From Megasphaera paucivorans (GTDB lineage: Bacteria; Bacillota; Negativicutes; Veillonellales; Megasphaeraceae): 54,583 nucleotides of DNA. The DNA lies in contig NZ_FNHQ01000018.1 in NCBI RefSeq assembly GCF_900103535.1, positions 1 through 54,583 of the forward strand, read 5' to 3'. Shown here piece after piece: positions 1 to 54,583 of this stretch. A model generated the notes under the pieces. It was not told the DNA's origin and ran no database searches. It saw nothing but the letters and a program-made list of their open reading frames with translations. Both the position numbers and the translations under genes were made by a program. Each line of letters starts with the position of its first letter. Position 1 is the first letter of the stretch.

Positions 1-2
1 TA

Positions 3-308
3 CCCTTGAACGCTTTTAAAACAGCAACGACAGATAGAGGAAAAGAGTTCTCCTGTTATAAATCAGTAAAAGAAAAACTAGGAATTGACATGTATTTTGC
101 AGACCCCTATTGTTCCTGGCAGCGGGGCAGCAATGAAAATTCCAATGGATTACTCAGAGAATTTTACCCTAAGAAGACCGATCTTTCTCTCGTAGACGAA
201 AAGGAACTCATACACAATGTATTTCTGATTAATTCAAGACCACGAAAATGTTTAGGTTGGAAATCTGCTATTGAAGTCTTTTTACACGAACTGTCGCACT
301 TGACTTGA
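3..308 (+). CDS. IS30-family transposase, C-terminal part (cut by window edge)
   Basis: About 100 residues of the DDE integrase core are visible. A TTDRGKEF motif carries one catalytic Asp, and an RGSNENSNGLLREFYPK motif carries the catalytic Glu. This arrangement is characteristic of IS30 transposases, which cut and join the element's ends. The frame is open to the left edge of the window, so the N-terminal part lies outside. The gene ends in TGA after the usual short C-terminus. No terminal inverted repeat of the element could be identified just downstream. Family call is firm; whether the whole copy is intact cannot be judged. Confidence 0.85.
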   Translation, partial: PLNAFKTATTDRGKEFSCYKSVKEKLGIDMYFADPYCSWQRGSNENSNGLLREFYPKKTDLSLVDEKELIHNVFLINSRPRKCLGWKSAIEVFLHELSHLT

Positions 309-488
309 CAATTCGCCATATTAAAAAAAGTATTCATAGTTATACAAATACGGCAGCCTATGATTTATAATACAAGACGGATTCGAGTTGAACTTAATCA
401 TGCGGCAACTGCAAATATATTAAGTGGAAAGATAACAGAAAACAAGCATCTATTAAAAGGAGTTCAAATAATAGATAAAATTAATTAG
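309..488 (+). other. Gene-poor spacer with a 42-codon open frame, possible remnant
   Basis: Between the transposase and the hairpin at 512 there is no recognisable gene. An ATG at 360 opens 42 codons ending in TAG at 486-488, and the same frame stays open back to the transposase stop. No ribosome binding site precedes it and the product resembles nothing I know. It could be the end of a gene interrupted by the IS30 element, or chance. The spacer from 564 to 655 shows only the ribosome binding site of the next gene. Confidence 0.25.
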
Positions 489-511
489 GGAAAAATATGT
501 AATACAATTGC

Positions 512-563
512 ATATGAAAATCCTCTTATTTTAAGATACCTTAAAATAAGAGGATTTTCATAT
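512..563. terminator. Perfect 24-bp hairpin, probable bidirectional terminator
   Basis: A 24-base arm (512-535) is exactly complementary to 540-563 across a four-base loop. The stem is AT-rich with a CCTC/GAGG core. There is no long T-run directly after it on the plus strand, so it may act in both directions or be a short mobile repeat instead of a simple terminator. It insulates the transporter operon from the transposase. Confidence 0.6.
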
Positions 564-655
564 ATTATAGGTATTTTACATACTTATATCATTTTTTTTA
601 CAAAGGTTGGTTAGTATGTATATAAGTTGAATTATTTTCAAGAAAGGAGGAACGT

Positions 656-1525
656 ATGGATACATCTTTATTATTTGTATCATCCACATTGTTTTGGACA
701 CTTTCTTCTGAACAATGGTTTCGTCTGGCAAAAACTTATGGGTTGGGGGGAATTGAGATATGGGCGCAGCAACTGGAAAGCAACAAAATTTCCGCAGAAG
801 AAGTTCGTCGTGCTGCCAGATATTATGGATTACATACAACAATACATAATTACAGTTGGGATATTAATTTGCTTTCTTTAAATCGTTCACAGCGATCGGT
901 TGCGGTTCATTTAACTAAAAAAGCGATAGAATTAGCATCCTATCTTAACTCTTTACAAGTAACGATCCATCCGGGGAAAGAGCTTTTTTGTATGCCCGGG
1001 GCTGATTATGATTTGTTATTAGCCGAATCTGCGAACAGTTTGGGCAGGTTTGCGCAAGGTCAGGGAACTACAGCATCTTTTGAAATTATGGAAAAAATAC
1101 CAAAAGAACGTGTTACGTCCGTTGAGGCAATTTATCGCATGGAAGCAGCTGGCAATAAAGCCATTTGCTGGAAATATACAGAAGATATTGCGCATTGTGA
1201 TAGTACGGAAGAAATACTGCATACAGCAGCGGTGTTAAACGGACGAATCAGTGAATTTCATTTGAGTAATAAAAAAGGAATACAACGGCATATAACGGAT
1301 ATGGCAGCAGGAGATTTCAATCTACCGGAGATAGTCAAGGAATTATCTTCATATAACATTCCTTTTATTTTGGAAGGAATGGATATATCACCTGCATCAT
1401 CGGTGTTCCATAATGCTTTATCATATTTAGGAGTTGAAAAAAAACATGAAGATAAAATGGAGAAACATGATAGTTCTTTTAACATGCTGTGTTACGGCAA
1501 CCATTCTTTTAACCGCCTGCGGTAG
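656..1525 (+). CDS. Sugar phosphate isomerase/epimerase-like TIM-barrel protein
   Basis: The 289-residue product has the pattern of the AP-endonuclease-2-like TIM barrel used by xylose-isomerase-type sugar isomerases and epimerases: an early GIEIWAQ strand, a conserved VTIHPGKE strand with a metal-type His, and a late EFHLSN strand, followed by ILEGMD. Such enzymes are cytosolic and normally bind a divalent metal. The ATG follows AGGAGG at five bases. It is the first gene of a five-gene operon with an ABC importer and a PHP hydrolase, so it probably acts on the imported compound. The last 25 codons overlap the next gene by 80 bases, which is odd: one extra A in the A8 run at 1437-1444 would end the protein at a TGA overlapping the next ATG. 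Substrate unknown. Confidence 0.75.
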   Translation: MDTSLLFVSSTLFWTLSSEQWFRLAKTYGLGGIEIWAQQLESNKISAEEVRRAARYYGLHTTIHNYSWDINLLSLNRSQRSVAVHLTKKAIELASYLNSLQVTIHPGKELFCMPGADYDLLLAESANSLGRFAQGQGTTASFEIMEKIPKERVTSVEAIYRMEAAGNKAICWKYTEDIAHCDSTEEILHTAAVLNGRISEFHLSNKKGIQRHITDMAAGDFNLPEIVKELSSYNIPFILEGMDISPASSVFHNALSYLGVEKKHEDKMEKHDSSFNMLCYGNHSFNRLR

Positions 1526-2465
1526 TGATGAGACGAATAATTCATCAGCAGCTAAGGGGGAGGTTAATTTATATACATCACAGCCAGAGGCAGATGCACA
1601 AAAATTAATTGCTTCATTTAATAAAAAATATCCCGATATAAGAATAAAAGTATTCCGCTCAGGCACTGAAGAAATTGTGAGTAAAATTATGGCTGAAAAA
1701 AAGATGGGAAAAGTTCAAGCGGATGTAGTACTGGTTTCTGATGCGGCGATATTTGAACAACTAAAAAAACGAGATATTATGGATGCATATGAATCACCGG
1801 AAGCTAAAAATATACCGGCAGAACTAGTGGATAAGGATCATACCTATGTAGGTACTAAAGTAATGGCTACGGGTATCATATATAATACGAATATTATAAA
1901 ACAGCCGCCAGTTTCTTTTAAAGACTTGCTGGCTCCTGCATATAAAAATCAGGAAATTATACCTAGTCCGCTTTATTCTGGCGCAGCAGCGTATAATTTA
2001 TCGATACTTACACGTACGTCTGGGTTGGGGTGGGATTTTTATCAAGGGTTAAAAGATAATAATGTCATGGTAGATAAAGGAAATGGGAATGTTTTAAATG
2101 CTGTAAGTGAAGGAACTAAAGGGATAGGGCTTATTGTAGATTATATGGCAATACGGGCAAAGGCCAAGGGAGCTCCAGTAGATTTTATCTATCCATCCGA
2201 AGGAGTACCGGTCATTACAGAACCGATTGGGGTAGTTAAAAATTCAACTAATGAAAATTTAGCCAAAATATTTGAGGATTTTGTTCTTTCTGAAGAGGGA
2301 CAAAAAATAACGGCAGATATAGGATATACACCGATTCGTAAAGGGATACAAGTGCCTGAAGGATTCAAATCTATTGATGAGATGAAGATTCTAGCTGGAA
2401 ATATAACGGAAATAGTTAAAAACAGGGATGTAGATAAACAAAAATTTACGGTGTTATTTCAATGA
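1446..2465 (+). CDS. ABC transporter substrate-binding lipoprotein (iron/2-aminoethylphosphonate type)
   Basis: This is a 339-residue periplasmic binding protein. A short lipoprotein signal ends in LLTAC, with the lipid-modified Cys at residue 25. The mature part starts with a VNLYTSQPEADAQKLIASF segment and contains ADVVLVSD and GIIYNT, the pattern of the FbpA/AfuA and 2-aminoethylphosphonate binding-protein group. I prefer ATG 1446, twelve bases after AGGAG; a TTG at 1434 is also in frame but sits directly on that motif. The stop overlaps the permease start in an ATGA. The family includes binders of ferric iron, phosphonates, sugar phosphates and polyamines, so the ligand cannot be read from sequence. 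Neighbouring sugar isomerase and PHP hydrolase genes argue for an organic, possibly phosphorylated, ligand and against free iron. Confidence 0.85.
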   Translation: MKIKWRNMIVLLTCCVTATILLTACGSDETNNSSAAKGEVNLYTSQPEADAQKLIASFNKKYPDIRIKVFRSGTEEIVSKIMAEKKMGKVQADVVLVSDAAIFEQLKKRDIMDAYESPEAKNIPAELVDKDHTYVGTKVMATGIIYNTNIIKQPPVSFKDLLAPAYKNQEIIPSPLYSGAAAYNLSILTRTSGLGWDFYQGLKDNNVMVDKGNGNVLNAVSEGTKGIGLIVDYMAIRAKAKGAPVDFIYPSEGVPVITEPIGVVKNSTNENLAKIFEDFVLSEEGQKITADIGYTPIRKGIQVPEGFKSIDEMKILAGNITEIVKNRDVDKQKFTVLFQ

Positions 2466-4147
2466 ATATAAAAAAATATATAAATTTTTCAATATCGTTA
2501 AAAAATTTATTGATAGGAACCATTGCATTGTTTTTGTTTATGTTCCCGGTAATACGGCTTATTTTGCTTTCTATATCGACAGAATCCCAAACTTGGACAT
2601 TTGCGCAATATAAAATTTTGATTACTGATATAAGAGCAGAAGCAGCTATTTGGAATACGGTATATATTTCATTTGCGGCATCTTTCATTTCTGCGGCTGG
2701 AGGTATTATTACAGCATTTTTTGTAGCATATACTAATTTACGGCATAAAAATATCATTGAATTATTGGTGTTTTTACCCTTTGTGATTCCTGCATATGTG
2801 ATAACCTTGTCATGGACGGAATTAACCGCTTCTAATGGTTTTTTGTCGATGGTATTGGAAAAGATAGGCATATCTCCTATCAATTTATATTCTGCAGGAG
2901 GAATTATTGTTGTACTGGGAATTTGCCATATTTCAGTTGTTTATGCGGCAGTTGTACATATGTTACGAAAGGTGCCGCTGGAAACAAGATGGACAGCTCA
3001 GGTTTCGGGGTGTCCCGTATGGAAGTCATTGATTAAAATAGATTTACCAATGGTTATGCCAGCTGTTGCCGGGGGTACTGCATTAGCTTTTTTGGCAGAT
3101 ATAGATAATTTTGCGGTTCCTGCTTTTTTGGGAATTTCTTCTAATATTCCTGTATTAAGTACATATATTTATGAGAAAGTAATAAGTTTTGGACCTGATT
3201 CATTTGCCTATGGAGCCGTTTTATCTGTCATTTTGTCGGGCATTGCATTAAGCGGAGCTGGTTTAGCGTCTATGATGAGTCATAAAGAAAAAATTATGGA
3301 AAATGCACAAGAAGATTATGCTATCCGTATTTCATTTTCTTCTAAGAAGCGGCAGTTGATAGAGGGGGGAATTTTTTTCGTACTGGCATTGTTCAGCATT
3401 ATTCCTTTTATCTATATGGCAGGTAATGCAATGGTGACAGGGAGTATACTTTCTGCGACTCCATTTAATTTAACATGGGATAATTATTATTTTGTTTTTA
3501 CAAATAATGGGTTGAGGGAAGCAGTATGTAATAGTTTTTTTATGGCGGGAACGGCGATGGTTCTTTGTCTGGGGATGGGAACATTGATTGCTTATTTTTT
3601 GGTACGGGATCATTCCAGGGCAGCTGTGTTTTTAAGTCAATGTGCTTCTATAACGTACTCTGTCCCGGGAATCGTATTGGCGCTGGCACTTATTTTTTAT
3701 TGGTCTCAACCTGTTCCCGGAATCAATACAGGCCTATATGGATCGTATAGTATTCTTATTTTAGGATATGTGACACGGTATATGATTATTCAAATTAAAA
3801 ATAGTGCCGCTGCGTTTGCAACCATTTCTGAAGTATCGGAGCAAGCGGCTTTAATATCAGGAAGTTCGTATATTCGGATGTGGGTTGCTGTTATTGTGCC
3901 ACAATTGGTGGCGCCGGCATTATCAGGCGCATTTTTTATTTTTTTGTCAGCATTTACAGAACTTACCATGTCTTCGGTTATGTCTTCTGCTTCTACTAAA
4001 ACAATTGGTCTTGCTATATTTAATCTGCAGCAAGGGGGGGATTATAATTTAGCGGCAGCTGTTTCCATTATTCTTATTATTATAATAGCAATTGTATTAG
4101 GGATACAGAAGATTTTTGAAGAATGGTATACAAAAAGGGGAATATGA
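2462..4147 (+). CDS. ABC transporter permease, two fused membrane domains (FbpB-like)
   Basis: The 561-residue inner-membrane protein contains two homologous permease halves, roughly residues 10-270 and 300-560, with about twelve hydrophobic segments in total. Each half carries an EAA-like loop that docks on the ATPase: near PLETRWTAQVSGCPVWKS in the first and EVSEQAALISGSSYIRMW in the second. Fused permeases of this size are typical of ferric-iron and 2-aminoethylphosphonate importers. It starts at an ATGA overlap with the binding protein and ends overlapping the ATPase start, so the three are translationally coupled. Only one permease gene is present, as expected for a fused form. Confidence 0.9.
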   Translation: MNIKKYINFSISLKNLLIGTIALFLFMFPVIRLILLSISTESQTWTFAQYKILITDIRAEAAIWNTVYISFAASFISAAGGIITAFFVAYTNLRHKNIIELLVFLPFVIPAYVITLSWTELTASNGFLSMVLEKIGISPINLYSAGGIIVVLGICHISVVYAAVVHMLRKVPLETRWTAQVSGCPVWKSLIKIDLPMVMPAVAGGTALAFLADIDNFAVPAFLGISSNIPVLSTYIYEKVISFGPDSFAYGAVLSVILSGIALSGAGLASMMSHKEKIMENAQEDYAIRISFSSKKRQLIEGGIFFVLALFSIIPFIYMAGNAMVTGSILSATPFNLTWDNYYFVFTNNGLREAVCNSFFMAGTAMVLCLGMGTLIAYFLVRDHSRAAVFLSQCASITYSVPGIVLALALIFYWSQPVPGINTGLYGSYSILILGYVTRYMIIQIKNSAAAFATISEVSEQAALISGSSYIRMWVAVIVPQLVAPALSGAFFIFLSAFTELTMSSVMSSASTKTIGLAIFNLQQGGDYNLAAAVSIILIIIIAIVLGIQKIFEEWYTKRGI

Positions 4148-5175
4148 TTGCAATGAGTCTTGTTATTGATAGGATTTCTATGAATTATGGACATACAAAA
4201 GTACTGGATAACGTATCTGCTATTATTCAGAAGGGGGAATTCCTTTCCATATTAGGCCATTCCGGCTGTGGAAAAACTACTCTCCTTAAAATTTTGGCAG
4301 GTTTTATCAAACCGGCAGAAGGCCAAATTTTATTACATGATGTTTTATATTCTAATAACAGAAAAATTGTATCGCCGGGAAAAAGAGACATGGGAATGGT
4401 GTTTCAGTCCTTTGCTTTATGGCCTCATATGACCATTAGACAGCATATCGAATTTCCGCTGCAATGTCGAAGCAGCCGGTGGAGATCAAAGAAAGAACAG
4501 GAAAAAGCCGTTGAAAATGCGTTGGAAATAACCGGACTTACGGAGTTGCAGCAGCGATATCCGCATCAGCTATCGGGGGGGCAGCGGCAGCGGGTGTCTT
4601 TGGCACGAGCCATTGCCGCAAGACCGTCTCTGCTTCTTATGGATGAACCTCTTTCGGCACTAGATATTGACTTACGTGTTTCTATGAGAAAAGAAATTCG
4701 GCGTATTCATCAATTGATCGGTACCACTGTGATTTTTGTTACGCATGATCAGGGAGAGGCACTTTCTTTATCTGATCGGATTATGGTACTTCATAAAGGA
4801 TGTGTAGAACAGATAGGAACACCAGAGGAAATCTATCTTCATCCGCAGACACCCTTTACAGCTGCGTTTATTGGAAGATGTAATTTTATTAAAGGTGAAT
4901 GGCAAGGGACTTCATTTCATTCTGCCGACGGTAAATTGTTTTATCAAGGAGACATCGCCGATATTTTTCATCAACAGCAGATATGTCCACTTCGACCGGA
5001 ACAACTTCATATTATTCGAAGTGGCAGCGGATTGGCTGGAATTATTAAGGAAAAGCAATATATAGGCAGGGAAATTCATTATGTCGTATCTTGTAAGGAA
5101 AACATGTTTAATGTATATGCGCCGACAGAAGAAAATTATGCCATAGGAGAGGAGCTGTATCTTAATTGCCAGTAA
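4144..5175 (+). CDS. ABC transporter ATP-binding protein
   Basis: This 343-residue ATPase drives the importer. It has a Walker A motif GHSGCGKTT (residues 38-46), a Q-loop in MVFQSFALWP, the signature LSGGQRQR, Walker B LLLMDEPLSALD and the switch His in FVTHDQGEA. A C-terminal region of about 100 residues is a regulatory TOBE-like domain, as in Fbp/Pot-type ATPases. ATG 4144 is chosen because it follows AGGGG at four bases and overlaps the permease stop; an upstream in-frame ATG at 4123 has no better site. The last codons overlap the PHP gene by ten bases. Confidence 0.92.
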   Translation: MIAMSLVIDRISMNYGHTKVLDNVSAIIQKGEFLSILGHSGCGKTTLLKILAGFIKPAEGQILLHDVLYSNNRKIVSPGKRDMGMVFQSFALWPHMTIRQHIEFPLQCRSSRWRSKKEQEKAVENALEITGLTELQQRYPHQLSGGQRQRVSLARAIAARPSLLLMDEPLSALDIDLRVSMRKEIRRIHQLIGTTVIFVTHDQGEALSLSDRIMVLHKGCVEQIGTPEEIYLHPQTPFTAAFIGRCNFIKGEWQGTSFHSADGKLFYQGDIADIFHQQQICPLRPEQLHIIRSGSGLAGIIKEKQYIGREIHYVVSCKENMFNVYAPTEENYAIGEELYLNCQ

Positions 5176-5882
5176 AATCATTATTTGATTTGCATACCCA
5201 TACCGTTGCCAGTGGACATGCATATAGTACGTTGAAAGAAAATTTGGCAGCGGCTAAAGCAAAGGGGCTCATAGCAATGGGAACATCTGATCATAGCCCT
5301 GGAATGCCGGGCAGTGCAGAAAAAACTTTTTTTCAAAACTATCGTATTTTCCCAAAAAGTGTAAACGGTATCCGTCTTTTAAAAGGAATGGAGGTCAATA
5401 TTACTGATTTTGAAGGAAATTTAGATGGAGGTCAGGTTATGAGAGAAATGGAGTATGTCATTGCAAGTCTTCATTCTCACTCTATTCAGCCGGGATCAGC
5501 AGAAGAAAATACACAAGCGGTTATTGGCGCAATGAAAAATCCTTGGGTAAAAATTATAGGACATCTTGATGATGGGCGGTATCCTATGGATTACGAAAAA
5601 GTTGTACAAGCCGCATCCAGTTTTGGAGTAGCGTTGGAACTCAATAACAGTTCTCTATTAGATTCTTCAGCCAGGGAAAACGGAAGGCATTGGGGGCGTA
5701 TTTTGATTCAACAGGCGGCAATACATCATTCATATATAGTTATGGGAAGTGATGCACACATTTGGTGTGATGTAGGGCGAATGGATGAAGCACAAAAAGT
5801 AATTGAAGAAATATCTTTTCCTAATGAAAAAATTTTAAATTATACGCAAAGCGGTTTGGAATGGATTCTTCGTAAGCGATAA
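5166..5882 (+). CDS. PHP-domain phosphatase/phosphoesterase
   Basis: The 238-residue product is a PHP-fold metal hydrolase of the YcdX/histidinol-phosphatase-like group. It has the four metal-binding motifs in order: FDLHTHT near the start, SDHSPG, the Glu of GMEVNI followed by ASLHSH, GHLDD, and a final MGSDAHIW. Such proteins remove phosphate from small molecules in the cytosol using a trinuclear metal centre. Translation appears to start at TTG 5166, inside the end of the ATPase gene, about thirteen bases after GGAGAGG. As the last gene of the transporter operon it suggests that the imported compound is, or becomes, a phosphate ester. The exact substrate is unknown. Confidence 0.85.
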   Translation: MPVKSLFDLHTHTVASGHAYSTLKENLAAAKAKGLIAMGTSDHSPGMPGSAEKTFFQNYRIFPKSVNGIRLLKGMEVNITDFEGNLDGGQVMREMEYVIASLHSHSIQPGSAEENTQAVIGAMKNPWVKIIGHLDDGRYPMDYEKVVQAASSFGVALELNNSSLLDSSARENGRHWGRILIQQAAIHHSYIVMGSDAHIWCDVGRMDEAQKVIEEISFPNEKILNYTQSGLEWILRKR

Positions 5883-5988
5883 ATACCAGTGAATTTCAAG
5901 GTAAACCATATATGGTTATGAACCACATAAAAAATTCAACAGGCTAATCTATTTTTCGTTATTTAGAAAATATGAACGATGTCTGGAT

Positions 5989-6837
5989 TTAATCTACTAT
6001 TTTGGGTTTTCCTATATCTCCCGTTGTTCCCTGGCGTGGAGAAGTTCGAAAAAGATTTTTCCAAGCGCGATAGAAGGTAGAGTAGTTTCGAAAACCACTG
6101 TCATAGCAGACTGTTGTAAGAGGAAATCCTTGTTGAATTAGATTGCGCGCAAGGAGAAGTCGTTTGGTTGTAATATAATTTGCCAAAGAATACCCTGTTT
6201 CATTTTTGAACAGATGCATAAGATAGTCGGGACTGATATAAAAAAGAGAGGCAATGTCTGGGATAGAGAGGTCATTTGTCAGATGTGTATTTATATATTC
6301 TATGATAGTTTGTATTTTACCATTTTGGTTTCCTGTTTTGACGTAACCGATGTGATGTTCACGGACGTCTCGAGCCAGGAAAAGCATGAACTCCAGAAAA
6401 AGAGTTTGCTGTAAAATAGGACTATCTTCTTTTTTTTCATTAAAGGCTTGGCGTATGCGGCATGAAATTCCGTATATATTGCTGACTTCTTGAGGTTGCC
6501 GAAGAACATGGGAACGAGCTTCACTAAATATGCAGGATAAATCGCAGCCTTGCTTGCGGTACACTTCAAAAAACATAGGAGACAAGTAGGCTATTATGCG
6601 TTCATAGTTGGCCGTGTTGTGGACAATTGGACGATGAAGCTGTCCTGCTTGTACGAGAACAATATCATAAGGCTGGAGCGAATATGTTTTTCCTTCTATT
6701 TCATATTGCACATCGCCTTGAAAAAAAAGAGTAATTTTGTCAAAATCATGATAATGATAAGGAAATTTTTGATCTGTACGGTCTGAAATATAAAATAAAC
6801 GCAATTGTTCAGCAAGATAGCCTATTTTTTGATACAT
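5989..6837 (-). CDS. AraC-family transcriptional regulator
   Basis: The 282-residue protein has an N-terminal cupin-like sensing domain (about residues 20-95, with YHYHDFDKITL and a QPYDIVLVQAGQLHRP strand) and a C-terminal pair of helix-turn-helix motifs (about residues 180-275, including SIPDIASLFYISPDYLMHLFK and a final TVCYDSGFRNYSTFYRAWK). It is a DNA-binding regulator that should respond to a small ligand. It converges on the transporter operon and diverges from dapF. It may control the transporter operon, itself or both, but the sequence does not show which. ATG 6837 follows a GGAGG site. Confidence 0.88.
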   Translation of the reverse strand: MYQKIGYLAEQLRLFYISDRTDQKFPYHYHDFDKITLFFQGDVQYEIEGKTYSLQPYDIVLVQAGQLHRPIVHNTANYERIIAYLSPMFFEVYRKQGCDLSCIFSEARSHVLRQPQEVSNIYGISCRIRQAFNEKKEDSPILQQTLFLEFMLFLARDVREHHIGYVKTGNQNGKIQTIIEYINTHLTNDLSIPDIASLFYISPDYLMHLFKNETGYSLANYITTKRLLLARNLIQQGFPLTTVCYDSGFRNYSTFYRAWKNLFRTSPRQGTTGDIGKPKIVD

Positions 6838-6870
6838 AACAGCCTCCTCGATATGACAGGATTTGCAATA

Positions 6871-6900
6871 ATTATAGCATTATTTTCATATAATTACCAA
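6871..6900 (-). promoter_or_regulatory. Probable sigma-70 promoter of the AraC regulator
   Basis: On the minus strand TTGGTA (6900-6895) is followed after 18 bases by a perfect TATAAT (6876-6871), 34 bases before the regulator's start codon. A TATAAT at 6912-6917 on the plus strand, with a weak -35, may serve dapF, so the two promoters would overlap. Confidence 0.5.
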
Positions 6901-6967
6901 TTTCGGTTATGTATAATAGAAATCGTAAAGAAATTATGTCATAGCTGGTATGGAGGGAAACAAATTA

Positions 6968-7807
6968 ATGAAATTCGTTAAAATGCATGGTTTAGGCAAT
7001 GATTTTGTTTTTTTTGAAGATAAAAATGGGTCTGGCAAAGATTTTTCTCAGTTGGCAGTGCAGCTTTGTGATCGACATACAGGTATTGGTGCTGATGGTA
7101 TTATAGTTATTGTACCAAGCGATAAGGCTGATGTGCGTATGCGCATTATTAATGCCGATGGTAGTGAAGCTGAAATGTGTGGCAATGGAATTCGGTGTTT
7201 TGCTAAATATGTTTATGACCATCAAATCATTGATAAAAAGCAATTTACCATAGAAACATTAGCCGGTATCATGAAACCGGAGGTCATTATTGGGAATGAC
7301 GGCAAAGTTAGCCTTGTCACAATCAATATGGGGAAACCATTTACAGACCGTGCGCTCATTCCAATGAACGGACCTGCGGGGCCGGTTGTGGATGAACCGA
7401 TTAATATTGACGGAACAGTCTATAAAATAACCAGTCTCTTAATGGGAGTCCCGCATACGATGACATATATGCGCGATGTAGATACTGTTGACTTACCTGT
7501 ATTAGGACCAAAATTTGAAACAAATCCATTATTTCCACGTAAAACTAATATGAATTTTATTCAAGTAGTTGATAATAAAACAATAAAAGTTCGCACGTGG
7601 GAACGCGGAGCAGGAGCAACACTGGCGTGTGGTACGGGGTCTTGTGCTTGTGCGGTGGGATCCTATCTCAATGGATTTACAGGTCGCAGTGTTGATGTAA
7701 ATTTATATTTGGGGACTCTTCATATTGAATATAACGAAGAAGATGGCAACGTATATATGACCGGACCGGCGGCAGTTTCATTTGAAGGGGAATGGATGGA
7801 TGAATAA
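6968..7807 (+). CDS. dapF: Diaminopimelate epimerase
   Basis: DapF converts LL- to meso-diaminopimelate in the cytosol for lysine and peptidoglycan synthesis. The 279-residue product has both catalytic cysteines in their motifs: C71 in EMCGNGIRC and C221 in ACGTGSCACA. It also opens with the family-typical MKFVKMHGLGNDFV. I start it at ATG 6968, ten bases after GGAGGG; an in-frame ATG at 6950 would add six non-conserved residues. Length is normal. It is a single gene, divergent from the AraC regulator and convergent with the next gene, and not in a lysine operon here. Confidence 0.97.
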   Translation: MKFVKMHGLGNDFVFFEDKNGSGKDFSQLAVQLCDRHTGIGADGIIVIVPSDKADVRMRIINADGSEAEMCGNGIRCFAKYVYDHQIIDKKQFTIETLAGIMKPEVIIGNDGKVSLVTINMGKPFTDRALIPMNGPAGPVVDEPINIDGTVYKITSLLMGVPHTMTYMRDVDTVDLPVLGPKFETNPLFPRKTNMNFIQVVDNKTIKVRTWERGAGATLACGTGSCACAVGSYLNGFTGRSVDVNLYLGTLHIEYNEEDGNVYMTGPAAVSFEGEWMDE

Positions 7808-7811
7808 ATTT

Positions 7812-8735
7812 TTATCCGAAAATCCGAAATATCCATTGGTTTATAAATTGTAGAATTTTTATTAAGATTGCATCGGGGGAATCCATTTGTTTTTGAGGGA
7901 ACAGCTCATTGCCGGTAATAGTGTATGATGTTTCCCGGCCCTGTTCATCCGGAGCGGTACGTATTTTTACGTATAGCTCCGGTTTTTTGTCTTTTGGAAT
8001 ATATACAGCGAATGTTGCCAATGTCTGAATTGCACGCGGGGTGCTGCCGGTCCGCCAGATACTATTATCGGGACCGTCATGGCGATCTTGGCTGAAAGCG
8101 ATAAAATCTGACAATGTATAAGGTGGTTTTCCTGTTTGGAGAAGTTCGTTGATGCGGGAGTATCGGGTGAGACTTGATTTTCCGATAGTTATATTGGATT
8201 TCTGTAAATCGGGGTCAAGATAGTGATTGGTATGAGCTAATATATTATTCTGCTGTATGTTTATTTTATAGTTTCCGTTATCGGCAATTTCGATACTTGC
8301 TATTTTATCAGCATCTGCCAAAAGAATAAATTTTGGACCTAGAAATAATTCTCTATGAGATAAGGCTTCATCAACATTACTGCATTCTCCCAGCATTACC
8401 TTTAAAAGGGATTGCTTGGCATGAAGCATCTGATTTCGTTCTTTCTTTGGGATAGAAGAAGCAGAAGCAGAAAAAACGACAAGTCCTTTTTCATTTATAC
8501 CACCGCGGAGAGAACGTTTTTTCATATCACCGGCGAAAATACCGTAATAACGATAGGGGCTATCTTCGATAAGTCGCATTTCCTGCCATTGCGGCTGCCA
8601 ATCTCGATTTTTAACGATGAGCGTGCCACCGCCCTTTACCCATGGAGCACCGGTTGCGGCAAAAAGAGTACAAGCAGAGGCAGATACGGTGTTTGCGATA
8701 CAGATTATAAGACATATACTTGTTTTCCATATCAT
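7812..8735 (-). CDS. Exported Ntn hydrolase, choloylglycine hydrolase / C45 acyltransferase type
   Basis: The 307-residue product begins with a hydrophobic signal sequence ending in ASA, directly followed by a Cys at residue 22 (ASACTLFAATG). This matches N-terminal-nucleophile amidases whose mature chain starts with the catalytic Cys. Further family marks are TLIVKNRDWQP, supplying the usual Asn-Arg-Asp, the GGINEKGLVVF strand and an AHTNHYLDPD segment. The relatives hydrolyse amide bonds in penicillin V, bile-acid conjugates or N-acyl compounds. Signal removal would itself expose the nucleophile, so the enzyme would act in the periplasm. Substrate not predictable. Confidence 0.8.
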   Translation of the reverse strand: MIWKTSICLIICIANTVSASACTLFAATGAPWVKGGGTLIVKNRDWQPQWQEMRLIEDSPYRYYGIFAGDMKKRSLRGGINEKGLVVFSASASSIPKKERNQMLHAKQSLLKVMLGECSNVDEALSHRELFLGPKFILLADADKIASIEIADNGNYKINIQQNNILAHTNHYLDPDLQKSNITIGKSSLTRYSRINELLQTGKPPYTLSDFIAFSQDRHDGPDNSIWRTGSTPRAIQTLATFAVYIPKDKKPELYVKIRTAPDEQGRETSYTITGNELFPQKQMDSPDAILIKILQFINQWIFRIFG

Positions 8736-8774
8736 CTACATCACTCACTTTACTAGGAGAATATAACAATCCTA

Positions 8775-8892
8775 TTTATACTATAAATCTTATTTTTATA
8801 GTATAAAATATAAGTGAAAAATAAAAAAGAAAATATATTATAAATGTTTAACAACAGCAATTGGTGTATACAATATATCAATTGCTGTTGTT
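8775..8892. promoter_or_regulatory. Two inverted repeats in the spacer before the nanE remnant
   Basis: A 13-base arm at 8775-8787 pairs with 8795-8807 across a seven-base loop. A 14-base arm at 8850-8863 pairs with 8879-8892 across fifteen bases. The first lies close behind the divergent Ntn hydrolase start, the second upstream of the broken nan locus. They may be operators or terminators; neither has a clear T-run. Confidence 0.35.
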
Positions 8893-8991
8893 GTATAAAA
8901 AGAAAAATATATTCGCGATTTTATGATATGTAGTATAATAAACGTATTGAAATAAGAACAACATAAACGGGGGGATAAGGATGTGTGACAT

Positions 8992-9153
8992 ATGTTGAAA
9001 GATATAAAAAATAAACTTATTGTTTCCTGTCAGGCATTGCCTAACGAACCACTGCATAGTTCTTTCATTATGGGACGTATGGCAATGGCAGCTAAAATGG
9101 GAGGTGCTGCTGCTATCAGAGCACAGGGAGTTGAAGACATTAACGAAATCATC
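8992..9153 (+). pseudogene. nanE: N-acetylmannosamine-6-phosphate 2-epimerase, N-terminal remnant
   Basis: The first 53 codons encode a clear NanE start: [20 protein letters not shown], then an [18 protein letters not shown] segment. NanE converts ManNAc-6-phosphate to GlcNAc-6-phosphate in sialic acid breakdown and is normally about 220-230 residues. Here similarity stops near base 9150. After that the frame continues only through 24 unrelated codons to a TGA at 9226-9228, and the DNA itself belongs to a different gene read in another frame. The remaining three quarters of nanE are missing. A good ribosome binding site (GGGGGGATAAGG) remains, so a useless fragment may still be translated. 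Confidence 0.85.
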
Positions 9154-9155
9154 AA

Positions 9156-9449
9156 CGTTTTCCTGATGCGGTTGCACGTACTGCGTGGTACATTGATGCG
9201 CATGGCGAAAAAGTCGGCGAATATTTGACGTCGGGAGAGTTTTATGAAATTCCCTATCGTACGATGGTGAGATGTATTTCTGTCTGTTTTATTTTGGAAG
9301 CTTCCATGCGGATACAGCCGACTTGCATGAGTATAGGTGAAGCGGTAGGCATTGCAGCGGCATGGGCGAAAAAACACAATATACAAGTTAATGCACTTGA
9401 TTGGAACGACATACCGGCAGCAGAACGCAGTTATGTAAGCAAAATGTAA
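9156..9449 (+). pseudogene. FAD-dependent oxidoreductase, C-terminal remnant
   Basis: From about 9159, in a different frame from nanE, the DNA encodes [13 protein letters not shown], then GEFYEIPYRTMV, then ASMRIQPTCMSIGEAVGIAA. These match the end of the large FAD_oxidored family (PF12831-type), where the last part closes the FAD site. Relative to the usual pattern, about a dozen residues are missing between PYRTMV and RCIS, so there is also an internal deletion. It joins the nanE remnant directly, so one deletion fused two unrelated genes out of frame. No start codon of its own is well placed. Confidence 0.7.
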
Positions 9450-9501
9450 TAGTGAATGGATGTTTATGTCAGATACTTTGACAGGCAAGGAGAAATCGTT
9501 T

Positions 9502-10401
9502 ATGTATTATGTATGTGTCGATATTGGTGGAACAACTATTAAATATGGATTAGCGAACGAATCGGGAAAATTTTATGATATACAGAGTATGCCCACAGAA
9601 GTTAAAGAAAAAGGTACGGAACAAATGTTAAAAAAACTGATTAATATTGTATTGAAATATCAAGCAGAACATGTTATTTGCGGCATAGCGGTTTCTTCTG
9701 CAGGAATAGTACAGCCGGATACGGGAGAAATTATTTATGCGGCAGATCATTTTCCGGGTTATACAGGTACTAAATTAAAGACATTGCTTGAACATACTTT
9801 TCATGTTCCCTGCAGTGTAGAAAATGATGTGAATGCTGCAGGATTGGGCGAATATTGGCTGGGTGCAGGACAGAATGCTTCTTCCTTATTTTGCTTAATG
9901 GTGGGAACTGGGATAGGAGGCTGCATTATTATAGACGGTAAATTGCTCCATGGTGCATCTAATAGTGCAGGGGAAATTGGATATCTTAAAATAGGCGGTT
10001 CGGCAACATTGGAAGCAGCATCATCGGTGACCGCATTGGTAAAGGCGGTGGCAGCTGCCAAAAATATACCGGTATCGTCTATTGATGGTAAAAAAATATT
10101 TCGCTTAGCTAAGTCGGGAGATAGTATTGCCAGTACGGCGATAGATCGGATGATAGATCATTTGTCGGCGGGTATTGCTAACATTTGTTATGTTTTAAAT
10201 CCTGAGAAAATTATTATTGGAGGTGGCATCATGGAACAACGGAGATATATTAAACCGCGTTTAATTGATGCATTGCAGCATAAGGTTTTGCCTCCGTTTT
10301 TTTCTCATACATATGTATCTTTTGCAAGATTGCAGAAGGAAGCGGGCATGACAGGAGCATTATACCATTTTTTACAGCAAAGAAAAGAAGGAGTGTTATG
10401 A
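9502..10401 (+). CDS. ROK-family sugar kinase, probably N-acetylmannosamine or N-acetylglucosamine kinase
   Basis: The 299-residue product is a ROK kinase: the phosphate-binding DIGGTTIKYG near the start, PCSVENDVNAAGLGEYWLG with the catalytic Asp, and LMVGTGIGGCIIIDG with the second phosphate loop. The zinc-binding Cys cluster of classical ROK proteins is absent after GEIGYLKI, as in the zinc-free ROK branch. ATG 9502 follows AAGGAG at nine bases; an upstream ATG at 9460 is less likely. Neighbouring nanE debris suggests an original role in phosphorylating ManNAc. With NanE gone, that pathway cannot run from this locus. The stop overlaps the next gene's ATG. Confidence 0.82.
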   Translation: MYYVCVDIGGTTIKYGLANESGKFYDIQSMPTEVKEKGTEQMLKKLINIVLKYQAEHVICGIAVSSAGIVQPDTGEIIYAADHFPGYTGTKLKTLLEHTFHVPCSVENDVNAAGLGEYWLGAGQNASSLFCLMVGTGIGGCIIIDGKLLHGASNSAGEIGYLKIGGSATLEAASSVTALVKAVAAAKNIPVSSIDGKKIFRLAKSGDSIASTAIDRMIDHLSAGIANICYVLNPEKIIIGGGIMEQRRYIKPRLIDALQHKVLPPFFSHTYVSFARLQKEAGMTGALYHFLQQRKEGVL

Positions 10402-11567
10402 AAAACAATAGTCCCTTGTCTCAAGGTCTTTTTGTCGACAGGCCTAACCGATTTGTTTGCCGTATTAAAATAAATCACGAGATTATATATTGTCATATGC
10501 CGAATCCAGGAAGAATGTGGGAACTACTGTATCCGGGAGCTGCTGTATATTTACGCCGGGCAGTACAGAAAGAGCGTAAAACAGCCTATGATGTGATTGG
10601 AATTGAACGGGATGGAGTACCGATTTTACTCGATACACAATATAATAATGATGTGGCAGCACATCTTATTACAGAAAAGCGAATTCCTGGATGGGAAAGA
10701 TGGAATCTATTACAACGAGAGGTGACTGTCGGGTCAAGTCGATTTGATTTATTGCTGGAATGTGGTAATGAGCGTTTTTATTTGGAAGTTAAATCCTGTA
10801 CGTTATTTGGCAAAACGGCGGCAATGTTTCCTGATGCTGTAACGGAACGAGGAAAACGTCATGTGCTGCATTTGGCACAATTAGCAAAAGCTGGAATTCA
10901 TGCGGGAATATTATTTATTATTCAATGGGATAGGGCACGATGGTTTTTGCCGGATTACCATACCGATCCGGATTTTGCCAATGCATTTTACGAATCGGCA
11001 CCATATCTTGATTGGAAAGCAGTATCTTTACGCTGGGACAGAACTTTTATAACACCGCAAGTTGTCGGTAGTTTATCCTATCCAGAACAAATATTAGAGC
11101 AAGAAAACCATGATCAAGGCGATTATATGTTGATTTTACAATTAAAGGAAGATATGGATATTGTTATAGGTGCTCAGGGGTGTCACCCATTTCCGAAGGG
11201 GTATTACGTGTATGTTGGCTCAGCCCGGCGTAATTTGTCAAAACGCCTGGCTCGGCATATGCATCTTCGCAAACGGATGCATTGGCATATTGATTACCTG
11301 CGGCAAAAAGCACTTGTTACAGCAGTTATTCCTGTTCGTACAGCAGATGATTTAGAACACGATATAGCGTACGCTGTAGAAAATATTTCTGATTGGCGAA
11401 TTGATCGTTTTGGAAGCACCGATTGTTCTTGCCCGTCCCATTTATTTGGATTTGTCGATAATCCGGTGCATCGTCCCGATTTTATGCAGGTCGTTGAAGA
11501 TTTTCGAATGAACAGATTGGAAAAAAAATCTCTTTTTAGACTTAAGCTTAATAATAGTATTGTATAA
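10398..11567 (+). CDS. SfsA nuclease-like protein fused to a DUF123 (Uri-type GIY-YIG) domain
   Basis: The 389-residue protein combines two families. Residues about 1-230 are SfsA: FVCRIKINHEIIYCHMPNPGR at the start and FYLEVKSCTLF in the middle, a DNA-binding, nuclease-like fold named for sugar fermentation stimulation. Residues about 245-365 are DUF123: GYYVYVGSA at 268-276 is the GIY-YIG core, with conserved HWHIDYL and a late CSCPSHLFGF. DUF123 proteins are usually separate. The coding DNA is continuous, without a frameshift at the joint. It starts in an ATGA overlap with the kinase. Cellular role is not established for either half, but nucleic-acid cleavage or repair is the common theme. 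Confidence 0.85.
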   Translation: MKNNSPLSQGLFVDRPNRFVCRIKINHEIIYCHMPNPGRMWELLYPGAAVYLRRAVQKERKTAYDVIGIERDGVPILLDTQYNNDVAAHLITEKRIPGWERWNLLQREVTVGSSRFDLLLECGNERFYLEVKSCTLFGKTAAMFPDAVTERGKRHVLHLAQLAKAGIHAGILFIIQWDRARWFLPDYHTDPDFANAFYESAPYLDWKAVSLRWDRTFITPQVVGSLSYPEQILEQENHDQGDYMLILQLKEDMDIVIGAQGCHPFPKGYYVYVGSARRNLSKRLARHMHLRKRMHWHIDYLRQKALVTAVIPVRTADDLEHDIAYAVENISDWRIDRFGSTDCSCPSHLFGFVDNPVHRPDFMQVVEDFRMNRLEKKSLFRLKLNNSIV

Positions 11568-11634
11568 TTTTTATATAATATAAATTTTAAATATGGTATA
11601 ATAAAATGTATCATATGCAGGGGGAGTTGGTAAT

Positions 11635-12222
11635 GTGGAAAGATTGGAAGCAGTGACACTACTTCAAAAATATAATAAAGAACCGTTTCATATCATGCAT
11701 GCATTAACCGTTGAAGGAATAATGCGCTGGTATGCCCAGGAACTTGGATATGGCGATCATGTGGATTTTTGGGGACTTGTCGGATTGCTGCACGATGTGG
11801 ATTTTGAGCAGTATCCGGAACAGCATTGTAAAAAAGCCCCAGAACTTCTTGCGGAAATCGGAGCTGACGATGAATTTATTCGTGCTGTTTGTTGTCATGG
11901 ATATGGCATTTGTGTTGACATTGAACCACAACATCAAATGGAAAAAGTATTGTTTGCAGCAGATGAACTGACAGGTCTTATTTGGGCGTCGGCAAAAATG
12001 CGGCCATCTAAGAGTACCAAGGATATGGAAGTAAAGAGTTTAAAAAAGAAATTTAAAGATAAAAGTTTTGCGGCGGGTTGTTCCCGAGATGTTATTACAC
12101 AGGGAGCCAAGCTTCTTGGATGGGAATTGCCGGAATTATTTGAAAAAACGATTCTTGCCATGCGCTCTTGTGAAGATTCTGTGCGTACAGAATGTTTAGC
12201 ATTAACGGGCCAGAATGAATAA
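11635..12222 (+). CDS. HD-domain phosphohydrolase
   Basis: The 195-residue product has an HD-type metal site: His19 and His22 early, H53-D54 in GLLHDVDFEQYPEQH, and a further AADELTG segment. Such proteins hydrolyse phosphate mono- or diesters, often nucleotides. Translation must start at GTG 11635, eight bases after GGGGGAG, because the ATG overlapping it at 11633 runs into a stop after seven codons. It stands alone between the SfsA fusion and the OmpH-like gene. Substrate unknown. Confidence 0.8.
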   Translation: MERLEAVTLLQKYNKEPFHIMHALTVEGIMRWYAQELGYGDHVDFWGLVGLLHDVDFEQYPEQHCKKAPELLAEIGADDEFIRAVCCHGYGICVDIEPQHQMEKVLFAADELTGLIWASAKMRPSKSTKDMEVKSLKKKFKDKSFAAGCSRDVITQGAKLLGWELPELFEKTILAMRSCEDSVRTECLALTGQNE

Positions 12223-12269
12223 CGAAATGGAAATCAACAAATACTTTTTAATATAAGGAGGGACTTCAA

Positions 12270-12692
12270 ATGAATTTGCGAAAAAAAATAGTAACAATGG
12301 CCCTAGCTGGAGTAATGACTTTTGGTGTTTTTGCAGGGGCAATGGCGGCGGGTTTAGGTGTTGTTGATATGGGGTATTTGCTGCAAAAGCATCCTGATTT
12401 TGCAAAAGCTTCGGCAACATGGCAGTCGGATGTGAAGAAGGCGAATGCGGACTTTGCTTCCCAGGTTAAAGGACAGGCGACGGATAAGGATAAACAGGAA
12501 TTGGCCCGAAAGTTCAACATACAATTGAACCAGGATCGCATTAATCTGTTTGGTCCATTGGAAAAGGATATTATCACTAAAACACAGGAAGTTAAAGATG
12601 AAAAAGGCTTAGATTATGTTGTACTTAAAGGATCGGTCGTATTCGGCACCGCACAAGATATTACTAATGATGTAGAGGCTAAGTTAAAATAG
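12270..12692 (+). CDS. OmpH/Skp-like periplasmic protein
   Basis: The 140-residue product has a signal sequence ending in AMAAG and then the OmpH/Skp pattern: GVVDMGYLLQKHPDFAKA, a charged coiled-coil middle, and a hydrophobic closing segment (DYVVLKGSVVFGT). Skp-like proteins bind unfolded outer-membrane proteins in the periplasm. The gene supports a cell with an outer membrane. It is shorter than E. coli Skp (161 residues). A GGAGGG site precedes the ATG. Confidence 0.75.
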   Translation: MNLRKKIVTMALAGVMTFGVFAGAMAAGLGVVDMGYLLQKHPDFAKASATWQSDVKKANADFASQVKGQATDKDKQELARKFNIQLNQDRINLFGPLEKDIITKTQEVKDEKGLDYVVLKGSVVFGTAQDITNDVEAKLK

Positions 12693-12728
12693 TCTGGATA
12701 TATATGTGGTCTTGAGAGGGTGGTAGGG

Positions 12729-13232
12729 ATGTTAAAAAAATCGGTAGTGGCGATAACTGCGTTTTCCATTATAGCAGCAGGAACTGCATTTGCGGCGGCA
12801 GTTCCGCAAAAAACATCCGTTGCAGCAGATGAGCAATGTTACAAAGCAGAACAGCTGATTACTTTGGATAAACAAAAAGTTGCGGGCGGACAAGGTACTC
12901 TGTATGGGAAATTTGCCTTTATTCGTACAGCAGCTGCACCAGAACAAGCTATTAAGGAAATTGGGTGGATGACATTAAAGCCGGGTGCATCCATTGGGTC
13001 ACACAAACATTATGTTAATGAAGATACCTATATTATTATATCTGGACATGGTGTTTTTACTGATGAAAAAGGTGTGAAAACTGAAGTTTCCAAGGGTGAT
13101 ATTACCATTGCCAGGCCAGGTCAATCTCATGCACTTGCCAATAACAGCAGGGAACCGCTTGTATTCCTAGATGTCATTGCACAAAACGATTCTTATCAGC
13201 AGAATCATCCAAATGCCCAACCTAAAAAGTAA
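12729..13232 (+). CDS. Exported cupin-domain protein
   Basis: The 167-residue product has a signal sequence of about 22 residues ending in AFAA. A single cupin barrel follows, with motif 1 (IGSHKHYVNEDTYIIISGHG, giving two His and a Glu for metal) and motif 2 (ARPGQSHALANNS). ATG 12729 is preferred over GTG 12720 because GAGAGGG lies eight bases before it. The function of such small exported cupins is not known; metal-dependent binding or oxidation of a small molecule is possible. It is followed by a strong terminator. Confidence 0.75.
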   Translation: MLKKSVVAITAFSIIAAGTAFAAAVPQKTSVAADEQCYKAEQLITLDKQKVAGGQGTLYGKFAFIRTAAAPEQAIKEIGWMTLKPGASIGSHKHYVNEDTYIIISGHGVFTDEKGVKTEVSKGDITIARPGQSHALANNSREPLVFLDVIAQNDSYQQNHPNAQPKK

Positions 13233-13255
13233 TGAGTTGCAGTATGTGGATGAAT

Positions 13256-13315
13256 TGACGGAATTACAATAAAAGCTCTGCGTATTTGCGCAGAGCTTTT
13301 ATTGTAATTCCGTCA
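13256..13315. terminator. Perfect 27-bp hairpin, bidirectional terminator
   Basis: Bases 13256-13282 are exactly complementary to 13289-13315 across a six-base loop. The stem has a GC core (GCTCTGCG) flanked by A-rich and T-rich runs, so it has a T-stretch after the core in either direction. It separates the convergent cupin and dehydrogenase genes. Confidence 0.85.
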
Positions 13316-13359
13316 GTATGAAATGCATATAGTAAAGAAAGTATCTGATTATTGCTTTA

Positions 13360-14235
13360 TTAGTACGGATCATCATCGTCATAATATTTAACTAAAGCTT
13401 GTGTTCCTAAATTTCCTTCACCGTCAGCCATAAGTTTTAAATACATATCAAGAACTTCGTTAAGAACATTTAGGTGCAGACCTCGTGAGGAACTTTCTTC
13501 ATCAGCAATTCGCATATCTTTAATAAAATGTTTAATATAAAAACCAGGCTGAAAATCTCCCTGTAGAATTCGCGGAGCGAGGGAATCCACCTGAGCGGAA
13601 CCAGCAGCCCCTTTGCTAACGCCATCAAGTACACGCTGTAAATCTAATCCGGATTTTTGTGCATAGCAAATAGCTTCACACATTCCGGCCACAGTACCGG
13701 CAATCATGATTTGATTTACCATTTTAGTATGTTGTCCGGCTCCGGCAGGTCCTTCGTAAACAATATTTTTTCCCATGACTTGAAGAAGGGGCAGACAGTC
13801 TTTGAATGCCTTTTCGTCACCGCCGACAAGTATGGAAAGTGTTCCATTTTTAGCACCGGTATCACCACCGGTAACGGGTGCATCAAGTGCAAATACACCG
13901 CGTTTAGCGGCTTCTGCGTATATTTTTTCTGATAATTTGGGACTTGTTGTTGTCATGTCGATGAGATAAGAGCCTTTTTTAACGGTTGTAAAGATTCCGT
14001 TTGTTTCAAAATATACTTCTGCTACATCTTTAGGGTATCCAACCATTGTAATTACGACATCTTTGTTTTTGGCACATTCTGCTGGAGAATCACACCAAAC
14101 TGCCCCCTCTTCTGTCAAAGGCAGTGCTTTTGAACGAGTTCGGTTATATACATATACAGCATATCCCTGCTTAATCAGGTTGCGGATCATGCCGCGTCCC
14201 ATAATGCCTGTGCCGATAAAACCAATTTTTTTCAT
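13360..14235 (-). CDS. NAD(P)-dependent beta-hydroxyacid dehydrogenase (3-hydroxyisobutyrate / tartronate semialdehyde reductase type)
   Basis: The 291-residue product opens with MKKIGFIGTGIMGRGMIRNL, the Rossmann glycine motif, and contains DAPVTGGDTGAKNGTLSILVGG, the substrate-binding signature of the 3-hydroxyisobutyrate dehydrogenase family, plus the catalytic Lys in GQHTKMVNQIM. These enzymes interconvert short beta-hydroxyacids and semialdehydes. Start at ATG 14235, after AGGAGG; a longer frame to 14268 is not conserved. The specific substrate is open, as GarR, GlxR and MmsB look alike at this level. The C-terminus ends in an unusual acidic DDDDPY. Confidence 0.88.
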   Translation of the reverse strand: MKKIGFIGTGIMGRGMIRNLIKQGYAVYVYNRTRSKALPLTEEGAVWCDSPAECAKNKDVVITMVGYPKDVAEVYFETNGIFTTVKKGSYLIDMTTTSPKLSEKIYAEAAKRGVFALDAPVTGGDTGAKNGTLSILVGGDEKAFKDCLPLLQVMGKNIVYEGPAGAGQHTKMVNQIMIAGTVAGMCEAICYAQKSGLDLQRVLDGVSKGAAGSAQVDSLAPRILQGDFQPGFYIKHFIKDMRIADEESSSRGLHLNVLNEVLDMYLKLMADGEGNLGTQALVKYYDDDDPY

Positions 14236-14275
14236 ATTATAGGGCCTCCTTTTACAGCATCTCCCCAAGTGCTTG

Positions 14276-14848
14276 TTATTTTGTAAATATAGGTAATGTT
14301 TTTAAAAAATAATAAGATGGCAGGCTGGCAAAATTGGATTCCTTAACAGAATCTTCGTTGAAAATTGCAAAAAAATCAGCCTTTATTTCGACCTGGCTAA
14401 GTAAACTGTGGATTGCAATGAAGGTTTTTCCTGTACTAGCTACATCATCGAGAACTAATACACGTTTATTTTTCATTAGTGCCGCTTTTTCTTCTGTTAA
14501 AAATAAATTTGAAGGGTGACTGGATGTCATCGATTTACATTGGACAGACCAATATAAGCCATTTTCTTCGTAGGTTTTCAACGCTTTACGCAACATAACG
14601 ATTTCACAGCCGTTCATTAATGCTAAAGCGGTAACTAAAGTGATAGATCGGCATTCGGGTGTAACAATAATATCGATATCATTGCCGATATTTTTATTGA
14701 TATACCGATTTGCTTCCACGGCTACATCCCGCATCATTTGAGGTTGATGTATCAAATCGATAAGAGCAATACCAAAATCATCGTCTAAATTGTGTATTGA
14801 CAATGGATAATCGTGGTGATTAAATGTTACTGTATAAATTTGATCCAT
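14276..14848 (-). CDS. Phosphoribosyltransferase family protein
   Basis: The 190-residue product has the type I PRPP-binding motif VLVLDDVASTGKTF (about residues 127-140) and an upstream DIIVTPECRSITLVTALAL segment, as in adenine and xanthine phosphoribosyltransferases. It should attach or remove a purine or similar base on PRPP. The start at ATG 14848 follows GGAGG; the longer frame reaching 14920 adds residues not seen in the family. It lies just upstream of the dehydrogenase gene, about 40 bases apart on the same strand, possibly co-transcribed. Base specificity is not readable. Confidence 0.78.
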   Translation of the reverse strand: MDQIYTVTFNHHDYPLSIHNLDDDFGIALIDLIHQPQMMRDVAVEANRYINKNIGNDIDIIVTPECRSITLVTALALMNGCEIVMLRKALKTYEENGLYWSVQCKSMTSSHPSNLFLTEEKAALMKNKRVLVLDDVASTGKTFIAIHSLLSQVEIKADFFAIFNEDSVKESNFASLPSYYFLKTLPIFTK

Positions 14849-14956
14849 AAAAACGGTCCTCCTGTAAAATACATGTCTATAAATACTAGTATAATGCTTT
14901 TTAAAAAAATAGGATAGCATAAATTTTTAAAAATATGGAATTTCTATGGCATATAG

Positions 14957-14986
14957 CCTATAATAATGTATAGGTATTATTATAGG
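14957..14986. promoter_or_regulatory. Inverted repeat over a TATAAT box before the GtrA gene
   Basis: An 11-base arm at 14957-14967 pairs with 14976-14986 across eight bases and covers a TATAAT at 14959-14964, about 40 bases before the GtrA start. It could be an operator overlapping the promoter. The -35 region is weak. Confidence 0.35.
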
Positions 14987-15001
14987 ATCAAGGGAGGAAG
15001 C

Positions 15002-15451
15002 ATGGGAAAGAAGGTAATTTTTGGTTTTGATTACACAAATAATGAATATATGAAGTTATCGTTATACCTTGTAGTTGGCGGCTCCGCAGCACTTTTAGAA
15101 TGGGGACTTTTTTATTTATTCTTTAAGGGACTTTCGAGCATGCTTATTTTTTCGTTACAGACGGAAACTATTTTGGCGGCGACTACAATGGCGTTTGCTT
15201 CATCAACATTATACCATTACATTTTGTGTAATATCTTTGTTTTTGAAAGTGGCAGCCGTCATCAACGGGGAGCGGAACTGTCGTTGGTGTTCATTGTTAG
15301 TACGATTGGATTGTGCTGGAATTTGCTGCTGATGTATTTTTTTACATCACCCGCTTTTTTTGGATTAAATCCGATGGTGTCTAAAATTATAGCGAGTGCG
15401 ATTGTTACTGTTTGGAATTATTTATCACGTAAAAGATGGATTTTTAAATAA
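15002..15451 (+). CDS. GtrA-family membrane protein
   Basis: The 149-residue product has four hydrophobic segments and matches GtrA: KLSLYLVVGGSAALLEWGLFY at the first helix and a closing IVTVWNYLSRKRWIF, the family's typical end. GtrA proteins are thought to move lipid-linked sugars across the membrane for surface glycan synthesis. ATG 15002 follows GGGAGG; the longer frame from 14966 lies in the promoter region. No glycosyltransferase is adjacent, so its partner is elsewhere. Confidence 0.85.
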   Translation: MGKKVIFGFDYTNNEYMKLSLYLVVGGSAALLEWGLFYLFFKGLSSMLIFSLQTETILAATTMAFASSTLYHYILCNIFVFESGSRHQRGAELSLVFIVSTIGLCWNLLLMYFFTSPAFFGLNPMVSKIIASAIVTVWNYLSRKRWIFK

Positions 15452-15468
15452 AATATAGGAGTGAGGGT

Positions 15469-17010
15469 ATGGATAGAGAGAAACGCGTATTGGAATTATT
15501 GCACCAAATGATAACTATCGATAGTGAAACTGCGACGGAAAAAGAACAAGCGATGGAGGTATATTTGCTGCATGTTTTGTCGGAGATAAAGGAAAATGTA
15601 TGGTGTGGCTCTCTGCCAGTCAGTAATGATTCGCTTGGACGTTCCATAGTATATGGTTTTATTGAAGGAAGAAGAGCGGATACCCTTATTTTTATGAATC
15701 ATCATGATGTGGTCGGGTGCGAAGCATATGGCAAACTTGCACCGTATGCGTTTTCTCCGGAAATATTGGCAGAAAAATTACACCATAGTGAAATTGATTT
15801 AGAAACAGAAACAGATTTAGATAGCAATGAATGGCTTTTTGGCCGAGGGGCCTGTGATATGAAAGGGGGAATTGCAGCTCAACTGACGGTTTTTGAAGAA
15901 TATGCAGCCCATCCTGAAAATATGAGTTTATTGTTTTTATCGGTACCTGATGAAGAATCTTATTCAGCTGGGATGCGATCAGCACTGCCTTTTTTGCAGC
16001 AACTGCAAAAAGAACGAAATCTGCAATATCGCCTTTTAGTAAATTGTGAACCTAACCATAAAGAACAAAATAATCTAATTGCGTATACAGGATCTGTAGG
16101 AAAAGTATTGCCGGTTGTTCTCGTGCAGGGAAAAGCAGTGCATATCAGCAAATATGCTGAAGGAGTAAATCCATTAGGTATTTTAGCTCGTCTTGTTTCG
16201 CGTACGGAGGGAAATTGGAATTTGGCAGATCAATGTGAGGGTGAAAGTACGCCGCCGCCATCTTGGATGTATCTGCGGGATGAAAAAAAACAATATGATT
16301 TTTCTTTGCCTTGGCGGGCGTCGGCCTATGCTAGTTTTCTAACTTTTAAAAAAACACCGGAAGAAGTGCTGGGTATTCTAAAAAAAGAAACGCAAGCTAG
16401 TATAAAAGCAGCTTTAGCCCAAGCGAGAGTACAATATGAAGTACCTGTATTGTCTTACGAAGAATTATTAAATAAGGCAAAACATATACCTGGTTTTTTT
16501 ACATTTTATAATACATTGCAGTACATAGAAACAGAAAAATTGAAACAAGGGGGAAACTATCCCGCCGTCACTATTGATTTAATGGCACAGATTTTGGATT
16601 TTTTGGAAGAAAGAGAACCAGTCGTTGTTATGGGTTTTGCCCCGCCTTTTTATCCGGCAGTAGATAGCAGAAATATGGGAGATAAGAGTTTCCGTGCTGT
16701 ATTGCAGGCAGTAACAAATTGCCTGCCCGTTCGTTTTGATCCGTATTTTACCGGAGTTTCTGATTGCAGTTATTGCGGATTGGAGTCCACTTTGGAGGGC
16801 ACTGCTTGTCAAGATAACATGCCTTTATGGGGATCGGCATATCAATTTGATTGGCAAGCTTTATCAGATATTCGGATTCCGTTTATATTATTAGGCCCTT
16901 GGGGGAAAGACTTGCACTGTAGAACGGAACGCGTTCATATTTCTAGTGTATCACGGATATTACCAGACGTATTACGGCAAATTTTAACTTATTTGGGAAA
17001 AAATTATTAA
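15469..17010 (+). CDS. RocB-like M20 family peptidase/amidohydrolase
   Basis: The 513-residue product matches the RocB group of M20 metallopeptidases: FMNHHDVVG (first metal ligand), WLFGRGACDMKGGIAAQL (bridging Asp), SVPDEESYSAGMR (catalytic Glu pair) and a final DLHCRTERVHISS. In Bacillus rocB belongs to the arginine utilisation operon, though its exact reaction is unproven. The neighbours here are a DUF3100 protein and another M20 hydrolase, with no other arginine gene in view. It starts at ATG 15469 with a GGAGTGAGGG site. Confidence 0.85.
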   Translation: MDREKRVLELLHQMITIDSETATEKEQAMEVYLLHVLSEIKENVWCGSLPVSNDSLGRSIVYGFIEGRRADTLIFMNHHDVVGCEAYGKLAPYAFSPEILAEKLHHSEIDLETETDLDSNEWLFGRGACDMKGGIAAQLTVFEEYAAHPENMSLLFLSVPDEESYSAGMRSALPFLQQLQKERNLQYRLLVNCEPNHKEQNNLIAYTGSVGKVLPVVLVQGKAVHISKYAEGVNPLGILARLVSRTEGNWNLADQCEGESTPPPSWMYLRDEKKQYDFSLPWRASAYASFLTFKKTPEEVLGILKKETQASIKAALAQARVQYEVPVLSYEELLNKAKHIPGFFTFYNTLQYIETEKLKQGGNYPAVTIDLMAQILDFLEEREPVVVMGFAPPFYPAVDSRNMGDKSFRAVLQAVTNCLPVRFDPYFTGVSDCSYCGLESTLEGTACQDNMPLWGSAYQFDWQALSDIRIPFILLGPWGKDLHCRTERVHISSVSRILPDVLRQILTYLGKNY

Positions 17011-17159
17011 CATATTTTACAGATATGTAATTAAAATATTTTTATTGTGATGTAAATAACTTGTTGTGATAATAAAAATATAGTAATATATTAACATATA
17101 ATTTACATATATTAACGTAATTTATTTAAAATTTTTTCTTTTAATAGGGAGGAAAGAAA

Positions 17160-18512
17160 ATGGATTTAATTAGAAATTGGCGGATTCATTTATTTGCTTT
17201 ATGTATCGTTGTTGTGGCAGATTTTGTAGGTATTCAAAAATTTGGACTTGTTGTTTTCCTGCCGCTGTTTTACGCATTAGTTTTGGGAGGTATTATCAGT
17301 TATCCGTCTTTTCATATTATGAGTGATAAAATGATGGAACGTGCTGGCGAATTTATGCCAGTTGCTATGTTATATCTTATTGTAAAAATTGGATTAGGCA
17401 TTGGCCCTAATCTGCATATGCTGATGAACTCAGGTATGGCACTTATTATGCAGGAATTTGGACATTTTTTTGGAACACTTATTTTTGGTCTGCCTATGGC
17501 TTTATTTTTGAAAATGGGACGTGAAGCAATAGGAGCGTGCTATTCAATTGACCGAGAAGCAAATGTAGCAATCATTGCAGAAAAATATGGAATCTTTTCT
17601 CCAGAAGGCCGCGGCGTTATGGGAATGTATATTTGCGGGACTTTGTTTGGTGCATTATGGATTTCTGTACTGGCAGGAATTATTGCACGTACGGGTCTTT
17701 TCCATCCATATGCGCTGGCTATGGGAGGCGGCATTGGTAGTGCCAGTATGATGGCAGCCTCCGTAGGTTCGATTGTTGCTGTTTTTCCTGAAGAAGCCCA
17801 GAAAATTACTGCTTATGCAGGGGCGGCTAATTTGATGACTTCTGTTTTGGGAATTTATTTTGCTTTATTTGTTTCTTTGCCTGTTACCGTTAAAGTGTAC
17901 GATTTTGTAACTGGCCGCAAGCGGCAGGAAGAAGTAGCGGAAATAACTGATACAAATGAATTAAACCGGCAGGAAACATTGGAAAATCAAATTGTTGATG
18001 AAAATGCTGCGAGTGTAACTGAATTAATAGAAGATACGAAAGATAAAGAAAATAAAGTTAAAGAAACATTATTGGATTGCTTATTTATTCTTTGTATTAC
18101 AGGTGTTCTTGGTATTGTTGCCAATAGTGTCGGGTATAAGGGAAATCCGATTGCCGATTTTACAGGATCAGCGTTGTTAGTTGTCATTGCTTTTATTGGC
18201 ATTTGCATTGCACATTTGCCGGGTTTGAAGAAACTTCCGATTGTTTTCTGGGTATCTATTTTAGCGGTTATCTGTTCTGTTCCGGAAATCCCGGGTACTG
18301 CCTGGATTGTGGATCAGACCAATCATATTAATTTCTTGGCTACGACGACGCCTATATTAGCATATGGCGGCTTGTCTTTGGGAAAAGATATTCCTGCTTT
18401 CAAGAGATTGTCATGGCGTATTGTTCCCGTTGCTTTAATGGTTGCTTCAGGTTCTTTTATTTGTGCAACAATTATGGCAGAAATCATGCTTCACTTGGAA
18501 GGTATTTTTTAA
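17160..18512 (+). CDS. DUF3100 family multi-pass membrane protein
   Basis: The 450-residue protein has about ten hydrophobic segments, split by a charged cytosolic stretch at about residues 255-300 (rich in Glu, Asp, Asn and Lys). It matches DUF3100, whose members sit beside M20 amidohydrolases in many bacteria and are presumed transporters. The next gene, 18 bases on, is exactly such an amidohydrolase. A likely job is importing an N-acyl or peptide-like substrate for it. The 149-base AT-rich spacer before it has no clear promoter consensus. Function is unproven. Confidence 0.8.
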   Translation: MDLIRNWRIHLFALCIVVVADFVGIQKFGLVVFLPLFYALVLGGIISYPSFHIMSDKMMERAGEFMPVAMLYLIVKIGLGIGPNLHMLMNSGMALIMQEFGHFFGTLIFGLPMALFLKMGREAIGACYSIDREANVAIIAEKYGIFSPEGRGVMGMYICGTLFGALWISVLAGIIARTGLFHPYALAMGGGIGSASMMAASVGSIVAVFPEEAQKITAYAGAANLMTSVLGIYFALFVSLPVTVKVYDFVTGRKRQEEVAEITDTNELNRQETLENQIVDENAASVTELIEDTKDKENKVKETLLDCLFILCITGVLGIVANSVGYKGNPIADFTGSALLVVIAFIGICIAHLPGLKKLPIVFWVSILAVICSVPEIPGTAWIVDQTNHINFLATTTPILAYGGLSLGKDIPAFKRLSWRIVPVALMVASGSFICATIMAEIMLHLEGIF

Positions 18513-18530
18513 TTAAAAGAGGTTGATAGT

Positions 18531-19838
18531 ATGACAAAAGAAGAATTAAAGCAACGTATATGTGATGCGGTGGAAAAACGGGCTGATGATATTATGAATT
18601 TTGGTCAGTCCGTTTTTACGGAACCTGAATTGGGGTATAAGGAAGTAAAAACCTCAGCTAAGGTACAATCTGCATTTGAAAAACTTAATATTCCATATAC
18701 GACAGGATGGGGAATTACGGGTGTAAAAGCACGTTTGAAAGGCAATACTTCTAAGAAAACGATTGCGGTATTGGGAGAAATGGATTCGATTATTTGCCGG
18801 AGTCATCCATCTGCTGACGAAAATACAGGAGCGGCGCATTGTTGTGGCCATTATGTTCAAATTTCTGACATGCTAGGTGTTGCAATGGCTTTCCGTGATA
18901 CAGGGGCAATGGCTCATTTAGGCGGCGATGTTGTATTTTTTGCAGTACCGGCAGAAGAATGTATAGAAATTGAATATCGCAATACATTGCGTGAACATGG
19001 TAAAATAAAATATTTAGGTGGTAAGGAAGAGATTATTCAGCAGGGCGGGTTTGATGACATTGATGCAGCAATGCAGATGCATGTTACTACCACTGCCGAT
19101 TCGTCAGGGTCTATTCAAATCGGCGGTTCCAGCAGCGGTTTTATTAGTAAACTTATAGATTATCATGGCAAGGCAGCGCATGCTGCGGCAGCACCTCATT
19201 TAGGGATTAATGCGCTGAACGCTGCGATGCTGGGCATTATGGGAGTCAATGCATTACGAGAAACCTTTCGTGAACAGGATTATGTGCGTTTTCATCCTAT
19301 TATTAACAGTGGTGGAGATTTAGTTAATGTTGTACCGGATTATGTACGGATGGAAAGTTATGTTAGGGCTGCGTCAGCCGAAGCTTTGGTACATTATAAT
19401 GTGCGTATTGATCGGGCATTGAAAGCCGGTGCCGATGCGGTAGGTGCAACGTGCGATATTCATAATTTGCCGGGATATCTGCCATTATTCCAGAATAAAG
19501 AAATGACAACGCTGTTGGAAAAAAATTGTCATACTATTTTCGGTATGAATCATATTGAATATCCACCGCATGACGCAGCCAGTACTGATATGGGAGATGT
19601 TTCTCAACTTATGCCGGTTATACATCCATGGGTGGGATGTATTCACGGGGCACTGCACAGTGCCGAATACGAATTGGTGGATCCGCGTACGGCTTATATC
19701 AAAGCGACACAGGTAATGGCAATGACACTAATCGATTTGTTATATGATGATGCGCAAGGTGTAGAAGATATTCTTGCTGAATATAAACCTCGCATGACAA
19801 AAGCCGAGTATATACAATTTATGGATTCGATTCATTAA
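18531..19838 (+). CDS. M20 family amidohydrolase (aminoacylase-like)
   Basis: The 435-residue product is an M20D-type metal amidohydrolase. VLGEMDSIICRSHPSADENTGAAHCCGHY holds the first ligands, FFAVPAEECIEIEY the catalytic Glu region, and AAHAAAAPHLGINALNA the dimerisation/substrate segment. A late HDAASTDMGDVSQLMP supplies the last His. Relatives split N-acyl amino acids or p-aminobenzoyl-glutamate. It is translationally close to the DUF3100 gene and probably acts on what that protein imports. The substrate is not known. Confidence 0.88.
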   Translation: MTKEELKQRICDAVEKRADDIMNFGQSVFTEPELGYKEVKTSAKVQSAFEKLNIPYTTGWGITGVKARLKGNTSKKTIAVLGEMDSIICRSHPSADENTGAAHCCGHYVQISDMLGVAMAFRDTGAMAHLGGDVVFFAVPAEECIEIEYRNTLREHGKIKYLGGKEEIIQQGGFDDIDAAMQMHVTTTADSSGSIQIGGSSSGFISKLIDYHGKAAHAAAAPHLGINALNAAMLGIMGVNALRETFREQDYVRFHPIINSGGDLVNVVPDYVRMESYVRAASAEALVHYNVRIDRALKAGADAVGATCDIHNLPGYLPLFQNKEMTTLLEKNCHTIFGMNHIEYPPHDAASTDMGDVSQLMPVIHPWVGCIHGALHSAEYELVDPRTAYIKATQVMAMTLIDLLYDDAQGVEDILAEYKPRMTKAEYIQFMDSIH

Positions 19839-19875
19839 AATAACTATCTAGTAAGGATATCTTTGTTTTTTTGTG

Positions 19876-19906
19876 TGCCAGTCTTATATAAGGTTAAGGC
19901 TGGCAT
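19876..19906 (+). terminator. Terminator of the M20 hydrolase operon
   Basis: An 11-base stem (one G-T pair) around TGCCAGTCTTA and TAAGGCTGGCA, followed by TTGCTGTTTTC, lies about 40 bases after the M20 stop and just before the SRP RNA promoter. Confidence 0.55.
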
Positions 19907-19930
19907 TGCTGTTTTCATATGGTAAAAAGC

Positions 19931-19959
19931 TTGATATTTTTTTGTTTTTGGGCTATAAT
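19931..19959 (+). promoter_or_regulatory. Strong sigma-70 promoter of the SRP RNA
   Basis: TTGATA (19931-19936) and a perfect TATAAT (19954-19959) are separated by exactly 17 bases. The predicted start is near 19966-19968, some 20 bases before the RNA's terminal stem. Confidence 0.8.
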
Positions 19960-19984
19960 TACATAGCTAACTTAACAAGAGTAT

Positions 19985-20110
19985 TGGTGTGTGGTAATCC
20001 GCCGGGGCTCGTGCAATAGGAAACTATGAACCTCGTCAGGTCCGAAAGGAAGCAGCGATAAGTAGAAATTCTTATGTGCCACGAGGGTACCTGGCGGGTT
20101 ATCATACACG
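19985..20110 (+). ncRNA. ffs: Signal recognition particle RNA, small bacterial type
   Basis: The core GAACCTCGTCAGGTCCG followed by AAAGGAAGCAGCGATAAG is the apical Ffh-binding loop of SRP RNA. The flanks close a long hairpin: GTGTGTGGTAATCCGCC near 19988 pairs with GGCGGGTTATCATACAC near 20093. It lacks the Alu domain of Bacillus-type SRP RNA, so it is the short 4.5S form. Its place just before dnaX is conserved in Firmicutes. The exact ends are approximate. Confidence 0.93.
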
Positions 20111-20129
20111 AGTACTTTTTAGTTGGTGG

Positions 20130-20156
20130 AAAAGCAGCGGTTAGCTGCTTTTTTTG
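20130..20156 (+). terminator. Rho-independent terminator of the SRP RNA
   Basis: AAAGCAGC (20131-20138) pairs with GCTGCTTT (20144-20151), followed by a T-run. It ends the RNA just before the dnaX ribosome binding site; read-through could still supply dnaX. Confidence 0.8.
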
Positions 20157-20172
20157 CTATGGAGGAAGAAAT

Positions 20173-22029
20173 ATGGCATATATTGCGTTGTATCGTAAAT
20201 GGCGCCCTGCGCTGTTTGAAGATGTAGTAGGACAACAACATATTACGGAAACTTTACAAAAAGCTATTGATACAGATAAAGTAGCACATGCCTATCTGTT
20301 TTCCGGACCTCGTGGTACAGGTAAGACCAGTACTGCAAAAATTTTTGCTAAAGCGATGAATTGCGTTGAAGGACCTACTTCACATCCTTGCAATACATGT
20401 GAAGTTTGCCGCCATATTACAAATGGAGAGTCATTGGATGTGGTGGAAATTGATGCAGCTTCAAACCGCAGTATTGAAGATATTAGGACACTTCGGGAAA
20501 CGATTAAGTTTATGCCGGCTGAAGGTCATAAAAAAATATACATTATTGACGAAGTGCATATGTTGACAACAGAAGCCTTTAATGCTCTTTTAAAAACTTT
20601 AGAAGAACCGCCGGGACATGTTATTTTTATTTTGGCAACAACAGAACCGGAAAAAATTCCCATGACGATCCTTTCACGATGTCAGAGATATGAATTTCGA
20701 CGTATTACCAGTCATGACATTGCTGAGCGCCTCATGTACATAGCTGAACAGGAGCATGTAATGCTTACAAAAGGGGCGGCACATATTTTAGCAGTTCAGG
20801 CAGATGGAGGTATGCGGGATGCGTTGAGTATGTTGGATCAATGCATTAGCAATACAACAGAGTCCATTAATGAAGCATTAGTACGCAACTTACTGGGATT
20901 AATTGGAAAAGAGTGGCTGTTTACATTAAGTGAGGCAGTGTTTAAGGGAAAAGGAGACATTATTATCAAAAGTGTTGATGATATCGTCCGTCTCGGTAAA
21001 GAGCCAAGGGTTATTTTGACAGAATTAGTGGCTCACTTGCGGGCGCTTATGCTGTATCAGGCAGCACCAAAGTCAGATACATTGTCAGCGTATGCAGATT
21101 CCATGACAGAATTGGCGGATCAGGCTACGCAAGTTTCTCCCCGCAAAGTATTTGCCGTGTTGTCGGTACTGCAGCAAGCAATGCTTACGGCACGGACATC
21201 TCCCACACCTCGTGTAGCGGTAGAAATGGGACTGCTTATGGCCGCACAGGCCGAACAGTCTGGCTGGCAAAGCGATTTAACGGAGAGAGTGGAAACCTTA
21301 GAAAAACATGCTTTTCGTGTACCTCAGACTGTATTAGATCGTATTTCAAAATTAGAAAATGCAGTTATAGGAAATCATATATCGGGTGCAGATATGCCGA
21401 TAAGCTCTTACGATAAGATACCTCTGCTGCCGGACGAAAATAATATAACAGATATGCAAGGGGCAGAATCTGTTATAAATATTTCATCTGACAATAGCAT
21501 GCCACAGGAAAAGCCGCCAATATCAGACCACTTGGCATCGGCGTCCCATAAGGCAGAAACATCACCTGCAATCGGGGTATCGCATAGTTCAACGGAATAT
21601 GATACAATTTGGAAAGGCGTTTGTGAAGAGCTGGAAAAAAATAAGAAACGGGCAGTTCTATCCTGTATGCGGCCAGGGCAAGTTGTGTATATAGGAGAAG
21701 GCCATGTTATTGTGGTTTTTAAGACCGCATTTATGGCTAAACGCGCCAACAAAAAAGATTATTGTCAATGTGTAGACGAAGCATTAAAATTTGTTACCGG
21801 CGATACCCTCCATATGCAGGGTTTTTTGGAAGGCGATAGTGAATTGGCTGTTTTTGAGAAAAAAAAAACAACATTCTTGAAAACGAAAACAAGTATTGAA
21901 AAAAAAGCGGATTCTTCAATGCTGCAGCCCGTTGAATTGGCAGATGTTCCTGAAGAAGCACGAACAGTGCTGGATCCATTGTTAAAAACAATGGGCGACT
22001 GTAATATATATATAGAAAATAAATCATAA
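20173..22029 (+). CDS. dnaX: DNA polymerase III subunit gamma/tau
   Basis: The 618-residue clamp-loader ATPase has Walker A GPRGTGKTS, a Cys4 zinc module (CNTCEVCRHI and the preceding Cys), Walker B IIDEVHML, and the sensor segment ILATTEPEKIP. The start is ATG 20173 after GGAGG; the frame extends back into the SRP RNA, which is an artefact. The C-terminal region from about residue 400 is the poorly conserved tau part. An A10 run at 21859-21868 lies in codons 563-566; loss or gain of one A there would stop translation within about 15 codons. The gene heads a dnaX-ybaB-recR-bofA operon. Confidence 0.97.
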   Translation: MAYIALYRKWRPALFEDVVGQQHITETLQKAIDTDKVAHAYLFSGPRGTGKTSTAKIFAKAMNCVEGPTSHPCNTCEVCRHITNGESLDVVEIDAASNRSIEDIRTLRETIKFMPAEGHKKIYIIDEVHMLTTEAFNALLKTLEEPPGHVIFILATTEPEKIPMTILSRCQRYEFRRITSHDIAERLMYIAEQEHVMLTKGAAHILAVQADGGMRDALSMLDQCISNTTESINEALVRNLLGLIGKEWLFTLSEAVFKGKGDIIIKSVDDIVRLGKEPRVILTELVAHLRALMLYQAAPKSDTLSAYADSMTELADQATQVSPRKVFAVLSVLQQAMLTARTSPTPRVAVEMGLLMAAQAEQSGWQSDLTERVETLEKHAFRVPQTVLDRISKLENAVIGNHISGADMPISSYDKIPLLPDENNITDMQGAESVINISSDNSMPQEKPPISDHLASASHKAETSPAIGVSHSSTEYDTIWKGVCEELEKNKKRAVLSCMRPGQVVYIGEGHVIVVFKTAFMAKRANKKDYCQCVDEALKFVTGDTLHMQGFLEGDSELAVFEKKKTTFLKTKTSIEKKADSSMLQPVELADVPEEARTVLDPLLKTMGDCNIYIENKS

Positions 22030-22048
22030 TAACACAGGAGGAATTACT

Positions 22049-22366
22049 ATGTTTGGTGGAAATATGCAGGGAATGATGAAAAAAGTACAGAAAATGCAGA
22101 AAGAAATGCAAAAAATGCAGGAAGATTTAAAAACGCGGACAGTAGAAGCTACTGTTGGCGGAGGCGTACTTACTATTGTCATGAATGGGGAAAAAAAGGT
22201 TGAAAGTGTTCATATTGATCCCAGTATCATTGACCCGGAAGATGTGGATATGCTGGAAGATTTAGTAGTGGCGGCTGTTAATGAGGCTAATCAAAAAGTT
22301 GATGATATGATGGCGCAGGAAATGGGAAAAATTACAGGCGGGATGAAACTGCCGGGGATGTTTTGA
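22049..22366 (+). CDS. Nucleoid-associated protein, YbaB/EbfC family
   Basis: The 105-residue product opens with MFGGNMQGMMKKVQKMQKEM, a Met/Lys-rich helix repeating KMQ. It has the conserved core VEATVGGGVLTIVMNG and ends in a Met-rich GKITGGMKLPGMF. YbaB proteins form dimers that bind DNA and organise the nucleoid. It lies between dnaX and recR, its conserved place, with AGGAGG before the ATG. Its stop overlaps the recR start. Confidence 0.95.
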   Translation: MFGGNMQGMMKKVQKMQKEMQKMQEDLKTRTVEATVGGGVLTIVMNGEKKVESVHIDPSIIDPEDVDMLEDLVVAAVNEANQKVDDMMAQEMGKITGGMKLPGMF

Positions 22367-22956
22367 TGGATACGCCTTTGGATAGACTGGCGGAACAATT
22401 TCGCCGCTTGCCTGGCATAGGCATAAAAACTGCTCGTAAGCTAGCCTATTATATGGTTCAGCAGCCGCCGGAAAAGATAGAAGAATTTATTGCTGCTATA
22501 CGGGATGCAAAGCAAAAGATGTGTTTTTGTTCTATTTGTTTTAATTTGTCATCCCAAGATCCTTGTCCTATATGCAGTGATGACCGCCGGGATCATGGGG
22601 TGATATGCGTAGTAGAAACTCCGCAGGATGTGTCAGCGATTGAACGCAGTGGTGATTATCATGGATTATATCATGTTTTGCAGGGAGCGTTATCACCGTT
22701 GGATGGCATCGGAGTGGAAGATTTACGTATAAAAGAACTATTGCAGCGACTTCAAAATACGGAAGTTCAGGAAATAATACTGGCTACGGATCCTGATGTC
22801 GAAGGAGAGGCTACGGCTTTATATTTAGCTCGTCTTCTTAAGGCTACGGGCATTCGTGTGACCCGTATTGCACGAGGGCTCCCTATGGGAGGAGACATTG
22901 AATATGCTGATGAAGCAACACTGGCAGGAGCGGTGGCAAATCGGCAGGAAATGTGA
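22366..22956 (+). CDS. recR: Recombination protein RecR
   Basis: RecR works with RecO and RecF to load RecA at gaps. The 196-residue product has the helix-hairpin-helix LPGIGIKTARKLAYY, a Cys4 zinc finger (CSICFNLSSQDPCPIC, with an odd extra CFC before it), and a Toprim domain beginning VICVVETPQD and including ATDPDVEGEATALYLA. ATG 22366 overlaps the ybaB stop as TGATG, so the two are coupled. Length is normal. Confidence 0.97.
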   Translation: MDTPLDRLAEQFRRLPGIGIKTARKLAYYMVQQPPEKIEEFIAAIRDAKQKMCFCSICFNLSSQDPCPICSDDRRDHGVICVVETPQDVSAIERSGDYHGLYHVLQGALSPLDGIGVEDLRIKELLQRLQNTEVQEIILATDPDVEGEATALYLARLLKATGIRVTRIARGLPMGGDIEYADEATLAGAVANRQEM

Positions 22957-22964
22957 GGTGCCTG

Positions 22965-23210
22965 ATGGATTATATTTGGATAGGTGTAGGTATTGCCGCT
23001 CTTTGGATTTTAAATAAATTTGTGCTGGCTCCGGTTCGGCATTTGGTTTTCAATGTTATTATTGGGCTCATTGCCTTATACTTTATTAATCAATTCGGTG
23101 GTGCTATGGGTTTGCATTATGTACCGATTACTTGGATAACAGGTATTATCATTGGTATTTTTGGCTTACCCGGAGTAGCTGTCTTGACGTTATATTTTAC
23201 TTTTTTTTGA
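22965..23210 (+). CDS. BofA-family small membrane protein
   Basis: The 81-residue protein has three hydrophobic segments and the BofA pattern, with GLPGVAVLTLY near its end. In spore formers BofA inhibits pro-sigma-K processing; homologues downstream of recR also occur in non-sporulating Firmicutes, where their role is unknown. ATG 22965 follows GAGGTG at four bases. It overlaps nothing but sits nine bases after recR and is the last gene of the operon. Confidence 0.85.
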   Translation: MDYIWIGVGIAALWILNKFVLAPVRHLVFNVIIGLIALYFINQFGGAMGLHYVPITWITGIIIGIFGLPGVAVLTLYFTFF

Positions 23211-23227
23211 CGTAGAGAAGGGATATT

Positions 23228-24361
23228 GTGAAAGTTAAAAAATGGACGGTACTTGTTGTAACTGCTTTAATTGCAGTGTCAGCTCTTTCTGGCTGTGGAA
23301 ATGATGTGAAAACTAAGGTAGAGACAGTTACAAAATCAGATCATCCAGTCGCGCTGACGTTGGATGCTAATGTGACGGCTCTTCATATGACAAATATTGT
23401 TCCTAAGCTATCAGGTAAATTGATATCTGTTCCATTGACAGTAGGGCAGGATGTTAAGGCGGGACAGATATTGGTTCAAGTCGATCAAATTCCCTATCAG
23501 CAAAGTGTAGCAGCTGCTGAATCAGCATTGGTGACAGCATCTATGGGAACAACCCCTTCGCGGGATATGTCGGGAGAGACTGACAGTAGTGACCGCCGGG
23601 CAAAACTTGATGTCTGGTACCGCATGGGGGCTATTTCTAAAGTTGAATATAATCAAATGATGTCTAAAGAAAATGAGGCGGCTGCCGGCACTTCTGGCAC
23701 AGCGGGATCATCTGCAGCTCCGGCTATAGACAGGGAACGGATTGCTCAGCTGCAAGCCTCTATTCAGGCAGCACGGGATATGTTAGGAAACACAACGATT
23801 TATTCTCCCATAGATGGAAGAATAACCGCAGTTTCTGATAATCCTTCAGTAGCCGTAGCGGGAATGGTTTTGGCTACAGTACAGCAGATGACTCCGTTAG
23901 TGGCGACCTTTGCTATTCCTGAGACATATATTCAGGCCTTAAATAAGGCAAAGCAGAATGGATCTATTAGCGTAGCTGTATTAGCTCCTTCGGGAGAATC
24001 GCAAACAGGGGAACTGACCTATCTGGCAACGGGTAAAGATCCAGCAACAGGCAGTTATATGGCGAAGATTACTTTTAATAATGATAAAAATTTGTTTGTC
24101 CCGGGTGAATTTTATCATGTGCGCATATCTACGCCGCAGGAAGTATCACAGATTACTATTCCGAAAACGGCGGTTAGAACAAAGGATTCCGGCGATTTTG
24201 TTTATATTGTAAATGATAGCGGATTGGCGGATGTTCGATCTATTCTTACTGGCGATGAAGAAGCGGGTCGTGTTGTTGTACTTGATGGTCTTAAGGATGG
24301 AGAACGTGTTGTTGCAGATCCGCCGCAATCGTTAGAAATTGGTATGAAAGTGACGACGTAA
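23228..24361 (+). CDS. HlyD/RND-type periplasmic adaptor lipoprotein
   Basis: The 377-residue product has a lipoprotein signal with the lipobox SALSGC near residue 23, then a barrel-sandwich (lipoyl) half LSGKLISVPLTVGQDVKAGQILVQVD. A short helical hairpin is rich in Ala/Gly, the second lipoyl half is TTIYSPIDGRITAVS, and a beta-barrel and membrane-proximal domain close the chain. Adaptors of this type link an inner-membrane pump to an outer-membrane channel. No RND, MFS or ABC pump gene follows, and the hairpin is shorter than in AcrA. It starts at GTG 23228, with GAGAAGGGA upstream. Confidence 0.88.
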   Translation: MKVKKWTVLVVTALIAVSALSGCGNDVKTKVETVTKSDHPVALTLDANVTALHMTNIVPKLSGKLISVPLTVGQDVKAGQILVQVDQIPYQQSVAAAESALVTASMGTTPSRDMSGETDSSDRRAKLDVWYRMGAISKVEYNQMMSKENEAAAGTSGTAGSSAAPAIDRERIAQLQASIQAARDMLGNTTIYSPIDGRITAVSDNPSVAVAGMVLATVQQMTPLVATFAIPETYIQALNKAKQNGSISVAVLAPSGESQTGELTYLATGKDPATGSYMAKITFNNDKNLFVPGEFYHVRISTPQEVSQITIPKTAVRTKDSGDFVYIVNDSGLADVRSILTGDEEAGRVVVLDGLKDGERVVADPPQSLEIGMKVTT

Positions 24362-24403
24362 CGTTTTAAAATGGCATAGCTTTTAGCAAAGCAGGTGAAT
24401 ACA

Positions 24404-25168
24404 TTGAAGACGATGGAACCAGGGCAATTAGATCGGCAGAACAGTTTATTGAAGTCATTGGAAAAAAGTCTAGACGTTTTGGATATATTTGTGGAATGCA
24501 ATACCGGAATGACATTAAAGGAAATCGCGGCCCATACGCACCTAAATACATCTACAGCTTTTCGTATTGTTAATACGCTGGAGCGGCGGCAGTATTTAAC
24601 TCGTAATGAAACCTCCAAGCAGTACCGTTTAGGACCTAAAGCGCTGGCACTTGGATATTCTTCTCATTGGACAGAGAATGTTGTTACCTTAGCTAAACCC
24701 TATTTGCGGCGGCTGCAGCAGCTTTTTAATGAAACAGCCAGTATTTATATTGCAGAAGGGGATAATCGTATTTGTTTAGATCATGTGGAAAGTACACACT
24801 CGCTTCGGAGAGTTATTCCGATTGGAGAATCGCTGCCTATTTATAAAGGTGCGGCAGGCAAAGTATTATTGGCATGGTGCAATAAAGAAGAACGAAATCG
24901 GGTTATTTTGCAATATGGAAATTTATCAGAATCAGAATTTTCACAAATTCGGCATAACGGATATGCTGTTACACAAGATGAAAGTGAACATGGCTTATTT
25001 GCTCTGGCCGTACCGGTTTTTAATTTTGAAAGTCAAGTTATAGCCTCGTTGACAGTTGCCGGACCGTCTATGAGATTTTATGATTCTATACGGCAAAAAA
25101 TGTTATTTACCATGGGACAGTATGCTTATGAAATTTCATATTCGCTGGGCTACCGTAAAAAATCATGA
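24404..25168 (+). CDS. IclR-family transcriptional regulator
   Basis: The product of about 254 residues has an N-terminal winged helix (MTLKEIAAHTHLNTSTAFRIV, then NTLERRQYLTRN) and the IclR effector domain (YIAEGDNRICLDHVES, and later LPIYKGAAGKVLLAW). IclR proteins usually repress or activate a neighbouring catabolic gene set; none is obvious here. The start is uncertain: GTG 24395, TTG 24404 (six bases after AGGTG) and ATG 24413 are all in frame, and I prefer 24404. The stop overlaps the next ATG as ATGA. Confidence 0.88.
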   Translation: MKTMEPGQLDRQNSLLKSLEKSLDVLDIFVECNTGMTLKEIAAHTHLNTSTAFRIVNTLERRQYLTRNETSKQYRLGPKALALGYSSHWTENVVTLAKPYLRRLQQLFNETASIYIAEGDNRICLDHVESTHSLRRVIPIGESLPIYKGAAGKVLLAWCNKEERNRVILQYGNLSESEFSQIRHNGYAVTQDESEHGLFALAVPVFNFESQVIASLTVAGPSMRFYDSIRQKMLFTMGQYAYEISYSLGYRKKS

Positions 25169-25773
25169 TAGAAGATAAATGGCCGCAGCACGCATATACT
25201 GCGGCGGCGCGTGATATAGCACCGGCCTTGCTGGGACGGTATCTTGTCCATAAGATAGGAGAAAAAATACTGGCAGGGCGTATTGTGGAAACTGAAGCAT
25301 ATGGAGGAATGTATCGTCGGCAGCCGGATGATGGTTCACATGCTTTTCGTGGTCTTACCTCTCGAACAGAACCTATGTTTTGGGCAGGAGGATGGAGTTA
25401 CGTTTACTTGATTTATGGCAGGTACTGCTGCATGAATATTGTTACGGGATCAAAAGGAGATGCACAGGCGGTACTGATTCGTGCAGTTGAGCCGGTTTCC
25501 GGGTTGGATGAAATGTTGAAAAATCGAGGGGTATCGTCACTATGTAAAAATTTAACAAATGGGCCTGGTAAATTGTGTCAAGCTTTGAATATTGATTTGA
25601 GGCAGAATAAACTGGATCTCTGCGGAGATGAATTGTATGTTATAGAACCAAATAATGCAAGGCGAATTTGTACGTGCCGTTCAACACGCATCAATATTGA
25701 TTATGCTGTGAAGGGAAAATATTTTCCTTGGCGGTTTTATATAAAAGGAAATCCGTATGTTTCGCGATTTTGA
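25165..25773 (+). CDS. DNA-3-methyladenine glycosylase (AAG/MPG family)
   Basis: The 202-residue enzyme removes alkylated purines from DNA in base excision repair. AAG marks are LLGRYLVHK near the start, RIVETEAYGG with the catalytic Glu, SHAFRGLTSRTEPMFWAGG, the YVYLIYGRYCCMN intercalation segment, and LTNGPGKLCQAL. Length is normal. It is translationally coupled to the IclR regulator, which may mean nothing more than shared transcription. Gene symbol mpg is commonly used for the family. Confidence 0.95.
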   Translation: MIEDKWPQHAYTAAARDIAPALLGRYLVHKIGEKILAGRIVETEAYGGMYRRQPDDGSHAFRGLTSRTEPMFWAGGWSYVYLIYGRYCCMNIVTGSKGDAQAVLIRAVEPVSGLDEMLKNRGVSSLCKNLTNGPGKLCQALNIDLRQNKLDLCGDELYVIEPNNARRICTCRSTRINIDYAVKGKYFPWRFYIKGNPYVSRF

Positions 25774-25792
25774 ATTTTAAGGGGGAGTCCTT

Positions 25793-26692
25793 ATCATAGA
25801 ATTTAGAGAATTAAGATTGGAAGATAAACCCGTTATCGAGGATTATTTTCATCAAAAACGGTATGAACAGGCTGATTCAACCTTTATGACGTTGTTCGCT
25901 TGGCAGAAACCGTATGAAATACAATGGACTGAAGAAGATAATGTAATGTATATTCGTTCTGGACGCGGGAAAAAACAGTTTTGGCTGCCACCTTTTGCTC
26001 GTAAGGACGGGAGTTTTGTCAAAGGGCTAGACCGTATGAAGGAATGGTTTTCTGAACATGGATATCCTTTTCTTATGAAAGGCGTTGTTCCTGAAGTAGT
26101 GCAGCGTATACAGGAGCTTTGCCCGGACTGTTATCATATTGAGCCAGATCGAGATAATTATGAATATGTGTATTTGACGCAGGATCTCATTAATTTGTCT
26201 GGGAAGAAGTTTAGGCAGAAGAAAAATAATTTGAATCATTTTCGTAATCAATATATGGGATATGAGTATGTTCCCATTACTGAAAATTTATTTGATGCCT
26301 GTTTAGATGCTGAGCGCACCTGGTACGATGAACATGATGAAGGTGATTCGGAGCTTGATGCTGAAAGGCATGCTATTCAGACAGTATTTGAAAATTGGAG
26401 CATGCTGCAGCCGACAGGCGGAGCTATTTGTGTGTTTAATAAGGTCGTTGCATTTTCTATCGGAGAAATGCTTAACGATGATACTGCGATTATTCATTTT
26501 GAAAAAAGTGATCCGGCTATGCGCGGACTATACCAAGCAATTAATTATGAATTTGTCCGACATGCTTGGAGTCACACGAAATATATTAACCGAGAAGAAG
26601 ATATGGGCATCCCTGGTTTACGAAAATCAAAAGAATCGTATAATCCTGTGCGATTTATCGAAAAATATGATGTTACATTAGCTGACGTATAG
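25793..26692 (+). CDS. DUF2156 / phosphatidylglycerol lysyltransferase C-terminal-like protein
   Basis: The product of about 299 residues has the two-GNAT-lobe fold of DUF2156, including KKFRQKKNNLNHF, a typical basic stretch, and DPAMRGLYQAINYEFV. Stand-alone members are cytosolic and of unknown function; membrane-fused ones transfer aminoacyl groups to lipids. The obvious start, TTG 25817, would drop eight conserved N-terminal residues (IEFRELRLED-type). A strong GGGGGAG at 25781-25787 points to ATC 25793 or ATA 25796 as the true initiation codon. No ATG, GTG or TTG lies between that site and 25817. Confidence 0.8.
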   Translation: MIEFRELRLEDKPVIEDYFHQKRYEQADSTFMTLFAWQKPYEIQWTEEDNVMYIRSGRGKKQFWLPPFARKDGSFVKGLDRMKEWFSEHGYPFLMKGVVPEVVQRIQELCPDCYHIEPDRDNYEYVYLTQDLINLSGKKFRQKKNNLNHFRNQYMGYEYVPITENLFDACLDAERTWYDEHDEGDSELDAERHAIQTVFENWSMLQPTGGAICVFNKVVAFSIGEMLNDDTAIIHFEKSDPAMRGLYQAINYEFVRHAWSHTKYINREEDMGIPGLRKSKESYNPVRFIEKYDVTLADV

Positions 26693-26707
26693 CAGAAAGG
26701 TATAGTT

Positions 26708-27874
26708 ATGGAATTCCGTTTAGCTAGTCTTGAAGATCGGGAAATTGTAGAAAATCTATGGGCATATTGCTTTGAACCAAAAAATGATCCTTTTTTTCAA
26801 TGGTATTTTTCTCGCTGTTATAAACCGAATAATGTATTAATGGGTTTTATAAAGGAACAGATGGCTTGTCTGACACACTTAAATCCGTATACAATACGTT
26901 TGCGGGGACAGAATATCGCTACATCGTATATAGTAGGTTTGGCAACGCACCCGGCAGCAAGGCGCGGCGGAGTAGGCGGGAAATTATTGTCGGCAGCACT
27001 CGAGGAAATGAGGCGGCGCGGTCATTATGTGAATATTTTGATGCCTTCTAAAGCGGGATTTTACCAACCATATGGCTATGAATTATATTGTCATCAATGG
27101 CGGGAGACAATGTCATTAGATATGCTGCGGCCTCTTTCAGATCGTACGGTTCATTATGGCATGATTACTACTCCTGACCAGTGGGAACTGTTGGCTGCTG
27201 TTTATGATGTATATACCAGTAAATTATCTGGATATGCGGTACGGGATGAATTGTCTTGGCGATGCCATATTGAAGGACAATTGGCTGAAGGTAATATTGC
27301 TGTAGTATTTGAGGGTGCACGTCCTATAGGCTATTTGTTTTACCAGTTAGGGGATCCAACTATTCACTGTGGAGAATTTGTATATACCTCCTATAAAGGT
27401 AAAAAAGGATTATTAGGATACATGTATAACCATCGCTCTCAAGGTAAAGAAGTCCAGTGGAATGAAGGCATACAGGACCAGTCATACCGATTGTATCCGG
27501 ATGGACGTACAGGGCATGAAACGATGCCATTTATGGCGGGACGTATTGTTGACGTCTGCGGTATTTTGTCGTCTATATCATATCCAGTTGATGTTCAGAC
27601 TGAAGTTCAGTTTTCCATAGAGGATACTCTCGCATCATGGAATAACGGCATGTTTTCTTTACGAGTAGTAAACGGAAAAGGAAAGGTGGTTCCCATAGCA
27701 AATGCGGAGGTTTCTATGAAAATGGGAATTGGAGCATTAGCTTTGCTCGTTTTTGGTGCGATGTCAGCAGCGGAACTTGTATATTATGATAAATTATCTG
27801 GCAGTGATGCATCAATACGGCAGTTGGATAAAATCTTTCCTGCTTGTTCTTGCTACATTAATGAATGGTATTGA
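26708..27874 (+). CDS. GNAT N-acetyltransferase, Eis-like
   Basis: The 388-residue protein has a first GNAT domain with the acetyl-CoA loop VGLATHPAARRGGVGGKLLSA (about residues 77-97), then LMPSKAGFYQPYGYELY. A second, degenerate GNAT lobe follows, and a C-terminal sterol-carrier-like domain ends at the family-typical carboxyl end. This three-domain layout is that of Eis, which acetylates amines on peptides or aminoglycosides. The natural substrate is not predictable. It follows DUF2156 by 15 bases, so two GNAT-fold genes form an operon. Confidence 0.85.
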   Translation: MEFRLASLEDREIVENLWAYCFEPKNDPFFQWYFSRCYKPNNVLMGFIKEQMACLTHLNPYTIRLRGQNIATSYIVGLATHPAARRGGVGGKLLSAALEEMRRRGHYVNILMPSKAGFYQPYGYELYCHQWRETMSLDMLRPLSDRTVHYGMITTPDQWELLAAVYDVYTSKLSGYAVRDELSWRCHIEGQLAEGNIAVVFEGARPIGYLFYQLGDPTIHCGEFVYTSYKGKKGLLGYMYNHRSQGKEVQWNEGIQDQSYRLYPDGRTGHETMPFMAGRIVDVCGILSSISYPVDVQTEVQFSIEDTLASWNNGMFSLRVVNGKGKVVPIANAEVSMKMGIGALALLVFGAMSAAELVYYDKLSGSDASIRQLDKIFPACSCYINEWY

Positions 27875-27960
27875 AATTTTTTATATTGTAGCATAAAAAT
27901 CAACGATAGGGTTTTGCCTTTATTTGGTATCCATACCATTGCATAAAAAAGTTAGATACG

Positions 27961-28002
27961 ATACAATCACTATAGACTAAAAATAGTCTATGGTGATTGT
28001 AT
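27961..28002 (+). terminator. Rho-independent terminator after the Eis-like gene
   Basis: A 19-base stem (27961-27979 with 27984-28002, one G-T pair) with a four-base loop is followed by ATGTTGTTTTTTAA. It lies between the acetyltransferase and mgsA. Confidence 0.8.
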
Positions 28003-28095
28003 ATGTTGTTTTTTAAACTGGGACAAAAAACGAACCTACCGGAACGGATTATTGCTATGACTATGTTGTGCATGTTTTAAATAAGGAGGCAGATT

Positions 28096-28488
28096 ATGGA
28101 AAAATATGTTGCTCTTATTGCTCATGATGCCAAAAAGGATGATATTGTGCGATTAGCAAAAGAGTATTCTCAGGTATTGTCCAAGTATCCACTTGTAGGA
28201 ACAGGTACTACGGGAAAACGTATTTGTGACGTCACGGGACTTTCTGTGAAACGTATGCAGTCCGGTCCTATTGGCGGTGATCAGCAAATAGGAGCGATGA
28301 TTGCTTCTGATTTGGTTTTAGCCGTTATATTTTTACGAGATCCATTAACGGCACAGCCGCATGAACCGGACGTTTCGGCATTTCTGCGTCTTTGTGATGT
28401 TCATTCAGTTCCGGTTGCTACTAATGTGACAAGTGCTCGGATATTGCTTACTGCGTTGGTGGATAAGCCGGAATTATTTAATAAATGA
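28096..28488 (+). CDS. mgsA: Methylglyoxal synthase
   Basis: MgsA converts dihydroxyacetone phosphate to methylglyoxal and phosphate, a bypass of lower glycolysis used under phosphate limitation. The 130-residue product has [10 protein letters not shown] (His10), the phosphate-binding [21 protein letters not shown] with the catalytic Asp62, and FLRDPL followed by HEPD. Length is normal. It lies 18 bases before pyk, the enzyme of the glycolytic step it bypasses, so the two may be co-transcribed. Confidence 0.96.
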
Positions 28489-28506
28489 GAAGTGAGGAGA
28501 TATGCT

Positions 28507-30258
28507 ATGTTGAAAAAGACAAAAATTGTATGTACACTAGGACCAAGTTCTGACAGCCCGGAAATTTTGGATGATATGCTTCGATCCGGCATGAATGTGG
28601 CTCGATTCAATTTTTCTCATGGTTCACATGAAGAACATAAAGCAAGAATAGATGGAGTTCGTGCGGCTTCGAAACGTACAGGAGTTCCGGTGGCACTTAT
28701 GCTGGATACAAAGGGACCAGAAATTCGCTTGGGACTTTTTGAAAATGGATCTATTCAGATGGAAGCAGGTAAAGAATTTATACTTACAGCCAGAGATGTA
28801 AAAGGGACAGAAACAATTGCATCCATGTCTTATAAAAATCTTCCCAAAGAAGTAAAAGTGGGAGATCATATCTTGTTGTCTGATGGATTGGTTAATTTAG
28901 AAGTCATCCGTGTTGAAGGCGACGATATCCATACAAAGATTTTGAATAAAGGAAAGATGAGTGATCGCAAGCGTGTTGCTGTTCCAGGTGTAGCAATCAA
29001 TCTCCCCGCGGTATCAGATACAGATATCAAGGACATAGAATTTGGTATTTCCAAGGATATGGATTTTATAGCGGCTTCTTTTATTCAACGAGGAGAAGAT
29101 GTCGTCTCTATCCGTAAAATATTGGAAAAACATGGCAATCACATGCAGATCATATCTAAGATTGAATGTCAGGCGGCCGTACAAAACATAGATGAAATAA
29201 TTAAAATGTCTGATGGATTAATGGTAGCTCGCGGAGACTTGGGTGTAGAAGTACCAGCTGAAGAAGTGCCTATGCTGCAAAAAATGCTTATCAACAAATG
29301 CCATGCAGCAGGAAAACCAGTAATAACAGCGACACAGATGCTTGAATCTATGTGCACCAATCCGCGTCCGACTCGTGCGGAAACCAGTGATGTAGCAAAT
29401 GCTATTATAGATGGAACGGATGCCATTATGTTAAGTGGAGAAACTGCAGGGGGATCCTATCCAGCAGCTGCTGTTCAAACGATGGAACGAGTGGCATTGT
29501 TTACGGAAAGTCATTTTGTGCCACAGGAAACACGACTTGCAGCTTCCGCAGGAGGCACCTCTACGACGGATTCTATTGGCAGAGCAACGGTTACTATTGC
29601 AGATAATCTTCACGCAGCCGCAATTATTGCTTCAACCGAAAAAGGTGGCACAGCGCAGATTATATCTAAGTATCGTCCGGCATGCCCTATTATTGCTGTA
29701 TCACCACACAAGCATATTGTTCGACGCTTACTGTTGAATTGGGGAATTCAGCCAGTTTTAGGAGAAAAAGCGGCTGATTCAGATGAATTGGTAGATAAAG
29801 CGATATATGCAGCGTTAAATAATGATTTAATAAAAACAGGGGACCTTGTAGTGTTGACGGCAGGAGTTCCAGTGGGTATCGAAGGAACCACTAATATGGT
29901 TCGTGTCCAAATTGTAGGCGATGTTGTATTACGCGGAACAGGGTTGGGTAAAAAAACATCAGTAGGAAAGGTTTGTGTAGCGTCTGATGAAACAGAGCTG
30001 GCAGATACCTTTGAGGATGGTTGTATTTTGGTGATTAAATCAGCTGAAACGGGATATATGAAATATATAAGCCGTGCAGGTGCACTCATTTCGGAGGAAG
30101 AAGGCCTTACCAGTCCGTCAGCGGTAGCTGCATTGACGTTAGGTGTTCCTTGTGTTGTGGGGGCTAAAGATGCTGTATCGAAGTTGAAAAATGGTGAAGT
30201 TGTTACTGTTGATGGTACTCGTGGTACGATTTACCGCGGAGTTACCAATGCTAGATAA
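28507..30258 (+). CDS. pyk: Pyruvate kinase
   Basis: Pyk makes pyruvate and ATP from PEP. The 583-residue product has ARFNFSHGSHEEH, the active-site ISKIECQAAVQNIDEI, VARGDLGVEVPAEEVP, TATQMLESM and a potassium-site region. Residues beyond about 480 form an extra PEP-utiliser mobile domain (TGYMKYISRAGALISEEEG), as in Bacillus pyruvate kinases of about 585 residues. ATG 28507 is preferred; an in-frame start at 28492 precedes it by five codons. A terminator follows. Confidence 0.97.
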   Translation: MLKKTKIVCTLGPSSDSPEILDDMLRSGMNVARFNFSHGSHEEHKARIDGVRAASKRTGVPVALMLDTKGPEIRLGLFENGSIQMEAGKEFILTARDVKGTETIASMSYKNLPKEVKVGDHILLSDGLVNLEVIRVEGDDIHTKILNKGKMSDRKRVAVPGVAINLPAVSDTDIKDIEFGISKDMDFIAASFIQRGEDVVSIRKILEKHGNHMQIISKIECQAAVQNIDEIIKMSDGLMVARGDLGVEVPAEEVPMLQKMLINKCHAAGKPVITATQMLESMCTNPRPTRAETSDVANAIIDGTDAIMLSGETAGGSYPAAAVQTMERVALFTESHFVPQETRLAASAGGTSTTDSIGRATVTIADNLHAAAIIASTEKGGTAQIISKYRPACPIIAVSPHKHIVRRLLLNWGIQPVLGEKAADSDELVDKAIYAALNNDLIKTGDLVVLTAGVPVGIEGTTNMVRVQIVGDVVLRGTGLGKKTSVGKVCVASDETELADTFEDGCILVIKSAETGYMKYISRAGALISEEEGLTSPSAVAALTLGVPCVVGAKDAVSKLKNGEVVTVDGTRGTIYRGVTNAR

Positions 30259-30300
30259 TCTCAGGAAAATGGATGCCCTTTGAAAATGATTGATTTGAAA

Positions 30301-30352
30301 CCAAACAACCGGCGGCTAATAAAAATACTAGCTGCCGGTTGTTTGGTTTTTT
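30301..30352 (+). terminator. Rho-independent terminator of mgsA-pyk
   Basis: A 17-base stem (30301-30317 with 30330-30346, one G-T pair) rich in CCGGC is followed by TTTTTTAA. It also stands between the convergent pyk and hcp genes. Confidence 0.85.
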
Positions 30353-30379
30353 AATATTTGATGTATATTTCGTTATTAT

Positions 30380-31945
30380 TTATCCTAGAATTTTTTTCAA
30401 ATCTTCTTCCGGAGTAGTAATAGGTGTAAGATGGAAATTTTCTACAAGATAACTCAATACATTAGGTGATACAAATGCTGGTAATGTGGGACCAAGGTAT
30501 ATATTTTGGATACCTAGATACAGCAGTGTCAAAAGGATACAAACTGCTTTTTGTTCATACCAGGAAAGAACGAGAGAAAGCGGCAAGTCGTTGACACTGC
30601 AGTTAAATGCTTTGGCAAGTGCAATTGCGACTTTAATTGCACTGTAAGCGTCGTTGCATTGCCCCATATCCATAATACGCGGTAAACCACCGATAGTGCC
30701 AAGATCGAGATCATTAAAACGATATTTGCCGCAGGCCAATGTAAGAATTACTGTATCGGCAGGCGCTTTTTTGACAAAATCTGTGTAATAGTTGCGTCCG
30801 GGGCGAGCTCCGTCGCAGCCGCCTACAAGGAAGAAGTGGCGGATAGCACCCGCTTTCACTGCATCAACAACCGTATCGGCAACAGCAAGAACAGTGCCAT
30901 GGCCAAATCCTGTCATGACGGTGGCGCCTCCATTGATGCCTGTAAAATGTTGTGCTTCTGCATAACCACCAAGTTCTAATGCTTTTTCAATAACAGGTGT
31001 ATAATCTTTAGTATCATCAATGTGAACTATTTCAGGGTAAGATACCACCTCGGTTGTAAATACACGGTCAGCATAACTACTGCGAACCGGCATAAGACAA
31101 TTAGTAGTAAAGAGAATAGGGCCAGGAATATTATCAAATTCTTTTTGTTGATTTTGCCAAGCTGTACCAAAGTTACCTTTTAGATGAGGATATTTCTTAA
31201 GCAGTGGATATGCATGAGCCGGCAGCATTTCACCATGAGTATAAATATTAATGCCCTTGCCGTTTGTTTGATCCAAAAGAAGTTTTAAGTCATGAAGATC
31301 ATGACCGCTGATGACAATAAAGGGGCCTTTTTCAATAGTCAGGGGAACAGAGGTAGGTTGCGGGGTACCATAAGTTTCGGTGTTGGCTTTGTCAAGTAAT
31401 TCCATGCAGGCAAGATTTGCTTTTCCCGTTTCCATGACAATAGGAAGCAGTTCATTCATGCCCCAGTTTTCTCCCAAAGCAGTTAATGCTTTTAAGAAAA
31501 ATGCATCGACTTCTTTATCGGTATAGTCCAGCATAAGGGCATGGTAAGCATATGCAGCAATGCCGCGAATGCCAAATAAAATAAGAGACTTCAGAGAACG
31601 GACGTCTTCATTGTCGTTCCAAATTTGTTCAACATCATAATTGACGTCACTATTTGGAGAAATAGTATCTTTTTCTGCATTTACTTTATCGATCATCAAC
31701 TGGATGGTAGCGACATCAAAATTTACATTTGTAATAGTGGTAAATAAACCTTCTAAAATAATGCGATTTGTTTTGCTTGTAGGGGCATTTGCTGCGGCGG
31801 TACGTGCTAATCCTATGAGTGCACCTGTTAATTCATCTTGCAATTTAGCCGCGGGAGCAGACTTTCCGCACATACCGGCACGTCCAGTGCATCCAGTACC
31901 TCCCATTGTTTGTTCACATTGAAAACAAAACATTTGTTTTTCCAT
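30380..31945 (-). CDS. hcp: Hybrid cluster protein (hydroxylamine/NO reductase-type)
   Basis: The 521-residue enzyme carries an N-terminal Cys cluster: C7, C10, C19 and C26, in FCFQCEQTMGGTGC then GMCGK. The hybrid-cluster ligands come later, including GHDLHDL, FTTNCLMP, GGCDGARPGRNYYTDF and LACGKYRFN. Hcp reduces hydroxylamine and nitric oxide in anaerobes and protects against nitrosative stress. It is the last gene of a ferredoxin-cupin-hcp operon, 26 bases after the cupin. The ferredoxin is a likely electron donor. Confidence 0.97.
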   Translation of the reverse strand: MEKQMFCFQCEQTMGGTGCTGRAGMCGKSAPAAKLQDELTGALIGLARTAAANAPTSKTNRIILEGLFTTITNVNFDVATIQLMIDKVNAEKDTISPNSDVNYDVEQIWNDNEDVRSLKSLILFGIRGIAAYAYHALMLDYTDKEVDAFFLKALTALGENWGMNELLPIVMETGKANLACMELLDKANTETYGTPQPTSVPLTIEKGPFIVISGHDLHDLKLLLDQTNGKGINIYTHGEMLPAHAYPLLKKYPHLKGNFGTAWQNQQKEFDNIPGPILFTTNCLMPVRSSYADRVFTTEVVSYPEIVHIDDTKDYTPVIEKALELGGYAEAQHFTGINGGATVMTGFGHGTVLAVADTVVDAVKAGAIRHFFLVGGCDGARPGRNYYTDFVKKAPADTVILTLACGKYRFNDLDLGTIGGLPRIMDMGQCNDAYSAIKVAIALAKAFNCSVNDLPLSLVLSWYEQKAVCILLTLLYLGIQNIYLGPTLPAFVSPNVLSYLVENFHLTPITTPEEDLKKILG

Positions 31946-31971
31946 TTAGAATACCTCCTATAAATTTCACC

Positions 31972-32313
31972 TTAAAATGGGAACACTACAATTAATATCA
32001 TTTTAAAATCATCCACCGCATAAACGGCATGAGGAATTTTAGCCGGCATAACCAGGGTTTCTCCGGTATGTACAATATGTTCTTTTTCTCCAACGATAAA
32101 ACGACCGGTTCCACTTAGCACAGTAATCATAGCATCACCTGTAGATTCATGCGTACTGATTTCTTCACCTTGTGCAAAGGCAAACAAGGTCATACTGACG
32201 GCTTTATTTTGTGCTAATGTTCGGCTGACAATCTGGCCGGGAGATACGGTAACCTGATCAGCTAGAGAGAGAACCATTTCATGAGAAAGATTTTTGATAT
32301 AATTTGTTTCCAT
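31972..32313 (-). CDS. Small cupin-domain protein
   Basis: The 113-residue cytosolic protein is a single cupin with FAQGEEISTHESTGDAMITVLSG as motif 1 and VMPAKIPHAVYAVDDFKM as motif 2. The first motif has one His and one Glu; the second keeps the His. It sits between a ferredoxin and hcp in one operon, so it probably helps the nitrosative or redox response, perhaps as a metal-bound sensor or small-molecule binder. No defined activity is known to me for this group. Confidence 0.8.
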   Translation of the reverse strand: METNYIKNLSHEMVLSLADQVTVSPGQIVSRTLAQNKAVSMTLFAFAQGEEISTHESTGDAMITVLSGTGRFIVGEKEHIVHTGETLVMPAKIPHAVYAVDDFKMILIVVFPF

Positions 32314-32328
32314 TGTTTAGCTCCTTTG

Positions 32329-32514
32329 TTACATTTCTTCAATTGCTCCGGCAGGACAGCTTGTTAAAGCATCTTGGGCGGAGTTTTCCACTGAAGCTGC
32401 AACGTCTTCCGCAACAGCAACAGCGATACCTTCTTCGGTCATAGAAAAAACGTCAGGACAGGTATTGGCGCAAAGGCCGCAGCCAATGCAATTTTCATTA
32501 ACTTTAAATTTCAT
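32329..32514 (-). CDS. Single-cluster [4Fe-4S] ferredoxin
   Basis: The 61-residue protein has CIGCGLCANTCP near its start (Cys 9, 12, 15 and 19) and a final CPAGAI with Cys 53. This is the monocluster ferredoxin layout, in which Cys 9, 12, 15 and the last Cys bind one [4Fe-4S] cluster and the fourth Cys is extra. It is acidic, as usual. As the first gene of the hcp operon it is the likely electron donor to Hcp. Confidence 0.93.
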   Translation of the reverse strand: MKFKVNENCIGCGLCANTCPDVFSMTEEGIAVAVAEDVAASVENSAQDALTSCPAGAIEEM

Positions 32515-32590
32515 AATAAAGACTCCTTTCTTAAAAACAATAGCATATGCGTTGCGGGAATTAATACCCCGCCGATCCTTTTATGAACTT

Positions 32591-32634
32591 ATTATAGAAT
32601 GAATTTTTTATTAGGTATGTTGTATATGTAACAA
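32591..32634 (-). promoter_or_regulatory. Candidate CRP/FNR-type site and -10 box before the ferredoxin-cupin-hcp operon
   Basis: On the minus strand a perfect TATAAT lies at 32596-32591. A dyad TTGT-N7-ACAA lies at 32634-32620, centred about 43 bases before the predicted transcription start. That is where CRP/FNR-family activators such as HcpR bind at class II promoters. The arms are only four bases and no good -35 box is present, which suits an activated promoter but is not proof. Confidence 0.45.
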
Positions 32635-32774
32635 AAAGAAAAAAATTTAAAAACAGTAAAAGAGTTTAAAAAAAATAAAATATTTAGTATACTGGTATTA
32701 TGAAGTATATATATAGTTTATTATCAACAAAACACAGGATATATATATGTATACAATAAAAGGAGGAAATATAT

Positions 32775-33260
32775 ATGGCAGAACAAAAGAATGCATTATA
32801 TGCTGTTTTTCATACGAATAACGGCGATTTTTCAGTAGAGTTATTTCCAGAAGCAGCACCGGCAACGGTAGAGAATTTTAAAAAATTAGCAGAATCAGGA
32901 TTTTATAATGGTACAATATTTCATCGCATTATTTCAGAATTTATGATCCAAGGCGGTGATCCGGAAGGAACTGGACGTGGCGGCCCCGGGTATGTCATTG
33001 AAGATGAATTTGGGCCAGGATTAACTTTTAATGAACCGGGGGTGCTGGCGATGGCTAATGCAGGTCCCAATACTGGCGGTTCACAATTTTTTATTACCGT
33101 CGTTTCGACTCCTTGGCTTCAAAATCATCATGCTATATTTGGTCAGGTTATTGATAATTATGATGTAGTGCAGGCATTAAGCAATGTTCCCACGGATCAA
33201 TTTGACCGTCCCATAAATAAGGTAGTCATTGAATCATTGGAAATAAAGGATACATTATAA
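32775..33260 (+). CDS. Cyclophilin-type peptidyl-prolyl cis-trans isomerase
   Basis: The 161-residue protein is a compact cyclophilin: NGTIFHRIISEFMIQGGDPEG, LAMANAGPNTGGSQFFIT and LQNHHAIFGQV, with the catalytic Arg in FHRI. It has no signal sequence, so it should help proline isomerisation during folding in the cytosol. It diverges from the hcp operon and is followed 18 bases later by a GIY-YIG gene. Confidence 0.95.
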   Translation: MAEQKNALYAVFHTNNGDFSVELFPEAAPATVENFKKLAESGFYNGTIFHRIISEFMIQGGDPEGTGRGGPGYVIEDEFGPGLTFNEPGVLAMANAGPNTGGSQFFITVVSTPWLQNHHAIFGQVIDNYDVVQALSNVPTDQFDRPINKVVIESLEIKDTL

Positions 33261-33278
33261 ACAGAGGAAGATGTGCAT

Positions 33279-33554
33279 ATGATGTACTATACATATATGG
33301 TGCTCTGTGCCGATAATACCCTTTACACTGGCTGGACACTGGATGTAAAAAAACGCGTGACTGTACATAACAACGGGATGGGGGCCAAATATACCAGATC
33401 TCGGCGGCCGGTGCAGCTTGTCTGGTGTGCAGCTTTTTCTACTAGACATGATGCAATGCATTGGGAACGACTGATTAAACAATGGCCGCGAAAGAAGAAA
33501 GAGCAATTGTATAAAAATTGTATATGCCGGGTTGAGGAACAAGAACGGGTTTAA
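33279..33554 (+). CDS. GIY-YIG domain protein (UPF0213/YhbQ type)
   Basis: The 91-residue product is a minimal GIY-YIG nuclease domain: YTYMVLCADNTLYTGWT, then RRPVQLVWC and a basic IKQWPRKKKEQL end. Here the motif reads YMV and YTG, as in the YhbQ group. Related proteins cleave or bind DNA; the cellular job is not settled. ATG 33279 has AGAGGAAG eight bases before it. A GTG at 33273 is also in frame. Confidence 0.88.
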   Translation: MMYYTYMVLCADNTLYTGWTLDVKKRVTVHNNGMGAKYTRSRRPVQLVWCAAFSTRHDAMHWERLIKQWPRKKKEQLYKNCICRVEEQERV

Positions 33555-33566
33555 GGAGATGGCAAC

Positions 33567-34823
33567 ATGAAACGATGCAAAAAGTGGATTGGGACCCTTC
33601 TTGTCAGTGTCTCATTGATAACCGTTCCTGTGGGAGCAGCGATGGCGGCTAATTCTTGGCAGATACTGGCATACGGTACAATGGCTATGGTTATTGTAAA
33701 ACAACAGCTGGTTCAATTGGATGCCGGCAGGCAAAATCAAATGCTGGCAGAAACGCAGAAAAAAACAGGTGTGTCTCATGATGAGGCAGCCAATCAGCGA
33801 TTAGATAATATCCATGCAAATTTGATGAAAACGGGTATGATCAAAAGAGACTATAAAATGTATGTTAACCCTTCACAGGATATGAATGCATTTGAAACTA
33901 TCGGCGGAGTTATTTCTATTAATCAGGGTATGATGAATGCTCTTACTGATTCTGAATTGGCGTTTACTTTATGCCATGAAATGGGACATGGTGAACATCG
34001 TCATGCTGTTAACGGCATCCTTAAAGGAATAGCCGTATCGACGGCGGTAGATTTGGCTTTTGGCGGTAATGGAGACTTGCTGGATATTTTATTTGGCGGT
34101 CTTGCAGTAAATTACATTGACAATGAAGTAATTACCATGGATCAGGAAAAAGAAGCGGATGCAACGGGATTTAATATTTTGAAAAATACACAATACAATG
34201 TAGGTGGAGCACCGGCATCCATGGTACTGATTTATGAAAAATACGGGAATCTATATACGGAAGGATGGAAACGTGTTATCAGTCCCAATAATCATCCTAA
34301 AATGTCGAATCGTATTGAACGATTAGGAAATCGGATGACACGGTGGTCGGGAAATCGCGTTCAAGTTGGTGGAGCGACAGTATATGTTAATGCGCTTCCT
34401 GTTGTGACTCCTATTTCTTTTGGAGAATATTCCTCCTGCCGTCGTGCATATCTTGTTGCGGGAAATTTGGCGCGGCTGACACATGAAGTTTATGGTGAAG
34501 CGGTGCAAAAGGATGTACCTCAAGTGCGTTCAACTTCTAAAGCAGCGGACTGGCAATGGAATATATTACGGGATGGCAGTGATATTGTTGTTAATGGGAC
34601 AACCATTATGACTTGTGCAGCAGGAGATGACCAAGCATCTATTATAAAGAATTTAAAATTGGCTTTATATGCCAAGGCAGATATGCTGAATGAAAATAAA
34701 ATTTCTTCATTACAAGAAGAATGGCTTAAAACGCATGGTTATAAGGAAAAGAAAAAAGAAACGTTAAAAAATAAGAATACGTCAATACCGGCAGCAGAAA
34801 GATCCGAACATGTTGCGGGATGA
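33567..34823 (+). CDS. Exported M48-family zinc metallopeptidase
   Basis: The 418-residue product has a signal sequence ending in AMAAN, then an M48 peptidase domain: LCHEMGHGEHRHAV with the zinc HExxH, and EKEADATGFNIL with the third ligand Glu. SPNNHPKMSNRIERL is the family's closing motif. A C-terminal region of about 130 residues looks unrelated to the catalytic core. Periplasmic M48 relatives (BepA, YcaL) degrade misassembled outer-membrane proteins. It is followed by a terminator. Confidence 0.88.
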   Translation: MKRCKKWIGTLLVSVSLITVPVGAAMAANSWQILAYGTMAMVIVKQQLVQLDAGRQNQMLAETQKKTGVSHDEAANQRLDNIHANLMKTGMIKRDYKMYVNPSQDMNAFETIGGVISINQGMMNALTDSELAFTLCHEMGHGEHRHAVNGILKGIAVSTAVDLAFGGNGDLLDILFGGLAVNYIDNEVITMDQEKEADATGFNILKNTQYNVGGAPASMVLIYEKYGNLYTEGWKRVISPNNHPKMSNRIERLGNRMTRWSGNRVQVGGATVYVNALPVVTPISFGEYSSCRRAYLVAGNLARLTHEVYGEAVQKDVPQVRSTSKAADWQWNILRDGSDIVVNGTTIMTCAAGDDQASIIKNLKLALYAKADMLNENKISSLQEEWLKTHGYKEKKKETLKNKNTSIPAAERSEHVAG

Positions 34824-34828
34824 GTAAT

Positions 34829-34873
34829 AAGCCGTTGCATAAATGATTTATAGCATCATTTATGTAACGGCTT
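34829..34873 (+). terminator. Terminator of the M48 peptidase gene
   Basis: A 19-base stem (34829-34847 with 34855-34873, one G-T pair) with GCCGTT at its base is followed by GTTTAAAA. It starts five bases after the peptidase stop. Confidence 0.8.
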
Positions 34874-34965
34874 GTTTAAAAACACTTGACATTAACTTAT
34901 CTTTACGCTATACAATATATAAGTGATTTTACCTAAGTGAAATTTTCTGCAAGGAGGCGGTAAAT

Positions 34966-36366
34966 ATGAGAAGAGTCGCATATATTACGATGTTTTTATT
35001 TTGTTTCACCGTAAGTTTTGCTTTTCTTTCTTTGGCTCGGCCGGGAACGGTGCAGCACCATATTATATCACCGCCTATGGAAAAAGTGCGCAAGACCTAT
35101 GAAGTCAGCAATAAATTAGTGTCATCGGATTTACAGCAGGTAAAACCGCAAGTTATGGCACAAACTCCGGAGAAAAGTTCTTTGATGCCGCTTTTACAAT
35201 GGTCTCGCATTGATACGGCTGTAGCATATGAAGTTGATATTTTGAAAAAAAACGAAGATGAACAGGATTCATATGAACCCATTATGCCAACAAAACGAGT
35301 GTATGTAACCGGATACATGTTTCACCTTCCGAAAGAGTTTGATGGAGATGTATTTTATTGGCGTGTTCGGGGAATTGATTTAGATGGCAACGGGGTAAGC
35401 GATTATTCTGATGTTGAACCAGTATATGTGGATCGGACATTGCCAATAGTTGAAAAGCCGGCGACTTTATCTTATTATAATCAAGGGAATGGAACGGTTC
35501 TCTTGTATCCTGTCTATGACTGGATACCTATTCCTGACACGGAGAAATATGAGATAGAAATTTTGGATGCAGCACCAGAAAATCCTAACGGTACGGAACC
35601 CTCCGTTCATCGGATAGACTCGCTTACATGTGAAAGTTCAGAAAAATATGACCCTAAATCCCGAGTATCAGATGCGGTTTTATATTGGCGTGTCCGCGGT
35701 ATAGATAATGTAGGGCATACTGTAGGCGTGTATTCTGATGCAGTTCCCTTTAAGACGAGTCCGGAAGATAATTATGATGTAGCAACACTGGGAGATAGTA
35801 TTAGTCATGGCGGCGGCAGTATTTCTTATTCGCCAAGTGACTGGGCGTTCAGTTATCAGTACTATCTTGATTTTCCTACTATCAATTTAGCGCAAAGCGG
35901 CGATACTAGCAATATGACAGCGGAGCGTTTTGAACGGGATGTATTACCTTTTCATCCGAAATATTTGATTATTCTTATGGGTTCTAATAGCTTGCGAGCG
36001 GGAGAATCGCCTTATTCGGTGATTTACGACATGAAGAAAGTCAAGGAGGCGTGCCTGGATCATGATATAAAACCCGTGTTTTTAACAATACCGCCAATCA
36101 ATCCTGCCAATATCAAGAAAGCGTTTGATCAAGATACGGCAGAAGATTGGCAGCAGCGGGTGGCAATAGTAAATGCTTGGATCCGCACGCAGATTCATAT
36201 TGACATTACACCGGGAATGGCAGACACAGATGGGAATTTATTTACCTACTTAGCGTTGGATGGATTACATCTTGATCCGCAGGGAAAGCAGATGATGGCA
36301 GGAGCCATTAATGCGGAATGGAAATATATTTTATCTTTGCCAGATGATGTATGGGAAAAGAAGTAG
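34966..36366 (+). CDS. Exported SGNH/GDSL hydrolase with two N-terminal beta-sandwich domains
   Basis: The 466-residue protein begins with a signal or anchor segment. Two similar domains follow, at about residues 75-150 and 160-263, each ending in a VFYWRVRGID or VLYWRVRGID strand, which is a fibronectin-like repeat. Residues from about 272 form the SGNH hydrolase: ATLGDSISHGG (Ser), NLAQSGDTSNM (Gly), LIILMGSNSL (Asn) and DGLHLDPQGK (Asp-His). The fold suits removal of acyl groups from a surface or periplasmic glycan. Substrate unknown. A GGAGG site precedes the ATG. Confidence 0.85.
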   Translation: MRRVAYITMFLFCFTVSFAFLSLARPGTVQHHIISPPMEKVRKTYEVSNKLVSSDLQQVKPQVMAQTPEKSSLMPLLQWSRIDTAVAYEVDILKKNEDEQDSYEPIMPTKRVYVTGYMFHLPKEFDGDVFYWRVRGIDLDGNGVSDYSDVEPVYVDRTLPIVEKPATLSYYNQGNGTVLLYPVYDWIPIPDTEKYEIEILDAAPENPNGTEPSVHRIDSLTCESSEKYDPKSRVSDAVLYWRVRGIDNVGHTVGVYSDAVPFKTSPEDNYDVATLGDSISHGGGSISYSPSDWAFSYQYYLDFPTINLAQSGDTSNMTAERFERDVLPFHPKYLIILMGSNSLRAGESPYSVIYDMKKVKEACLDHDIKPVFLTIPPINPANIKKAFDQDTAEDWQQRVAIVNAWIRTQIHIDITPGMADTDGNLFTYLALDGLHLDPQGKQMMAGAINAEWKYILSLPDDVWEKK

Positions 36367-36379
36367 TGGTCAATTCCCC

Positions 36380-37324
36380 TTACTTCTTTTCGGGTACCAG
36401 GAATCCAGGTGTTGTGAGATAGCGATCTCCCGTATCAGGAAGAAGTGCAACTATTGTTTTACCCGCGTTCTCCGGTTTTTTGGCAAGTTCTGTTGCGGCA
36501 TAGAGCGCTGCACCAGAAGAAATACCAATGAGAATACCTTCGTGTTTGGCAAAAATATTAGCCGTTGCATACGCCTGTTCTGTGGTAATTGTGAAAATGT
36601 CATCGTAAATAGAGGTGTTTAAGGTTTTGGGAATGAAATTGGCGCCAATCCCTTGAATTTTATGAGGTCCCGCATGCCCTTCGGATAAAAGCGGAGAATC
36701 TGCTGGTTCAACTGCAATGATTTGTACAGAAGGCTTTTTATCTTTTAAATATTCGCCAATACCCGATAACGTACCACCCGTTCCGACACCGGCTAAAAAG
36801 ATATCGACTTCACCATTTGTGTCTTCATATATTTCAGGTCCCGTAGTTTCTCTGTGGGCAGCAGGATTGACCGGATTGGTAAATTGTCCTGGAATAAAAC
36901 TGTTGGGGATGGTATTTGCTAATTCTTCTGCTTTATCAACCGCACCCTGCATTCCTTTTGGGCCTTCAGTAAGAACGATTTCGGCACCATAGGCAGACAT
37001 TAAATTGCGGCGTTCAATGCTCATGGTTTCCGGCATGGTAAAGATTGCTCGATAGCCTTTTGCGGCGGCGACAGATGCAAGACCGATACCCGTATTGCCG
37101 CTGGTTGGTTCAATAATTACTGCGTTTTTTCCTAAAATACCTTTTTGTTCGGCATCTTCAATCATGGCTTTGGCAATTCGATCTTTGACAGAGCCTGCGG
37201 GATTTAAGTATTCTAGTTTGACTACTATTTTTGCGGTTATTCCGGATTCTGCATTATATCGAACCGGTTCTAACAAGGGGGTGTGACCAATTAATTCTAC
37301 TACATTTTTATAAATTTTTCCCAT
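36380..37324 (-). CDS. cysK: Cysteine synthase A (O-acetylserine sulfhydrylase)
   Basis: CysK makes cysteine from O-acetylserine and sulfide with PLP. The 314-residue product has the PLP lysine K47 in LNPAGSVKDRI, TSGNTGIGLAS for substrate binding, and GTGGTLSGIGEYL for the PLP phosphate. Length is normal. It lies 207 bases behind cysE on the same strand. Whether it shares the cysE T-box transcript is unclear, because the spacer has its own ribosome binding site and a small open frame. It converges closely on the SGNH gene. Confidence 0.97.
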   Translation of the reverse strand: MGKIYKNVVELIGHTPLLEPVRYNAESGITAKIVVKLEYLNPAGSVKDRIAKAMIEDAEQKGILGKNAVIIEPTSGNTGIGLASVAAAKGYRAIFTMPETMSIERRNLMSAYGAEIVLTEGPKGMQGAVDKAEELANTIPNSFIPGQFTNPVNPAAHRETTGPEIYEDTNGEVDIFLAGVGTGGTLSGIGEYLKDKKPSVQIIAVEPADSPLLSEGHAGPHKIQGIGANFIPKTLNTSIYDDIFTITTEQAYATANIFAKHEGILIGISSGAALYAATELAKKPENAGKTIVALLPDTGDRYLTTPGFLVPEKK

Positions 37325-37354
37325 AATATTCAGATCCTTTCTGGAATTTATCCA

Positions 37355-37429
37355 TTAAAAATAAAGTGTTGTTTTATAAGAGTATCTACTACATCGAAAT
37401 ACCCATAAATATGTAAATACAGGTAACAT
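37355..37429 (-). CDS. Possible 24-residue leader peptide before cysK
   Basis: On the minus strand a perfect AAGGAGG (37441-37435) stands five bases before ATG 37429. The ATG opens 24 codons ending in TAA at 37355, thirty bases before cysK. The peptide is hydrophobic and aromatic and contains one Cys codon (codon 13). The ribosome binding site is better than that of most genes here. No clear downstream attenuator hairpin is seen, so its role is open and it may be chance. Confidence 0.35.
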   Translation of the reverse strand: MLPVFTYLWVFRCSRYSYKTTLYF

Positions 37430-37531
37430 ATAAGCCTCCTTGTTATAACTAAAAAGAATACAAAAACAGTATAGTTTATGCTTATATCGACTTACCATGG
37501 ATTTCCTTTCGTATAAGAAAAACATAGTAAA

Positions 37532-38224
37532 TTATGCTTGTTTATGTAATGTAAGATGCATATCAGAAGTATCGTCTATGGCATCAAGGCGGTTTTGGAG
37601 CAGGGCAACTTGTTGTTTTAGCGCTGTAATTTGATCTTCTATAGGATCGGGAAGGCGATTATGATTTAAATCAATATCTTGTTCTGTATGATGTGCTTGT
37701 AGACGTTTTCCTTTTTGAACAACAATGTGTCCGGGGATACCGACCACTGTTGAATAGGGAGGAACTTCATGAAGAACCACAGAGCCCGCTCCAATTTTAG
37801 CTCCTTCACCAACGGTAAAAGAGCCAAGTACTTTGGCACCGCAGGCAATGACTGCATAATTACCAATCGTAGGATGTCTTTTCCCTTTTTCCTTACCGGT
37901 ACCGCCTAGCGTTACTCCTTGATAAAGAGAAACATTTTTGCCGATGATCGTTGTTTCACCGATAACGGTACCCATACCGTGGTCAATAAATAAGCCTTCA
38001 CCGATTTGTGCTCCCGGATGAATTTCTATACCCGTTAGAAAACGACTAATAGTAGAAATGACGCGAGCGATAACAAACCAATGATGTGTATAGAAAAAAT
38101 GAGCAATACGGTGATTCCAAATAGCATGCAGGCCGGAATAGCATAAAATTATTTCTAAATTATTTTTAGCAGCTGGATCTCGGTTTTTGATGACGCGTAT
38201 ATCGTTACGTACTTGTCTTAACAT
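37532..38224 (-). CDS. cysE: Serine O-acetyltransferase
   Basis: CysE makes O-acetylserine from serine and acetyl-CoA, the first step of cysteine synthesis. The 230-residue product has an alpha-helical N-terminal part starting [21 protein letters not shown] left-handed hexapeptide-repeat helix follows ([40 protein letters not shown]). ATG 38224 is preferred over 38239 because AGGAGG-like GGAGG lies eight bases before it. It is governed by the cysteine T-box upstream and followed by cysK. Confidence 0.96.
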
Positions 38225-38253
38225 AGATACAACCTCCATTTATATAACAAAAA

Positions 38254-38495
38254 ATCCATCATCTCTAAACAGAGACGATGGATCGCGGTTCCACTCTGAT
38301 TGCAACATATAAATACGCTGCCCCTCAAATCCAATAACGGCGGTAACCGGAAGCAGCCTACTTATATTTCAGCTGTTCTGCTCTCAAAGGCATTCCACGG
38401 ACTTCGTCTGGGTGTAAGCTCTCAGCCGGTGGCTTACATTTTCTGTCAAACGGGGGCATGCGTGTACTTGTTTTGATCATTGCATTTTTATATTG
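38254..38495 (-). promoter_or_regulatory. T-box leader, cysteine-specific, controlling cysE
   Basis: Read on the minus strand, the leader holds the T-box core AGAGTGGAACCGCG (about 38298-38285), which captures the uncharged tRNA acceptor end. Directly after it comes a terminator hairpin (38283-38254) and a T-run. Upstream is a stem I whose specifier loop reads GTGGAATGCCTTTGAGA (about 38395-38379). The codon in specifier position is TGC, cysteine. Uncharged tRNA-Cys should stabilise the antiterminator and switch cysE on. Positions of stem I are approximate. Confidence 0.88.
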
Positions 38496-38501
38496 ATTGA
38501 T

Positions 38502-38530
38502 ATCATACACTTTAATTTTTTTTTTGTCAA
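38502..38530 (-). promoter_or_regulatory. Promoter of the cysE T-box transcript
   Basis: On the minus strand TTGACA (38530-38525) and TATGAT (38507-38502) are separated by exactly 17 bases. The predicted start near 38495 lies just before stem I of the T-box. Confidence 0.8.
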
Positions 38531-38540
38531 TAGGGATTGA

Positions 38541-39040
38541 AATATTTTTATATAAATTTCAATGATTTTGTTCGGTATAGTGTGTGTGTAATATGATAAT
38601 CAACATGAAGGTGAGTAATTGAAATAAGCCAGGGACTACGGTATAATATAAGAGAATATGAAAAAATAAAATTTATAGATATGTAATGAAGTTCGTAGTT
38701 GGAATGTGAATTGGGACAAAACATACAGCATGGTGGAAATATCTTACGAATTGTTTTTTATCAGTTAGACAACTTTCGAGATGGGTAACAACGATTGGAA
38801 TCGTGCTGCTCGATGAGAAATAAAAGAAAGAATACACGTGCGCCGTTACCTTTGTGCGGAAGAGGCTATGGAAACAGCTCTTCTGATTGATGAGGAAACG
38901 GCTTCTTATTATGATAAAACAGTATTGTTTTTAGTTTTAAGAAAAATATAATAAAATGGAATACATAATGATTAAAATGTATTTTTATTTTAAAAAGTCG
39001 TTTAATAGAAAGTTTAAACTAAATAAGGAGGAGATGGCAA
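38541..39040. other. Gene-poor stretch before the UlaG-like gene, possible decayed small gene
   Basis: No intact gene is recognised. On the plus strand an ATG at 38781 opens a frame interrupted by TGA at 38814-38816. It then continues with protein-like composition (REIKERI-type and AEEAMETALL segments, acidic and helical) to a TAA at 38949-38951. Upstream, a different frame from about 38710 to 38785 is also protein-like and ends at the same place. This pattern suits a small gene broken by a frameshift and a stop. I do not recognise the family. Confidence 0.25.
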
Positions 39041-39745
39041 ATGGCGGCAGCGTTGAAGTTGAGCTATTTAAATCATAGTGGATTTACAGTAGAAACAGAA
39101 AGCAAGGTGCTTGTATTTGATTATTATCAAGATCCGGCAGGAATTGTTTCGTCCTATGCAGTCGGTACAAAACCGCTGTGGTTTTTTGTAAGTCATTGGC
39201 ATGGAGATCATTTTAATAAGCATATTGCTGATTTTGAACAGCAAACAGCACAATATATTGTAAACAAGGATGTGAAATTGAAACAAGTTGCAGCAGATAA
39301 ACTGCATCCTTTGGATATATATGATACAATATCTATTGACGGAGTTAACATTACACAATACGGTTCAACAGACGAAGGTGGGTCCTTCATGGTGGAGACA
39401 GACGGCAGCCGTATCTTTCATGCCGGTGATTTGAATTGGTGGCATTGGATGGGAGATACAGATAGCAATAACGCGGCGGCCAAGGAAATGTATGATAAAG
39501 AAATGTCCCATTTGGAAGGACAAGTTATAGATGTAGCTTTTTTTCCGGTAGATGCACGATTGGAAGCGGCACGTGAATGGGGAATTTTGGGGTTTCTTGA
39601 TAAAGTAAAGATTACAAAATGTTTGGTTCCTATGCATTATTTTGGAACGCCGTGGCAGCCGTCTATTGATTTTCAAGCTAAACACGATGATGTGCCGCTT
39701 TGGATTCCGCGGGAAGGCGGCAATTCTATCACTATTTTACTTTAA
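39041..39745 (+). CDS. UlaG-like metallo-beta-lactamase-fold hydrolase
   Basis: The 234-residue product is a metallo-beta-lactamase fold protein with FVSHWHGDHFNKHI (the HxHxDH metal motif), IFHAGDLNWWHW (Asp ligand) and LVPMHYFGTP (last His). It resembles the metal-dependent hydrolase group containing L-ascorbate-6-phosphate lactonase UlaG, but the substrate is unknown. The ATG follows AAGGAGGAG. Two DUF445 genes follow on the same strand after about 55 bases. Confidence 0.88.
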   Translation: MAAALKLSYLNHSGFTVETESKVLVFDYYQDPAGIVSSYAVGTKPLWFFVSHWHGDHFNKHIADFEQQTAQYIVNKDVKLKQVAADKLHPLDIYDTISIDGVNITQYGSTDEGGSFMVETDGSRIFHAGDLNWWHWMGDTDSNNAAAKEMYDKEMSHLEGQVIDVAFFPVDARLEAAREWGILGFLDKVKITKCLVPMHYFGTPWQPSIDFQAKHDDVPLWIPREGGNSITILL

Positions 39746-39802
39746 CCATATCGCGTTGATAGATATTAATGTCTGGCGTATAGCCGGAGGAGGAATACAT
39801 AA

Positions 39803-41074
39803 ATGGATCAATTGGAGATCACAAAACAAAGCCGCAGCCATGTAGCCAATTATATATTGATAATTGCTGCTATTGTGTTGCTTTTGTCATATCCGTTCCG
39901 AGACCTATTTGCGGGCGGGTTACTAACACATTTAGCAGGAGCGGCTTTAATTGGCGGACTTGCGGACTGGTACGCGGTAACTGCTTTATTTAAGAAACCG
40001 TTGGGAATTTCTTTTAAGACAGCGCTTATTCCGCGAAGTAAGGAAAGAATAGCGGAAACAGCAAGGCATATGATTGAATGTGAAATATTGACAGTTCCTA
40101 ATATGTATAATGTGTTAAAAAGTCATCCTGTTCTCGATGCGGTGTTAGATTACCTTCATAGTGAAAAGGGGTTCAGATCCGCTGAACAAATTTTGGGACA
40201 AATGCTTAATACTTTTCTTTATACCATTGACATGCAGGCAGTGGCCCGGAATGCAGCCGGTATGGGGCGTCAGACTATTGAAAAAATTGAGATAGCACCG
40301 ATGTTAAGCGAATCGTTAAAAGTTAGTTTCGCCGGAGCTGCAGGTAAGGACTTTTTGGACTTTTTGCTTATGACACTGGAAACGACGACAAAAAGTGATA
40401 CAGCAAAAGTTTATTTAGGTGAAATTTATCGTGAATCACTGCGTCAGTATGAAAAACGAAATTTTGTTTATGCGCTTGTCATCAAAGCGGCGTTATCCAG
40501 TGAACTTTTTAGTCCGGAACATGTTGCCGGAGTATTACAGGGAAAATTTATTGAGGTATTGGAAGAAACAAAACGTCCTGACTCTGCCTATCGGCGCAAA
40601 GCCATGCAATTTCTGTGGCAGCAGGCGGAACGGCTGGAAATGAATAAAGAGTGGCAAAGTCGAGTAGAAAGTTATAAGATGATGTTGTTTGATTATATAG
40701 TATCCCGCCCAGATTTAAGTGAATCTTGGTTGCGTTATATTAAAAATCCATCGCGTCAGTATCGTTTGTGTCATATAGCGGCGGATTATACAGTTGAGCG
40801 ATTGGAAAAATGGCGTCAAATGGATACTTCCGTTGAACAAATGAACCGGGCTGTTCTCGCTATGGCAGTTAAATCGCTGAAGCGGCTTCAAACTTGGTTT
40901 GGGGCTACAGCAGAGCAGGAAATTATGAAATATGACAGCCAAGTTTTGGCAATACAGCTGCAAGATAAAGTTTGGTATGACTTGCAGATGATTCGCGTGA
41001 ACGGATCTCTTGTTGGAGCGCTCCTAGGTGCGTGCATATTCCTAGCAATGTATGCTTTGAAAGGAGGCTGGTAA
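39803..41074 (+). CDS. DUF445 family membrane protein (first of two)
   Basis: The 423-residue protein has membrane segments near both ends and a long helical middle. The first end reads GGLADWYAVTALFKKPLGISFKTALIPRSKERIAET, the family hallmark. The last end has LVGALLGACIFLAMYAL. DUF445 (YheB/YjiN) proteins are of unknown function. A paralogue follows immediately at 41076. Usable starts lie at 39803 or nearby; GGAGGAGG upstream supports ATG 39803. Confidence 0.85.
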   Translation: MDQLEITKQSRSHVANYILIIAAIVLLLSYPFRDLFAGGLLTHLAGAALIGGLADWYAVTALFKKPLGISFKTALIPRSKERIAETARHMIECEILTVPNMYNVLKSHPVLDAVLDYLHSEKGFRSAEQILGQMLNTFLYTIDMQAVARNAAGMGRQTIEKIEIAPMLSESLKVSFAGAAGKDFLDFLLMTLETTTKSDTAKVYLGEIYRESLRQYEKRNFVYALVIKAALSSELFSPEHVAGVLQGKFIEVLEETKRPDSAYRRKAMQFLWQQAERLEMNKEWQSRVESYKMMLFDYIVSRPDLSESWLRYIKNPSRQYRLCHIAADYTVERLEKWRQMDTSVEQMNRAVLAMAVKSLKRLQTWFGATAEQEIMKYDSQVLAIQLQDKVWYDLQMIRVNGSLVGALLGACIFLAMYALKGGW

Positions 41075-41075
41075 T

Positions 41076-42356
41076 ATGAGCTATCGTCAACGTGCCAACA
41101 GTATCCTGGCGTTATCTTTTTTTTGTTTTGGTCTTGTGTTTTTTTGGTGGTATACACATGAAACCGGATTTTGGGAAGAACTAGTGTTTTTTGTTGTGCA
41201 GTCAGCGCTTATTGGCAGTATTGCGGATTGGTTTGCCGTTACCGCGTTATTTGATAAACCTCTTGGCGTTCCTTACCACACGGAATTAATCTATAATCAT
41301 CGGGAACAATTGATCAATGCAATGACTAAAGTTGTATCAGAAAAATTATTAAAACCGCACATGTGGGAAGAAAAGCTTGATAAATTTTCCTTAACATCTA
41401 GAATTTCAATATGGCTGTCGAGTGAACAGGGTCACAAGAAATTTCGTTCTTTTTTATATGAAATTGCAGAGCGCATTTATGGTTATGCACGAAAAGGAGA
41501 AACGCAAAAAGCAATTGCAGAAAATATACGCAGCTATTTAAAAAAGCAGCCAATTATGATGTTTATGCAAGATCGAATTATAACTATGCTGGAAGCACCC
41601 GATGGAAAAATACTGAATGAATTGATTGCGGTGTTTTCTGAGTGTGTTCGCAGTAAAGATTTTGAAGATTTTTTGGTGAAAATTTTAGATAGTTGGATGG
41701 AAGATACCAAGAGGGGAAATATACTAAATACGGTAACGAAATTCACCGGATTGATGGATAACCGTAAGATAGCAAAAGATATTCAACAAAGTATTGTGAC
41801 ATGGCTGGAACGTTGGCAACATGCAGATGCTAACGAGAGAGAATGGCTCTGCAGCCGTTTGGAAATTCAGATGTATGCTATGAGTGGGCAATTGACATAT
41901 ACGATTCAAAATGGACAAAATCGCTTTATTGATACACTGCCTATTGAGGCATGGCTGAATGGAATGCTTCGATCTGGTACGTATTATTTTACGACAGGAA
42001 TAGAAGGAAAAGAGAAGTTGACAAACTTCATGGAAAATGAGGTTATGCGGTATGTGAGGTACTGTGGACAATATCCAGAAGTTAAGGATTGGCTTGACGA
42101 ACAAATTCGTAAGACGTGTACGGTTATTCTGGAAAATGAACATGCATTAATTGGTGTTGCTGTTCGGCAGGTACTTTCGGGATTTGATAAAAAAAGATTT
42201 AATGATTTTTTAGAAAGCAAAGTAGGAGAAGATTTAGCTTGGATTCGGATTAACGGGGCTCTTGTCGGTGCTTCGATCGGATTTTTGGCATTTCTTTTTC
42301 TTAATCTTTTTTATGAACCGTATATGGTACCTCTTATGCGGGGAATATTATCGTAA
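41076..42356 (+). CDS. DUF445 family membrane protein (second of two)
   Basis: The 426-residue protein is a paralogue of the preceding one. It has IGSIADWFAVTALFDKPLGVPYHTELIYNHREQLINA near residues 45-82, a helical middle, and NGALVGASIGFLAFLFLNLFY before the end. The gene begins one base after the first copy's stop, with AAAGGAGG inside that gene's end. The shared hallmark and matching topology suggest a hetero-oligomer or an old tandem duplication. Function unknown. Confidence 0.85.
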   Translation: MSYRQRANSILALSFFCFGLVFFWWYTHETGFWEELVFFVVQSALIGSIADWFAVTALFDKPLGVPYHTELIYNHREQLINAMTKVVSEKLLKPHMWEEKLDKFSLTSRISIWLSSEQGHKKFRSFLYEIAERIYGYARKGETQKAIAENIRSYLKKQPIMMFMQDRIITMLEAPDGKILNELIAVFSECVRSKDFEDFLVKILDSWMEDTKRGNILNTVTKFTGLMDNRKIAKDIQQSIVTWLERWQHADANEREWLCSRLEIQMYAMSGQLTYTIQNGQNRFIDTLPIEAWLNGMLRSGTYYFTTGIEGKEKLTNFMENEVMRYVRYCGQYPEVKDWLDEQIRKTCTVILENEHALIGVAVRQVLSGFDKKRFNDFLESKVGEDLAWIRINGALVGASIGFLAFLFLNLFYEPYMVPLMRGILS

Positions 42357-42433
42357 TTATATTGTACGAAAAAATGTATTTATAATAAGTAAAAAAGACA
42401 CTGACTTTATGTAGTGCCCTATAAAGTTAAACC

Positions 42434-42467
42434 GAAACGAAGTAGCATGTACTTGCTGCTTCGTTTT
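42434..42467 (+). terminator. Hairpin with T-run inside the IS end
   Basis: AACGAAGTAGCA pairs with TGCTGCTTCGTT (one G-T pair) across six bases and is followed by a T-run on the plus strand. It lies about 80 bases after the second DUF445 gene. Confidence 0.65.
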
Positions 42468-42468
42468 T

Positions 42469-43110
42469 TTATGCTGCGGTATGATATAACCGGTAATTAA
42501 TCGGACTCAGCCAACCAAGTTTTGCCTTAATTCTGTGGTGATTGTAATATTCTATATAATTTTTAATGGCTTGCTCTAACTTTTCAAAACTATGATATGT
42601 GTGACCGTAATAAATTTTCCATTACATTATTGTCTAAGCAAGTTCCTTTCCGAGACATACTTTGAAATATCCGTTTATCTTTCAGTCTGGTTGCATAGTC
42701 TCTCATCGGATAGACCCATCCTTGATCGAAGAGAAAAGTCCGACGATAAGAGCAATCACTGGTTACGTCAATATCTTTTTCTAAAGCAGATAGAAGCCCT
42801 TGTGCCAAAGGTTGTTTTGTGAAACTGTAACTAATAATTTCACGGTTGAAAAAATCCAAGAATGAATCGAGATAGGTCTTGTGCGTAATGACAGTACCCT
42901 TTTCAGCAATCTCATAGTGCTTGAATTCTGTTGTATCTGTTGTAATTTTTTGATGAGGAATACAAGGTGTCAAAACGACAATTTAATCGGTTAGGGGCAA
43001 TTTGTCCAACAGGAATTGTATTTACGACTTTTGTGTATAAAAGATTTTGACCTGTAGGCCAAGCTTCTGGACTAATCTTTGAACTTTTTTGCGGTTAACT
43101 ATAATGCTAT
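42469..43110 (-). pseudogene. IS3-family transposase OrfB remnant
   Basis: The longest open piece (42973-42590) keeps the DDE core: KITTDTTEFKHYE with the first Asp region, YLDSFLDFFNREIISYS, SDCSYRRTFLFDQGWVYP with the second Asp, and SMSRKGTCLDNNVMENLL with the Glu region. A frameshift after MENLL leads into another frame, whose end reads EYYNHHRIKAKLGWLSPINY and stops at 42469. Upstream, from about 43110 to 42974, further pieces such as LDKKIQAIRKIHKDFGYRR occur in broken frames. The gene cannot make a functional transposase. Confidence 0.85.
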
Positions 43111-43199
43111 TTGTACAGAGTTTCCCCTAGATACGACGATAGCCAAAATCTTTATGTATTTTGCGTATGGCTTGTATTTTCTTATCCAAGGTAGCTTCC

Positions 43200-43732
43200 G
43201 GTGAAGTTACATCAAATCGTTTCCGCCAATACATATACATTGCCTTGGGAAAAATGGCAACAGCAAAAATATCTTTTAGTTTGAATGATCATCGGAGACG
43301 GATGACGATTCTTGCTTTCGTTGTTGATTCTGACTATCTACTGATTCTATTGGCATTGCTAATTTATCGGACACCTTAGGAGCCTGTCTTTCCGTTGTGA
43401 GACTAACCTACGCCGACAGTACGATACCTCAGAACCCATTGTGCCAAAAGGGACGGGTTATTTATGCCGAGAGCCAATGTGCGAATTCTTGATAGGAAAT
43501 CTCGGAACTTAGATATAAATCCACTGCAGGGAATCTAAATTGAAAAGAGTAAGTTTTCTTTTGACGAAAACGAGCATATTGTCTTTGCTGATGGAGTTGT
43601 AAGCAGTAGTCCAATGCAGGATAGTTGTGTGACTAGAATGTTGTATCTTTTTGCAAAGCCATGATAATGTAGTTTCCTTTATAGATACGCTGAAGCTACT
43701 TTTTGTTTAAATTCAGTACTATATTTTGCCAT
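43200..43732 (-). pseudogene. IS3-family transposase OrfA remnant
   Basis: The start MAKYSTEFKQKVASAYL at 43732 is the typical OrfA beginning and matches that of the copy at the right end of the window. It meets a TAA after 17 codons. The following DNA has no long frame in the expected direction; scattered short pieces suggest several indels. Confidence 0.6.
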
Positions 43733-43800
43733 AAAGATACCCCCATAAGGTAGATTGTAGGTCTAACTTATGGAGGTCAGTACATTAATCAGTGTCTTTT

Positions 43801-44709
43801 TTATACACCGGTTCCATCAAAAGACGGAATAAACATCTTACTGGCAGACGCTTTTTCTTGAACAAACCCATCTTCAATGCCGCTATCAAAAAGATATTGC
43901 TCGGCTTTATTATATTCTCTATCCGTTAAAGACCGGTTGATTTTTGGATATTTATAAGCATTTCCACAAGGTGTGTATTGCCGCATAAGACTGAATAATA
44001 CTTGACCTTTTTTAAAATGAGAAGCTACCCAATCAATAATACGCTTCGTATTATCCAGACAATTTGGCAAGATCAAGTGACGGATGATAAGTCCTTTTTT
44101 TAATATACCTTGTGCATCAAGTTCATAAGGACCGACTTGTTCATACATTTGCAAAATTGCCTTTTCTGCTATTTCTGGATAGTTACTGGCCATACTATAA
44201 GTCGAACTGAGGGATGCATCTATATACTTAAAATCAGGAAGATATATTTGTATTTTACCTTGGAGAGCAGTAATGGTTTCCACTGTTTCATATCCGCCGC
44301 AATTGTAAACAACGGGAATTGGAATGGGGCTATCAAGGCTTTCTATAATTGCTCGTATATAAGGTGTCGGTGTTACTAAATTAATATTATGGGCCCCTTG
44401 GGCGATCAGTTCTTTATAAATCTGCCGTAAACGTTGTATCGTAATTTGTTTTCCTTGTTTGTCGGAGCGACTGATGTCTGCATTTTGACAAAAACAACAG
44501 CGTAAATTGCAGCCTGTAAAAAAAATAGTACCCGAACCTTTCGTGCCGCTGATACAAGGTTCTTCCCAGTAATGTAAAGCAGCTCGAGCAACAATGGGTT
44601 GTAAAGGACTATGACAGTAACCTGAAATAGCTTTTCCCGGTGCATTAGTTTCAGGACGGATGATATTGCAATGACGGGGACAGTCATTACAAGGGGATTG
44701 TGTATTCAT
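43801..44709 (-). CDS. Radical SAM protein, PflA-like
   Basis: The 302-residue product carries the radical SAM triad C67-C71-C74 in FTGCNLRCCFCQN. An extra N-terminal set, CNDCPRHC (Cys 7, 10 and 14) plus Cys 32, may bind a second cluster. VYNCGGYETVE is the second recognised strand. It belongs to the group annotated as PFL-activating-like proteins, whose targets are mostly unknown. ATG 44709 follows AGGAG. No glycyl-radical enzyme is adjacent. Its stop codon lies within the terminal repeat of the decayed IS. Confidence 0.85.
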   Translation of the reverse strand: MNTQSPCNDCPRHCNIIRPETNAPGKAISGYCHSPLQPIVARAALHYWEEPCISGTKGSGTIFFTGCNLRCCFCQNADISRSDKQGKQITIQRLRQIYKELIAQGAHNINLVTPTPYIRAIIESLDSPIPIPVVYNCGGYETVETITALQGKIQIYLPDFKYIDASLSSTYSMASNYPEIAEKAILQMYEQVGPYELDAQGILKKGLIIRHLILPNCLDNTKRIIDWVASHFKKGQVLFSLMRQYTPCGNAYKYPKINRSLTDREYNKAEQYLFDSGIEDGFVQEKASASKMFIPSFDGTGV

Positions 44710-44784
44710 GATTTTCTCCTTTTTATAATACAACGTTTATTTACAATTATTATAGCACGGCGGAGAAGAACAGAAAATAACATA

Positions 44785-44818
44785 AAAAAAGAGAATGGAG
44801 TTGACCATTCTCTTTTTT
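44785..44818 (-). terminator. Terminator after cstA
   Basis: AAAAAAGAGAATGG (44785-44798) pairs exactly with 44805-44818 across six bases. On the minus strand it follows the cstA stop by about 20 bases and ends in a T-run. Confidence 0.85.
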
Positions 44819-44835
44819 CTTATGGGTATAAAAAA

Positions 44836-46725
44836 TTATTTTGTTACTAATGTATCTGCTTCAAATTCTTTTACCGTAGCAGCATAATCTCCGCCAGCAG
44901 ATTCTTGTTCTTTTAAATGCTGCAATTCTTCAGCTTCATATTCCGCCTGCGTCTTATAATCAGGAGGAACTGTTTTGGAGAGTTCCATACATTTTTTGAG
45001 AGAGCCAATGCTGACAATGATGACTAAAATTGCCATAATAGCACTTACTGTAAACAGGAGCCATTCTCCTTTTGGCAAATAAATATTAAACATATTAAGA
45101 AAATCTGCCCAGAAGATAACCACTGTCAGGAAGGCCCATGGAATCGCCGTTACCCAAACATAGCGGGCTTTACCTATGCTGCAGATAACAACAGAGGAAA
45201 TGGCTAATGTGATAATTGCAAGTAATTGGTTGGAGACACCGAATATCGGCCAAATTGTAGATAAATTACCTTGCAGTACAATATACCCCCATGCACCGGA
45301 GATAAGAGCAGAAGCAATGACGGCACCCGGCATCCAGTGAGCATCACCGAATTTCGGCCATACGCGGCCAATTAATTCCTGCAGCATATAACGACCGACA
45401 CGAGTACCAGCATCAATGATTGTCATAATAAATAATGCTTCAAACATGATGCAGAAATGATACCAGTAATTCATCAACTGGTCTAGACCAGGGAGATTAG
45501 AGAAGATGAATGCCATGCCAACAGCCAAGGAAACCGCACCGCCGGGACGATGTGCAACATTTTCGCCAATCATTGCATTTAATTGAGGTAAATCCACTAC
45601 AGACATATTTAATGCTTTAAACGCTGCTTCAGAACTATTGATTGCGAAATAATCGGCAGGTACTAAGCTGGTGGCTGCAATTAAAGCCATCATGGCTACG
45701 AAAGATTCTGTTACCATTGCGCCATAACCGACAGGAAGTATAGAGCGTTCGTTCATAAGCATTTTAGGAGTTGTCCCGGTACTGATCATAGCATGGAAAC
45801 CAGAAACAGCACCACAGGCGATTGTAATGAAAACGTAAGGAAGCACCGGACCGGTAATAACAGGACCGCCGCCGGATACAAATTGAGTAAGGGCGGGCAT
45901 CTGAATCATAGGCCCAACTATAATAATACCAATAGCCAGAGCGCCGATAGTCCCGATCTTCATATAGGTAGATAAATAATCACGGGGTGCGAGGAGCAAC
46001 CATACAGGAAGAGCTGCGGCTACAAAGCCATAGATAATAAGTGCGATACCGATACCCGTAGGTCCGATTGTGAAAAGAGGAGCGATTGTAGGAGACGCTT
46101 GAACCGCTGGACCAACAACAACTGCCAGCAATGTCAAGACAACACCTATAATTGTGCCTTCTTTAATTTTTCCCGGGCGCAGGTATTGCATATAAACACC
46201 TATAAAAAGAGCAATAGGAATTGTCATTGCAATGGTAAATGTACCCCAAGCACTATCGTGAAGGGCATTAACGATAACAACAGCCATACCAGCCATAGCA
46301 AGAATGTTCAGGAATAGTACGGCAAAGCTTGTTGCGAGGCCTACTTTATCACCAATCTGAGACTTAGCAATTTCGGCGATAGATTTGCCGTCATAACGCA
46401 TCGAGCAGAACAGGATAACCATATCATGGACGGCACCAGCTAATACACCGCCGATGAGAATCCATAAAGCACCCGGTAAATACCCGAACTGGGCAGCGAT
46501 AACTGGCCCTACGAGAGGACCTGCGCCGGCGATGGCAGCAAAATGATGGCCAAATACTACATACTTGTTTGTAGGTACATAGTCGTGGCCGTCTTCAAAA
46601 CGGAACGCCGGTGTCACCTTGTATTGGTTGACGGTTAGAACTTTGGCGGCAATGAATGCGCCATAGAAACGGTACGCCAATACGAATACTAATGCACTAA
46701 TAATAACTAAAAACAGACCGTTCAT
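44836..46725 (-). CDS. cstA: CstA-family carbon starvation protein, peptide/pyruvate transporter
   Basis: The 629-residue membrane protein has about sixteen hydrophobic segments and the CstA marks FRFEDGHDYVPTNKYVVFGHHFAAIAGAGPLVGP near the N-terminus, then GALWILIGGVLAGAVHDM. CstA homologues import peptides or pyruvate at the inner membrane. Length is typical of the shorter Firmicute members. The charged C-terminal tail (about 45 residues) is cytosolic. It is transcribed alone, with a terminator behind it and an AT-rich 430-base spacer ahead of it. Confidence 0.95.
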   Translation of the reverse strand: MNGLFLVIISALVFVLAYRFYGAFIAAKVLTVNQYKVTPAFRFEDGHDYVPTNKYVVFGHHFAAIAGAGPLVGPVIAAQFGYLPGALWILIGGVLAGAVHDMVILFCSMRYDGKSIAEIAKSQIGDKVGLATSFAVLFLNILAMAGMAVVIVNALHDSAWGTFTIAMTIPIALFIGVYMQYLRPGKIKEGTIIGVVLTLLAVVVGPAVQASPTIAPLFTIGPTGIGIALIIYGFVAAALPVWLLLAPRDYLSTYMKIGTIGALAIGIIIVGPMIQMPALTQFVSGGGPVITGPVLPYVFITIACGAVSGFHAMISTGTTPKMLMNERSILPVGYGAMVTESFVAMMALIAATSLVPADYFAINSSEAAFKALNMSVVDLPQLNAMIGENVAHRPGGAVSLAVGMAFIFSNLPGLDQLMNYWYHFCIMFEALFIMTIIDAGTRVGRYMLQELIGRVWPKFGDAHWMPGAVIASALISGAWGYIVLQGNLSTIWPIFGVSNQLLAIITLAISSVVICSIGKARYVWVTAIPWAFLTVVIFWADFLNMFNIYLPKGEWLLFTVSAIMAILVIIVSIGSLKKCMELSKTVPPDYKTQAEYEAEELQHLKEQESAGGDYAATVKEFEADTLVTK

Positions 46726-47159
46726 ACAAAAACCTCCTTTTCAAAATTTGAAGCATACTAAACTAGAAATAAGTCCTTTAAATATACCCTGTATAAGCAT
46801 ATAGTATTACATAAAATCAAAAAATTCAAGAAAATAAAAGTAAAATAACATTAGAAACGCATTAAAAATGACAGCTAATAGTAATTCTATGCTTAAAATA
46901 CATAAGTATTACGTTTTACTATATAGATAATTGCGCATTAAGAAATAAAAAAAATATAAAATATTGCCAAAAAAATATAGTATATAGATTATTTTTACTA
47001 CTTAATAAAATAAAATATATTAAAAATATTTATTATTGTAAAGCAAACAACAGTGCAGCTGAAAATTATTTTTTCATAAATATGAAAGGATGAAATAGGC
47101 GCAGTTGATGATTGATGATATAATAATATCAAATGTAAAATAATGGGGAGGAACGTATT
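46726..47159. other. AT-rich intergenic spacer between cstA and the cobT-like gene
   Basis: The 434 bases between the divergent cstA and cobT-like genes hold no recognisable gene. No cobalamin riboswitch core was found. A TATAAT at 47119-47124, without a clear -35, lies about 36 bases before the cobT-like start and may be its promoter. GGGGAGG at 47144-47150 is the ribosome binding site. The left half must hold the cstA promoter, but no good consensus pair was seen. Confidence 0.5.
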
Positions 47160-48161
47160 ATGCATACGGTGCTGGAAGAACTCGTCAATCAGATTGAGCC
47201 GCTGCAGACATCTGTTATGGCTCAATGTCATAAAAAGTTAGAGGCACTGCCGGATAAAACGGATCCGGCGTTGTGTTTTTTAGCAGAGCGGATTGTGGGG
47301 ATTCAAGGAACAATTCATCCAAAAAAATTAAAGAAGGCTGTAGTTGTTTTTGCGGCAGATCATGCGGTAGACGGCGGCGAGAACATAACTAAAGGAAAAA
47401 ACAGTGAAGCAGAAGCACGGCAGGTAGCTAAAGGAACAGGCGCTGTTAATAAAATAGCGCATCGGATTGGTGCAGGTGTTTTATTGGTGGATATGGGATT
47501 ACAGCAGGATATTCCCGAAACAGAAGGAGTACAAATCTGTAAAGTCAGACATGGAAGCCGTTTTTTTGGCATCGGAGCAGCTATGACCAAGGAGGAAATG
47601 ACGGATGCCTTGCTTTGCGGGGTGGCATTAGCGCAGCAATTAGCTGATGAAGGATATACGGCAATCGGTCTTGGAAATATAGGAGAACGAGGACTGCTTA
47701 CTGCCCTTGTTATAACGGCTGCATTTTTTCGGGATAAGATGAATGAACTGCCTGAAACCGTAGACGCACAGGATAAGATAACTCAATTAGGTGCCATGCT
47801 GGATAAACATGGTTTAAATCGGAAGAACCCAATCCAGTTGCTGCGCTGTGCCGGCAGTCCGGATATTGCTGCGATGGTTGGCTTTATTTTATCGGCGGCC
47901 CAGCGGCGGCTGATTATTGTATTTGATAATGCGATTACCGGTACGGCAGTTTTATTAGCACATACCTTATGTTCCGGTGTGGATGCGTATGTATATCCAT
48001 CCGCTCGGTATGCAGAACCGGTACACCAGATGCAAATGAAAAAGTTAGGACTTACTCCGTTTTTACAGTATGATGTCATGGGCGACCAAGGGACTGGTTC
48101 TGCATTGGGGTTATCCGTGCTGGATGCAGTAATTGAAATGATGGAAGAGAAGATATCGTAA
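47160..48161 (+). CDS. CobT-like phosphoribosyltransferase (divergent)
   Basis: The 333-residue product matches the CobT family (nicotinate mononucleotide:dimethylbenzimidazole phosphoribosyltransferase) in FAADHAVDGG, GTGAVNKIAHRIGAGVLLVDMGL and LLRCAGSPDIAAMVGFILSAA. Two places differ from classical CobT. The GEMGIGNTT loop is replaced by AIGLGNIGERG (residues 168-178), losing its Glu. The C-terminal GEGTGA is GDQGTGS (308-314), with Gln in place of the catalytic Glu. So the annotated lower-ligand reaction may not apply. It is 37 bases before a larC-type gene and shares no operon with other cobalamin genes here. Confidence 0.8.
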   Translation: MHTVLEELVNQIEPLQTSVMAQCHKKLEALPDKTDPALCFLAERIVGIQGTIHPKKLKKAVVVFAADHAVDGGENITKGKNSEAEARQVAKGTGAVNKIAHRIGAGVLLVDMGLQQDIPETEGVQICKVRHGSRFFGIGAAMTKEEMTDALLCGVALAQQLADEGYTAIGLGNIGERGLLTALVITAAFFRDKMNELPETVDAQDKITQLGAMLDKHGLNRKNPIQLLRCAGSPDIAAMVGFILSAAQRRLIIVFDNAITGTAVLLAHTLCSGVDAYVYPSARYAEPVHQMQMKKLGLTPFLQYDVMGDQGTGSALGLSVLDAVIEMMEEKIS

Positions 48162-48198
48162 TTTAGTATTTAATTACATAATAAGAATGGAGCAGCAT

Positions 48199-49020
48199 AT
48201 GAAAACATTATATTTAGATTGTTTTTCGGGAATTAGCGGCAACATGTTTATTGGCATGTTATTACATGCGGGAGTTTCTTTTGAAGAAATGCGTTCAATG
48301 ATGGAAGGACTGCATTTAGACGGATATTCGCTTATTTGTAAAACTGTATCTAAATTAGGAATCCAAGCAGTATATTATAATGTATTATTGACGAATGAAC
48401 AGACGCATGAAGAAACAGAACATGATGCACATGAACATCATCACCATCATAAAAATAACCATCTGGTAATAGATGCTGGCGGACATCACCATCATCACGC
48501 GCACAGAGGATTGGCTGAAATTACAAAAATCATTCAGGATTCAGCGCTTACGGATACGATTAAAGAAAAAAGCTTAGCAGTATTTGCGGTGTTAGCTGCT
48601 GCGGAGGCTAAGGTACATGGTGTACCTGTGGAAGAAATACATTTTCATGAAGTCGGAGCTGTTGATTGTATTCTTGATATTGTGGGGACTGTTTGGGCAT
48701 TGGATTATTTAGGTATTGAACAAATAGGCGTTTCGCCGCTTCATGTAGGCAGCGGTTTTGTTCAGTGTGCGCATGGAATTATGCCGATTCCGGCACCAGC
48801 CTCTGCAGAACTTTTGACGGGTATTCCGTACTATTCTACAGATGTTTGCGGTGAGTTAGTTACGCCTACGGGAGCAGCATTGGTTAAAACATTAGCGGCA
48901 TATATAGGACCTCGGCCAAAATCTTTTGTTCATTCCTGTATTGCATATGGTGCAGGAACTAAAAATTTGTCAATACCAAATGTTGTTCGAGGGTTTATTG
49001 GGCAAGCGGAAAAATTTTAA
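48199..49020 (+). CDS. larC: LarC-type nickel insertion protein, N-terminal (LarC1) half only
   Basis: LarC inserts nickel into the pincer cofactor of lactate racemase. The 273-residue product matches the LarC1 half: LYLDCFSGISGNM at the start, two His-rich stretches (HEHHHHHKNNH and GGHHHHHAHRG, about residues 79-108), IHFHEVGAVDCILDIVG, and a closing YGAGTKNLSIPNVVRGF. The family's usual SGD near the start is SGN here. The LarC2 half does not follow: the DNA after 49020 enters the tRNA cluster, so no frameshift product is possible. Start at ATG 48199, after GGAG. Lactate racemase genes are not in the window. Confidence 0.8.
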   Translation: MKTLYLDCFSGISGNMFIGMLLHAGVSFEEMRSMMEGLHLDGYSLICKTVSKLGIQAVYYNVLLTNEQTHEETEHDAHEHHHHHKNNHLVIDAGGHHHHHAHRGLAEITKIIQDSALTDTIKEKSLAVFAVLAAAEAKVHGVPVEEIHFHEVGAVDCILDIVGTVWALDYLGIEQIGVSPLHVGSGFVQCAHGIMPIPAPASAELLTGIPYYSTDVCGELVTPTGAALVKTLAAYIGPRPKSFVHSCIAYGAGTKNLSIPNVVRGFIGQAEKF

Positions 49021-49170
49021 AAAGTGGGTTGGACGGAATTTTCTGCCCGGTTCAAGTTATAGGGTTGACATAATATGTGAAATTTGATATTATATTAAAG
49101 CATTCAATTGAGAAGTTGAATTTATGGTATTGACATCGCCATCTATTGATGATAAAATAGCTTTTGTCAT

Positions 49171-49245
49171 GCGGAAGTAGCTCAGTGGTAGAGCACCACC
49201 TTGCCAAGGTGGGGGTCGCGAGTTCGAGCCTCGTTTTCCGCTCCA
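49171..49245 (+). tRNA. tRNA-Gly (GCC)
   Basis: A complete cloverleaf: acceptor GCGGAAG pairs with TTTTCCGC, D-arm GCTCAGTGGTAGAGC, anticodon GCC in a CCACCTTGCCAAGGTGG stem-loop, GTTCGAG T-arm and an encoded CCA. It is the first of six tRNA genes in a row; the anticodon reads GGC and GGU. Confidence 0.96.
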
Positions 49246-49282
49246 TATTTTCTTGAAAATATCGGATAACATATTTTCACAT

Positions 49283-49358
49283 TCCTCGATAGCTCAGTTG
49301 GTAGAGCAATCGGCTGTTAACCGATTTGTCGTAGGTTCGAGTCCTACTCGGGGAGCCA
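49283..49358 (+). tRNA. tRNA-Asn (GTT)
   Basis: Acceptor TCCTCGA pairs with TCGGGGA. The anticodon stem-loop ATCGGCTGTTAACCGAT carries GTT, with a GTTCGAG T-arm and an encoded CCA. Reads AAC and AAU. Confidence 0.96.
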
Positions 49359-49361
49359 TGT

Positions 49362-49435
49362 AGGGGTATCGCCAAGCGGTAAGGCAACGGACTCTGACTC
49401 CGTCATCGTTGGTTCGAATCCAGCTACCCCTGCCA
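49362..49435 (+). tRNA. tRNA-Gln (CTG)
   Basis: Acceptor AGGGGTA pairs with TACCCCT, and ACGGACTCTGACTCCGT shows anticodon CTG. An encoded CCA ends it. CTG reads CAG only; a TTG isoacceptor for CAA must lie elsewhere in the genome. Confidence 0.93.
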
Positions 49436-49444
49436 TTTTTTTAT

Positions 49445-49520
49445 GATCCACTAGCTCAGTCGGTAGAGCACCTGACTTTTAATCAGGGTGTCCCGAGTTC
49501 GAATCTCGGGTGGATCACCA
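49445..49520 (+). tRNA. tRNA-Lys (TTT)
   Basis: Acceptor GATCCAC pairs with GTGGATC, anticodon stem-loop CCTGACTTTTAATCAGG shows TTT, and CCA is encoded. Reads AAA and AAG. Confidence 0.96.
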
Positions 49521-49540
49521 TGTATTTCCATATTTATTAT

Positions 49541-49615
49541 GGCCCCTTGGTCAAGTGGTTAAGACACCGCCCTTTCACGGCGTGAACGTGGGTTCAAATC
49601 CCGCAGGGGTCACCA
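49541..49615 (+). tRNA. tRNA-Glu (TTC)
   Basis: Acceptor GGCCCCT pairs with AGGGGTC, anticodon stem-loop CCGCCCTTTCACGGCG shows TTC, and CCA is encoded. Reads GAA and GAG. Confidence 0.96.
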
Positions 49616-49621
49616 TTATAT

Positions 49622-49697
49622 GGGCGATTAGCTCAGCTGGGAGAGCGCCTGCCTTACAAGCAGGATGTCAGCGGTTCAAGCCCGTTATCGCCCACCA
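49622..49697 (+). tRNA. tRNA-Val (TAC)
   Basis: Acceptor GGGCGAT pairs with ATCGCCC, anticodon stem-loop CCTGCCTTACAAGCAGG shows TAC, and CCA is encoded. It is the last tRNA of the cluster and is followed at once by a terminator. Confidence 0.96.
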
Positions 49698-49727
49698 AAA
49701 AAGAATCTGCACAAGCAGGTTCTTTTT
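49698..49727 (+). terminator. Terminator of the tRNA cluster
   Basis: AAAAAGAATCTGC (49698-49710) pairs with GCAGGTTCTTTTT (49715-49727, one G-T pair) across four bases, ending in a T-run directly after the last CCA. Confidence 0.9.
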
Positions 49728-49926
49728 ATTTTGAACAAGTATATTTAAATGGGACACTTGATTATTCTGAATGTTCTGAAATTGACCCTATGCCATACTG
49801 GCATACTTGCTATAAAAGTTTTATTTCAAAATATTGTTTTATTCATAAGAAAAATGTATTATAATAAAAGTTAGCTTAAATGGAAATATTTCTAAGTTTC
49901 CTAATATATTTAAGGAGTGGTAATGA

Positions 49927-50967
49927 ATGGGTAGATTTACTGATGATTTGAAAAGTCGTGTTGCTAAAGCCCAGAAGAAAATCGTTCTTCCGGAAACCAA
50001 CAGCCGTCGTGTCCTGAAAGCCGCAGAACGTGTTTTGGCAGAAGGCTTTGCTAAAATTATTCTTGTAGGAAATTTAGAACAGATAAAAAAAGATGCTGCT
50101 AAATTCCAAATCGATTTAACTGGGGTTGAAGTTATCGATCCAGCTACATACCCTCGTCTTGATCAATTTGCCGCATATCTTGCGGAACGCCGTAAGAAAA
50201 AAGGAATGACAATTGAACAGGCAAAGGATATTTTGCTTCACAATAATACTTTTTTTGGCGCTGCTTTGGTAGCGTTTGATGTAGCTGATGGTATGGTTTC
50301 CGGTGCTGCTACAACTTCTGCTGAAGTTATTCGTGCAGGGTTGCAGGTCATTGGTCCCCGTCCGGGAAATAAAACGGTATCCAGTGCATTTATTTTAATT
50401 ACAAATACTCCGCAATATGGTGATAATGGTATTTTGGTTTTGGGCGATTGCGGTGTTATTCCTGAACCAACGGCGGAACAACTTGCCGATATTGCTTGTA
50501 TTTGTGTAGAACGTGCACGCACAACGGTTCAGATTCTTGATCCTAAGGTTGCTTTCTTGTCCTATTCTACAAAGGGCAGCGGTTCTGGAGATTCTGTTGA
50601 AAAAGTACGTAAAGCTGTAGAAATCTTGAAAGAACGTAATGTTGATTTTGATTTTGACGGCGAAATGCAAGCGGACGCTGCATTAGTTCCAGATGTTGGT
50701 GAAGGGAAGGCTCCGGGTTCTAAAGTTGCCGGACATGCGAATGTTCTTATTTTCCCAAGTCTTGATGCAGCTAACATTGGATATAAGATGGTTCAGCGGT
50801 TTGCTAATGCTACGGCTCTGGGGCCATTGGTACAAGGCTTGGCCAAACCGATCCTTGATTTATCCCGCGGTTGCTCTTCTGATGATGTTGCTGATGTTGT
50901 AGCAGTATGCTGCAGTGATGCGATTTCAACAGAAATTTTTTACAAGACGCATCAAGAAGATAAATAA
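49927..50967 (+). CDS. pta: Phosphate acetyltransferase
   Basis: Pta interconverts acetyl-CoA and acetyl phosphate, feeding ATP formation with acetate kinase. The 346-residue product is the short single-domain form. It contains IVLPETNSRRVLKAAER, VSGAATTSAEVIRAGLQVIG (the family signature) and SYSTKGSGSGDSVEKVR, and ends near GLAKPILDLSRGCS with the conserved Asp and Arg. No ack gene is in view. AGGAG stands nine bases before the ATG, and a terminator follows. Confidence 0.97.
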   Translation: MGRFTDDLKSRVAKAQKKIVLPETNSRRVLKAAERVLAEGFAKIILVGNLEQIKKDAAKFQIDLTGVEVIDPATYPRLDQFAAYLAERRKKKGMTIEQAKDILLHNNTFFGAALVAFDVADGMVSGAATTSAEVIRAGLQVIGPRPGNKTVSSAFILITNTPQYGDNGILVLGDCGVIPEPTAEQLADIACICVERARTTVQILDPKVAFLSYSTKGSGSGDSVEKVRKAVEILKERNVDFDFDGEMQADAALVPDVGEGKAPGSKVAGHANVLIFPSLDAANIGYKMVQRFANATALGPLVQGLAKPILDLSRGCSSDDVADVVAVCCSDAISTEIFYKTHQEDK

Positions 50968-50981
50968 TATAACTGAATAAT

Positions 50982-51017
50982 AAAAACAGTCATCTGGTTA
51001 ACAGATGACTGTTTTTT
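50982..51017. terminator. Bidirectional terminator between pta and the membrane protein
   Basis: AAAAACAGTCATCTG pairs with CAGATGACTGTTTTT across a short loop. A-rich and T-rich flanks on both sides suit both converging genes. Confidence 0.88.
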
Positions 51018-51048
51018 ACGTTGCGTTATGTAATTGAAAAATAAAGAC

Positions 51049-51489
51049 TTACCGAAAACGCTGACGTTTATTTCCTACGACCATGTAGCGGCTGGCACTT
51101 TTGTATACCATATACGTAAAAAAGAAAAAGCCAAAAAGAAATACAAGGGCATATTCTTGTGTAAGCGGTTCATCTTGTACGTAATAATAAGCACAGACAA
51201 GTGTTAGTATAAGACTGGCATACATAGAAATAGTGATACAAGCAGTACGCTGTCCACGATCACGCATACGATAAAAATTCCTGAACTTTATATACAATCC
51301 AATGGTAGATAAAATAAGGATTGTTGTGATTCCCGCAATAAAGACCATATCCATTTGCAAATAAAAAGAAATCAAGAGGATGACCATAAGCATCATGGTC
51401 CAAAGAAAAATAAATTTTTGACGCGTTAAGTCAATCTTTTCTTCTTCAGCAAAAGGGTTATGCCGTTTACGATTCCGTTCTTTTACCAT
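51049..51489 (-). CDS. Small membrane protein of unknown function
   Basis: The 146-residue protein has a charged N-terminal stretch of about 25 residues, then four hydrophobic segments (about residues 28-44, 47-66, 84-104 and 113-130), and ends in a basic tail (GNKRQRFR). I do not recognise a family. It is transcribed alone, converging on pta and diverging from the FAD protein. The ATG at 51489 follows AAAGGAGA, so it looks like a real gene. Confidence 0.6.
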   Translation of the reverse strand: MVKERNRKRHNPFAEEEKIDLTRQKFIFLWTMMLMVILLISFYLQMDMVFIAGITTILILSTIGLYIKFRNFYRMRDRGQRTACITISMYASLILTLVCAYYYVQDEPLTQEYALVFLFGFFFFTYMVYKSASRYMVVGNKRQRFR

Positions 51490-51572
51490 TATGACTCTCC
51501 TTTCCTTTAAGCAGATAATGCTATATTATTATAGCATATTTTTTGATTTGACAAGTCAACTTATTTTATGAT

Positions 51573-51587
51573 ATCCTAAATTAGGAT
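51573..51587. promoter_or_regulatory. Perfect 7-1-7 palindrome between divergent genes
   Basis: ATCCTAAATTAGGAT is a perfect dyad about 20 bases after a TTGACA (51548-51553), in the spacer shared by the small membrane protein and the FAD protein genes. Its size and place suit a repressor site. The regulator is unknown. Confidence 0.4.
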
Positions 51588-51605
51588 AATTAAATAAGTT
51601 AAATC

Positions 51606-51636
51606 AGCCCAATCGGTATCCCGTTTGGGCTTTTGT
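51606..51636 (+). terminator. Short terminator-like hairpin before the FAD protein gene
   Basis: AGCCCAA pairs with TTTGGGCT across about eleven bases and is followed by TTTTG, only some 20 bases before the FAD protein start. It may end an upstream transcript or act as a leader attenuator. Confidence 0.45.
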
Positions 51637-51656
51637 CATGGAAGGAGCGGTTCGTT

Positions 51657-53045
51657 ATGAAAGCAATAAAAAATTATGATGTCATTATTATTGGAGCGGG
51701 TCCTGCTGGTATTTTTACGGCGTTAGAGCTGGCTGATAAAGGACTGGATATTCTTATTGTGGAAAAAGGACAAGATATCCGAGAACGAATCGCTACAAGC
51801 CTTAATAAAAATGCTTTGACGAAAGACAAGGTTCGCAATGTTGTTTGTGGATGGGGCGGTGCTGGCGCTTTTAGTGATGGCAAACTTACATTGACAACTG
51901 AATATGGTGGAAATTTAGATGACTATATGTCTAAGGCCGAATTAATGGAAAAAATTAATTATGTAGATACGATATATGGAAAATTCGGTGGAGCAGATCG
52001 CAAGGTATATGGCAATGACAATCTGGAACGTATCCATCAAATACAGCGTAAGGCAGCGGCTGCTGATTTGCGGTTTATTCCCGCACGTATTCGTCATCTG
52101 GGGACAGATGTCAATGCTCAAATACTTACCAATATGCGGGATTATCTAACGGGAAAAGTTGATATTATGGCGGATACAGATGTGCAGCATATTCTTGTCG
52201 AGATGGGAAAAGTACAAGGCGTTCAAATTAAAGAACAGTTTTATGCTTGTAAATATTTAGTTTGTGCACCGGGGCGTGAAGGTTCGGAATGGTTTGTGGA
52301 TGAAGCTGAAAAATTAGGTCTTTCATTTACTTCGAATGCTGTCGATATTGGAGTGCGGGTGGAAATGCCGGCAGAGGTTATGGAACATATTACAGAGGTT
52401 GTATATGAATCAAAATTAGTTTATTTCAGTCGTTCTTTTGATGACCGAGTCCGTACATTTTGTATGAATCCATATGGGTTTGTCGTTACGGAAAACAACG
52501 ATGGATTACTTACTGTAAATGGACATAGTTATGCTCATAAACGCAGTGAAAATACTAATTTTGCTGTTCTTGTTTCAAAGTGTTTTACGGAACCATTTCA
52601 TGAACCAATCCAATATGGTAAATATATTGCACGTCTGGCCAATATATTAGGCGGCGGGGTTATTGTACAGCGTCTTGGCGATCTTCTTGACGGCCGTCGA
52701 TCTACACCGGAACGCATACGCCGTGGTCTGGTGCGGCCAACGATGACTAGCGCAACACCGGGGGATTTGTCCTTGGTTTTGCCCTATCGCCATTTGCAAG
52801 ATATTAAAGAAATGATGGAAGCATTGGATGTTATCGCGCCGGGGGCTAATTCACGCCATACATTATTATATGGTGTAGAAGTTAAATTTTATTCAAGCCG
52901 CATGCAGCTTAATAATAAACTGGAAACGAAGATTCCCAATTTCTTTGCTATTGGTGATGGAGCTGGCATAACACGTGGTCTTGTACAAGCTTCGGCAGCG
53001 GGAGTAACTGTGGGGCGCGAAATTCTTGTGCGAGAAGGAAAATAA
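51657..53045 (+). CDS. FAD-dependent oxidoreductase, COG2509-type
   Basis: The 462-residue product has the dinucleotide-binding IIIGAGPAGIFTALEL at residues 9-24, then GWGGAGAFSDGKLTL, CAPGREGSEWFVDEA and a closing FFAIGDGAGITRGLVQASAAGVTVGREI. This pattern is that of the uncharacterised FAD-dependent dehydrogenases (COG2509). The reaction and electron partner are unknown. ATG 51657 has AAGGAG ten bases before it; an in-frame TTG at 51633 is unlikely. Confidence 0.88.
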   Translation: MKAIKNYDVIIIGAGPAGIFTALELADKGLDILIVEKGQDIRERIATSLNKNALTKDKVRNVVCGWGGAGAFSDGKLTLTTEYGGNLDDYMSKAELMEKINYVDTIYGKFGGADRKVYGNDNLERIHQIQRKAAAADLRFIPARIRHLGTDVNAQILTNMRDYLTGKVDIMADTDVQHILVEMGKVQGVQIKEQFYACKYLVCAPGREGSEWFVDEAEKLGLSFTSNAVDIGVRVEMPAEVMEHITEVVYESKLVYFSRSFDDRVRTFCMNPYGFVVTENNDGLLTVNGHSYAHKRSENTNFAVLVSKCFTEPFHEPIQYGKYIARLANILGGGVIVQRLGDLLDGRRSTPERIRRGLVRPTMTSATPGDLSLVLPYRHLQDIKEMMEALDVIAPGANSRHTLLYGVEVKFYSSRMQLNNKLETKIPNFFAIGDGAGITRGLVQASAAGVTVGREILVREGK

Positions 53046-53159
53046 GATTACTATCTACCGGATACGGAGTTGATAGTGTATAATAATATAGTTAATATAA
53101 AATAAATGCTGTCAAGTGAATACGGCAGAGGGTAACTTTTTTAAAAAGGGGAGATTATA

Positions 53160-54452
53160 GTGATAGAACGCTATACGAAAGAAGAAATGGGCAAGATCTG
53201 GGCAGAATTCAATGAATGGGATACACTGAAACAGGTTGAAATACTGTCCAGTGAAGCACAGTCGAAGTTAGGGCTTGTCCCTGAGGAAGCAGCCAAAGAC
53301 ATTCGTGAAAAGGCAAAGTTTTCTGTAGATCGTATCCATGAAATTGAAGCGGAAACGCATCATGATATTGCTGCTTTCGTATCGAATCTCTCAGAAAATG
53401 TTGGAGAATCAGGGAAATATATTCATTTGGGTCTGACCTCTACAGATGTAAAGGATACCGCTATGGGATATATGCTCAAGCAGGCTTCGGATATTCTCAT
53501 TAAAGATTTAGAGGCGTTTCGTGAAGTGCTGCGCCGGCGGGCTGTTGAATTTAAATATACTCCTATGATCGGCCGTACGCATGGTATTCATGCTGAAGCT
53601 ACGACGTTTGGACTCAAACTTTGTGTATGGCTTGCTGAAACAGATAGAAATATCGAACGCATGAAGCATGCCAAAAAAGCAATTGCTGTGGGTAAAATTT
53701 CGGGTGCTGTTGGAACCTATGCTGATATTGATCCTTTTGTTGAACAATATGTTTGTGAAAAGCTGGGCATTGAACCGGCTCCGATTTCTACACAGACCTT
53801 GCAGCGTGATCGTCATGCGGAGTTTGTATCGACACTTGCTGTTATTGCTAGTTCTATTGATAAATTTGCAACAGAAATCCGCCATCTCCAACGGACAGAA
53901 GTTCGTGAAGCAGAAGAATATTTTAGTCCAAAGCAAAAAGGATCATCTATTATGCCGCATAAACGAAATCCTATTACGTGTGAACGCATGTGTGGTCTTG
54001 CGCGTGTAATCCGCGGCAATTCTCAAGCAGCATTGGAAGATGTGGCACTTTGGCATGAACGGGATATTTCTCACTCCTCCGTAGAACGTGTTATTCTTCC
54101 GGATAGTACGATTGCGCTGGATTATATGCTCCAGACTTTTACAAACGTTATGGATCGTCTTATTGTATATCCAGATAAGATGCTCAAGGATTTAAATCTT
54201 ACAGGCGGACTTATTTACAGTCCGATCCTGCTTAACACGCTGGTAGAAAAAGGAGCTGTCCGCGAACAGGCATATCGCTGGGTACAGCGTAATGCAATGA
54301 AACGCTGGCTTGAAGGGGAAGATTTTTTGGAAAATTTGAAAAAAGACGAGGATGTCGCTAATTTCATGACAACAGAAGAAATTGAAAGTTGTTTTGATGT
54401 CAATAAGATGCTGCGTCATGTAGATACTATCTTTGCTCGATTTGGTTTATAA
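53160..54452 (+). CDS. purB: Adenylosuccinate lyase
   Basis: PurB splits adenylosuccinate to AMP and fumarate, and SAICAR in purine synthesis. The 430-residue product has HLGLTSTDVKDTAMGYML and the family signature GSSIMPHKRNPITCERM (about residues 261-277), with a catalytic His in GRTHGIHAEATTFG. Length is normal. The start is GTG 53160, eight bases after GGGGAG; an upstream ATG is not in frame. It is not flanked by other pur genes. Confidence 0.96.
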   Translation: MIERYTKEEMGKIWAEFNEWDTLKQVEILSSEAQSKLGLVPEEAAKDIREKAKFSVDRIHEIEAETHHDIAAFVSNLSENVGESGKYIHLGLTSTDVKDTAMGYMLKQASDILIKDLEAFREVLRRRAVEFKYTPMIGRTHGIHAEATTFGLKLCVWLAETDRNIERMKHAKKAIAVGKISGAVGTYADIDPFVEQYVCEKLGIEPAPISTQTLQRDRHAEFVSTLAVIASSIDKFATEIRHLQRTEVREAEEYFSPKQKGSSIMPHKRNPITCERMCGLARVIRGNSQAALEDVALWHERDISHSSVERVILPDSTIALDYMLQTFTNVMDRLIVYPDKMLKDLNLTGGLIYSPILLNTLVEKGAVREQAYRWVQRNAMKRWLEGEDFLENLKKDEDVANFMTTEEIESCFDVNKMLRHVDTIFARFGL

Positions 54453-54480
54453 AAAATTCAATTAAAAGACTTCGAAAGAA

Positions 54481-54583
54481 TGTACTGACCCCCATAAGTT
54501 AGACCTAGAAATCTAGCTTATGGGGGTCAGCTTTTTATGGCAAAATATAGTTATGAATTTAAGATGAAAGTTGTTAACGAGTA
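54481..54583 (+). mobile_element. Left end of an IS3-family element with OrfA start (cut by window edge)
   Basis: The end TGTACTGACCCCCATAAG begins 28 bases after the purB stop. ATG 54537 opens MAKYSYEFKMKVVNE, the usual start of IS3 OrfA. The first 60 bases, including an internal inverted repeat around TAGACCTAGAAATCTAGC, closely match the decayed copy read from 43784 on the minus strand. The frame is open to the edge, so this copy may be active. Confidence 0.85.

Follow-up and report, generated by a model that had tools for sequence, protein, structure and literature searches.

The window analyzed here is a 54,583-nucleotide stretch of Megasphaera paucivorans contig NZ_FNHQ01000018.1, and it carries near its end an intact gene for a CobT paralogue of the ArsB type that stands without ArsA and is called the orphan below. 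The features of this gene and of its downstream neighbor are collected in Table 1. The product matched the Pfam family PF02277 (DBI_PRT; 2e-64) and is thus a member of the CobT fold, but its scores fell well under the cut-offs of the NCBIfam CobT models (164.6 against 319.3 bits for TIGR03160 and 176.3 against 306 bits for NF000996), and it does not belong to the CobT equivalogs. An AlphaFold model of the protein had a pLDDT of 88.8 and a pTM of 0.91. A sequencing error or a broken gene was ruled out, the reading frame being conserved among relatives. A scan of the window revealed no riboswitch near the gene, and the counts of promoters and terminators were at about chance level. Public annotation would probably label the gene cobT and so predict cobamide base activation, which is unlikely for this protein. 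The genome does possess a second, classical cobT, for which the initial annotation had proposed to look (G000:C64:11260-12312, G000 being the genome of the window), with the motifs SFGEMGIGNTT and ALGEGTGAV.

Table 1. Features of the orphan arsB locus, in positions of the window
Feature	Positions	Strand	Remarks
Ribosome-binding-like site GGGGAGG	47145..47151	+	Basis: sequence
Orphan ArsB-type CobT paralogue gene	47160..48161	+	ATG start, 333 aa, intact ORF
Site corresponding to the LTKPxxSL loop (CobT, paired ArsB)	47247..47270	+	LPDKTDPA here, motif lost; by alignment
Cavity loop 1, AADHAVDGGENITKG	47352..47396	+	CobT base-pocket loop; remodeled, strongly conserved among orphans
Cavity loop 2, GLGNIGERGLL	47667..47699	+	Replaces GELGMANTT (Glu174 and GNTT loop)
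Region of the CobT GxGxN loop	47730..47825	+	Motif absent, low conservation
FDNAITG loop (DG in CobT)	47922..47942	+	Conserved among orphans
Cavity loop GDQGTGS	48081..48101	+	Replaces GEGTGA (Glu317)
Truncated C-terminus (KIS, stop)	48150..48161	+	Tail of about 25 aa of paired ArsBs, MKTFGEA-V-VA-DGPG--RQ, missing
larC1 (N-terminal half of LarC only)	48199..49020	+	TIGR00299, PF01969 positions 1-237; probable operon partner

The gene had been described as encoding a CobT-like protein that lacks both catalytic glutamates, and alignment to CobT, the check suggested at the time, agreed with this description. Asparagine (N173) lies at the position of Glu174, and glutamine (Q310), preceded by D309 in GDQGTGSA, lies at that of Glu317. 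The accompanying statement that the rest of the fold is kept was correct for the fold as such, but it overlooked that the GNTT and GxGxN loops, around which CobT holds the phosphate of NaMN, are gone from the window protein as well. That GNTT, GxGxN and both glutamates are lost together, as read from the alignment, argues against the ancestral reaction.

The window protein derives from ArsB and is not a damaged CobT. Its best PDB match by phmmer was Sporomusa ovata ArsB (4hdk_B, 3.5e-39), which was also the closest sequence in alignment A1 (31% identity), while the matches to CobT (8.7e-25) and ArsA (3.5e-21) were weaker. The best structural matches of the AlphaFold model were likewise ArsB chains (Z 41.5), with CobT at 39-40 (39 for 6b5f and S. 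enterica 1d0s). In a maximum-likelihood tree the protein fell within the clade of characterized ArsB (support 100/98), apart from CobT and ArsA. The nearest known system is the ArsB subunit of ArsAB as in S. ovata and Veillonella parvula. The members from the Megasphaera family formed one clade (support 100/99), in which the orphans of G017 and G021 had long branches; the ArsA clade contained no member of this family. In each family genome represented in the tree, the other CobT-like gene was a true CobT. All of the relatives that could be named belong to Megasphaera or stand close to it (M. cerevisiae, M. massiliensis, M. micronuciformis and M. hutchinsoni among others); they came from the narrower ArsB alignment A2, the diverse alignment A1 having given no conserved stretch.

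Like the window protein, S. ovata ArsB is without the GNTT and GxGxN loops, but it has both glutamates, the LTKPxxSL loop and the C-terminal tail, none of which the window protein has, and it is encoded in tandem with ArsA and has another cavity signature. The likeness to CobT consists in the fold and in membership of PF02277, and the LTKPxxSL loop is a further CobT motif that is missing. In paired ArsBs of three other Veillonellales families, G-[NETDQ]-x-G-E-R replaces GEMGIGNTT, the GxGxN loop is absent and there is mostly no glutamate at position 317. A larC-specific cause of the glutamate losses was ruled out, since paired ArsBs lack the same residues; going by these alignments, the missing residues are a trait of ArsB and not of larC. 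The expectation that the losses mark a larC-linked variant of CobT was therefore not borne out.

ArsAB is the enzyme that activates phenol and p-cresol as bases; the published role of ArsB is that of a subunit, and 4hdk is an ArsAB complex. ArsA and ArsB are tandem CobT homologues that are required for phenolic lower ligands and almost confined to Negativicutes, tandem encoding being the criterion of membership (PMC6461909). A motif table of about 115 homologues showed complementary decay, in which ArsA and ArsB lose opposite sets of motifs. The ArsAs retain GEMGIxNTT, RGTxIS and GE(A/G)xGAS and in many lineages are without the LTKPxxSL loop and the C-terminal tail, whereas the ArsBs retain LTKPxxSL and the tail MKTFGEAxVAVAxDGPGxxRQ and have lost the cavity motifs in many lineages. 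In some families (L088, L089, L096 and L101) both subunits contain both motif sets, and these look like early stages. Because of this complementary decay, and because the base pocket of S. enterica CobT is formed by both chains of the dimer (PMC9561151), ArsAB would have a single composite site in which the cavity of ArsA is completed by the loop and tail of ArsB; that ArsA is the subunit with the active site is likewise suggested by sequence. In two genomes a single protein resembles a fusion of ArsA and ArsB (L103:3032-5161, 709 aa, and L118:3458-5500, 680 aa), and the former carries two DBI_PRT stretches.

ArsA was found in none of the 17 Megasphaera-family genomes, in which the PF02277 search yielded only CobT and the orphan ArsB, so that ArsB nowhere stands in tandem with ArsA; Megasphaera is absent from the published table of predicted ArsAB genomes. 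CobT is kept in all 17, intact and unlinked to arsB. It is accompanied by an intact orphan ArsB in 14 genomes, or 15 when G027 is counted, whose frame is open in the retrieved locus. In G015 arsB is a pseudogene and in G020 it is absent, and thus the orphan is dispensable in some species, although some assemblies are drafts, which makes these two absences less secure than that of ArsA across the family. Alignment revealed that the orphans have lost the LTKPxxSL loop and the C-terminal tail, while the CobT of the family retains its own LAKPPGSLG loop and tail and thus, as far as these motifs go, does not obviously need ArsB. Directly upstream of the orphan arsB in nine genomes is a gene for an iron-containing alcohol dehydrogenase (PF00465; L034:7481-8581 and eight other Megasphaera loci), which is absent from the window.

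The orphan arsB is under purifying selection and is not decaying. In six Megasphaera pairs omega was 0.02-0.07, similar to the values for larC1 and for cobT (the latter leaving out the G014/G022 pair, which did not converge), and the likelihood-ratio statistics against omega = 1 were 114-282. For the pair of the window and G028, which represents the window's own genus, omega was 0.19 and the statistic 65, a constraint about threefold weaker.

Conservation in the orphans has shifted toward the cavity. Among 12 orphans the mean conservation was 0.565, with 0.36 for the N-terminal 34 residues and 0.49 for the C-terminal helix, and the five cavity loops exceeded the rest by 0.264, a difference reached in none of 332 circular shifts, the regions having been chosen from knowledge of CobT, in whose fold such loops are well conserved generally. 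Because the cavity loops are the best conserved parts throughout the CobT fold, such a pattern is not by itself proof that a ligand is bound. Cavity loop 1 had a conservation of 0.85 in the orphans against 0.48 in paired Veillonellales ArsBs. The pocket of the orphan has the signature AADHAVDG-EN--G, GER and DNA-TG, and its polar residues are D67, H68, N75, E176, R177, D256, N257, T260 and E286.

A parallel exists in family f2. The ArsBs of G001, G002 and G004 have lost the loop and tail but retain the AVDG-N-T--G and GER signature; ArsA is degenerate in G001 and G002, and only a fragment is left in G004. These losses are independent of those in the Megasphaera family, and since the signature survives in f2 too, the function of the pocket seems to be older than the loss of ArsA. 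The degenerate f2 ArsB also resembles the orphan in adjoining a LarC1-like gene, but it differs in having an ArsA remnant beside it and in that the LarC1-like neighbor is without the HFHEVGAVDCILD core. This LarC1-like protein, found behind arsAB in f2 (L069:9230-10009, L110:4778-5554, L109:3211-3957, L111:3139-3876, L112:3351-4112 and L108:5209-5940), is strongly diverged and also lacks the His-rich stretch. It persists in G001, G002, G004 and G005, which have no LarA match and no LarE above the cut-off, and for this reason it probably has another role. In two f2 genomes the ArsA is without catalytic motifs while its frame is open (L109:4874-5890 and L111:4769-5806).

We favor, with moderate confidence, the reading that the orphan is a stand-alone protein of the CobT fold that no longer activates bases and whose remodeled polar pocket serves another ligand; a changed ligand, in the form of another base, had also been considered initially. 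The orphan has its origin in ArsB, which is one subunit of the ArsAB heterodimer. After the duplication the catalytic cavity would have stayed in ArsA, and ArsB would increasingly have been reduced to what completes the site of its neighbor, judging from the motif sets that each retains. In the ancestor of the Veillonellales the cavity of ArsB itself would have been remodeled to the new signature and larC1 placed behind arsAB; the Megasphaera lineage then lost ArsA, and the remaining ArsB lost its loop and tail too while the new cavity was kept under selection. Because ArsA, loop and tail have been lost but the new cavity is kept under selection, the orphan most likely acts alone or as a homo-oligomer. 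Its polar residues would bind, and perhaps act on, a putative ligand other than NaMN plus base, and we infer that this binding is the selected function. More tentatively, we suggest that the orphan has been neofunctionalized, that a new ligand, perhaps a metabolite of the cobamide or pyridine-nucleotide type, is bound or converted in the pocket, and that the pocket arose while ArsB was partnered with ArsA and was freed on at least two occasions in the Veillonellales when ArsA was lost. The family would be a stepwise case of a homodimeric enzyme that splits into one catalytic subunit and one that completes it, its intermediates being found in living lineages, after which the non-catalytic subunit persists alone under selection.

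The neighborhood of the gene brings in a different candidate for the ligand. An adjoining larC had been pointed out initially and is present, with larC1 37 nt downstream (3-94 nt in relatives); in 13 of the 17 family genomes the two genes are neighbors on one strand, and larC1 also lies behind arsAB in several other Veillonellales families. The substrates of LarC derive, in the published pathway, from nicotinate mononucleotide, and a NaMN-like pocket might bind a pyridinium mononucleotide intermediate for LarC, much as the initial annotation proposed in linking the protein to the nickel-pincer nucleotide. Against such a role, which we regard as quite improbable, are the missing NaMN-binding loops and the lack of any LarC near arsAB in 40 genomes outside the Veillonellales. 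Co-occurrence with the lar genes also fails both ways: G017 and G021 keep arsB with no larA, larB, larC or larE above the cut-off, while in G015 and G020, where arsB is broken or absent, larA, larB, larC1, larC2 and larE are present. Since arsB and the lar genes part in both directions, an obligate nickel-pincer role for the orphan is unlikely; the arsB-larC1 neighborhood looks like an inherited operon, and a non-essential link would also be compatible with these data.

Other readings dispense with a new ligand. After the loss of ArsA, ArsB might have swapped partners and formed a heterodimer with the unlinked CobT, modulating its activity or its choice of lower-ligand base, which would agree with the retention of CobT throughout the family, the preserved overall fold and the known role of ArsB as a subunit. 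We consider this unlikely, as the orphans have lost precisely the loop and tail that ArsB keeps beside ArsA and have preserved a cavity of their own, while the CobT of the family is complete in cavity, loop and tail and survives in G015 and G020, where ArsB is not intact. That the gene is a decaying, functionless relic of arsAB could be thought from its fate in those two genomes, from the long branches of G017 and G021 and from the weaker constraint in the window's genus, but this very improbable explanation is already largely refuted by the omega values and likelihood ratios, those of the window pair included, and by the fact that 15 of the 17 genomes have the frame intact. It is hardly probable, finally, that the orphan is still a base-activating phosphoribosyltransferase with another general base. 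The E317A structure of CobT (4kqi) is stated in its title to hold the reaction products, and D309 is conserved in most orphans. With valine in place of Glu317, M. jannaschii CobT relies on Asp52 (PMC9561151), so the loss of Glu317 would not by itself prove inactivity. However, the loops for the NaMN phosphate and the LTKPxxSL loop are missing too, and the family already has CobT.

LarC is split and unlinked in the genome of the window, larC2 being located directly behind larB on another contig (G000:C58:59357-60397; L115:4247-5443). Split LarC is found in most family genomes, and distant relatives have full-length LarC. At one further locus (L121:4701-5474, with G032:C3:53554-53757) a 3' remnant of arsB adjoins larC1 and an intact arsAB lies about 5 kb away. 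The genome of the window has an unusually rich set of ten matches to the LarA domain (PF09861).
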